37,303 nt of DNA from Paludibacteraceae bacterium (lineage in GTDB: Bacteria > Bacteroidota > Bacteroidia > Bacteroidales > Paludibacteraceae). Positions 1-37,303 of the stretch are shown one piece after another. The first letter of the stretch is position 1, and every line of letters begins with the position of its first letter. The position numbers and the translations under genes are program-made. The stretch spans positions 1 through 37,303 of the forward strand of contig JAFYWK010000080.1 in the NCBI GenBank assembly GCA_017558065.1. The letters run 5' to 3'. Below the pieces are notes generated by a model. It was not told the DNA's origin. It did not search any database and saw only the letters and a program-made list of their open reading frames with translations.

Positions 1-1
1 A

Positions 2-440
2 GCGCCAGCTCCTGCTCCAGAACCAGCGCCAGCACGTGCGCCAGAGCCAGCAGGTGCTGCAGAACCAGAGCCAATGCCTGCTCCAGAACCAGTGCCAGCA
101 CCTGCTCCAGAACCAGAGCCAGCACCTGCTCCAGAACCAAAGCCAGCACCGGCTCCAGAACCAGACCCAGAACCAGAACCAGCGCCTGCTCCAGAACCAG
201 AGCCAACACCTGCTCCTGAACCAGAGCCAGCGCCTGCTCCAGAACCAGAGCCAATGCCAGCACCTGCTCCAGAACCAGAGCCAATGCCTGCTCCAGAGCC
301 AGAACCAGCACCAGCTCCCGAACCAGAGCCAATGCCTGCTCCCGAACCAGAACCAGCACCTGCTCCAGAACCAGAGCCAATGCCTGCTCCAGAACCAGAG
401 CCAGAGCCTGCTCCAGAACCAGAGCCAACACCTATTATCA
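2..440 (+). repeat. Degenerate 18/24-bp coding repeat (PAPEPEP)
   Basis: Tandem imperfect copies of a unit like gctccagaaccagagcca encode alternating Pro, Ala and Glu. Substitutions cca/ccc, gaa/gag and gca/gcg/atg distinguish copies. The +1 frame is also free of stops over this stretch, which is a by-product of the repeat rather than a second gene. Such arrays can change length by slippage or recombination. Confidence 0.85.
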
Positions 441-1624
441 TTAAAGAGGAGAATGTGGTTGTTATTGATAAAACTCCTCTTCCTGCCCCAACTCCAATCG
501 CCCCAATTGCTCCAATTGAGCAAGATAAACAGATTGTAGGAATTAGTTTGTATGGCACATTGATATCTGTTCCGTTCCCAAAAGAATGTGAATTGAAAAT
601 AAATAAAGCAACCGAAAATGATTTGGCTTCAGCATGGGAATACCTTACTGATTCCAAGTTTGATATGACCATTGCTTCTTGTTTGCGCACCAAAAAGGAT
701 TTGGCATTGTGTGACTGGGCATATATGCAAATGGTACGCAGTATATCTCACCGACGCTTTGGCAATACGAATGAGGCCGTTGTGATGACCGCGTTCTTGA
801 TGGCACAGGCGGGATATAAAATCAGATTGGCTTATGCAGAAGAGCGTGTGTATATGTTGATTGCAAGTCATCAGCACTTGTACAACATGACGTATTACAA
901 TATTGATAATGAAAAGTTCTTCCTGGTGGACAAAGCCAATGTGAAGACAATGTATATATGTGCTGCCATGTATGACAATGAGCAAAAGATGTCGTTACAT
1001 ATTCAGCAAGAGCAACAGTTTGATTACGAACCATCGGAAGTAAGAACATTAAGGTCTAAAAAGGGAATCGAAACGAATGTGCAAGTGAATACGAACTTGG
1101 TGGATTTCTATGGTGATTATCCATCGGGTTATTCGGATGAAAATTTTGTGACGCGTTGGGCTAATTATGCCAATGCTAAGTTAGACCATAATATACGCGA
1201 GACCCTGTATCCTGCACTCAAGCAGGCGATTGAAGGAAAAACGCAAATTCAAGCAGTAAATCTATTGCTCAACTGGGTACAAACTGCTTTTGAATATGGA
1301 TATGATAATGAAATTTGGGGTCACGATCGTGCTTTCTTTGCGGCTGAAACGCTCTTTTATCCATACAGCGATTGCGAAGATAGAAGCATTCTGTTCTCTC
1401 AATTAGTGCGTGATTTGCTGCACTTGGATGTATTGCTGATTTATTATCCAGGTCACTTGGCAACAGCTGTCAATGTGGCAGATGATCAGGTACAAGGAGA
1501 TTATCTGGTCTATAATGACAAGAAATTTGTAGTGTGTGACCCTACATATATCAATGCTCCTGCTGGTAAGACCATGCCAGAGATGGATAATTCTACAGCA
1601 AAGATAGCGTTTTTAAGTAAATAA
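2..1624 (+). CDS. Pro-Ala-Glu repeat protein with C-terminal transglutaminase-like domain (5' partial)
   Basis: The frame is open to the first base, so the true start lies upstream; the first in-window ATG is at 74. The visible N-terminal part (to about 440) is a low-complexity run of [15 protein letters not shown] units, a stiff linker of the TonB type that can span the periplasm. After a spacer comes a globular region ending in a papain/transglutaminase-like fold: Cys in SDCEDR (codon at 1373), His in PGHLATAV (codon at 1454) and Asp in VCDPTY (codon at 1538) have the order and spacing of a Cys-His-Asp triad. Crosslinking, protease or purely binding activity cannot be told apart. The next gene starts 27 bp downstream on the same strand and also carries a proline-rich linker, so the two products may act together at the envelope. 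Signal peptide or membrane anchor, if any, would be outside the window. Confidence 0.8.
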
Positions 1625-1651
1625 GCGATCATTGCTCCTGATGCAAGTATA

Positions 1652-3154
1652 ATGAAGAACACTCCAGAAAAGAAATACGATGTCTTTATTAGTCATTCAA
1701 GCAAGGATGACCATCTTGCGATGGAGATATACGAGTATTTGACGCAAAATGATGTAACATGTTGGTTGGATACTTGCTCTATTTTGCCAGGAGAACCATA
1801 TTCGGCTTCGATAATGAGGGGATTGAATGCTTCTCGTTGCTTCATGTTGTTGTACACAAAGAATGTGATTGGTTCGGGACATATATTGAATGAGATAGAT
1901 AATGCCTATAACAAGAAAAAGCATATCCTGACATATGTCGTTGATAAGACACCTATGTCTGAAGAACTCAACTACTATTTGTCGCGTCCTCAACAAATAC
2001 ACTCATATCCCAATTATAGAGAAAAATTATCCGTCTTGTTGAGCGCAATCAAAGATGTACATGTAGATGGGGGAGTGAATCTGCGTAAAAATAGTTCTCG
2101 TGATTGTGACCCAAGAAAAGCAAGCAAATGGTGGTGGACATTGCTGCTGTTACCATTGTTGGCTTTGGCCCTATGGTTGGGACTCAAACTCGATGACAAT
2201 AATCTTCCTTCTAATGAACACGCAACAGCGTGCATAGATTCAATACCTGCGACTACGGATAACATCATGTGTTGTGATACCACACAAGATGATATGCATC
2301 CCACAGACAGTATCTCGGAGCTCCAGTCTGTAGAACCCGTTGCTCCATTACCCGTAGTGGTCACTCCGCCCAAAAAGGAAACTGCACCTATCATCAAGCC
2401 AACACCGAAAAAGGAAGAAAGAAAAAAATGTTTTTCAATAGGAGGTGTCTCCTTTGAGATGATAAAGATAGATGGAGGCACATTCTTAATGGGCGCCACT
2501 ACAGAACAAGATAAAGACGCTTTTGTAGATGAGGGGCCAATTCATGAAGTGACGTTATCGGATTTCTATGTGGGAGAAACGGAAGTGACTCAGGCATTAT
2601 GGTATGCCGTATTAGGAATAACCATTGATGAACAAAAGAGCAAGAAGAAAGCGGATGCAATTTTACATGGTGTAGGCGCTACACATCCTATATATTATGT
2701 CAGCTATAATGACTGTATGGAATTTATCAAAGTACTGAATCGCATAACAAACGAGGATTTTCGTCTGTTAACAGAGGCAGAGTGGGAATATGTGGCACGT
2801 GGAGGAAAACAACAATGTGCGTATCGTTATTCTGGTTCGCAGATGATAGATGATATAGCTTGGTACAAAGATAATAGCAATGATTCTTCCCAACCAGTAG
2901 CTATTAAACAACCCAATCGTTTAGGCATTTATGATTTGACAGGCAATGTCTCTGAGTGGTGTATGGATTGGTATGATACATATCCTGTTGAAGCGCAACA
3001 GAATCCTCAGGGAGCATCAAAGGGAGCATATCGTGTTTATAGAGGAGGCAGTTGGCATGATAAGGAGGTAGATAGCCGTGTCACATGCCGAATCGGAGGA
3101 AAGACAGAATACAGAAGTAGCGATTTGGGGTTGCGATTGGCATTGCAACCATAG
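1652..3154 (+). CDS. TIR domain - transmembrane - SUMF (FGE-sulfatase) domain protein
   Basis: The 500-residue product has three parts. Residues 8-133 are a TIR_2-type domain beginning KYDVFISHSSKDD; Glu81 in GHILNEID sits where NAD-hydrolysing TIR domains carry the catalytic glutamate. A Trp/Leu-rich membrane segment at about 160-178 follows a basic stretch, so the positive-inside rule puts the TIR domain in the cytosol. A Pro-rich linker (about 225-260) leads to a SUMF/formylglycine-generating-enzyme fold (270-500) with the family landmarks GGTFLMG, ETEVTQALW, LLTEAEWEYVARGG, GNVSEWCMDW, YRGGSW and a final GLRLAL. The paired active-site cysteines of true FGE are not obvious, so a binding or sensor role is as likely as catalysis. 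TIR-SUMF fusions are known from genomes but their role is not settled; a signalling or defence effector is an inference. Confidence 0.85.
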   Translation: MKNTPEKKYDVFISHSSKDDHLAMEIYEYLTQNDVTCWLDTCSILPGEPYSASIMRGLNASRCFMLLYTKNVIGSGHILNEIDNAYNKKKHILTYVVDKTPMSEELNYYLSRPQQIHSYPNYREKLSVLLSAIKDVHVDGGVNLRKNSSRDCDPRKASKWWWTLLLLPLLALALWLGLKLDDNNLPSNEHATACIDSIPATTDNIMCCDTTQDDMHPTDSISELQSVEPVAPLPVVVTPPKKETAPIIKPTPKKEERKKCFSIGGVSFEMIKIDGGTFLMGATTEQDKDAFVDEGPIHEVTLSDFYVGETEVTQALWYAVLGITIDEQKSKKKADAILHGVGATHPIYYVSYNDCMEFIKVLNRITNEDFRLLTEAEWEYVARGGKQQCAYRYSGSQMIDDIAWYKDNSNDSSQPVAIKQPNRLGIYDLTGNVSEWCMDWYDTYPVEAQQNPQGASKGAYRVYRGGSWHDKEVDSRVTCRIGGKTEYRSSDLGLRLALQP

Positions 3155-3168
3155 TTATCATTCAGCTT

Positions 3169-3639
3169 TTATTCATGATGATAGGGCTCGCCACGAAGGA
3201 TAGTCATAGCTCGGTATATCTGCTCGATGAGAAAAAGGCGCACCATCTGGTGCGAAAAGGTCATTTGGCTAAGTGAGATCTTGCTATTCGCGCGTTCGTA
3301 AACCGACTGAGAGAATCCATAAGGACCACCAATCACAAAAAAGATGTCACGCCCAGAGGACATCTTTTTTTGCATCACTTGGGCAAAGTCCATGGAGCGA
3401 TACTCGCGCCCGTGTTCGTCCAATAGGATGAGTTCGGCACTCTGTGGTACAGCGCGCAAGATGAGTTCGCCCTCGGCTTGCTTCTGTTGCTCGGGCGTGA
3501 GCGCTTTGGTGTTGCGTAACTCAGGAATGATTTGCACCTTTGCTGGTAGATAGTGAGTAAGACGGCGTAGATACTCTTGACAGAGGATGTCAATATGTGC
3601 ATCGGTCGTTTTACCAACAAAGAGTAGGGTGGTGGTCAT
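3169..3639 (-). CDS. rlmH: 23S rRNA (pseudouridine-1915-N3) methyltransferase RlmH
   Basis: The 156-residue product matches the full length of the RlmH SPOUT methyltransferase family (E. coli 155). Visible motifs are LLDEHGREYRSMDFA, the SAM-binding knot IFFVIGGPYGF, and the C-terminal signature SLSQMTFSHQMVRLFLIEQIYRA followed by GEPYHHE, here quoted only as landmarks. The enzyme methylates pseudouridine 1915 in helix 69 of 23S rRNA on assembled 70S ribosomes. It is the last gene of the minus-strand block, 31 bp after the djlA-like gene, and converges with the TIR-SUMF gene across a 14-bp gap. Confidence 0.96.
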   Translation of the reverse strand: MTTTLLFVGKTTDAHIDILCQEYLRRLTHYLPAKVQIIPELRNTKALTPEQQKQAEGELILRAVPQSAELILLDEHGREYRSMDFAQVMQKKMSSGRDIFFVIGGPYGFSQSVYERANSKISLSQMTFSHQMVRLFLIEQIYRAMTILRGEPYHHE

Positions 3640-3641
3640 TG

Positions 3642-3671
3642 CAATTTACGATTGGACAATTTACAATTTAC
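3642..3671. repeat. Three copies of caatttac
   Basis: The octamer caatttac occurs at 3642-3649, 3657-3664 and 3664-3671 in the short gap between the djlA-like gene and rlmH. It may be chance in AT-rich sequence; no function is evident. Confidence 0.4.
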
Positions 3672-4417
3672 TATTTCATCCCTCGCAGGGTCTTGATATG
3701 CTCGTATGCATCGTTGATAGAGCGGAACTTATCAGTGGCTTGTTGGCGAATTTGTTCGCCTGCGTTAGCCACCTTGTCTGGGTGATACTTCATCGCCATA
3801 CGGCGGTATGCTTTCTTCACCTCATCATCGGTAGCAGTTGGGGCAATGCCTAATGCTGTATATGCCCAGTTGGTGTCTGTATGCTTGCGATAGAGCGAGA
3901 GTAGGGATTGATAATCGGCATTAGCAATACCCATATGGGTGGCAATCAGTTCGATGGTCTGGCACTCTGAATCTGCTACCTCGCCGTCGGATTTGGCTAC
4001 TTCTAATAGCAGGTGAATCAACTCCAAACGTACCGAATAATTGACATGCTGGCTAATCTGCTGCGCCACTTCGGCAGGGTTGATGTCTTGGCTGAGCAGT
4101 TGCTTGAGCAATATCAGGGCTTGCTTGGCACCTTCCTCACCGAAATTACGTACAAGGAAAGGTTTGATGCTATTGATCTCGGCCTTGAGTATGCGTCCGT
4201 CGGCTTTGATCACGCAGGCGAGCAATACTATGATAGATACGCGTATGTCGCCTTGTGTGGCACGTGCACGAGAAGAGTGGGGAATACCTTGTGTGTACTC
4301 CCCTGACTCTATCTGCGTATTCTCAAATAGGGACGCAATGAAAACACCAATCAGTGCGCCTATGGGTCCGCCTAAGACGAACCCAAGGCCACCAAATATC
4401 CATTTGCTTGCTCCCAC
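3671..4417 (-). CDS. TerB/DnaJ-domain membrane co-chaperone (DjlA-like)
   Basis: A GTG at 4417-4415 lies one base after the pgi stop codon and places the Gly-rich membrane segment [20 protein letters not shown] right at the N-terminus, as in DjlA. An ATG at 4480 is in frame but would overlap pgi by 62 bp and add an unconserved 21-residue extension, so GTG is preferred. The middle (about residues 40-150) is a TerB-like helical domain and the end (about 185-248) is a J domain with the HPD tripeptide in KYHPDKV, which stimulates DnaK ATPase activity. The expected location is the inner membrane with the J domain in the cytosol. Confidence 0.88.
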
Positions 4418-4418
4418 C

Positions 4419-5747
4419 TTATAAACGTGCTTTGATGGCTGCTGATTCTGCCTCGTAACCTGGTTTGTCGAGCAGAGCAAACATGTTCTTCTTGTATGCC
4501 TCTACACCAGGTTGGTTGAATGGATTCACACCCAGGAGGTAGCCAGAGATACCACATGCGCGCTCAAAGAAGTAGAGCAACTGACCGATGTAGTACTCGT
4601 TGAGCTTAGGCAAGGTGATCTTCATATTTGGTACGCCGCCATCGATGTGCGCAAGCATGGTGCCCAATTCTGCCATCTTATTCACTTCGTCCACACGTTT
4701 GCCAGCGAGGAAGTTCAAGCCGTCGAGGTTAGCATCGTCGTGTGGGAAAGGTACGGTGTGGTTAGGTTCGAGCACAGAAATAACAGTCTCAAACAAGTGG
4801 CGTTCGCCATCTTGGATGTATTGTCCCATAGAGTGGAGGTCGGTGGTGAAGTCCACGCTGGCAGGGAAAATACCCTTGCCATCCTTACCCTCAGACTCAC
4901 CATAGAGTTGCTTCCACCATTCGCTGATATTGTGCAATTTTGGGTGGAAATTCACGAGCATTTCAATCTTCTTGCCTTGCTCTTGGTAGAGACTATTGCG
5001 TGCTGCGGCATAGATGGCAGCTGGGTTCTCCTCAAATGGCGTGTTGATGCCGCATTGGTTCATCATAGACTCGGCACCATCAATCAGTGCTTGGATATCC
5101 AATCCTGCGCATGCGATAGGCAACAGTCCCACAGGTGAGAGCACAGAGAAACGACCGCCGATATTATCTTCAATCACATAGGTCTTGTAGCCCTCTTGGG
5201 TAGCCAATGTGCGGAGCGCACCTTTCTTAGCGTCGGTGATGCAAACGATGAGTTGCTTAGCCGCTTCTTTGCCTTGTTGCTCCTCGAGTTGGGTCTTGAG
5301 GAGGCGGAAAGCCAATGCAGGTTCGGTGGTAGTACCCGACTTAGAGATGCTGATAATACCGAACTTCTTGTTCTTGAGCAATGTTTGCAATTCGTATAGA
5401 TAATCCTCTCCGATGTTTTGTCCAGCATATACGATAGCTGGTTTCTCGCCTTCGAGCCATGCAAAACTGCTGGTCAAAGCATCAATCACAGCCTTAGCGC
5501 CGAGGTATGAACCGCCAATACCAATGCATACAATCACCTCGCACTCACAACGGAGTAACTCGGCTGTAGCTTGAATATCCTCCAACTGAGGACGAATATC
5601 TGCAGGCAGATTCATCCAACCCAAAAAATCATTACCCAAACCAGTACCATTGACTAATTGCTCTTGAGCAAGAGCTACTTGTTGTTTGTACGCATTGATT
5701 GCTTCAGCAGCAACTGCTGTACCATAGGAAAATTGAATATTATTCAT
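4419..5747 (-). CDS. pgi: Glucose-6-phosphate isomerase
   Basis: This glycolysis/gluconeogenesis enzyme interconverts glucose 6-phosphate and fructose 6-phosphate. The 442-residue protein is of the short bacterial type (about 450, as in Bacillus and Thermotoga). Motifs are [15 protein letters not shown], the sugar-phosphate binding [12 protein letters not shown], the signature [14 protein letters not shown], and near the C-terminus [16 protein letters not shown]. It begins 6 bp after the gpsA stop codon and is followed one base later by the djlA-like gene, so co-transcription is likely. Confidence 0.97.
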
Positions 5748-5753
5748 ACTATC

Positions 5754-6737
5754 TTATTGAAATTTTTTAGTTAATTCTTTTATAACTGCTTTAGCAGATC
5801 TTCTGTTGTATAGGATTTGATATACTGCTTCCACAATTGGTAAATCCACTTGTGTGTCTTGGTTGGCGAGCCAAATAGCTTTGGTGCCGTAGTAGCCCTC
5901 AGCCACCATCTCCATCTCGGTTTGTGCCGCTTTCACGCTATAGCCCATGCCAATCATTTGTCCGAACTGACGATTGCGCGAGAAATTGGAGTAGGCGGTC
6001 ACCAATACATCGCCCAAATAACCACTGTCGGTAATATCGCGTGGGATATCCGATTTGGCTTTGGCAAAGCGTATCATCTCGTGCATGGCATTGGTCAGCA
6101 GGACGGCTAAGAAGTTGTCGCCATAATGCAGACTCTTGCATATCCCAGCTGCAATGGCGTAGATATTTTTCATCACGCTGGCGTACTCCAGACCTTCTAC
6201 ATCGTTGCTGGGTGTAGTGCGCACATAAGGGGTGTCAAACAGTTTGCTCCATTCGCGTGCTTTGACAATATCTTTGCACCCTACGGTCAGATAACTCAAT
6301 CGCTCTAAAGCAATCTCCTCGGCATGGCAAGGACCTGCAATCACACCTAAGTTATCCATTGGGATATTGAAGTGCTGATGCATGTATTCAGTCACGAGAA
6401 GATTCTCGTCGGGAATCATACCCTTGACTGCGGAGATTACCATTTTCTGCGACATATCTACGGTGATGTCATTGAGGCTCTGCTTGAGATATGGCGATGG
6501 GATTGCCAGCACAATGAGATCCGACTCGTCAATCACCCTGTTGATGTCCGCAGAGAAATGAATACGAGACACATCAAAATATGCCCATTCCAGATGGTTC
6601 GGGTTGCGGCGAATCTCCACAAACTCGTCAATCACCTCTTGGCGACGGATATGCCAATTGATATCCGTTGCATTGTGCATGACGATTTTTGCAAGGGCTG
6701 TCGCCCAACTGCCTGAACCTATAATTGCTATGTTCAT
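5754..6737 (-). CDS. gpsA: Glycerol-3-phosphate dehydrogenase [NAD(P)+]
   Basis: The enzyme reduces dihydroxyacetone phosphate to sn-glycerol 3-phosphate, the backbone for phospholipid synthesis. The N-terminus MNIAIIGSGSWATALAKI is the GxGxWATAL dinucleotide fold typical of GpsA; further landmarks are SAVKGM, GVIAGPCHAEEI, EGLEYASVMKNIYAIAAGI with the catalytic lysine, and DSGYLGDVLVTAYSNFSRNRQFG. The length, 327 residues, is normal. It lies 78 bp downstream of lysS and 6 bp upstream of pgi. Confidence 0.96.
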   Translation of the reverse strand: MNIAIIGSGSWATALAKIVMHNATDINWHIRRQEVIDEFVEIRRNPNHLEWAYFDVSRIHFSADINRVIDESDLIVLAIPSPYLKQSLNDITVDMSQKMVISAVKGMIPDENLLVTEYMHQHFNIPMDNLGVIAGPCHAEEIALERLSYLTVGCKDIVKAREWSKLFDTPYVRTTPSNDVEGLEYASVMKNIYAIAAGICKSLHYGDNFLAVLLTNAMHEMIRFAKAKSDIPRDITDSGYLGDVLVTAYSNFSRNRQFGQMIGMGYSVKAAQTEMEMVAEGYYGTKAIWLANQDTQVDLPIVEAVYQILYNRRSAKAVIKELTKKFQ

Positions 6738-6766
6738 ATAATCTTGCCTTTAAACTTTAAACTGTA

Positions 6767-6782
6767 GCTCGCTTTTGCGAGC
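6767..6782. other. Small perfect hairpin in the lysS-gpsA gap
   Basis: GCTCGC, TTTT and GCGAGC form a 6-bp stem with a 4-base loop. It lies 30 bp upstream of the gpsA start. There is no T-run in the transcribed direction, so it is more likely a processing or translation-control element than a terminator. Confidence 0.5.
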
Positions 6783-6794
6783 ATCCTCTAAACG

Positions 6795-6824
6795 GAGAAA
6801 TAAAACACACGTGCTTTATTTCTC
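6795..6824 (-). other. Hairpin overlapping the lysS stop codon
   Basis: A perfect 10-bp inverted repeat (gagaaataaa / tttatttctc) brackets a 10-base loop and includes the lysS stop at 6816-6818. The stem is AT-rich and lacks a following U-run, so an attenuating or mRNA-stabilising role inside the operon is more plausible than full termination. Confidence 0.5.
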
Positions 6825-8369
6825 TGGCTTCATGGTTGGGAACAAGAGCACATCTTGGATAGATGGTTGTCCTGTCATGAAGATGGCCAGACGGTCAATA
6901 CCGATACCAATACCCGATGTAGGAGGCATACCGTACTCCAGCGCACGCATAAAGTCATGGTCGATAATCATCGCCTCGTCATCGCCCTTGTCGGCGAGCT
7001 TCATTTGCTCTACGAAACGCTCGTATTGGTCGATTGGGTCGTTGAGCTCGCTGTATGCGTTTGCCAACTCCTTGCCATTGACCATCAGCTCGAAACGCTC
7101 GGTGAGATCTGGTTTGGAGCGGTGCATCTTCGTCAGAGGCGACATCTCCACAGGGTAGTCGGTGATGAAAGTAGGCTGGATGAAGGTTCCCTCGCATGTC
7201 TCGCCGAAGATTTCGTCGATGAGTTTGCCTTTGCCCATTTTCTCGGTATCCTCTACGCCGTATTTCTTAGCCACTACACGAATCTCATCTTCGGTCATTG
7301 TGCTCAGGTCATAGCCCGTCTTCTCTTGGATAGCCTCCAAGATAGGCAAACGGCGGTATGGTGCCTTGAAGTTCACGATATTATCGCCAATCTTCACCTC
7401 GGTGGTGCCGTTGACGGCAATGGCGATCTTCTCCAGCAGTTGCTCGGTGAAGGACATCATCCAGTTGTAATCCTTGTATTGTACATAGAGCTCCATGCAG
7501 GTGAACTCTGGGTTGTGGGTACGGTCCATACCCTCGTTGCGGAAGTTACGACCAATCTCGTACACACCCTCAAAACCACCTACGATGAGGCGCTTGAGGT
7601 AGAGCTCGGTAGCAATACGCATGTACATATCCACATCCAAAGCGTTGTGGTGAGTGATGAACGGACGAGCCGATGCACCACCTGCGATAGCTTGCAGCAT
7701 TGGGGTCTCTACCTCGGTGTAACCTGCCTCATCAAACACCTGACGCATGGTGCGGATGATGGTCGCACGCTTGAGGAAGACGTCCTTCACGCCCTCGTTC
7801 ACCACGAGGTCCACGTAACGTTGGCGGTAGCGTTGCTCTGGGTCATTAAAGCCATCGTATGCCACACCGTCTTTGTATTTCACGATTGGCAGTGGGCGGA
7901 GCGATTTAGCCAGCACTGTGAGTTTCTGTGCGTGCACGCTGATCTCGCCCATTTGGGTGCGGAAAACAAAGCCCTCGATACCTACGAAGTCGCCTATATC
8001 AAGCAGCTTCTTGAATACCACGTTGTACATCTGTTGCTCTACGGTGGTAGCGGTCTCGCCCTCTGGCACAGCAGCTTGGATGTCATCGCGGCTTACATAT
8101 ACTTGGATACGACCTTTGGAGTCTTGAATCTCAATGAACGATGCCTTGCCCATGATACGGCGTGACATCAATCGACCCGCAATGCGCACTGGCTTGCCAG
8201 TGTACCACTCGCCTTTTGCCTCATCGCCTTCAACGTCCACAAAGGTGGACTTGATATCGGTTGAATACCCTGTAACTACATACTCATCAGCAGGATAAGG
8301 GTTGATACCCAAATCGCGCATTTTTTGCAGACTTTCTCTGCGTACTAATTCTTGTTCAGAAAGTTCCAT
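6816..8369 (-). CDS. lysS: Lysyl-tRNA synthetase, class II
   Basis: Charges tRNA-Lys. The ATG at 8369 gives MELSEQELVRRESLQKMRDL, matching the start of Bacteroidales LysS; an in-frame ATG at 8417 adds 16 unconserved residues. An OB-fold anticodon-binding domain occupies about residues 55-170 (GRLMSRRIMGKASFIEIQD), followed by the class II core: motif 1 around EVETPMLQ, motif 2 FRNEGMDRTHNPEFT, and motif 3 GMPPTSGIGIGIDRLAIF. The 517 residues are a full synthetase with no C-terminal extension. It is the first gene of the block lysS-gpsA-pgi-djlA-rlmH, with a 5' leader of about 95 nt from the promoter at 8471-8502. Confidence 0.97.
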   Translation of the reverse strand: MELSEQELVRRESLQKMRDLGINPYPADEYVVTGYSTDIKSTFVDVEGDEAKGEWYTGKPVRIAGRLMSRRIMGKASFIEIQDSKGRIQVYVSRDDIQAAVPEGETATTVEQQMYNVVFKKLLDIGDFVGIEGFVFRTQMGEISVHAQKLTVLAKSLRPLPIVKYKDGVAYDGFNDPEQRYRQRYVDLVVNEGVKDVFLKRATIIRTMRQVFDEAGYTEVETPMLQAIAGGASARPFITHHNALDVDMYMRIATELYLKRLIVGGFEGVYEIGRNFRNEGMDRTHNPEFTCMELYVQYKDYNWMMSFTEQLLEKIAIAVNGTTEVKIGDNIVNFKAPYRRLPILEAIQEKTGYDLSTMTEDEIRVVAKKYGVEDTEKMGKGKLIDEIFGETCEGTFIQPTFITDYPVEMSPLTKMHRSKPDLTERFELMVNGKELANAYSELNDPIDQYERFVEQMKLADKGDDEAMIIDHDFMRALEYGMPPTSGIGIGIDRLAIFMTGQPSIQDVLLFPTMKPEK

Positions 8370-8470
8370 ATCTTTTTTGTTTCTAATTTTTCGCCAATAA
8401 ATTGTACTAATACACACTGAAACAAGGTACTGCCATTTCGGAAAACAACAAAATAACCCAATTTCGGCTG

Positions 8471-8502
8471 CAAAGATACTACTTTTTTATCAAATATGCA
8501 AA
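8471..8502 (-). promoter_or_regulatory. Promoter of the lysS block
   Basis: On the minus strand TTTG (8502-8499), a 20-base spacer, and TATCTTTG (8478-8471) match the Bacteroidetes -33/-7 consensus. It is divergent from the promoter at 8527. Confidence 0.85.
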
Positions 8503-8526
8503 CTTTCGGGGATATTTTTGTATAAA

Positions 8527-8558
8527 TTTGCATATGTCAAGAAAAAGCACTACCTTTG
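8527..8558 (+). promoter_or_regulatory. Promoter of the CNNM/CBS gene
   Basis: TTTG (8527-8530), 20-base spacer starting catatgtc, TACCTTTG (8551-8558). The start codon is 25 bp after the -7 box, so the leader is short. Confidence 0.87.
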
Positions 8559-8583
8559 CAAATTATTTCATTTTTAGTAGAGT

Positions 8584-9687
8584 ATGATTACTTATTTGTT
8601 GCTATATTTATCCATTGCGCTTGGCGTATCTTTTGTGTGTTCGTTGCTGGAGTCCACGCTGATGTCCACCACGTTATCGTATATCAATTTGCGTGAAGAG
8701 GAGGGCTATAAACCCGCCTCGCTGATGAAGAAGTACAAGACAGAGACGGAGCGTCCGTTGGCTGCTATTCTCTCGCTCAATACGATTGCTAACACGGTGG
8801 GTGCCAGTGGTGTAGGTATGCAAGCCACGCTCCTGTTTGGCGAAGCGTGGTTTGGCGTGTGCAGTGCCATTATGACCATTTTGATATTGGTTTTCTCTGA
8901 GATTTTTCCTAAGACGATAGGTACCACCTATTGGAAGAAATTGATGGGTTTGGCGGCTCACACTATTCGTATCTTGATTATCGTGATGTGGCCTATTGTG
9001 AAGATGATAGAGCTCATCTCTCGACTCTTCCCAGAGCCAGATGAGGCGGTGGTCAGCCGCGAAGAGGTGATTGCTATGGCCAATGTGGGAGAAGAGGAAG
9101 GTGTGATAGAGGAGGACGAGAACAAGATTATTCGCAACCTCATGCGCCTGAATGAGGTGAAGGCCTATGAGGTGATGACCCCTCGTGTGGTGGCTGCTAC
9201 TGCCCAGGAGAATATGACCCTTAGAGCGTATTATGACAGTGATGCGTATGACCATTTCTCGCGTATTCCTGTCTATGCAGAGTCGCAAGAGTTTATCACT
9301 GGCTACGTGCTGCGCGATGATGCGTTGGAAGAACTGACGGAAGACCATTTTGAGAAGACCTTGGGGGAGATCAAGCGTCCGTTGTTGTATTTTAATGAAG
9401 ACTCCAGTGTGGGCGATATTTTCGACAGGATGTTGCAGGAGAAGTCGCAGATTGGCGTGGTGATTGATGAGTATGGGTGCTTCCAAGGTGTGTTGACCTT
9501 CGAGGATGTGATAGAAACGATCTTTGGTTTTGAGATCATCGACGAGATGGATGTGGTGACGGATATGCAGCAGTACGCTCGCGAGCGTTGGCAGCAGCGT
9601 CAGAAGAAATATCGCACCATTTCTCCGAAAGAAAATCGCTCAGAGCAGTTCTCCGAGGCTATCGAGAGCGCGGAGAGTGAGGCGTGA
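8584..9687 (+). CDS. CNNM/CBS-domain membrane protein (HlyC/CorB family)
   Basis: Residues 1-190 form a DUF21/CNNM transmembrane domain (several hydrophobic helices, with NTIANTVGASGVG and EIFPKTIGTTYW landmarks), followed by an acidic junction GEEEGVIEEDENKIIRNLM and a pair of CBS modules (about 200-320; PVYAESQEFITGYVL and GVVIDEYGCFQGVLTFEDV). CNNM proteins are linked to magnesium/cobalt efflux. The usual C-terminal CorC_HlyC domain is absent: the protein ends in a charged tail after the CBS pair. Its last 48 bp overlap the tail of mutY on the opposite strand. Confidence 0.9.
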   Translation: MITYLLLYLSIALGVSFVCSLLESTLMSTTLSYINLREEEGYKPASLMKKYKTETERPLAAILSLNTIANTVGASGVGMQATLLFGEAWFGVCSAIMTILILVFSEIFPKTIGTTYWKKLMGLAAHTIRILIIVMWPIVKMIELISRLFPEPDEAVVSREEVIAMANVGEEEGVIEEDENKIIRNLMRLNEVKAYEVMTPRVVAATAQENMTLRAYYDSDAYDHFSRIPVYAESQEFITGYVLRDDALEELTEDHFEKTLGEIKRPLLYFNEDSSVGDIFDRMLQEKSQIGVVIDEYGCFQGVLTFEDVIETIFGFEIIDEMDVVTDMQQYARERWQQRQKKYRTISPKENRSEQFSEAIESAESEA

Positions 9688-10674
9688 TAGCGCATAATCG
9701 TCGAGCGACGAGAAGGCGATTGTTATCGTATCGGGTATCTGAGGCAACTCAGATACTTTTTTTATATGGAATCGCGCGTGTATGCGCTGGTGCGAGAGGA
9801 TATGCGTGAGGTCAATACTAGGCAGGTGGGCTTCGATGGGGAGTAGCTGATCGCTTTCTTCGAGCGGAAACTCATATAGATGTTGCCAAATATCTTTGCC
9901 TGTGCGCTGATGCAGTAGCGTGCGCATGTCGGGCGTACAATAGATGGTATAGTTCAGATAGCGTTCACGCAATGCAGTGCGGGGTTTGCGCACAGGTAGC
10001 AGTTCCACGGTGTGGTGGGCATATGCCATACAGCACGATTGGATAGGGCAAGATGTGCAATCTGGAGAAGTGGGCGTGCAATGTAGTGCCCCAAACTCCA
10101 TGATGGCAGAGTTGAATAGGCGCGGATAATCTTGGTCTAATAATTGCCATGCCAATTGGCGGAAATGCTTTTTGCCTTGTGTCGTGTCGAACGCTATTTC
10201 GCAATCATATAGGCGTGCCAAGACGCGATACACGTTGCCATCTAATGCGGGATAGGGTAGGTTGAATGCAAAAGAAGCGATGGCTCCTGCGGTGTATTCG
10301 CCTACGCCAGGCAGGGATAGCAGACCTTGGAAGATAGCTTCTGACGTGAGTCGCTCCGAGTGGCAGAATACTTCGGCGCCTTGCGCTACGGCCTGCTGAG
10401 CAGCGCGATGCATATTGCGGGCACGAGAGTAATACCCCAGCCCTTGCCAATAGCGTAGCACTTCATCTTCGCTGGCTGCGGCCAACGTGTAGATGTCGGG
10501 AAAACGACTGATAAATCGGAGGTAATACTCAAGACCTTGATTCACACGTGTTTGTTGCAAAATGACCTCTGAGACCCATATCAAATACGGGTCTTGTGTC
10601 TCGCGCCAAGGCAATACACGATGGTTCTGTTCGTACCATCGAGATAACTGATTATATATCAATGATTGATTCAA
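9640..10674 (-). CDS. mutY: A/G-specific adenine DNA glycosylase MutY
   Basis: Removes adenine mispaired with 8-oxoguanine. Landmarks are LPWRETQDPYLIWVSEVILQQTRV with the catalytic Glu, the helix-hairpin-helix LLSLPGVGEYTAGAIASFAF, the catalytic Asp in ALDGNVYRV, and a [4Fe-4S] ligand set CX6CX2CX5C from CTPTSPDC. A NUDIX-like recognition domain fills the C-terminal third. There is no ATG near the conserved start; in-frame TTG codons occur at 10686 (inside the -7 box), 10674 and 10662. TTG at 10674 is chosen, which leaves almost no leader after the promoter at 10684-10715; 10662 is the alternative. Confidence 0.93.
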   Translation of the reverse strand: MNQSLIYNQLSRWYEQNHRVLPWRETQDPYLIWVSEVILQQTRVNQGLEYYLRFISRFPDIYTLAAASEDEVLRYWQGLGYYSRARNMHRAAQQAVAQGAEVFCHSERLTSEAIFQGLLSLPGVGEYTAGAIASFAFNLPYPALDGNVYRVLARLYDCEIAFDTTQGKKHFRQLAWQLLDQDYPRLFNSAIMEFGALHCTPTSPDCTSCPIQSCCMAYAHHTVELLPVRKPRTALRERYLNYTIYCTPDMRTLLHQRTGKDIWQHLYEFPLEESDQLLPIEAHLPSIDLTHILSHQRIHARFHIKKVSELPQIPDTITIAFSSLDDYALSRLTLRALDSLGELL

Positions 10675-10683
10675 AATTCGCTG

Positions 10684-10715
10684 CAAAGTTAGTTAAAATT
10701 TGAGAAATATGCAAA
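10684..10715 (-). promoter_or_regulatory. Promoter of mutY
   Basis: Minus strand TTTG (10715-10712), 20-base spacer, TAACTTTG (10691-10684). The expected transcription start is within a few bases of the first usable TTG codon. Confidence 0.8.
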
Positions 10716-10763
10716 AAAATGATTTTTTTTTCGATTTTTCTTTTATAAATCAAAAAATTATCG

Positions 10764-10771
10764 TACCTTTG
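10764..10771 (+). promoter_or_regulatory. -7 element for the HU gene
   Basis: TACCTTTG followed by ca is a consensus -7 box. The -33 position 20 bases upstream reads cttt, a poor match inside a T-rich stretch. The implied leader to the ATG at 10852 is about 75 nt. Confidence 0.7.
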
Positions 10772-10851
10772 CACCCGATTTCGCTCTGTGTGATTTTATA
10801 GGGATACCTAATAGTGTCGAAAAAGTTAAATTTATATAATATATTACTATT

Positions 10852-11124
10852 ATGACAAAAGCAGAACTCGTTAACGCAATTGCGATTAAAACAGGTTATG
10901 ACAAAACAACGATTATGAACGTTGTGGAGTCAGCAATGGAGAACATCAAGAAGACCGTGGCAGACGGTGAGGCAGTTTATCTGCGTGGTTTTGGTAGCTT
11001 TGCTACTAAGGTGCGCAAGCAAAAGGTGGCTCGTAACATTACCAAAAAGGAGTCTATTATCGTTCCTGAGCACAAGATTCCTTCGTTCAAGCCTTCTGAT
11101 GCATTTGTTGAGATCTTGAAATAA
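10852..11124 (+). CDS. HU/IHF-family DNA-binding protein
   Basis: The 90-residue protein has the standard HU length and fold: N-terminal helices (MTKAELVNAIAIKTGYDK), then GEAVYLRGFGSFATKVRKQK leading into the beta-arm, whose tip (ARNITKKESIIVPEHKIPSF) has the arginine-asparagine and proline of DNA-bending HU proteins, and the C-terminal helix FKPSDAFVEILK. It bends and compacts DNA as a homodimer. A 29-residue basic protein gene and RNase E/G follow on the same strand. Confidence 0.95.
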   Translation: MTKAELVNAIAIKTGYDKTTIMNVVESAMENIKKTVADGEAVYLRGFGSFATKVRKQKVARNITKKESIIVPEHKIPSFKPSDAFVEILK

Positions 11125-11172
11125 TCTGCAATAGATAGGAAAATAATCATTAACAATTAAATTATAATTATT

Positions 11173-11262
11173 ATGCCAAACGGTAAAAAGCACAAAAGAC
11201 ATAAAATGTCGACACACAAACGTAAAAAACGTTTGCGCAAGAATCGTCATAAACATAAGTAA
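11173..11262 (+). CDS. 29-residue basic protein, COX24/AURKAIP1 (mS38)-like
   Basis: ATG at 11173 to TAA at 11260 encodes 29 residues, starting MPNGKKHKRHKMSTHKRKKR and ending in a run of Arg, Lys and His; over half the residues are basic. Bacteroidetes genomes carry very similar short proteins annotated as AURKAIP1/COX24-domain proteins, the domain of mitochondrial ribosomal protein mS38, so a role as a small ribosome-associated protein is a reasonable inference. The position between the HU gene and rng, 48 bp after HU, suggests co-transcription with HU. There is no other reading frame competing for this DNA. Confidence 0.85.
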   Translation: MPNGKKHKRHKMSTHKRKKRLRKNRHKHK

Positions 11263-11290
11263 TGGTAAGACGATGTGTTAAACACTAACG

Positions 11291-11345
11291 GCTTTGTGGT
11301 AGAATCCTGTTTGGGCGCAAACTGGTGGCCACAAAGCATTTTTTT
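11291..11345 (+). terminator. Compound hairpin plus T-run directly upstream of rng
   Basis: Outer stem gctttgtgg (11291-11299) with ccacaaagc (11329-11337); inner stem gtttg (11309-11313) with caaac (11318-11322); then attttttt. This is a good intrinsic terminator for the HU/basic-protein transcript, and it ends only 13 bp before the rng ATG, so it may also work as an attenuator or autoregulatory leader for rng. Confidence 0.75.
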
Positions 11346-11357
11346 AATTTATTGAAT

Positions 11358-12935
11358 ATGAAAAGCGAACTCTTTGTGGATGTGACTCCGCAAGAAGTGG
11401 CTATTGCGCTCACCGAAGATGGTCGCCTCATGGAGGTGAATCGTGAGCAACGAGGCAAGGATACTTTCGCTGTCGGCAATATATATTATGGCCGTGTCAA
11501 GAAAGTGATGCCTGCTTTGAATGCCGTTTTTGTGGATGTAGGTCATGAGAAAGAAGCTTTTCTGCACTACCTTGATTTAGGATCGGGGTTTCTTACGACA
11601 CAAAAGTATGTCACCAAGTTGATTTCTGACCGTCGTCGTATTCCGGATATACAGAAGATAGAGCGCCAACCTGAGTGTACAAAAGAGGGGCAGATTGCCG
11701 ATTACTTGAAAGTAGGTGATACCCTCCTGGTGCAGGTGACTAAGGAGCCTATCAATTCCAAGGGACCACGACTCTCTGCTGAGATTTCCATCACGGGACG
11801 TAATTTCGTCCTTATTCCTTTTATAGATAAGGTGATGGTCAGCAGCAAGATTGCTCGTGAGTCGGAGCGTGGACGATTGAAGCAATTGGTACATTCCATC
11901 AAGCCGCACGGTTTTGGAGTCATAGTGCGTACTGTGGCTGAAGACAAGCGAGTGGCGGAGTTGGACAACGAATTGCGTATTCTGGTCAAACGCTGGGAGG
12001 ATTGTGTGCGCACCTTGCAACACACCGAACCAGTCAACCTCATCAGCCAAGAACTCGGACGGACGATAGGTATCCTTCGTGATATTTTCTCGCCTGATTT
12101 TGAGAATATCCATGTCAACGACAAGGCGGTTTACGATGAGGTGAAGCAGTATCTGGATTTGATTGCTCCCGAGTCGTCTAAAGTGCTCAAACTTTACACG
12201 GGTGAACAACCCCTCTTTGATAAGTTTGACATCACGCGTCAGATGAAGACGGGCTTGGGGCGTACGGTGGGATTCAAGAAAGGTGGCTATCTGATTATGG
12301 ACCGCACCGAGGCATTATTCTCAATTGATGTGAATAGTGGTAGTAAGAAACTTTTTGCCGATCAGGAGCAAAATGCCTTTCACTTCAATATGCTTGCCGC
12401 AGATGAGATTGTGCACCAGCTTCGATTGAGAGACATCGGTGGAATTATTGTTGTAGATTTCATCGATATGGATGATAAGGCCAATCAGCAAGCGTTGTAC
12501 GAACACATGCAACAGCTGATGAGCCATGATAGAGCCAAACACAACATATTGCCACTCAGCAAGTTTGGACTGATGCAAATCACTCGCCAACGCGTGCGCC
12601 CAGCGGTGGAAATGAATGTGATGGAGACCTGTCCTACTTGTATGGGAAAAGGCAAGATACAGGCGTCCATATTCTTTACGGACCAAGTATCGGAACGTGT
12701 GATGGCTATGAGGGCACAGTATGGAAGGGGACTGCGATTGCATCTGCATCCTTATGTATATGCTTATGCTACCAAAGGGTTGCTTAACCTGAAAATGCAA
12801 TGGGCGATTAAGTATGGAGTGCATGTCGTAGAGAACCAAAGTCTGGGAATGTTGGAAACCAAGTTCTTCACCAGCAAAGGCGAAGAAGTGTTTCTGCAAG
12901 AAGAGAAGCAAACGGATAAGGTGTGCGAAAAGTGA
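11358..12935 (+). CDS. rng: Ribonuclease E/G family endoribonuclease
   Basis: The ATG at 11358 gives MKSELFVDVTPQEVAIALTE, typical of RNase G; an upstream in-frame GTG (11325) falls inside the preceding hairpin. The order is an S1/OB RNA-binding region (about 35-130), 5'-sensor/RNase-H-like part, and the catalytic DNase I-like region with Asp324 (FSIDVNSGS) and Asp367 (IVVDFIDMDD), spaced 43 residues apart as Asp303/Asp346 in E. coli RNase E. A CPTC zinc-link motif follows at about 420. The 525 residues lack the long RNase E scaffold. The role is rRNA maturation and mRNA decay. No consensus promoter was seen close upstream, so expression may depend on read-through from HU. Confidence 0.93.
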   Translation: MKSELFVDVTPQEVAIALTEDGRLMEVNREQRGKDTFAVGNIYYGRVKKVMPALNAVFVDVGHEKEAFLHYLDLGSGFLTTQKYVTKLISDRRRIPDIQKIERQPECTKEGQIADYLKVGDTLLVQVTKEPINSKGPRLSAEISITGRNFVLIPFIDKVMVSSKIARESERGRLKQLVHSIKPHGFGVIVRTVAEDKRVAELDNELRILVKRWEDCVRTLQHTEPVNLISQELGRTIGILRDIFSPDFENIHVNDKAVYDEVKQYLDLIAPESSKVLKLYTGEQPLFDKFDITRQMKTGLGRTVGFKKGGYLIMDRTEALFSIDVNSGSKKLFADQEQNAFHFNMLAADEIVHQLRLRDIGGIIVVDFIDMDDKANQQALYEHMQQLMSHDRAKHNILPLSKFGLMQITRQRVRPAVEMNVMETCPTCMGKGKIQASIFFTDQVSERVMAMRAQYGRGLRLHLHPYVYAYATKGLLNLKMQWAIKYGVHVVENQSLGMLETKFFTSKGEEVFLQEEKQTDKVCEK

Positions 12936-12940
12936 TGATA

Positions 12941-12977
12941 AAAAAGAAACTAATCGAATGATTGGTTTCTTTTTTTT
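12941..12977 (+). terminator. Intrinsic terminator after rng
   Basis: Stem aaagaaactaatc (12943-12955) pairs with gattggtttcttt (12960-12972) through one G-T pair around a 4-base loop, and a T-run continues to 12977. Confidence 0.85.
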
Positions 12978-12996
12978 GTCATAATAGCATAGATTA

Positions 12997-13028
12997 TTTG
13001 CATATTCCAAATAATTTTCTTAATTTTG
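12997..13028 (+). promoter_or_regulatory. Promoter of the GH3/acyltransferase operon
   Basis: TTTG (12997-13000), 20-base spacer starting catatt, TAATTTTG (13021-13028), followed by ca. The ATG at 13058 is 30 bp downstream. Confidence 0.85.
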
Positions 13029-13057
13029 CAGCGAAAATATTAAAAATCGATTTTTTT

Positions 13058-14848
13058 ATGCTGAAATATCCTTTTTTAATCAATGTGATTATGGGGCTTG
13101 TGGGGCGTATTGAGCTTCGCAAACTCAATCGTGCATCACGTGACCCACGCAAAGCGCAGGAGCAGACTTTGCGTCGCATGCTGGAGCTATCCAAGGATAC
13201 TGTCTATGGACGCGAACATCATTTTGCTGAGATATTGGATTGCAAGACGGATACCGAACTCTATGCGCGTTACCAGCAGTACGTCCACAAGCAGGACTAT
13301 GAGAAACTTCGTCCTTATGTCAATCGCACCAAAGAGGGAGCTGCTGATATCCTCTTCCCGGGTCACCCTGTGATGTATGCTACTACCAGCGGTACTACGG
13401 CTGAGCCCAAGTGGATTCCTATCACCAAGCACTATCTCAAGCGCATCTATGGCAAGATGACCCGCCTATGGATCTACAATTTCATTCGCCATCGACAGAT
13501 GGTCTTTGCGGGCAAAGTGGTGATTATTGTAGGCAAGGCGGAGGAGGGGCGCGCTCTGGATGGTACGGTCTTCGGTTCGGTATCGGGTTTGACCCGAAAA
13601 GACGTGCCTGGCTTCATCAAGAAGCACTATGCCTTCTCCTCTATCGTCTATGATATACCTGATTACAATGCTCGCTATTATGCCATCATGCGTCTGAGCA
13701 TCGAGCAGGATGTCACTATGCTGGTCACAGCTAATCCCAGCACGATTGTTGAGATGCAGCACAATGCCATCGAGTACTACGATAAGTATATTGAGGATAT
13801 AGAGAATGGTACGCTCAATAGAGAACTCGATATCCCTGATTATATTCGTGAGGAGCTGGAGCGTGACCTCCGCCCTAACCCTAAGCGTGCTGCTGAGCTG
13901 CGCCGTCTCAAGGAGGAGTTCTACACACCGCTTCCACGCCACTATTGGCCTAACCTACAGACCCTCTCCACATGGAAGTGCGGCAATACCAAGGTCTATC
14001 TGGATAAGTTCCATGGCTCATTCCCCGATGATATTTGCCACCAAGAGATAGGCTATTTCTCATCGGAGTGCCGATTTGGTTTTGTGATGGACGAGGGTAT
14101 CAACACCACTTTGTTCCCACATTTCCACTACTATGAGTTTATCGCTGAGGAGGATCTGGATAATCCTAATCCACGTTTCTATCAGCTCTATGAGTTGGAG
14201 CAAGGCAAACGCTATTCGCCTATTGTGACCACCTATGCGGGCTTGTATCGCTATGATGTGAGCGACTTGGTAGAGGTGGGACCTAAATATTTTGGCACCC
14301 CTACTATCCATATGGTGCAAAAGGTGAATGGTATTGTCAGTATCACGGGCGAGAAACTGCAAGAGAATCAGTTCATGTCATCTGTGCAGAAGGCGGAAGA
14401 GGCGTTGCAGATGCCTACCAAGTTCTCCATTGCTTTTGCCGATGTGGAGAAGAGCACCTACCATTTCTATTTTGAGTTTGCTAATCAGATGACCTCGCAA
14501 GCCGATGCCGAGAAGTTTGCTGCGTTGGTGGATACGGAACTCAAGAAGATGAACATTGAGTATGAGGCCAAGCGCGATAGTCTGCGCCTTAAACAACCTA
14601 TTACCCACCGTCTGCGCCGTAATGCTTTTGACCAGTTTAAGCAGGCGTCTATTGCCGACGGTACGGGGCGCGATGGACAGTTCAAGGTCAATCTGCTCTT
14701 GCAAGATGAGAAGCGCCACCAGAAGTTCAAGCAACTGGCTATCGATGCTAAAGGTGCTGTGGATAAGGCGATTAACGAACTGGAGAAAACGCATATTGCT
14801 CGCAAGATAGCGCGACAAGAAAAACGCAATAATAAGCACAATAAATGA
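13058..14848 (+). CDS. GH3-family acyl-adenylating enzyme
   Basis: The 596-residue protein belongs to the GH3 auxin-responsive-promoter family, adenylate-forming enzymes that in plants conjugate amino acids to acyl acids. The phosphate-binding loop TTSGTTAEPKW starts at about residue 109; later landmarks are GYFSSECRFGF, TLFPHFHYYEFI, and VTTYAGLYRYDVSDLVEVG with the C-terminal lid following (TGEKLQE). The ATG at 13058 (MLKYPFLINVIMG) is used because the longer frame to 12962 begins inside the rng terminator. The stop codon overlaps the acyltransferase start as ATGA. Substrates of bacterial GH3 proteins are not established; coupling to an acyltransferase suggests acyl or lipid metabolism. Confidence 0.9.
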   Translation: MLKYPFLINVIMGLVGRIELRKLNRASRDPRKAQEQTLRRMLELSKDTVYGREHHFAEILDCKTDTELYARYQQYVHKQDYEKLRPYVNRTKEGAADILFPGHPVMYATTSGTTAEPKWIPITKHYLKRIYGKMTRLWIYNFIRHRQMVFAGKVVIIVGKAEEGRALDGTVFGSVSGLTRKDVPGFIKKHYAFSSIVYDIPDYNARYYAIMRLSIEQDVTMLVTANPSTIVEMQHNAIEYYDKYIEDIENGTLNRELDIPDYIREELERDLRPNPKRAAELRRLKEEFYTPLPRHYWPNLQTLSTWKCGNTKVYLDKFHGSFPDDICHQEIGYFSSECRFGFVMDEGINTTLFPHFHYYEFIAEEDLDNPNPRFYQLYELEQGKRYSPIVTTYAGLYRYDVSDLVEVGPKYFGTPTIHMVQKVNGIVSITGEKLQENQFMSSVQKAEEALQMPTKFSIAFADVEKSTYHFYFEFANQMTSQADAEKFAALVDTELKKMNIEYEAKRDSLRLKQPITHRLRRNAFDQFKQASIADGTGRDGQFKVNLLLQDEKRHQKFKQLAIDAKGAVDKAINELEKTHIARKIARQEKRNNKHNK

Positions 14849-15702
14849 ACAAGCAATACCAAGAACTGCGAGTGGTAGAGGGCGAATATATCCCTCAGCC
14901 AGCTATGGATTATCCACAGGAGAATCCATTTGCGCGCACGTTGTTTCCTAAATACATCAAGCCATTGGCGATTGACGAACATTATCCCTATGTGGATGAT
15001 AGTTGGTGGTATCGCATGAAGACCATGTTTGCGTATTTTTTTATTCTGCGCATATGTCTGAATCTATTGCTGCATGTCAAGATGGGCTTGCGCATCCGCG
15101 GTCGCGAGGTGCTAAAGCGTCATAAGGAGCATCTGAAGAGTGGTGCGATTACGATTGCCAACCATATGTTTCGTTTGGATTGTCCATGTGTGTTGTTGGC
15201 TGTGGGTGCGAAGCATACCACGCGTATTCCGATGTTCGCTCCTAATTTCCGCACAAAGGATAGTGTGTTCTTGCAGATTGTGGGCGGCATACCTATCCCC
15301 GAGCCAGAGACGGGACTGAGTGCGATGAAGAAGTTCAACGAAGCGTTTGACGAGTTCCATCGCCGTGGTTGGTGGTTTCATATCTTCCCAGAGGCATGCC
15401 GATGGGATATGTATAAACCGTTGCGTCCGTTCCAGAAAGGGGCGTTCACTATGAGCTATAAGTATGCCAAACCTATTGTGCCATGCGTGATTACGTATCG
15501 CGAACGCAAGGGTATCTATCGCCTGTTTGGTCCTAAGGAACTGCCACTATTGACGGTCACTATTGGCGAACCGCTTTATCCTGACACCACGCAACCGCGT
15601 AAGACGGAGGTCGATCGCCTGCGCGATACGGCACACCAGCAGATGCTACGCATGGCGGGTATCACCCACAACCCCTGGCCTGCCGCTTGGAGCAACCTCT
15701 AA
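14845..15702 (+). CDS. PlsC-like (lysophospholipid) acyltransferase
   Basis: The 285-residue product has the LPLAT acyltransferase signatures: the catalytic HX4D in NHMFRLD (His107, Asp112) and an FPEA block (about 181-184; usual form FPEG) in IFPEACRWD, then KKGAF-like QKGAF. A hydrophobic segment at about 58-78 suggests membrane association. It likely transfers a fatty acyl chain to a glycerophosphate or amino acid acceptor. It is translationally coupled to the GH3 gene by a 4-bp overlap, and its tail overlaps the convergent transporter gene by 4 bp. Confidence 0.88.
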   Translation: MNKQYQELRVVEGEYIPQPAMDYPQENPFARTLFPKYIKPLAIDEHYPYVDDSWWYRMKTMFAYFFILRICLNLLLHVKMGLRIRGREVLKRHKEHLKSGAITIANHMFRLDCPCVLLAVGAKHTTRIPMFAPNFRTKDSVFLQIVGGIPIPEPETGLSAMKKFNEAFDEFHRRGWWFHIFPEACRWDMYKPLRPFQKGAFTMSYKYAKPIVPCVITYRERKGIYRLFGPKELPLLTVTIGEPLYPDTTQPRKTEVDRLRDTAHQQMLRMAGITHNPWPAAWSNL

Positions 15703-16745
15703 CCTCTAACCTTCCCCTCGCGCCACAGTTGCCACGAGTTGAATAGGTTTTGCCAGATGATATACGCTGCTGGTCCGATGGCGGATAGTGGGTGTAGGTA
15801 CATCTGTGCCAGCCATACGCCCAGGGCGGTGTTCTTTTGTCCGAAGGCTTGTCCTGCGGTGATACAGCTTTTCTGCTGGATGCTATAGTCTGCTGCGGCG
15901 GGGTTGATGAGCACATCGCAGTAGTCGGCGCCGTGACTCGAAGCGGGGTAGTGATAACCTATCCATCGTCCCAATACAAACTGCAAGAGACAGGTGACGA
16001 GCGCACCCGCGCACAAGGTGATGATGGAGTAACCCGTATAGTCTTCCACCAACAGTGTATGGGTGATTCTGGCTATCAGCACTATCAGCAGTAATACCCA
16101 TAGGTAGAAGGGCATGGAAGCCCATGTCTTGGATAGGGTGAAGGTGCGTGGTGCTCCTTTGTGACGGTGATAGGCCTCGTAGCCCAGGCGCAGTATCCAT
16201 GCTGCGATGAAGGGACCCAGTAGCATCGGACCTACGCGACACAGGATATGCCACATCGCAGGCAGGAAGGCGATATGAGCCGACGGGTTCACAATCGGGA
16301 AAAACGCAGGCACTACCAGTGCCGTGACGATATTGCTGAGCAGACTGAAGGTGGTCAAATTCTGAATACTACCTCCCAACTTACCCGCGATGATAGGCGC
16401 TGCGGTGGCGGTAGGCATAATCACACAGACCATGATGCCTTGCGAAATCACCTCTATATCGGTATGGGTCAGTCCCCATGTATTAGCAACGAGTTGCAAA
16501 CCGTAGTGTAAGCCGTAGTAGATACCTGCGGTGAGTGCCAATTGGCATACCAGCACGATAGCGTGCCATGCGCGCAGACGCAGGTCTAATGGGTTGATCT
16601 TGCAGAATGTGAAGAAGAGCATCAGGAAGATGAGTGTTGGCATACACTCATCCAGATGGCGAAACCACTGGTAGCCCACTGCTCCGATCAGCATGGCTAT
16701 GATCAGGGCGTAGCGGTCAAATAATGTTCTTAACCTCATGCCCAT
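15699..16745 (-). CDS. Bile acid:sodium symporter (BASS)-like membrane transporter
   Basis: The 348-residue, very hydrophobic protein has about nine to ten transmembrane helices. Family-like features are the unwound-helix region VCVIMPTATAAPIIAGKLGGSI and, later, a conserved segment with SCITAGQAFGQKNTALGV resembling the second crossover motif of BASS/SBF proteins. The substrate is unknown. The gene overlaps the end of the aldo/keto reductase gene; a second ATG at 16739 would give a classic ATGA overlap and is an equally good start. Confidence 0.82.
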   Translation of the reverse strand: MGMRLRTLFDRYALIIAMLIGAVGYQWFRHLDECMPTLIFLMLFFTFCKINPLDLRLRAWHAIVLVCQLALTAGIYYGLHYGLQLVANTWGLTHTDIEVISQGIMVCVIMPTATAAPIIAGKLGGSIQNLTTFSLLSNIVTALVVPAFFPIVNPSAHIAFLPAMWHILCRVGPMLLGPFIAAWILRLGYEAYHRHKGAPRTFTLSKTWASMPFYLWVLLLIVLIARITHTLLVEDYTGYSIITLCAGALVTCLLQFVLGRWIGYHYPASSHGADYCDVLINPAAADYSIQQKSCITAGQAFGQKNTALGVWLAQMYLHPLSAIGPAAYIIWQNLFNSWQLWREGKVRG

Positions 16746-17686
16746 TGTATGCTCTCTATGGCACGCAATTCATCTTCGCTGAAGGTGATATTGTGGATTG
16801 CATTGATATTGTCTTCCAATTGTGCCACACTGCTTGCGCCTACGATGACGCTGGTTACGTTTTTAGCCAACAACCATGCTATTGCCATTTGTGCCAACGA
16901 CTGACCGCGTTCTGCGGCTATTGCGCCTAAGCGTTGAGCGTTGGCTATGGCTTCAGCGGTTACCTGTTCGGGGCGAAGAAATACATTCTTGCTCGCTCTA
17001 CTGCCCGTAGGAATACCGTTGAGGTAGCGATTGGTCAGCAGACCTTGTGCCAGAGGTGAGAAGCATATGAATCCCGACCCGTTGGCTTGTGCTACGGGCA
17101 GGTTCTGCTCTAATGTCTCTCTGTAGGCGATGTTAGCTTTGTACTGACCTATCACGCAGGGTACGTGTGCTTCGCGTAGGTAGTTGTAGCATTCTTGTTG
17201 CTTGTCCGCAGGATAATTGCTGATGCCTGCGTAGAGTGCTTTGCCTGCGCGTACGATGTCCACCAGCGCTTGCATGGTCTCTTCTATGGGGGTGTTGGGG
17301 TCGTAGCGGTGCGAGTAGAAGATATCGAAGTATTCCAATCCTGTGCGGCGCAAACTCTGGTCGCATGATGAAATGAGATATTTGCGTGAGCCGCCATTGC
17401 CGTAAGGTCCGTCCCACATCCAGTATCCTGCTTTGGATGAGATGATCATTTCATCGCGATGGGCTGCTAAATCGTCTCGAAGCACTTTGCCGAAGGTGAT
17501 TTCGGCGGTACCAGGTGCAGGTCCATAGTTGTTGGCGATGTCGAAGTGTGTCACGCCTTTGTCCCAAGCATGAAGGAGCATGTCGCGCGCCACGTCAAAT
17601 GGGTCTTCGCTGCCGAAGTTATGCCATAAACCTAAAGAAACGAGTGGAAGCTGTAGTCCACTATGACCAGAAAAACGATAGTCCAT
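16736..17686 (-). CDS. Aldo/keto reductase, YghZ/GpR-like
   Basis: The 316-residue protein is an NADPH-dependent aldo/keto reductase close to E. coli YghZ (L-glyceraldehyde-3-phosphate reductase): SLGLWHNFG, THFDIANNYGPAPGTAE, IISSKAGYWMWDGPYG, LRRTGLEYFDIFYSHRYD, FSPLAQGLLT and IVGASSVAQLEDN. The tetrad Asp-Tyr-Lys-His is complete. The C-terminus is shorter than in YghZ, ending soon after the IESIQWA helix. Physiological substrate is uncertain. It is the first gene of a two-gene minus-strand operon with the BASS-like transporter. Confidence 0.92.
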   Translation of the reverse strand: MDYRFSGHSGLQLPLVSLGLWHNFGSEDPFDVARDMLLHAWDKGVTHFDIANNYGPAPGTAEITFGKVLRDDLAAHRDEMIISSKAGYWMWDGPYGNGGSRKYLISSCDQSLRRTGLEYFDIFYSHRYDPNTPIEETMQALVDIVRAGKALYAGISNYPADKQQECYNYLREAHVPCVIGQYKANIAYRETLEQNLPVAQANGSGFICFSPLAQGLLTNRYLNGIPTGSRASKNVFLRPEQVTAEAIANAQRLGAIAAERGQSLAQMAIAWLLAKNVTSVIVGASSVAQLEDNINAIHNITFSEDELRAIESIQWA

Positions 17687-17720
17687 AGTATGTGTTAATT
17701 GTAAGATGAATAACTGCCTG

Positions 17721-17752
17721 CAAAGTTACAGCTTTTTTTTGAAATCGGAAAA
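17721..17752 (-). promoter_or_regulatory. Promoter of the aldo/keto reductase operon
   Basis: Minus strand TAACTTTG (17728-17721) with TTTT at the -33 position 20 bases upstream (17752-17749). Confidence 0.7.
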
Positions 17753-17774
17753 ATTATTACCGCTTGTGGCTGAA

Positions 17775-18329
17775 TCATTGCTCGGATTCTAATTCTTTCT
17801 TAAATGGTTTCAAATCAAAATACATCAATCGAGTTGCGTCTAATGTATCGGTCATAGTAAAATACTCAAAATCGTTCTTACGATAGAAATCTGTTGCTTT
17901 AGCATAAGCATCTACCGTAATAAAGCGACAACCCAATTTAGGGTTATTGACCAAATAAGATTTTATCAGATAGAGAATTTGAGAGCCCAAACCATTGCAA
18001 GCATATTCTTTGGATACTGCCAAACGACCAATCTTTGCAGAAGGGTAACTGCGACGACGTTTACTGTTGTGTATACGACGATTGATTCGTCCCCAAATCG
18101 TTTTATAGCGGGGGTCGTATGCTACTTTATCATTAAGCAAACTGAAATAAGCAACGGTTTGCTGCTTTTCTTTATCAATAAAAAGATATGTGACTGCCAT
18201 TAAATCAGCGGAATAATTCTTTGCGTCTTCTATCAAAAAATTATTCAAATCCTCATCTTCAGACAGAAAAGGAAGGATGTCCGTGTCTTGTGTGAGCTGG
18301 ACAAACTCGAAGTCGGCTAACTGCATCAT
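17775..18329 (-). CDS. GNAT acetyltransferase, toxin-like (TacT/AtaT type)
   Basis: The 184-residue protein has the GNAT fold features of acetyltransferase toxins: LDDFL-like LNNFLIEDAKNY at 28-39, VTYLFID at 46-52, YPSAKIGRLAVSKEY at 95-109, the acetyl-CoA loop CNGLGSQ at 111-117, CRFITVDAY at 134-142 and the FYRKNDF segment (148-154) with the catalytic-type Tyr149. Known relatives acetylate the amino group of charged tRNAs and stop translation. It starts at a double ATG (18329/18326) whose first codon overlaps the stop of the small upstream gene as ATGA, the usual antitoxin-toxin arrangement. Targets here are not known. Confidence 0.87.
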   Translation of the reverse strand: MMQLADFEFVQLTQDTDILPFLSEDEDLNNFLIEDAKNYSADLMAVTYLFIDKEKQQTVAYFSLLNDKVAYDPRYKTIWGRINRRIHNSKRRRSYPSAKIGRLAVSKEYACNGLGSQILYLIKSYLVNNPKLGCRFITVDAYAKATDFYRKNDFEYFTMTDTLDATRLMYFDLKPFKKELESEQ

Positions 18330-18484
18330 AATACAGTTGGGAATTTAGCCATAATTGCACGATAAGTATCCATCGCGCGCTTTACTTTCTCTGAAGAAAC
18401 TGGTTTTGGATGCTCCACAGCATACTCAAAACGACGAGCATCTTCGCCGAAAAGTGTTGGTGTTTCTTTAATTGGTCTTGCCAT
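18326..18484 (-). CDS. 52-residue putative antitoxin of the GNAT pair
   Basis: ATG at 18484 to TGA at 18328-18326 encodes 52 residues: it starts MARPIKETPTLFGEDARRFE, continues with a Lys/Arg-rich helix (SSEKVKRAMDTYRAIMAKF) and ends PTVL. It shares four bases with the toxin start and sits 29 bp from a consensus promoter. It does not look like the ribbon-helix-helix DUF1778 antitoxins usual for TacT/AtaT toxins. Antitoxin assignment is by position, size and coupling. Confidence 0.82.
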   Translation of the reverse strand: MARPIKETPTLFGEDARRFEYAVEHPKPVSSEKVKRAMDTYRAIMAKFPTVL

Positions 18485-18512
18485 AGTTGTAATAGTTCAG
18501 TTGTTTTCGCTG

Positions 18513-18544
18513 CAAAGTTAGCGTTTTTTTGTCAATTATACAAA
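18513..18544 (-). promoter_or_regulatory. Promoter of the GNAT toxin-antitoxin pair
   Basis: Minus strand TTTG (18544-18541), 20-base spacer, TAACTTTG (18520-18513). Confidence 0.85.
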
Positions 18545-18579
18545 TATATGAGTGATTTTTGTTATTTTTTCTGCAATTT

Positions 18580-18645
18580 TCATGCCATATTATAGAAGAG
18601 CATTGCTCCTCCGCCTACCCATTTGACAAATGGTTTCGCTTTCAT
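18580..18645 (-). pseudogene. 21-residue stub resembling the N-terminus of Dam-type DNA methylases
   Basis: ATG at 18645 to TGA at 18582-18580 encodes MKAKPFVKWVGGGAMLFYNM plus Ala. The first 13 residues resemble the opening of Dam/MT-alpha adenine methylases (K-x-F-L-K-W-A-G-G-K, the SAM-binding motif). Nothing of the rest of a methylase follows; downstream on this strand is the toxin-antitoxin promoter. It could be a remnant of a lost methylase or a genuine short leader peptide; the intact promoter at 18670 keeps the latter possible. Confidence 0.5.
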
Positions 18646-18669
18646 TGTTGGTGTTTCTTATTTCGGGTG

Positions 18670-18701
18670 CAAATATACAACATGTTTTTGACATGAGCAA
18701 A
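18670..18701 (-). promoter_or_regulatory. Promoter of the methylase-like stub
   Basis: Minus strand TTTG (18701-18698), 20-base spacer, TATATTTG (18677-18670), followed by cacc. It would give a leader of about 18 nt before the ATG at 18645. Confidence 0.78.
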
Positions 18702-18791
18702 TAAAAGTTGGAATTTGTCGAAAAATTAGCTTAAACAAATAACATAATTGGATCTCTTTCGAATGCAATGGATAGAGTTGTGGTGGTTTTG

Positions 18792-18823
18792 TTTGCATAT
18801 GTCGGAAAAATGTAGTACCTTTG
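18792..18823 (+). promoter_or_regulatory. Promoter of the TPR/HTH regulator gene
   Basis: TTTG (18792-18795), 20-base spacer catatgtcggaaaaatgtag, TACCTTTG (18816-18823). Confidence 0.88.
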
Positions 18824-18850
18824 TCGGCGGAAAGAGAAACGCATCGCGGA

Positions 18851-20347
18851 ATGAAAAGTATAGCTGAACATATACGGCAGAAAGCATGCAGAATGGTCTG
18901 TGTGGTGGGATTGGTGTGTAGTGCGATGTGTGGACTAAGTTCGTGTGGTTGGCATGAGGCGAAGGAAGTGATTGCAGTAGCAGATAGTTTGGACCAAACG
19001 GAGCATGTGATATACGATGATACGGCTGCATTAGGTAGAACTATTCGCAGTTTAGATAATCCATTTGGTCGATTATTCCAACGTAACACCCTCGGCAAAG
19101 CATATTATTATATGGGGCGGAACTTCAGTCTATCCAATCAGATTCCTAAGGCAGCCGATTGCTATATTGAAGCCGACCGTTTACAGATTGATGACCCTAT
19201 TTATCGCGGACGGGTGAACTCCTGTATGGGCTATATATGTACACAAAACAACGACCACGATAGTTTAGCCTTAATCTTTTATGAGCGAGCAAGTGAACAT
19301 CTTAAAGCAAGTGATAATCATTGGTATTATGCGCAAATTTTGTTAAATCGTTCTGAGTGCTGCATCAGGTTACATAATTATTTCATAGCGGATAGTCTTT
19401 TACAAATTGCAAAATCATATCAATTGGATAGCGCATACCAAGCACGCTATTACGAAACACTGGGGCTTTATTTCTATGAACAGCAGCTGTATGATTCGGC
19501 ATTAGTCTATTTTAAACGAGGATTGATTTATTGGCAAAGTGAGGGAGAAAAGTGCTTCAGTTATATGAAAATCATGCAAGCGTATTTTTTTAGAGCAAAA
19601 GACATAAAGAGTGCTATTCCATATGCCAAATTAATTGTAGAGCATTCTACAAATCCCAATTATTTATCCAACGCATACTATTGTTTGATGCAAGATGCAA
19701 AAACGAAGAATGACACACCACTTTTAAGTCTATATGCTCATGCTCGCGAAGATGCTAATAGATTACTGAATCAAGCAATAAGTGTATATGCAGGAGCAAT
19801 TCCTAAATTGATGGAGTATTTGCAAAATCCACACCCTCTACGTTGGATAAGGATTGTATTGCTCTATTTTGTGGTTTTGTGTATCGTTCTAATACTTGGT
19901 GTTTTTGCTTATCGCAAGTATGCCATCACTCAAAAGCAAGTGTCGGATAATCAAATAGTTAATTTGTCTGCGCAAGTGCAGGAACAACACGATAAGTTGC
20001 AAGAGCATAATAAACTACATTCCTACGAAAAGCATTTAGATAAAATTCGTAGAAAATACCCGAAACCACTTAACCGATGGAATGAATATACTGAATTAAA
20101 AAAAGATATTCAACCTTATTTGCTTAACTGGTTTATGCGTCTGGAAGATTTAAATCTCACGAATAGAGAAAAGGTCTTCTGTGTGGTAAGTTTTGTTTAT
20201 CCACAAATGGCTACAGAAGATTTAGCCAACTATCTATGTATTACCAAGGATGCACTCCCCGTTCGCAAAAATCGTATTGCTAAAAAGTTGGGTATCACAT
20301 CTATAGAATTGGCAGTTTTCTTACAAAAGTTAGTTAACAATGAGTAA
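18851..20347 (+). CDS. Lipoprotein-signal TPR protein with transmembrane segment and C-terminal HTH
   Basis: The ATG at 18851 gives a 498-residue protein; the longer frame starts inside the -7 box. A hydrophobic leader ends in lipobox LSSC (Cys32). Residues about 75-330 are helical repeats of TPR type (GKAYYYMGRNFSLSNQIPKA, LGLYFYEQQLYDSALVYF and others). A membrane helix at about 335-353 is followed by a coiled coil (NLSAQVQEQHDKLQEHN) and a C-terminal winged/LuxR-like HTH region (about 445-495; ATEDLANYLCITKDALPVRK). Topology would put the TPRs in the periplasm and the HTH in the cytosol, a one-component sensor plan frequent in Bacteroidetes. Ligand and targets are unknown; the adjacent lipoprotein genes are candidates. 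Confidence 0.85.
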   Translation: MKSIAEHIRQKACRMVCVVGLVCSAMCGLSSCGWHEAKEVIAVADSLDQTEHVIYDDTAALGRTIRSLDNPFGRLFQRNTLGKAYYYMGRNFSLSNQIPKAADCYIEADRLQIDDPIYRGRVNSCMGYICTQNNDHDSLALIFYERASEHLKASDNHWYYAQILLNRSECCIRLHNYFIADSLLQIAKSYQLDSAYQARYYETLGLYFYEQQLYDSALVYFKRGLIYWQSEGEKCFSYMKIMQAYFFRAKDIKSAIPYAKLIVEHSTNPNYLSNAYYCLMQDAKTKNDTPLLSLYAHAREDANRLLNQAISVYAGAIPKLMEYLQNPHPLRWIRIVLLYFVVLCIVLILGVFAYRKYAITQKQVSDNQIVNLSAQVQEQHDKLQEHNKLHSYEKHLDKIRRKYPKPLNRWNEYTELKKDIQPYLLNWFMRLEDLNLTNREKVFCVVSFVYPQMATEDLANYLCITKDALPVRKNRIAKKLGITSIELAVFLQKLVNNE

Positions 20348-20365
20348 TTTTACCATTTTCGCAAT

Positions 20366-20398
20366 ATTATCAAATACAATCCATAATCATTTGATAAT
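20366..20398. promoter_or_regulatory. Perfect AT-rich inverted repeat, possible operator or weak terminator
   Basis: attatcaaat (20366-20375) and atttgataat (20389-20398) form a perfect 10-bp inverted repeat with a 13-base spacer. A further attatcaat half-site lies at 20422-20430, 36 bp before the -7 box of the next gene. There is no T-run, which favours a protein-binding site. Confidence 0.5.
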
Positions 20399-20465
20399 CA
20401 ACAAATACATGCCATAGTAATATTATCAATTTCTATTTTTTGTTGTTTGTTTCATTAGATTGTTG

Positions 20466-20473
20466 TAATTTTG
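20466..20473 (+). promoter_or_regulatory. -7 element for the first small lipoprotein gene
   Basis: TAATTTTG at 20466-20473; no good TTTG at the -33 position with a 20-base spacer, so the promoter may need an activator. Confidence 0.55.
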
Positions 20474-20491
20474 TATCAAATTTTCAAAATT

Positions 20492-20941
20492 ATGATGATT
20501 ATGAAGAAATTACTTATTATCGCATTGTTCGTACTAGGTTCTTGTGGTAATCAAGGCGAAAGAATACCTTTGTACTATGATGCATGGGGGATTTGTAACG
20601 ATGAGATAGATCCGACAAATAATTGTGCATGGCTTAAGAGTATTATCCAAGACAATAAAGACAATAGATTAATCATAGCCGAAGTGATAGGAACGCTATC
20701 AACAGAGGTGGATAATAGCGAATTAATGCTTGATGAGTTGTTCTATGGTTACCAAATATACTATGAGCATAAGGGCTGTTGGTCTGGTGGTCTACCAGAT
20801 GGTACATACGATTGTATGGGTAATCCAATAGGTGGTACTAGTCTTATTGGTGAATATTTTTACTATCCTGATACGACTGGTAATTCCATTCTGTTCTACA
20901 AATACGAAATAACATACTATAATATTATCTATGAACACTAA
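20492..20941 (+). CDS. Small lipoprotein with WLKSII / YDCMGNPIGG motifs
   Basis: The product is 149 residues from the ATG at 20492 (MMIMKKLL), or 146 from the ATG at 20501. The leader ends in lipobox LGSC. After cleavage the protein has NNCAWLKSIIQDN, YEHKGCW, GTYDCMGNPIGG and a Tyr-rich end. This order (NLPWLKEII ... YDCdGN-C-fGG) is that of a common Bacteroides family of small lipoproteins of unknown function, here strongly diverged. Composition is AT-rich relative to the core genes. Likely outer-membrane or periplasmic. It ends in one copy of the duplicated sequence at 20943. Confidence 0.75.
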   Translation: MMIMKKLLIIALFVLGSCGNQGERIPLYYDAWGICNDEIDPTNNCAWLKSIIQDNKDNRLIIAEVIGTLSTEVDNSELMLDELFYGYQIYYEHKGCWSGGLPDGTYDCMGNPIGGTSLIGEYFYYPDTTGNSILFYKYEITYYNIIYEH

Positions 20942-20942
20942 T

Positions 20943-20995
20943 TTAACCACTCTTTACCCCATTGAATTATTGATACCTTGCCCAGTTCTGTGTGA
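20943..20995. repeat. Copy 1 of a duplicated intergenic sequence
   Basis: ttaaccactctttacccc and the following attgaat, then cagttctgtgtga, recur at 22904-22960. In this copy the terminator hairpin has decayed: the left arm cttgcccagtt is kept but the right arm reads acggggtat, leaving only an alternative short pairing atacc/ggtat. Confidence 0.85.
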
Positions 20996-21073
20996 CGGGG
21001 TATGTCTTGTGTATGAACTTATATCTTTCGCTTGGCTTATGTTTATGTTTTGCAGCAGATTTTGCAAGGTTGG

Positions 21074-21105
21074 CTTGTAAATATGATATATTATTTGTAA
21101 CTTTG
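21074..21105 (+). promoter_or_regulatory. Promoter of the second lipoprotein gene
   Basis: CTTG (21074-21077, one mismatch to TTTG), 20-base spacer, TAACTTTG (21098-21105). The ATG at 21147 lies 41 bp downstream. Confidence 0.75.
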
Positions 21106-21146
21106 TGGCGATTTTTAATAAAACCGATTATTAACATCTAAATTTA

Positions 21147-21842
21147 ATGACCATGAAAAAGATATCATGTTTAATAAGATTATCACTATGCTTGTTAATG
21201 ATATTTATAACAACAGGCTGTCCTACGCTCCCTCCTCCTGATTTGTCTAGTAGCATTCGGTTGATTAAATTTAAGGACTCTACAGATAAAAATTACATTT
21301 TAGCTCATTATGAATCTAAAAGTAGGTATTCTGATGGAGAATATGCGCAAGTCATGCGCTTTAACATGTGTACCTCTCATTCGGATCATCATTATATAGA
21401 TGAATGGGGATTTGATTTTCCAGAGAGTCATCGTTTCCCTTATTGGGAACTGCCTAATGGATGGCTGTTAATAGATTGGCGATACTATGGTTTCCCTTAT
21501 AATAAAGATCAAGCGGTCGTTCTCAATCAAAAGTGGGAAACTTTATACCAATATGATAGTTGGTTTTTTCCAAAAGATATGATACGTCATAAGAAGCCAA
21601 TATCCGAGTGGATAGAGGTTGATTTACACCAATTAGAAACATTTTTAGAGAAAACCTATTCAACAGAAGTATTGCAATTAGTGAATCAAACTAAAAATGC
21701 TTGGGATTTTTATGATGTTGATGATGGCTATTGTTCTTGTGAAATGCCTGAAAAGTTAGATTCAGTATGGAGTGTATTTCAAGCAGATTTGTCTAATTTT
21801 ATTGAAGCAGGCAATAGAATCATTGATATAAAAGTAAATTAA
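21147..21842 (+). CDS. Lipoprotein of unknown function
   Basis: The 231-residue protein begins MTMKKISCLIRLSLCLLMIF and has lipobox ITTGC, then a Pro-rich start of the mature chain. The body is aromatic-rich (ELPNGWLLIDWRYYGFPYN, DSWFFPKDM) with Cys in DGYCSCEMPE. I do not recognise the family. The segment IRLIKFKDSTDKNYILAHY resembles IAFFQFTDSTLIDKAVLSFY in the next gene, so the two may be diverged paralogues. The next gene begins 5 bp downstream, so they are co-transcribed. Confidence 0.75.
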   Translation: MTMKKISCLIRLSLCLLMIFITTGCPTLPPPDLSSSIRLIKFKDSTDKNYILAHYESKSRYSDGEYAQVMRFNMCTSHSDHHYIDEWGFDFPESHRFPYWELPNGWLLIDWRYYGFPYNKDQAVVLNQKWETLYQYDSWFFPKDMIRHKKPISEWIEVDLHQLETFLEKTYSTEVLQLVNQTKNAWDFYDVDDGYCSCEMPEKLDSVWSVFQADLSNFIEAGNRIIDIKVN

Positions 21843-21846
21843 AATT

Positions 21847-22566
21847 ATGATGGTTATGAAAAGATTGTATTTGTTAAGAAATAATAAATTTGGCAAAGTG
21901 ATGAAAACAAGATTATGTTTTATTCTCTCTCTTACAGTATTTTTATGTAGCTGTCAACATCCTGATTTAGTTGGGAACCATCATGGAGGAGGCGAAATCG
22001 CTTTTTTCCAATTTACAGATTCTACTTTAATTGATAAAGCAGTTTTAAGTTTTTACCCTCCATTATCTTTTAAAACAGACTATGTGCATTCATGGGGAGA
22101 AACTTGCTGGGTTCCATTGTATCCTAAAAACTTGGAGGGACAACCTATTTTTGGGAAAGACGGTTATCTTGGCACCAATCATTTACTGAACTGGAAAATA
22201 GGCGATGTCTATACGCTTGAGGATTTAATCAATACTCCAAAGTACATTGCTTTGAAAGATGGATACTATATTTGTTATCCATTTACCGAGTTAGTATCAT
22301 TTGGATGTTATGTTAATGTAGATTGGAAGGATTTGTTAACAACGAATATGGATAATGTTGAAGTTTGCACAACTCAACCATATTTGAAACGCTACGTAAT
22401 TCATGAGGATGAATTGGTGAGACTAACCAAAAAATCTACGATGCACTTTAAGGGAGTAAAGAAGGATATGATAGTGATTGATGATGTTGTTGAGGTTTTA
22501 AACAAATTAATAGAAACCAACACCATAGAAGATCATTGTCATTTTGTTCAACGGTATTGTAATTAA
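21847..22566 (+). CDS. Lipoprotein of unknown function, possible paralogue of the preceding one
   Basis: From the ATG at 21847 the product is 239 residues (MMVMKRLYLLRNNKFGKVMK); the internal ATG at 21901 gives MKTRLCFILSLTVFLCSCQH, a cleaner lipoprotein signal with lipobox LCSC and probably the functional start. The body has FFQFTDST, DYVHSWGETCWVPLYP and a C-terminal charged helix. No family recognised. It follows the preceding lipoprotein by 5 bp. AT-rich, unlike the core genes. Confidence 0.72.
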   Translation: MMVMKRLYLLRNNKFGKVMKTRLCFILSLTVFLCSCQHPDLVGNHHGGGEIAFFQFTDSTLIDKAVLSFYPPLSFKTDYVHSWGETCWVPLYPKNLEGQPIFGKDGYLGTNHLLNWKIGDVYTLEDLINTPKYIALKDGYYICYPFTELVSFGCYVNVDWKDLLTTNMDNVEVCTTQPYLKRYVIHEDELVRLTKKSTMHFKGVKKDMIVIDDVVEVLNKLIETNTIEDHCHFVQRYCN

Positions 22567-22584
22567 TAATTAATTTGCAAGATT

Positions 22585-22926
22585 ATGAACTGAAGATTTT
22601 ATATTTTACTGCTATGTTGGTTTGTGGAATAATACATGCACAAGAATACCAAATAGCGGAAATTGATGAAATGGCATATTTATTTTTTAATAATAGGCGA
22701 GGTTGTTGATAATAATAATTTGGAAAACTCAGAAAGTGAAACGATAGTTTCCACTTCCATCTACACTATTAGTGGTCAGTTGATACAAACTGTTGTTGGT
22801 GGTCAGCGTGATGTATTGCATCTACCTATTGGAATGTATATTCTACAACACCGTATGAGCAATGATAGTGTAAGGAGTGAGAAAATTACCAATAACCACC
22901 ATATTAACCACTCTTTACCCCATTGA
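22585..22926 (+). pseudogene. Frameshifted remnant of a secreted protein with a T9SS-like C-terminal tail
   Basis: An ATG at 22585 is followed by a stop two codons later, but restoring one base in the A-run after ATG opens a frame with a signal peptide (LKILYFTAMLVCGIIHAQ) and EYQIAEIDEMAYLFF before a stop. A second shift leads into a frame to 22926 with SIYTISGQLIQTV, LPIGMYILQ, the pattern of a type A T9SS C-terminal domain (compare LYTLTGSLVQ and YPAGSYLLL in the gene at 32281). The region between is too short for a passenger domain, so an internal deletion is likely as well. Confidence 0.65.
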
Positions 22927-22960
22927 ATAATCTATTGATTACTTGCTCAGTTCTGTGTGA
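22904..22960. repeat. Copy 2 of the duplicated intergenic sequence
   Basis: Matches 20943-20995 over ttaaccactctttacccc, attgaat and cagttctgtgtga with a few substitutions and a short insertion. In this copy the following hairpin terminator is intact. Confidence 0.85.
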
Positions 22961-22978
22961 ACTGGGCAAGTTTTTTTT
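22942..22978 (+). terminator. Intrinsic terminator after the lipoprotein cluster
   Basis: cttgctcagtt (22942-22952) pairs with aactgggcaag (22960-22970) through one T-G pair, 7-base loop, then eight T. Confidence 0.9.
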
Positions 22979-23076
22979 ATGCTCGTATGGTGCGGGGGGC
23001 AGGAGTGCAGAGGTGGACGAACGATCACTCGCTATGGCTCGTGTACGTTTAGAATTGTCATATAGTCACCTACAGG

Positions 23077-23109
23077 GTGGTAACGAGGTGGTAACGATGT
23101 GGTAACGAA
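23077..23109. repeat. Three 11-bp tandem repeats
   Basis: gtggtaacgag, gtggtaacgat and gtggtaacgaa follow one another with only the last base changing. The period of 11 bp is about one helical turn, which would place the sites on one DNA face. Confidence 0.8.
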
Positions 23110-23145
23110 ACGTGAAAGAGACTAAGGAGTGGAGTGATGTGACGG

Positions 23146-23236
23146 TTGAGCGGAGCCGTGTTTTTACCCTCTTAGTATGTATTATTTCCCCTGTATAGGG
23201 GGAAATTATACTAAGGGGGGTACGGCTCCTGCTCAA
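23146..23236. repeat. 91-bp compound palindrome / structured RNA candidate
   Basis: Outer arms ttgagcggagccgt (23146-23159) and acggctcctgctcaa (23222-23236) pair with one bulge; inside, accc/gggt and cttagtat/atactaag; innermost atttcccc/ggggaaat around a short loop. The arms together give over 30 paired positions. It could be a MITE-like palindrome or a folded RNA. Confidence 0.75.
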
Positions 23237-23264
23237 AACAGGCTTGGAAATTCCTCTTGCGGTG

Positions 23265-23281
23265 CCCGAATAGCATTCGGG
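23265..23281. other. Perfect hairpin
   Basis: cccgaat, loop agc, attcggg. No T-run follows on the plus strand. Confidence 0.6.
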
Positions 23282-23335
23282 GAAATGGACATAGATACAC
23301 ACTCCACACTATCACATAAAAAAATGTGTCGAACG

Positions 23336-23367
23336 TTTGCATATGTCAAAAAAAAGTAGTAACTTTG
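23336..23367 (+). promoter_or_regulatory. Promoter of the amidase/MCE operon
   Basis: TTTG (23336-23339), 20-base spacer catatgtcaaaaaaaagtag, TAACTTTG (23360-23367). The ATG at 23390 is 22 bp downstream. Confidence 0.9.
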
Positions 23368-23389
23368 CACGATTTTTGTACACAAGGAA

Positions 23390-24157
23390 ATGAAAATAGT
23401 TATGCAACAAAACAAATGGACAATGATATGCAGGCGCCTGCTGTTGGCGATGCTCGTGATGCCTCTCTTCTCATTCACCGTGGTGATAGACGCAGGGCAT
23501 GGTGGACATGATACGGGGGCCGTGGGGCTGAAGATGAAAGTGCAAGAGAAAAACTTGAACCTATCCGTTGCCAAACAACTGGCCAGCAAGATTCGCGCGA
23601 ACTATCCCGACGTGAAAGTGGTACTCACACGAGATACGGATGTTTTTCTCCCCCTGCAAGAACGAGCAGACATAGCCAATAAGAACCACGCTGACCTCTT
23701 CATTAGTATTCATACCAACGCGGCGGAGAACCGCAATGCGCAAGGTGCGGAGACGTTTATACTCGGTACAGACCGCATGGAAGATAACCTGGACGTGGCC
23801 ATGCGTGAGAATGCCGTGATGAAGCTGGAAGAAGATCAGACCGTCTATCAAGGTTTTGACCCTAACTCGGTGGAGAGCTATATCCTCTTTGAGTTGATGC
23901 AAAACGAGTATATGGATAATAGTCTCGTCTTCGCTGAACTGGTGCAAAACCAGTTTGTGGGCACATTGCAACGTGCTAATCGAGGCGTGCGACAAGCTGC
24001 GTTCTGGGTACTGCTGAAATCTGCCTGCCCCAGCGTGCTGGTGGAGATGGGATTCCTGAGCAATGCCGAAGAAGAGAAATGGCTGGCGAGCGCAGAAGGA
24101 AAAAATGGAATAGTAAACGGCATCTATGATGCATTTGAAAAATATTACACAAAATGA
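23390..24157 (+). CDS. N-acetylmuramoyl-L-alanine amidase (Amidase_3)
   Basis: Cleaves the amide bond between MurNAc and the stem peptide during cell separation. The 255-residue product has an N-terminal hydrophobic export signal (about 14-30, after basic CRR) directly followed by the catalytic domain: zinc ligands His37 (DAGHGGHDTGA), Glu53 and His108 (SIHTNA), and catalytic Glu219 in VLVEMGFLSN. There is no separate cell-wall-binding or AMIN domain. The stop overlaps the start of the MCE gene as ATGA. Confidence 0.94.
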   Translation: MKIVMQQNKWTMICRRLLLAMLVMPLFSFTVVIDAGHGGHDTGAVGLKMKVQEKNLNLSVAKQLASKIRANYPDVKVVLTRDTDVFLPLQERADIANKNHADLFISIHTNAAENRNAQGAETFILGTDRMEDNLDVAMRENAVMKLEEDQTVYQGFDPNSVESYILFELMQNEYMDNSLVFAELVQNQFVGTLQRANRGVRQAAFWVLLKSACPSVLVEMGFLSNAEEEKWLASAEGKNGIVNGIYDAFEKYYTK

Positions 24158-25056
24158 AATACTCAAGAGAATTAAAAGTGGGAGCATTGGCCATCGTGTG
24201 CATGGTCATTCTGTATTTTGGATTTAACTTTCTGAAAGGTATCAATATCTTCTCGCCTACGCATGTATATGTGGGGCAGTTTGAGCGCGCAAACGGACTG
24301 ACCGAACAGGCACCTGTATATATCAAAGGATACAAGGTGGGACTGGTGGAAAGCATACAATATGATTTCACGCGCACGCCCGCGTTTACGGTGCTGGTGT
24401 CCATTGACAAGGATATCGCTCTGCCACGCGGCACGCAAATGGCATTGGTGGCTGACGGATTATTGGGTGGCGGTGCTATCGAGCTGCAACTGCCTGCACT
24501 CGCCAATCGCGCTATGCCTTATCAAGGGGGCGACACCTTGCCCACTCATATTGTGCCAGGGCTGATGGATAACCTGCAGACAGGTCTGCTCGCGCAGCTG
24601 GATAGCCTTCTCGGCGAAGCCAACACCCTGCTCGTGTCGCTCAACAACGAGGTGGAGGAGGGTAGTCTGTACGCTACATTGCAGAACGTGGAGCGTATCA
24701 CCAATGATCTGACCGTGAGCAGCAAGGACATACGCCAACTCACCCACACTCAACTGCCAGCCATCGTGAGCAAGGTGGACGATACGATGACAGGATTGCA
24801 AGAGATCGTGGCAGATGTGCAAGGTGCGGATATTCAGCAGACCATACTCAAACTGGACAATACCATAGCTAAGGTGAACGAGATCCTGCACTCCAAAGAG
24901 GGTACACTGGGTATGCTGCTCAACGACAAAACGCTACACGACGACCTAACAACAGCCATCCAAAACCTGGATCATGCAGTGCTCAATGTGGACAGCATTG
25001 TGATGTCGATAAAAGCGCGTCCGTTCATACAAAAGAAATTACCTAAAAATAAGTAA
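24154..25056 (+). CDS. MCE/MlaD-family lipid-transport protein
   Basis: The 300-residue protein has one N-terminal membrane helix (GALAIVCMVILYFGFNFL, about 9-27) and an MCE domain (about 35-115: VYVGQFERANGLTEQAPVYI, GYKVGLVESI, LVADGLLGGGAIEL). The rest is helical with repeated Leu/Asp heptads (NVERITNDLTVSSKDIRQL, LDNTIAKVNEIL). MlaD forms the periplasmic hexamer of the ABC phospholipid transporter between the two membranes; the ABC permease and ATPase are not in this window. It is coupled to the amidase gene, a pairing often seen in Bacteroidetes. Confidence 0.92.
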   Translation: MKYSRELKVGALAIVCMVILYFGFNFLKGINIFSPTHVYVGQFERANGLTEQAPVYIKGYKVGLVESIQYDFTRTPAFTVLVSIDKDIALPRGTQMALVADGLLGGGAIELQLPALANRAMPYQGGDTLPTHIVPGLMDNLQTGLLAQLDSLLGEANTLLVSLNNEVEEGSLYATLQNVERITNDLTVSSKDIRQLTHTQLPAIVSKVDDTMTGLQEIVADVQGADIQQTILKLDNTIAKVNEILHSKEGTLGMLLNDKTLHDDLTTAIQNLDHAVLNVDSIVMSIKARPFIQKKLPKNK

Positions 25057-25093
25057 TTTTTCGAAAGTCTAATTTAGATAAAATGAGAGAAAG

Positions 25094-25131
25094 TCCCTAA
25101 CCAGATAAAAAACAAATGGTTAGGGATTTTT
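25094..25131 (+). terminator. Intrinsic terminator after the MCE gene
   Basis: Perfect 10-bp stem tccctaacca (25094-25103) / tggttaggga (25117-25126), then five T. Confidence 0.9.
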
Positions 25132-25191
25132 GTGTGAAACACATTTTGTGGAACATGGTGGGGTTTGAGTTATGAGTTTCAGTCAGTTAGG

Positions 25192-25200
25192 TGTTGATAA
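25192..25200 (-). promoter_or_regulatory. Possible DnaA box upstream of dnaA
   Basis: tgttgataa is the reverse complement of TTATCAACA, one change from the TTATCCACA consensus. A weaker match, tgtggaaca, lies at 25047-like spacing upstream (25147-25155). Two sites may serve autoregulation; they are too few to argue for an origin. Confidence 0.35.
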
Positions 25201-25292
25201 CTTTTGTAAACATAAGAAAATCAATAGTGTGCGCATAAGTCACTGAAATGTTGTTGGATAGAAAGAAATTAATTTTTCTAAATAAAGCGGCA

Positions 25293-25324
25293 TTTGTTCA
25301 TGTGAAAAAAATGTAGTACCTTTG
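25293..25324 (+). promoter_or_regulatory. Promoter of dnaA
   Basis: TTTG (25293-25296), 20-base spacer, TACCTTTG (25317-25324). The leader to the ATG at 25388 is about 57 nt. Confidence 0.88.
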
Positions 25325-25387
25325 CACTCGATTTCGAAAAGGAGTCGCTTTTTTTTACCCCTTTTTGTAACGCTATTTTATCACTTC

Positions 25388-26758
25388 ATGCAACAAGATT
25401 TGAACATATTGTGGGCTGAATGCCAGCAGATTTTGCGCGATAATCTCTCGCAGAGTGCATACCAGACATGGTTTGCACCCATCTCTGCATTGCAATATGA
25501 GAACGACTTGTTGGTGTTGCAAGTGAAGAGCCAGTTCATCGTGGAGTATATCGAGGAGAACTATCTGGATCTGCTCTCGCGTGTGCTGCGCAAAGTGTTT
25601 GGTTCGCGTATTCGTCTGGAGTATCGCATCATGGTGGCGGGTAGTAGTATTGATGTGCCCAGCGAGCCACTGCGCGAGGCGGTGGCGCGTCCGCGTAAGG
25701 ATGTTTATACACCTGTGCAAGAGGCAGCTAACGCATGGGATAGTCAGCTGAACAGCCAATACACGTTTGACAACTTTATCAAGGGTGAGCCCAACAAGTT
25801 GGCTCGTGCTGCTGCGATAGAGATTGCCAAGAACCCAGGTAAGACAATCTTCAATCCGCTGTTCTTGTTTGGAGGTAGTGGAGTAGGTAAGACGCACTTG
25901 GCGTATGCCATAGGTAACGAAGTGTGCCGCTTGAATCCTGATGCGCGTGTGCTGTATGTGGCAGCAAATACGTTTAAGTTGCAGTTCCAAGATGCGGTGA
26001 ACCGCAATCAGGTGCCCGACTTCTTGATGTTCTATCAGTCGGTGGATGTGCTGATCGTGGATGATATACAATACTTCTCAGACTTGAAGGGTACGCAGGA
26101 TACGTTCTTCCAGATATTCAACTATCTGCAACAGAGTCACAAGCAGTTGATTCTGACCTCCGACCGCAGTCCAATGGAGTTGCGCGGTATTCAGGACCGT
26201 CTGTTGTCTCGCTTCAAATGGGGATTGGCGGCAGAGATTACGCGTCCGGACTATCCTTTGCGTCGCGATATCTTGCAGTATCACGTGAAGCGCGATGGTA
26301 TCAAGTTGAGCGAGAGTATCATAGAGTATGTGGCATCTAACGTGTCGGATAATGTGCGCGATCTGGAAGGTGTGTTGGCAAGTCTGTTGGCATACTCGAC
26401 CCTCACGGATAGTCCGATCGATATGGCGCTGACAGAGAAAGTGGTTAGCCGACTGGTGCAACTGCATCCAAAGACCTATCTGCCAGCGGACATTACGGCG
26501 GCTGTGTGTCAGTGCTTGCATATACCAGAGAATGTGATTACAGCACGTACACGTCAGCGCGAAGCGGTGAAAGCACGTAACCTGATCATGTTCCTCATCA
26601 AGAAATACACCGAGAGTTCGTTGGCGGAGATAGGCAAGTATGTACATCGTGACCATGCCACAGTGGCACACTCCCTGAACATGGTGGAGGCGCAATTGAG
26701 CTACGATGCCGTGCTGCGCCAAGAGATAGCGACTATAGAGCGATATTTAGGTAGATAA
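25388..26758 (+). CDS. dnaA: Chromosomal replication initiator DnaA
   Basis: The ATG at 25388 (MQQDLNILWAECQQILRDNL) is used; the frame extends back into the -7 box but that part is unconserved. The 456 residues have the usual four-domain plan: domain I 1-85 (SAYQTWFAPI), a short linker, the AAA+ domain from about 120 (YTFDNFIKG) with Walker A GGSGVGKTH (162-170) and Walker B LIVDD (222-226), sensor/arginine-finger region SDRSPMELRGIQDRLLSRF, and domain IV with the DNA-binding signature RDHATVAHSLNM. It unwinds oriC. The gene is alone in its transcript, with terminators on both sides. Confidence 0.97.
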   Translation: MQQDLNILWAECQQILRDNLSQSAYQTWFAPISALQYENDLLVLQVKSQFIVEYIEENYLDLLSRVLRKVFGSRIRLEYRIMVAGSSIDVPSEPLREAVARPRKDVYTPVQEAANAWDSQLNSQYTFDNFIKGEPNKLARAAAIEIAKNPGKTIFNPLFLFGGSGVGKTHLAYAIGNEVCRLNPDARVLYVAANTFKLQFQDAVNRNQVPDFLMFYQSVDVLIVDDIQYFSDLKGTQDTFFQIFNYLQQSHKQLILTSDRSPMELRGIQDRLLSRFKWGLAAEITRPDYPLRRDILQYHVKRDGIKLSESIIEYVASNVSDNVRDLEGVLASLLAYSTLTDSPIDMALTEKVVSRLVQLHPKTYLPADITAAVCQCLHIPENVITARTRQREAVKARNLIMFLIKKYTESSLAEIGKYVHRDHATVAHSLNMVEAQLSYDAVLRQEIATIERYLGR

Positions 26759-26785
26759 AAGAATAGTAAATGGATAATAAAATGG

Positions 26786-26823
26786 AAAGTGCCCTGCATG
26801 TTGGTATGTAAGGGCACTTTTTT
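26786..26823 (+). terminator. Intrinsic terminator after dnaA
   Basis: aaagtgccct (26786-26795) pairs perfectly with agggcacttt (26811-26820); the T-run extends to 26823. Confidence 0.92.
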
Positions 26824-26844
26824 GTATTGTTTTTCGAAGAAAAA

Positions 26845-26876
26845 TTTGTGTAATTGCAAAAAAAATAGTAACTTTG
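26845..26876 (+). promoter_or_regulatory. Promoter of the endonuclease/nadA operon
   Basis: TTTG (26845-26848), 20-base spacer, TAACTTTG (26869-26876). The ATG at 26922 is 45 bp downstream. Confidence 0.88.
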
Positions 26877-26921
26877 CAGGCTAATTTGAAAAATCCATAG
26901 TAATCAGACTATAATTAAGAT

Positions 26922-28757
26922 ATGAAACGAACTTTACTCTTTCTGTTTAGCAGTGTGATCGCGCTGGCGATGACTGCGAAAACCGTTACGCCTGCGGCTT
27001 CGTTGCCTGCGTATTATGTGAGCATTGATGGTAAATCAGGCAAAACGCTCTTTGATGCGGTGCAAAAAGTGACTAAGATTGGCTATTCATCGTTGGGCTA
27101 TGATGGCCTCTGGAATGCGTATAAATATACCGACCTGCACGAGAATGGCTATGTGTGGGATATGTACAGCGATTGTACATGGAAGAGCATCAACTCCAAC
27201 CACTGCGGTAGCTATAGCACCGAATGTGATTGCTATAACCGCGAGCACTCTATCCCAAAATCATGGTATGGCGGAACAACCAGCGGTCCTGGTTGCGATA
27301 TCTTCCACCTCGTGCCTACCGATGGCAAAGTGAATGGCACGCGCAGTAACTATGCGTTTGGTGAGGTAGCAAGCACAGATTACAATAAGCACGGTAACAA
27401 GAAAGGTTCTGCCAAGAGTATCACCATCGTAGGTGGTAACACCATTGCTGGTAATACAGGAGCGACAATCTCTGCTTCGGGTACCGTGTTTGAGCCACGC
27501 GATGAGTACAAAGGTGACTTCGCGCGTGGATACATGGGCGCATTGCTCCGCTGGGCTGGCGAGAAAGCGTTTAACACTGGAGAAGGTTCAAAGACATTTA
27601 CCACTAACTATTCTACGGGTTCTTTTGGTTTGACCAAATATGGCGTGGCACTCCTGATGAAATGGCACCGCCAAGACCCTGTTTCGCAAAAAGAGATAGA
27701 CCGCAACAATGGTATTCAGCAAACGCAAGGTAACCGCAACCCATTTATTGACTATCCTTATTTGGCAGAGTTTATCTGGGGTGAGAAAGCGGGTCAAACG
27801 CTGGAACTGGATGACCTGATTACAGCATACGATAGCCGTTTTGTGCTTGGAGAGAGCAATGGTTATCTCAAGGGGGGATCTGGTCCTGTTGATCCTGACA
27901 CGAAGTGTAGCATCACTTGGCTTGTGAATGGCGAAGAATATACTGCTGGTAATCCTACGGTATCGGTTAACGAGGGTGGAGTAGTGACGGTATTGCCTAC
28001 AGCGCCTAAGTCCTGCGATGAGATTAGTAATCAGTTTGTTGGCTGGAGCGAAGAGGTAATCAATGGTACACAAGATAATGTTCCAACTGATTTGTTCTCT
28101 ACTGCTGATGACGCTCCTGACATTACACAAAATACTACTTTCCATGCTGTATTCGCTCAATTAGAAGAGGAAGAAACCACAGTTTCTACTCCTGCCACAA
28201 TCGCTATGAATTTGAACGACACACAAGGTTGGACACTTTCTGGGTTGGATAAGCAATCCAAATACTGGAAAATGGTGAAGAATTCGTATGCAGAATCTCC
28301 TTCATTGGATGCAAGCAAAATAACGAGTATAACCATCAATATGCGTACTTGGGGCGGTGCTCAGTATAACACCATCGAGTTCGCTGTTGCTGGTAAGAAA
28401 ATAGGCGAATTGAAGGCAGATAATAATAATCTGAATGATTATACATGGAAGCCAAGTGCCACTCCATCTGGAGTAGGTGCATTGCACTTCTCCAGTCCAA
28501 CAAGCACTGAAAATGAAGGTCCTGCCTTTAGCAGTATTACTATTGAAACAATAGGCGGTGGCACAGGAACCTCCACGACCTACACCTACTCCCGCTATAT
28601 CACCTCTTGTGCGGGAACAGCGGTAGAGAACGTGATTAAACCAGAAAACAAGGGTGGCAATAAGACGCTGCGAGATGGTCAACTCCTTATTGAGTACAAC
28701 GGCGTGTATTACAATATCTTAGGAGTACAACTCTACACAACCGCTACACAACTCTAA
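26922..28757 (+). CDS. Secreted endonuclease I family protein with C-terminal accessory domains
   Basis: The 611-residue protein has a signal peptide (about 1-19, ending AMTAKT). Residues 30-310 are an Endonuclease_1 (NucM/Vvn-like beta-beta-alpha metal) nuclease: NREHSIPKSW with His109, HLVPTDGKVNGTRSNYAFGE, RGYMGALLRW and KWHRQDPVSQKEIDRNNGIQ. Several cysteines (85, 95, 102, 104, 125) suggest disulfides outside the cytosol. Then come an Ig/Listeria-repeat-like segment (325-405; TWLVNGEEYTAGNP, FVGWSEEV), a beta-rich jelly-roll-like domain (about 420-540) and a tail KTLRDGQLLIEYNGVYYNIL that resembles short C-terminal tails of exported Bacteroidales proteins. A role in scavenging external DNA is an inference. 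nadA begins one base after the stop. Confidence 0.88.
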   Translation: MKRTLLFLFSSVIALAMTAKTVTPAASLPAYYVSIDGKSGKTLFDAVQKVTKIGYSSLGYDGLWNAYKYTDLHENGYVWDMYSDCTWKSINSNHCGSYSTECDCYNREHSIPKSWYGGTTSGPGCDIFHLVPTDGKVNGTRSNYAFGEVASTDYNKHGNKKGSAKSITIVGGNTIAGNTGATISASGTVFEPRDEYKGDFARGYMGALLRWAGEKAFNTGEGSKTFTTNYSTGSFGLTKYGVALLMKWHRQDPVSQKEIDRNNGIQQTQGNRNPFIDYPYLAEFIWGEKAGQTLELDDLITAYDSRFVLGESNGYLKGGSGPVDPDTKCSITWLVNGEEYTAGNPTVSVNEGGVVTVLPTAPKSCDEISNQFVGWSEEVINGTQDNVPTDLFSTADDAPDITQNTTFHAVFAQLEEEETTVSTPATIAMNLNDTQGWTLSGLDKQSKYWKMVKNSYAESPSLDASKITSITINMRTWGGAQYNTIEFAVAGKKIGELKADNNNLNDYTWKPSATPSGVGALHFSSPTSTENEGPAFSSITIETIGGGTGTSTTYTYSRYITSCAGTAVENVIKPENKGGNKTLRDGQLLIEYNGVYYNILGVQLYTTATQL

Positions 28758-28758
28758 C

Positions 28759-29712
28759 ATGAATATAGTAGAAGAAATACGCGCCCTTTGCCAAGAGAAG
28801 AACGCCATCATCATGGCGCACTACTACCAACGCCCTGAGATTCAGGATGTGGCAGACTTCGTAGGCGACTCGCTGGCTCTGGCACAAGTGGCAGCCAAGA
28901 CCGATGCCGACATCATTGTGATGTGTGGTGTACATTTCATGGCAGAGACAGCCAAGATCCTTTGCCCCAACAAGAAGGTGCTGATTCCTGCTCCAGAAGC
29001 GGGTTGCTCATTGGCAGACAGCTGCAAAGCAGCAGACTTGGCGGCATGGAAAGTTGCGCACCCCAATCACATGGTGGTGTCGTATGTCAATACCAGCGCA
29101 GCCGTCAAGGCACTCACGGATGTGGTGGTGACCAGCAGCAATGCCCTGAAGATTGTGAAGCAATTGCCAGAAGATAGGCCCATACTCTTTGGTCCAGACC
29201 AGAATCTCGGTGGGTATATCAATCGCATGACGGGGCGCAGTATGGAACTTTGGAATGGCGGTTGCCATGTACATGCTCGCTTCTCAGAGGAGGCATTGCT
29301 CGCTTTGAAGGAGCAATATCCTACTGCTAAGGTGTTGGCACACCCAGAGTGTAAACAATCCATTCTGCAGCATGCTGATGTCATTGGCTCCACCCAAGCA
29401 TTGCTGGATTATGCCAAGCAATCCAATAGCTCGTTGGAGCGTCCTATATCCAATAGCGAAGCGTCCCATCTCCAGTATATTGTTGCCACAGAGAGCGGTA
29501 TCCTCCACGAGATGCAGAAGTCATGCCCTGAAGTAGAGTTTATTGCAGTTCCTGCGGAAGGTGGCGGGTGTAACGAATGCGAATATATGCGCATGTGCAC
29601 ACTGGAAAATCTTCGCGATTGCTTGCTCAACGAAAGCAATGAGATTGCGGTAGAAGAAACAATTGCTCATGATGCTATCCGTCCGATTCAACGCATGTTG
29701 GAGATGAGTTAG
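28759..29712 (+). CDS. nadA: Quinolinate synthase NadA
   Basis: Condenses iminoaspartate with dihydroxyacetone phosphate to quinolinate in de novo NAD synthesis. The 317-residue protein has IIMAHYYQRPEIQDVADFVG at the start, VMCGVHFMAETAKIL, and three regions with the [4Fe-4S] cysteines: Cys83 (EAGCSLADSC), Cys169 (WNGGCHVH) and Cys271 or 274 (EGGGCNECEYM). The short form is similar in plan to Thermotoga NadA. The start codon lies one base after the endonuclease stop, so translation is probably coupled. nadB and nadC are not nearby. Confidence 0.96.
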   Translation: MNIVEEIRALCQEKNAIIMAHYYQRPEIQDVADFVGDSLALAQVAAKTDADIIVMCGVHFMAETAKILCPNKKVLIPAPEAGCSLADSCKAADLAAWKVAHPNHMVVSYVNTSAAVKALTDVVVTSSNALKIVKQLPEDRPILFGPDQNLGGYINRMTGRSMELWNGGCHVHARFSEEALLALKEQYPTAKVLAHPECKQSILQHADVIGSTQALLDYAKQSNSSLERPISNSEASHLQYIVATESGILHEMQKSCPEVEFIAVPAEGGGCNECEYMRMCTLENLRDCLLNESNEIAVEETIAHDAIRPIQRMLEMS

Positions 29713-29804
29713 GAAGCAATATAATATAGATAGGATACTATTGGCGAATGGGCATTTGTGCGCCCTGAGCCGTAAACATTTGTAGGTTTATTAAAAAGAA
29801 AAAC

Positions 29805-31766
29805 ATGATTAAAATTACTTTTCCGGACGGAGGCGTCCGCGAGTACGAGAGCGGTATCACCGCTTACGAAGTAGCTGCAAGCATCAGCAGCCGTTTGGCA
29901 CAAGACATCCTTGTAGCCAGTGTGAAAACTCCTAATCAAGAGGAGTGGCAAATAGTAGAACTCAATGCCCCAATCACCGAAGATTGCGACATCAAACTCC
30001 ACAAGTGGGAGGACAAAGAGGCGAAGCACGCTTTTTGGCACACATCAAGTCACTTGATGGCAGAGGCATTGCAGGAGTTGTATCCTGGCATCCAATTCGG
30101 TATCGGTCCTGCTATTGAGAATGGATTCTACTACGATGTATATCCTGCTGAGGGACAAACCATCAAGGATAGCGACTTTGCTGCTATCGAGCAAAAGATG
30201 GCAGAACTTCGCGCTAAGAAAGAGCCATTGGTAAAGAAATCTATCGCTAAGGCAGACGCATTGGCAGAGTTTGGCGCAAAAGGACAGACATACAAGTGCG
30301 AGCTTATCAGCGAACTGGAAGATGGACATATCTCTACCTATACACAAGGTGCGTTCACCGACCTCTGTAAGGGTCCTCACTTGGTATCTACCGAGGCCAT
30401 CAAAGCTATCAAGGTGCTTAGTTGCGCAGCTGCATACTGGCGTGGCGACGACTCTCGCCCAATGATGACCCGTATCTACGGTATCACTTTCCCTAAGAAA
30501 GCAATGTTGGACGAGTACTTGACCTTGCTCGAAGAGGCTAAGAAACGCGACCACCGCAAGATTGGTAAGGAGTTGGAGCTCTTTATGTTCTCTGACATGG
30601 TGGGTAAGGGTCTGCCTATCTGGTTGCCAAAGGGTACTGCGCTCCGTCTGCGCCTCGAGGATTTCCTCAAGAAGATTCAAAAACGCTATGGCTATCAACA
30701 AGTGATCACTCCACATATCGGAAATAAGAACTTGTACATCACTTCTGGTCACTGGGATCACTATGGTAAGGATTCTTTCCAACCAATCACTACTCCAGAG
30801 GAAGGCGAGGTATATTTGCTAAAACCAATGAACTGCCCTCACCACTGTACAATCTTCAAGAATACTCCTCACTCATACAAGGATCTGCCATTGCGTATTG
30901 CTGAGTTCGGTACCGTATATCGCTACGAGCAATCAGGTGAGTTGCACGGTTTGACCCGTGTACGTTCATTTACCCAAGATGATGCGCATATCTTCTGCCG
31001 TCCAGACCAAGTGAAGAGTGAGTTTATCCGCGTGATGGAGATCATTGAGATTATCTTCAAGTCATTGGCATTCGAGAACTTCGAGGCACAGATCTCACTT
31101 CGTGACCCTAACAATACTACCAAGTACGTAGGTTCTAACGAAGTATGGGAGAAAGCTGAGCAAGCTATCATCGAGGCATGCCAAGAGAAGGGTCTTCCTG
31201 CTCGCGTAGAGACAGGTGAGGCTGCATTCTATGGCCCAAAACTCGACTTCATGGTGAAAGATGCCCTTGGCCGTCGTTGGCAATTGGGTACTATCCAAGT
31301 GGACTACAACTTGCCAGAGCGCTTTGAGCTCGAGTATGTAGGCGAGGACAACCAAAAGCACCGCCCTGTGATGATTCACCGTGCGCCATTCGGCTCTATG
31401 GAGCGCTTTGTGGCTGTGCTCATTGAGCATACCGCAGGTAAGTTCCCATTGTGGTTGACTCCAGACCAAGCAGTTGTATTGCCTATCTCTGAGAAGAGCA
31501 ACGAGTATGCACATAAGGTAAAAGAGATGCTCGAGGCACAAGATGTACGCTGCATCGTGGACGACCGCAACGAGAAACTTGGCCGCAAGATTCGCGACAA
31601 CGAGTTGAAGCGTATCCCATACATGCTCATCGTAGGTGAGAAAGAGGCAGAACTTGGACTCGTATCTGTTCGCCAACAAGGTGCTGAGGAGAAAGGTCAG
31701 ATGACCGTGCAAGAGTTTGCTGACATGATCACAGCTACTGTAAAAGAGCAAATGAATGCTTACTAA
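29805..31766 (+). CDS. thrS: Threonyl-tRNA synthetase
   Basis: The 653 residues give a complete bacterial ThrRS: TGS domain (1-62, [20 protein letters not shown]), the second editing domain with [11 protein letters not shown] and later [15 protein letters not shown], the class II catalytic core ([10 protein letters not shown] zinc region, [24 protein letters not shown] motif 3) and the anticodon-binding domain ([16 protein letters not shown]). The 92-bp gap after nadA has no consensus promoter; it holds two small pairings (gggc/gccc at about 29738-29754 and taaac/gttta). The usual downstream infC-rpmI-rplT genes are absent; a terminator follows instead. Confidence 0.97.
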
Positions 31767-31835
31767 TAGACCGCCCTACGGGCTGTTAGAAGTTAGACCG
31801 CTACGCTGTTAGAACGGGGCATTGCCCCTGTTAGA
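31767..31835. repeat. Array of short hairpins spaced by TGTTAGA
   Basis: Three small palindromes (gccctacgggc, ccgctacgctg which is imperfect, and ggggcattgcccc) are each followed by tgttaga, with agttaga between the first two. The regular spacing suggests a dispersed palindromic repeat family. Confidence 0.6.
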
Positions 31836-31841
31836 TAAATG

Positions 31842-31880
31842 AAAAAGACTGTTTCTCTAAACGAGAGGCAGTCTTTTTTA
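31842..31880 (+). terminator. Intrinsic terminator after thrS
   Basis: aaaaagactg (31842-31851) pairs with cagtcttttt (31869-31878); an inner ctct/agag pairing extends the hairpin. Confidence 0.88.
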
Positions 31881-32089
31881 CTGTTTTTAACGCAAATCGG
31901 TCATTAGATTTTGCAAATGTTGTCAAGTTATTTTTGTGTAGATTTTTCGGCTTCTTTGAATGAGCATAGCGAGCTACTTGACTGAAAAGAAGGGATTAAG
32001 ATTCCTATCACTTTTTACTTCTCTTATACTTTCCTTTATTCCACCGACCGATGACCGAGGGAAAATTTGCACGATTTTTTTTCAAATCT

Positions 32090-32121
32090 TTTGTACAATT
32101 CAAAAAAATGTAGTACCTTTG
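32090..32121 (+). promoter_or_regulatory. Promoter of the secreted-protein operon
   Basis: TTTG (32090-32093), 20-base spacer ending aaaaaaatgtag, TACCTTTG (32114-32121), followed by ca. Confidence 0.88.
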
Positions 32122-32220
32122 CAGCACGAAGTTGAGCAATAGATTTGCAGGCGTTTTGGCATACTGCGTACTATTCACAAGCACTTGTCGCTCAAATAGT
32201 TCGCTTATCTCTGCGAAAAG

Positions 32221-32277
32221 ATGGTAGAGATGGAAGACCACCTCAAGAAATGGAAAGCATATTATAAAAATTATTAG
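32221..32277 (+). CDS. Possible 18-residue leader peptide
   Basis: ATG at 32221 to TAG at 32275 encodes MVEMEDHLKKWKAYYKNY; the stop is three bases before the start of the next gene. It lies in the transcribed leader and could couple translation. It may equally be chance or the tail of a degraded gene, since the same frame upstream is closed by a stop at about 32200. Confidence 0.3.
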   Translation: MVEMEDHLKKWKAYYKNY

Positions 32278-32280
32278 TAT

Positions 32281-32766
32281 ATGAAAAAAATCATTGTTTT
32301 ATCCTTGGCTCTGATGAGTGTTTCTGCTTTTGCAGCTCTCTCGTTGGTGGTGAAGCCCTTGTCGGGTGGCGAGTGCATTACAGCCTTAGGCAATATCGGT
32401 AAGATAGTTTATTCAGGAGATTCTATCTATGTGTATGATGCTGCTAAAACGCTCGTTTTTAGCGATTTACTCGCCAATGTGCAGCATGTGCGTTTCTCCG
32501 ACGAGCAGCCATCTACGCCTACTGGTGTAGAGGATCTTCAAAGCAACAACGCAACCAAAGTATTGGTTTATCCTAACCCTACGCAAGACCTGTTGCATGT
32601 GAAGGACGCGCAGGCAGATGTGGTGCGTTTATATACGCTTACAGGTAGTTTGGTGCAGACGGCACAAACAGAAAATGGTGAGGTGCAACTGAATGTATCT
32701 TCATACCCAGCAGGCAGCTACTTGTTGTTGTGTGGAAATGAAGCTTTTCAGGTAATTAAACAATAA
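32281..32766 (+). CDS. Small secreted protein with T9SS type A C-terminal sorting domain
   Basis: The 161-residue product has a Sec signal peptide (MKKIIVLSLALMSVSAFA), a short beta-rich mature part (about 20-78; KIVYSGDSIYVYDAAKTLVF) and a C-terminal domain of Por-secretion type from about 94: VYPNPTQDLLHV, VVRLYTLTGSLVQ, LNVSSYPAGSYLLL and a final VIKQ. Such domains direct export through the type IX system and anchoring or release at the cell surface. The passenger is very small, so it may act as a surface tether or partner for the next gene, which starts 10 bp downstream. Confidence 0.87.
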   Translation: MKKIIVLSLALMSVSAFAALSLVVKPLSGGECITALGNIGKIVYSGDSIYVYDAAKTLVFSDLLANVQHVRFSDEQPSTPTGVEDLQSNNATKVLVYPNPTQDLLHVKDAQADVVRLYTLTGSLVQTAQTENGEVQLNVSSYPAGSYLLLCGNEAFQVIKQ

Positions 32767-32776
32767 AAATATAGAT

Positions 32777-33808
32777 ATGAAAAAACTTTTCTTTTTTGTG
32801 GCTTTCGTAGCCATGAGTATGTTGAGCGTTGCTCAAGTAAATCAATTGGTATGGGCAAACGGTCGTTTGTTGTATGGTACTCCTGTGGAGAGTATGGATA
32901 GTTTGACTTATGATGAGATGCAAGATATAGACACTTTGCATTTGCTTTTGCCTCGTACATTGGTTAAAGTGATTCATGATACAGTGTATATCCATGATAC
33001 TGTGTATATCACTGTTCCTGGTGGTGAAGAGACTCCTTCTGTGGGTATAGGTGCTTTTTCTGTTAGTGAAACCAAACAAGTGACTTTCTCTCCAGGTAAC
33101 TTGCAATATACTCAATCTACCGACACATGGTCTTTTGCTGGTGCTCAGTATGAGGCGTTAGGAACTGATAATGTAACAGGTGGTAGTGTGGGATCTACTT
33201 ATGGTGATTCAAAAAAAGGTACTGCTTTGGCAGATAAGGTTGATTTATTCGGTTGGAGTACAAGTGCTACCAATTTTGGTGTAAGTACATCTACTGATTG
33301 TGAGAATGATTATTTAGGTTCTTTTGTTGATTGGGGTACGAATAAGATAGGTAATGATGCTCCTAATACATGGCGTACATTGACTGATACTGAGTGGTAT
33401 TATGTAGTATTTAATCGTCCAAATGCAAGTTCTCTTAAGGGTGTAGCTCAGGTGAATGGCGTAAATGGTTTGATATTGTTGCCAGATAATTGGGTATGTC
33501 CATCAGATATTACTTTTAAGTCAGGTTTCCACAGCAGTAATGGTGTTGATTATTATGCTGCTTATCAAACTTTTACCGCTGCGGAGTGGTCAAAACTAGA
33601 ATCCGCAGGTGCAGTCTTTCTCCCCGCTGCGGGCGAGCGTTACGGTACGAATGTAAGCCGTGTGCAGGACAGGGGCAACTATTGGTCTGCCACTTCGTAC
33701 AAGAGCGCCAGCGCGAGCAACCCCAACTTCAGCTCGAACGTAATGACGGAGAGCAACTTCTCGCGCGACTGCGGTCTCTCCATACGTCTTGTCAAGGATT
33801 TGCAATAA
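32777..33808 (+). CDS. Secreted FISUMP/C-type-lectin-fold protein with a DGR-like variable C-terminus
   Basis: The 343-residue protein has a signal peptide (MKKLFFFVAFVAMSMLSVA), a short N-terminal region with tandem HDTVYI motifs (about 67-78) and a C-terminal domain from about 90: FSPGNLQYTQ, TDTEWYYVV, LPDNWVCP, FLPAAGERYG, NYWSATSY and a final GLSIRLVKDL. This order is that of Fibrobacter-major-type (FISUMP) proteins and of the C-type-lectin/FGE-like fold used by many diversity-generating retroelement targets, where residues around the GxYWS core vary. From about 33600 codons shift to NNC/GC-rich forms (agc, aac, gac, ttc), unlike the T-ending codons before. There is no T9SS tail. Surface ligand binding is likely; variability is inferred. 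Confidence 0.82.
   Translation: MKKLFFFVAFVAMSMLSVAQVNQLVWANGRLLYGTPVESMDSLTYDEMQDIDTLHLLLPRTLVKVIHDTVYIHDTVYITVPGGEETPSVGIGAFSVSETKQVTFSPGNLQYTQSTDTWSFAGAQYEALGTDNVTGGSVGSTYGDSKKGTALADKVDLFGWSTSATNFGVSTSTDCENDYLGSFVDWGTNKIGNDAPNTWRTLTDTEWYYVVFNRPNASSLKGVAQVNGVNGLILLPDNWVCPSDITFKSGFHSSNGVDYYAAYQTFTAAEWSKLESAGAVFLPAAGERYGTNVSRVQDRGNYWSATSYKSASASNPNFSSNVMTESNFSRDCGLSIRLVKDLQ
32975..33010 (+). repeat. Tandem 18-bp coding repeat (HDTVYI twice)
   Basis: catgatacagtgtatatc and catgatactgtgtatatc are adjacent and differ at one base. They encode a short beta-strand-like linker after the signal peptide region. Confidence 0.8.
33632..33790 (+). other. Candidate variable repeat (VR) of a diversity-generating retroelement
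   Basis: Codons here are dominated by NNC forms (agc, aac, gcc, ttc, gac, tgc, tac), which is what substitution at adenines of AAC-type template codons leaves. The 3' invariant end catacgtcttgtcaagg lies where an initiation-of-mutagenic-homing sequence would be expected, just before the stop. Confidence 0.55.
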
Positions 33809-33814
33809 GAACAT

Positions 33815-33852
33815 CCCGATTTTGTTCGAAGCGAAGCCACGCCAAAATCGGG
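33815..33852. other. Inverted repeat 6 bp after the variable-protein stop
   Basis: Perfect 10-bp arms cccgattttg (33815-33824) and caaaatcggg (33843-33852) around an 18-base loop that has its own ttcg/cgaa pairing. DGR targets often carry a hairpin or cruciform just after the VR. Confidence 0.75.
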
Positions 33853-33868
33853 TGTGATACAACTGTAT

Positions 33869-33903
33869 TTTCTGTTGCTCTCCTCGGTGGGGAGCAACAG
33901 AAA
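33869..33903. other. Second strong hairpin downstream of the variable protein
   Basis: tttctgttgctctcc (33869-33883) pairs with ggggagcaacagaaa (33889-33903) over 15 positions with one G-T pair and a 5-base loop. No T-run follows on the plus strand. Confidence 0.75.
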
Positions 33904-34000
33904 TTCGCATTATAAAGGTCTGGAGTGTATCGTTATCCCGAGTGAGGGTATATAAAAGACAGGTTATAAGACAATTCGCTATAGTTAGCGGTAATATATA

Positions 34001-34031
34001 GAAAAAGACGAGGATCGTCCTCGTCTTTTTC
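34001..34031. terminator. Bidirectional intrinsic terminator between convergent genes
   Basis: Perfect 14-bp stem gaaaaagacgagga (34001-34014) / tcctcgtctttttc (34018-34031) with loop tcg; A-run and T-run flank it, so it can act for both the variable-protein operon and the dnaE/phosphodiesterase transcript. Confidence 0.92.
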
Positions 34032-34064
34032 ATTTACCTATAGGACCTATGGGGTTCATAGGGC

Positions 34065-34835
34065 TCATGGGATTTCCAGATAATCGGTGGTAACGTATTT
34101 GCAGCCGAGTTGGATGACACGCTCATAGTCTGCGATCTCATTCACAGTCCATGTGGCAACGGCTTTGCCCATCTGTTGGCTGCGTGCGATGACTTGCTCC
34201 GTCACAGAGGTGTGGGGTACACTCAGGGTCACGTTCCACTGTTCGCACCATGCATAATCCTCCTCTTGTACGTTATGACGTAGCCATTGGCAGGTGAGTT
34301 GAGGGTAGTGGGTGCGTATGTATTCTATGGACTGTTGCATGGAAGTTAGGATGACTGCCTCTTCTACCAATCCGTGCTTCTCAATGAGCGCATAGAGCGA
34401 TGGGAAGAGGGACATGTCGTTGTTGTTGATGCCTGTTGCCCATTTGAGTTCCACGACAGGGAAGACATTATATTCCTTGCAAATCTCCAAATAACGGTCT
34501 ACGGTGCAGATAGTAGCCGTATAGGTGACATCTTTGCGCGTTTGAGTAAGGGTGAGCGACAGGAGACTGTCCAGTGTGATGTTGGGTATGAGCACTTCCT
34601 CAATGCCTGCGCGTTGCAGATGGTCATCATGCCAGCAAACGCATTGACTGTCGAGGGTGGTTTTGACATCACATTCCAAACCTTGGTAACCATAGTGCTT
34701 GGCACCATTGATAAACGCTTCTTCGGTATTTTCTACGCCTAAAAGGCTGCCACGGTGGCCAATAAAAATGGGCTTTTCGCAGCAGGATTGTGCTATGAAA
34801 GTAATCATGCACAAGATAAAAAGATTCTTTTTCAT
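34065..34835 (-). CDS. Glycerophosphodiester phosphodiesterase, lipoprotein
   Basis: The ATG at 34835 gives a 256-residue protein with lipoprotein signal MKKNLFILCMITFIAQSC. The GDPD TIM-barrel signatures follow: FIGHRGSLLGVENTEEAF (His27, Arg28), LECDVKTT with metal ligands Glu54 and Asp56, the catalytic-type His69 in CWHDDH, FPVVELKW, and the final VTTDYLEIP. It hydrolyses glycerophosphodiesters to glycerol 3-phosphate and an alcohol, in the periplasm or at the outer membrane. An in-frame ATG at 34901 overlaps dnaE and adds an unlikely 22-residue extension. It starts 37 bp after the dnaE stop and is probably co-transcribed. Confidence 0.92.
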   Translation of the reverse strand: MKKNLFILCMITFIAQSCCEKPIFIGHRGSLLGVENTEEAFINGAKHYGYQGLECDVKTTLDSQCVCWHDDHLQRAGIEEVLIPNITLDSLLSLTLTQTRKDVTYTATICTVDRYLEICKEYNVFPVVELKWATGINNNDMSLFPSLYALIEKHGLVEEAVILTSMQQSIEYIRTHYPQLTCQWLRHNVQEEDYAWCEQWNVTLSVPHTSVTEQVIARSQQMGKAVATWTVNEIADYERVIQLGCKYVTTDYLEIP

Positions 34836-34872
34836 GGTATGGTTGTTATGTGAATTGATGTTTGATGGATTG

Positions 34873-37303
34873 TTATTGTACTGTATGTGTAAACACCTCA
34901 TCTATCTCCTGCATTTTAATCCAGTGGTAGAAGTCTTTGTTCATACGAATGGGTGGGGCAATGAGGGTGATGACATTCTGCTTGATGTCGTCGAAGACGC
35001 GCAAATGGAGGGCTGTTTCGCCTTTGTGTTGCTCGCAACACTCCGTCAGTTCATCAATGAGTGAGGGTTGGATATTCTCAATGGGGAGGTGGATCGTGAT
35101 TTGCTTAGCATGTTTGTGTGCATCGCTCATGAGATCCACCTGCTGTATCGATAGTTCGTATTCGGCTTCGGGTATAGCTTTGGGTTTGAACCAACGCTGA
35201 TTGGCACCATACTGCTGAATGATACCTGTGAGGAAGACATATACATTGGGTTTGAGCAGGCTGGCATACTGCTTGTATGCTTCGCCAAAGAGGGTGAACT
35301 GGTAACTACCCGAGTAGTCCTCAATGGTATATCTGCCGTATGGGTTACCTTTGCGGGAGGTCGCATCTTCTGCCTCTACGACGATACCGCCAAAGAAGAG
35401 CGGACGGTTCTCGTGCTGGGTAATCCATTGAGTAGGGTCGAGTTTCTCTTGCTCCTCATCGGAGTCAGTGTCCTCATCGTTGGTATTAGGGGTGAAAGCC
35501 GCACGCGCTTCGGGTTTGCGCCAAGCGTCGAACTGTGTGAGTTCGGCGGTTGTGATGGTGCATACATCGCGCACCTCCCATTCCCATTCATCCAGCGGGT
35601 GGGCAGAGAGGAAGATACCGATGAGGTTCTTCTCTTTGTTGAGTCGCTCCACTGCTGACCAGCGTGGCACGGGGAGGAGTTCGGGCAGTTGTATGTCAAT
35701 ACCGCCGCCTCCGCCCAGATCGCCGAAGAGGGACATGCTGTTGGCGGCTTGGTCTTGCTGGTACTTGTTGCCAAATCGAACCAAGACATCCAGCATATTC
35801 TCGCCTTTGGCGTTGATGCCGAAGAGTTGCTCGCGGTACATATTGTCGAAGCAGTCAAAGCCGCCAGCCAGTGCCAGACTCTCGATGGTCTTTTTGTTGC
35901 ATGCTTGCAGGTTGACGCGTTGTACGAAGTCGAAGATGTCCTTGTATTTGCCGTTCTTCTCGCGTTCTTCGATGATGGCCTCTACAGCCGCTTCGCCTAC
36001 ACCTTTCACTCCGCCCAGACCAAAGCGCACGTCGCCGTTCTTGGTGACGGTGAAGTTCAAGCCCGACTCATTGACATCGGGTGCGAGGACGGACATACGC
36101 ATGGCTTTGCACTCGTCCATGAACTTCGTTACATCCTTGATGTCGTCCTTGGCTACGGTCAGGTTGGCAGCCATAAACTCGGCAGGGTAGTGGGCCTTGA
36201 GGTAAGCTGTTTGGTATGCTACCCATGAGTAACATGCCGCGTGCGACTTGTTGAAGGCGTAGGAGGCGAACTTCTCCCAGTCTGCCCAGATCTTCTCTAG
36301 CACTTTTTCATCGTGTCCGTTGGCCTTGCCACCGTTGATGAACTTGGGTTTGAGTTCTGCCAGCATCGCCATGATCTTCTTACCCATGGCTTTACGCAGT
36401 TGGTCACTCTCGCCGCGGGTGAAGTTGGCCAACAAGCGCGAGAGAAGCATGACCTGCTCTTGATATACCGTCACACCATAGGTGTCCTTGAGGTACTTCT
36501 CCATGATAGGTATATCGTAGGTCACGGGCTCCAGACCATGTTTGCGCTTGATGAACTGCGGGATATAGTCCATAGGTCCTGGACGATAGAGTGCGTTCAT
36601 GGCGATGAGGTCACCCATGACGGTAGGTTTGAGCTCCTTCATGTACTTGCGCATACCTGCCGACTCAAACTGGAAGACACCGATGGTGCGTCCCTCTTGG
36701 AAGAGTTTGTAGGTCTCTGCATCGTCTTTCGGCACATGGTCAATGTCCACATCTATGCCGTGGCGCAGTTTGATATTCTTGAGGCACTCTTTGATGATAG
36801 TCAGGGTCTTGAGTCCGAGGAAGTCCATCTTGATAAGACCGACGTTCTCCACTACGTGTCCGTCGTACTGAGTCACGAGAATGCGTTGCTTACTGTCCTT
36901 ATCTTCGACGGTACTCAATGGCGCATATTTGGTGAGGTCATCCGCACCGATGATGACACCGCAGGCGTGGATACCCACTTGGCGCACGGTGTTCTCCAGC
37001 TGCTGTGCATAGTTGAGCATGGAGGCAATCTCGGGTTCGCCGCCATTGACGAGGTCTTTGAGTTCGGCTACATACTTGTAGCAGTTCTTGAGATTGACTT
37101 TGGGCGATTTGCCTTTCTCGTCTTTGATATTATCGGGGAAGCCGCGTTCGGGGATATAACTTTTGATTTCATTGACACGAGCGAGTGGAACGCGCTGTAC
37201 GCGTCCGACATCGGCGATAGCGGATTTAGCCGCCATAGCACCGTAGGTGATGATATGTGCCACGCGTGTCTTGCCATATTTCTCCGTAACCCAATCCAAC
37301 ACT
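34873..37303 (-). CDS. dnaE: DNA polymerase III alpha subunit (5' part outside the window)
   Basis: The frame is open to the window end, so about the first third of the protein (PHP domain and the first two catalytic aspartates) is missing. The visible 809 residues hold the rest of the C-family polymerase: HIITYGAMAAKSAIADVGRV, GIHACGVIIG, the third catalytic region IKMDFLGLKTLT, FQFESAGMRKYM, the NALYRPGPMDYIPQFI palm/thumb block, FNKSHAACYSWVAYQTAYLK, helix-hairpin-helix GLGGVKGVGEAAVEAI, and a C-terminal OB fold (RPLFFGGIVVEAEDATSRKG). An acidic insert (EDTDSDEEQE) separates the beta-binding region from the OB fold. Confidence 0.97.
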   Translation of the reverse strand, partial: VLDWVTEKYGKTRVAHIITYGAMAAKSAIADVGRVQRVPLARVNEIKSYIPERGFPDNIKDEKGKSPKVNLKNCYKYVAELKDLVNGGEPEIASMLNYAQQLENTVRQVGIHACGVIIGADDLTKYAPLSTVEDKDSKQRILVTQYDGHVVENVGLIKMDFLGLKTLTIIKECLKNIKLRHGIDVDIDHVPKDDAETYKLFQEGRTIGVFQFESAGMRKYMKELKPTVMGDLIAMNALYRPGPMDYIPQFIKRKHGLEPVTYDIPIMEKYLKDTYGVTVYQEQVMLLSRLLANFTRGESDQLRKAMGKKIMAMLAELKPKFINGGKANGHDEKVLEKIWADWEKFASYAFNKSHAACYSWVAYQTAYLKAHYPAEFMAANLTVAKDDIKDVTKFMDECKAMRMSVLAPDVNESGLNFTVTKNGDVRFGLGGVKGVGEAAVEAIIEEREKNGKYKDIFDFVQRVNLQACNKKTIESLALAGGFDCFDNMYREQLFGINAKGENMLDVLVRFGNKYQQDQAANSMSLFGDLGGGGGIDIQLPELLPVPRWSAVERLNKEKNLIGIFLSAHPLDEWEWEVRDVCTITTAELTQFDAWRKPEARAAFTPNTNDEDTDSDEEQEKLDPTQWITQHENRPLFFGGIVVEAEDATSRKGNPYGRYTIEDYSGSYQFTLFGEAYKQYASLLKPNVYVFLTGIIQQYGANQRWFKPKAIPEAEYELSIQQVDLMSDAHKHAKQITIHLPIENIQPSLIDELTECCEQHKGETALHLRVFDDIKQNVITLIAPPIRMNKDFYHWIKMQEIDEVFTHTVQ

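Follow-up and report, generated by a model that had tools for sequence, protein, structure and literature searches.

In diversity-generating retroelements (DGRs), a reverse transcriptase (RT) copies a template RNA with random bases placed opposite its adenines, and the 3′ end of a target gene is then overwritten with the cDNA. The closest described relatives of the locus reported here come from Treponema denticola, where, in the available part of the published account, isolates lacking both the RT and the template repeat (TR) keep target genes that bear a variable repeat (VR); these VRs differ from the templates of DGR-bearing relatives mostly at adenines, and the authors regard them as leftovers of a lost core system (PMC4891356). 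Our locus, from the genome of a Paludibacteraceae bacterium, resembles these leftovers in having a VR-bearing target with neither RT nor TR; as far as that account extends, it differs in phylum, in target protein, in the hairpins that stand behind the VR, and in having two sister genomes with partial modules, one with half a TR and one with the tail of an RT (PMC4891356).

DGR targets of the human microbiome, in the sections available from their description, include Fib_succ_major and DUF1566 domains (PMC4159848). Here, too, a Fib_succ_major-type C-terminal domain would be the region diversified in an exported protein; those targets were found through TR-VR pairs, whereas the window (the whole stretch of 37,303 nucleotides that we analysed) has no TR. 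In Bordetella phage BPP-1 a hairpin behind the VR is required for homing, by its structure and not its sequence, and phage DGRs have GC-rich stems of 7–10 bp with a 4-nt GRNA loop, according to the part of that study at hand (PMC3240598). The window shares with BPP-1 an inverted repeat just 3′ of the VR, likewise with structure kept rather than sequence, but its hairpins depart from the phage rule in having AT-richer stems of 10–12 bp and loops of 11 and 18 nt. In Pseudogulbenkiania, by the portion of the report available, distal target ORFs lie near a strongly mutated RT gene and are thought to be served by another RT in the genome (PMC3521204); both there and here targets stand beside an RT that has decayed or has probably been lost, but no cognate RT was found in our genome. 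Because the method of a global DGR survey is, in the part of its text available, blind to targets remote from an RT (PMC8144416), a target that has survived its RT can easily be overlooked. Within a limited literature collection, we found no paper pairing Paludibacteraceae with a diversity-generating retroelement.

Results

The window is contig C12 of an assembly (G000) of 2.44 Mb in 83 contigs, 94.5% complete, and the target gene sits in it between thrS and a GDPD gene. The features of the locus are as follows.

32090–32121, + strand: putative Bacteroidetes-type promoter, TTTG-N20-TACCTTTG, from a pattern search, upstream of the two-gene unit
32281–32766, + strand: gene for a 161-aa protein whose start resembles a signal peptide (by eye), with a type IX secretion sorting domain at its C-terminus (PF18962, E 1.2e-10)
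32777–33808, + strand: target gene, 343 aa, from the ORF list and translation
33616–33801, + strand: VR, homologous over its entire length to the TR of sister genome G067 (TR_G067)
33635 (start about)–33778, + strand: mutable core of the VR, with 22 codons aligned to template AAC/AAT and 1 to CAA
33779–33801, + strand: adenine-poor 3′ end of the VR, from the alignment to TR_G067; called an initiation-of-mutagenic-homing element by position only
33806–33949, + strand: remnant of the VR-TR spacer (144 bp), 89% identity with G067 across 146 columns; TR and RT absent
33815–33852, + strand: hairpin 1, 10-bp stem, beginning 10 nt past the last VR codon
33869–33903, + strand: hairpin 2, 12-bp stem without mismatch, loop of 11 nt

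The promoter pattern, which we take to be the Bacteroidetes-type consensus (TTTG-N20-TACCTTTG), has 13 matches in the window against 0.74 expected from shuffles. Ten bp separate the gene for the 161-aa protein from the target gene, and homologs of this protein stand directly 5′ of homologous target genes at L129–L132. When relatives were compared for an empty thrS-GDPD site, 2 of 30 (G070 and G103) had a GDPD match at threshold, and in G070 the GDPD gene alone aligns and its neighbours do not.

The C-terminus of the target protein reads ...GNYWSATSYKSASASNPNFSSNVMTESNFSRDCGLSIRLVKDLQ, and residues 221–341 make up a FISUMP-like C-terminal domain; the profile match, to TIGR02145 (FISUMP/Fib_succ_major), has an E of 9e-5 and lies below the TIGR02145 cut-off, and comparison with PDB sequences gave no match. 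An earlier sequence-only reading of this DNA had described a secreted protein of the FGE/C-type-lectin kind: the signal-peptide-like start, judged by eye, agrees with secretion, and the below-cut-off profile match speaks for a FISUMP/Fib_succ_major-like target, not specifically for FGE. The protein can be aligned with 14 homologs at 58–74% identity, and by their record titles the 14 nearest named loci belong to Paludibacteraceae bacterium (13) or a Bacteroidales bacterium (1), from the cecum, colon or rectum of deer, sheep, buffalo, yak or cattle.

Codon usage changes abruptly at about 33608, the fraction of codons with third-position C rising from 0.08 in the 277 codons before this point to 0.45 in the 66 after it while that of third-position T drops from 0.53 to 0.21. 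VR-type tails of the family have third-position C mostly at 0.41–0.55 (one at 0.36) and bodies mostly at 0.07–0.20. The shift is not a family-wide property because some paralogs lack it (L163, 0.11 to 0.12; L168, 0.18 to 0.14), among them one on contig C5 of the same genome (L027, 0.20 to 0.21).

A similarity search for the VR over 178 genomes of the genus, in which up to 4 candidates were scored per genome, identified two cassettes that are complete and have a homologous target, on contig 17 of G067 (L077/L134) and contig 43 of G078 (L060/L140), each with the target followed by spacer, TR and RT. The window shares with these cis cassettes (L134, L140) the homologous target gene, the VR, the spacer and the hairpins, but it has neither their TR nor their RT. 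Both RTs were identified by homology, and that of G067 contains YVDD and LPIGDLTSQLFSN, the latter of which we take to be a DGR hallmark. Between the G067 VR and its own TR there are mismatches at 27 of the 62 template adenines and at just one of the 124 other sites; for G078 the corresponding counts are 28 of 59 and 9 of 127, 4 of these 9 falling in the first 21 bases, where we placed the TR boundary. In L134 (1821–3209) and L060 (3116–4495) the RT reading frame is continuous through the TR, and the last ATG ahead of the RT core falls inside it (..ANMNNNNRNNG..); the TR may thus also encode the N-terminus of the RT.

Compared with TR_G067, the window VR is mismatched at 30 of the 62 adenines and at 24 of the 124 remaining sites (OR 3.8–3.9, p 5.2e-5, by Fisher tests that, like all Fisher tests here, assume independent sites), which is an adenine bias and not adenine exclusiveness. 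Since the off-adenine divergence (19%) is about that of the gene body from G067 (21%, 121/567), the excess lies at adenine sites. Within the 22 template AAC/AAT codons, the window has changes at position 1 in 10, position 2 in 12 and position 3 in 5, as compared to 31, 23 and 67 of 189 codons in the gene body; positions 1 and 2 together are changed above the body rate (p 2.3e-7), and position 3 is changed less often, though not significantly so (5/22 versus 67/189, p 0.17). Among 5 of the 6 TRs compared, TR_G067 fits the window VR best; odds ratios were 2.9 for TR_G078, 2.2 for TR_G058a and 2.1 for TR_G009, and against the distant TR_G148 the bias was not significant (22/48 versus 55/138, p 0.29). 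The tail is, on the strength of these alignments, the VR of a DGR. The sequence-only reading had both noticed the codon change and proposed that the gene ends in a DGR-like variable repeat, and the codon counts and the adenine-biased divergence from sister-species TRs bear it out.

The family to which the target belongs is large, with a match at E 1e-25 in 143 of the 178 genomes, and divergent, and its other tails served as controls. Plain tails (L061:2509-1808, L163, L168, L170:635-1399 and L027) show no codon shift, odds ratios of 0.9–1.5, and position-3 changes in 15–20 of 19–22 template AAC/AAT codons as opposed to 5 of 22 for the window VR. By itself, adenine bias cannot decide the matter, because several tails without a codon shift are moderately biased as well (p 0.004–0.04): L167 (OR 2.6, p 0.004), L180 (2.4), L172 (2.2), L174 (1.9 and 2.1), L170:1550-2323 (2.0) and L175 (1.9 and 1.9). 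VR-type tails were therefore sorted from plain ones by shift, bias and homology jointly, the sorting being drawn from the same table as the controls. The odds ratio of the window lies below those of nearly all other VR-type tails. Within the same genome, the window VR differs from the first of two paralog tails on contig C11 at 38 of 62 template adenines versus 28 of 121 other sites (p 4.8e-7) and from the second at 35 of 62 versus 34 of 121 (p 1.8e-4); pairwise, the three VR-like tails of this genome differ at 26–34 of 121 off-adenine sites.

Some paralogs have unusual architectures. The C11 gene (L023, 3789–5438, - strand) encodes a 550-aa lipoprotein-like paralog with two tandem family domains, each with a VR-like tail. 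On contig C44 of G067 (L061) a 1667-aa open frame contains several family domains, with one clear VR-type tail and one plain tail. In L142 (1117–2004) the N-terminus of the target protein (first 210 bp, 83% DNA identity) is fused to another tail, YWSSS..RSVRPVCQ.

The sequence-only reading had also placed the RT and template elsewhere in the genome, where a near-copy with adenine-only mismatches should lie beside an RT, and in this it found no support. Over the whole assembly, the window VR as query (E up to 10) matched the window itself, C11 and short noise, and the TR_G067 query found, besides the window itself, a single C11 tail and noise; all candidates (7 of 7 and 10 of 10, respectively) were scored and none is a TR. 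Because no more than 4 candidates from each genome were scored in the multi-genome searches, this full scoring was carried out for G000 and G062. No RT match lies within the window, and the single RVT_1 gene of the assembly, on contig C83, shares 32–35% identity with the RT of G067 and is part of a different DGR, which has its own target and a non-matching RGGSW...GFRVVL template. The TR and cognate RT are thus absent from the 94.5% complete assembly. C11 was rejected as a template, both of its matches being coding sequence of the two-domain paralog with numerous off-adenine differences, and the C83 DGR was rejected as the writer of the window tail, its TR fitting another target family. This separate and apparently complete DGR (L001, 1–2440) consists of a target, presumably FGE-like by its motif, an HRDC-domain ORF resembling the C-terminus of RecQ, the RT, and a TR behind the RT that is mismatched with its own VR at 18 of 31 adenines and 1 of 104 other sites.

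Behind the VR, the first 116 columns of the spacer remnant are 95% identical to G062, and homology to the G067 spacer stops about 150 bp short of the expected start of the TR. Because the right end of the presumed deletion has no homology to the sequence after the G067 RT, we infer the deletion rather than see it end to end. A 12-bp stem such as that of hairpin 2 occurred in 1 of 500 shuffled sequences. Hairpin 1 has lost, in the window, one inner pair of an 11-bp consensus stem. Covariation was assessed in 7 chosen sequences, all with intact stems, leaving out the broken-stem motifs of G074_C110, G069, G070_C12 and G078_C18 as well as G078_C43, which is nearly identical to G062; in this set the outer helix of hairpin 1 has both-sided changes at 5 of 11 pairs, and pairing is found in 92.9% of cells versus 84.9% in shuffles, with no excess of further pair types (5 versus 5.8 in shuffles). 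The stem is, by these counts, apparently kept by paired changes among relatives. In the four targets with broken-stem motifs, which have no adjacent RT, it is the first stem that is broken. An Rfam search returned one miRNA match, far below its cut-off. Because the BPP-1-type 4-nt loop is absent here, it is from their position that the hairpins may be assigned a role in homing.

We surveyed 22 loci and studied the 13 with a VR-type tail (L129–L141, 2.7–6.5 kb downstream covered); an RT lies within the downstream stretch covered at 2 of these 13. By genome, RT and TR are present in cis in 2 of the 14 with a clear VR-type tail (G000, G024, G027, G048, G050, G062, G067, G069, G070, G072, G073, G074, G078 and G155), a tally that leaves out G084 (OR 2.9) and distant VR-leaning tails, among them L169, L171, L173, L176 and L177. 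Intermediate stages are found in two genomes. In G074 the spacer is followed by a TR piece of 87 bp at 98% identity and then by unrelated sequence, and at E 1e-10 nothing in this genome matches the RT of G067; in G155 the spacer runs into a 116-column match (88% identity) that covers the last 48–49 bp of the RT frame and extends about 67 bp past it. The target frame is open at every stage of loss named here. A search for RVT_1 at E 0.001 in 8 VR-type genomes found none in 6 (G062, 99% complete with 6% contamination; G070, 98% complete; G155; G072; G027; G050), and G074 and G048 carry RTs elsewhere; G024, G069 and G073 have RTs on other contigs, 40–48% identical to that of G067. A second, distant VR-type target is present in G067 (C44) and in G078 (C18).

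In G062, where all candidates were scored, no TR was found, nor was an RT, yet its VR is mismatched with TR_G067 at 26 of 62 adenines and 2 of 124 other sites; therefore, targets without a discoverable writer can look freshly written. From the VR of G067, which is another species, the G062 VR differs at 28 of 62 adenine sites and 1 of 121 off-adenine sites. The RT-less targets of G062 (C5), G072 (C65) and G024 (C20) (L133, L063 and L064) belong to three species but occupy one shared site, next to a tRNA-like sequence, with short flank pieces 94–100% identical, longer ones 77–81% and bodies 76–79%. Their hairpin sequences differ, which hints at cassette replacement by recombination, and because recombination fits too we rejected this shared site as proof that VRs diversified after the loss. 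Also set aside were 22-bp matches to the VR 3′ end in G012, G122 and G136 and short matches in G034 and G055, all in unrelated genes.

Discussion

We consider it probable that the window VR is the orphan of a DGR cassette whose TR and RT have been lost, its tail being one fixed variant that now evolves ordinarily. The ancestral cassette would have had the order target gene, hairpins, spacer, TR and RT, as in G067 and G078, and diversification would have altered residues of a secreted FISUMP-like domain, perhaps that of a surface binder. In the lineage of the window, the TR and RT would then have been deleted, or left behind while the target was copied, and the target gene, the VR with its 3′ end and both hairpins would have stayed; the protein would now be one fixed variant, no longer actively diversified and evolving like that of an ordinary gene. 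The assembly contains the VR and the spacer remnant and lacks TR and cognate RT (about 5% of it being missing), and relatives have the complete cassette. That the tail is frozen is suggested by the absent writer together with how far the three tails of this genome diverge from one another off adenine. Among the observations that count against such an orphan are these: the missing part of the assembly could hold a TR-RT module, both hairpins are retained as they would be in a usable target, and the adenine bias is low among VR-type tails.

Alternatively, the window could be an active remote target, with TR and RT in sequence missing from the assembly or in another element and the tail still rewritten in trans. 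The hairpins and VR 3′ end still present would suit this, as would the nearly template-like off-adenine sites of the G062 VR in a genome where TR and RT were not found, and the second distant targets of G067 and G078. However, the assembly has neither TR nor cognate RT, and the three VR-like tails of the genome differ from one another so often off adenine that no single template can have written all of them recently. A phage or viral source was likewise rejected, with no match to phage records at E 1e-5 and 0 of 59 candidate stretches in viral contigs confirmed. We therefore regard present-day writing in trans as unlikely.

One could also envision, in this genus, a pool of RT-less targets that carry recognition hairpins, move between paralogous sites and species, and are diversified again, in trans or through recombination with live cassettes, at times when a writer is at hand. 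This leans on the comparison of the G062 and G067 VRs, which differ across species almost exclusively at adenines, and we hold it to be speculative and, if anything, a little less likely still.

Less likely again, in our estimate, is that only the target and its hairpins arrived here, through paralog recombination or interspecies transfer, and that in this lineage the copy never had a TR and RT beside it. The right flank of the window (33991–34900) has no match in the 31 other sequences compared, several of which represent the same place, and the compared targets therefore sit at other sites; the shared tRNA-side site of G062, G072 and G024, with its different hairpin sequences, hints at replacement by recombination; and the T. 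denticola authors, in the part of their report available, name the same alternative (PMC4891356). Truncation of a cassette would fit the 144-bp spacer that ends short of the TR at least equally well, however, and real truncation scars exist in G074 and G155. Finally, that no DGR is involved, and that the tail is simply a rapidly evolving C-terminal surface such as a paralog family may have, its odd codon usage stemming from recombination, is as good as refuted, for although the family is large and divergent and some unshifted tails are moderately biased, this would require the G067 and G078 TR-VR pairs, with their near-perfect adenine-only mismatches, and their homology to the window to be chance, and the five plain paralog tails show neither the shift nor the sparing of position 3.

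Leftover DGR targets and Fib_succ_major-type targets are already known; what this genus provides are unusually clear intermediate stages. In a gut Bacteroidales genus, the full cassette, the half template, the RT tail, and the spacer with its hairpins can be seen side by side. The combination of a codon shift with hairpins 3′ of the gene offers a sign by which orphan VRs without an RT may be annotated. These stages also make a question testable: does a target that has lost its diversifier settle on a single variant and serve as an ordinary binding protein, or is its tail still rewritten from elsewhere?
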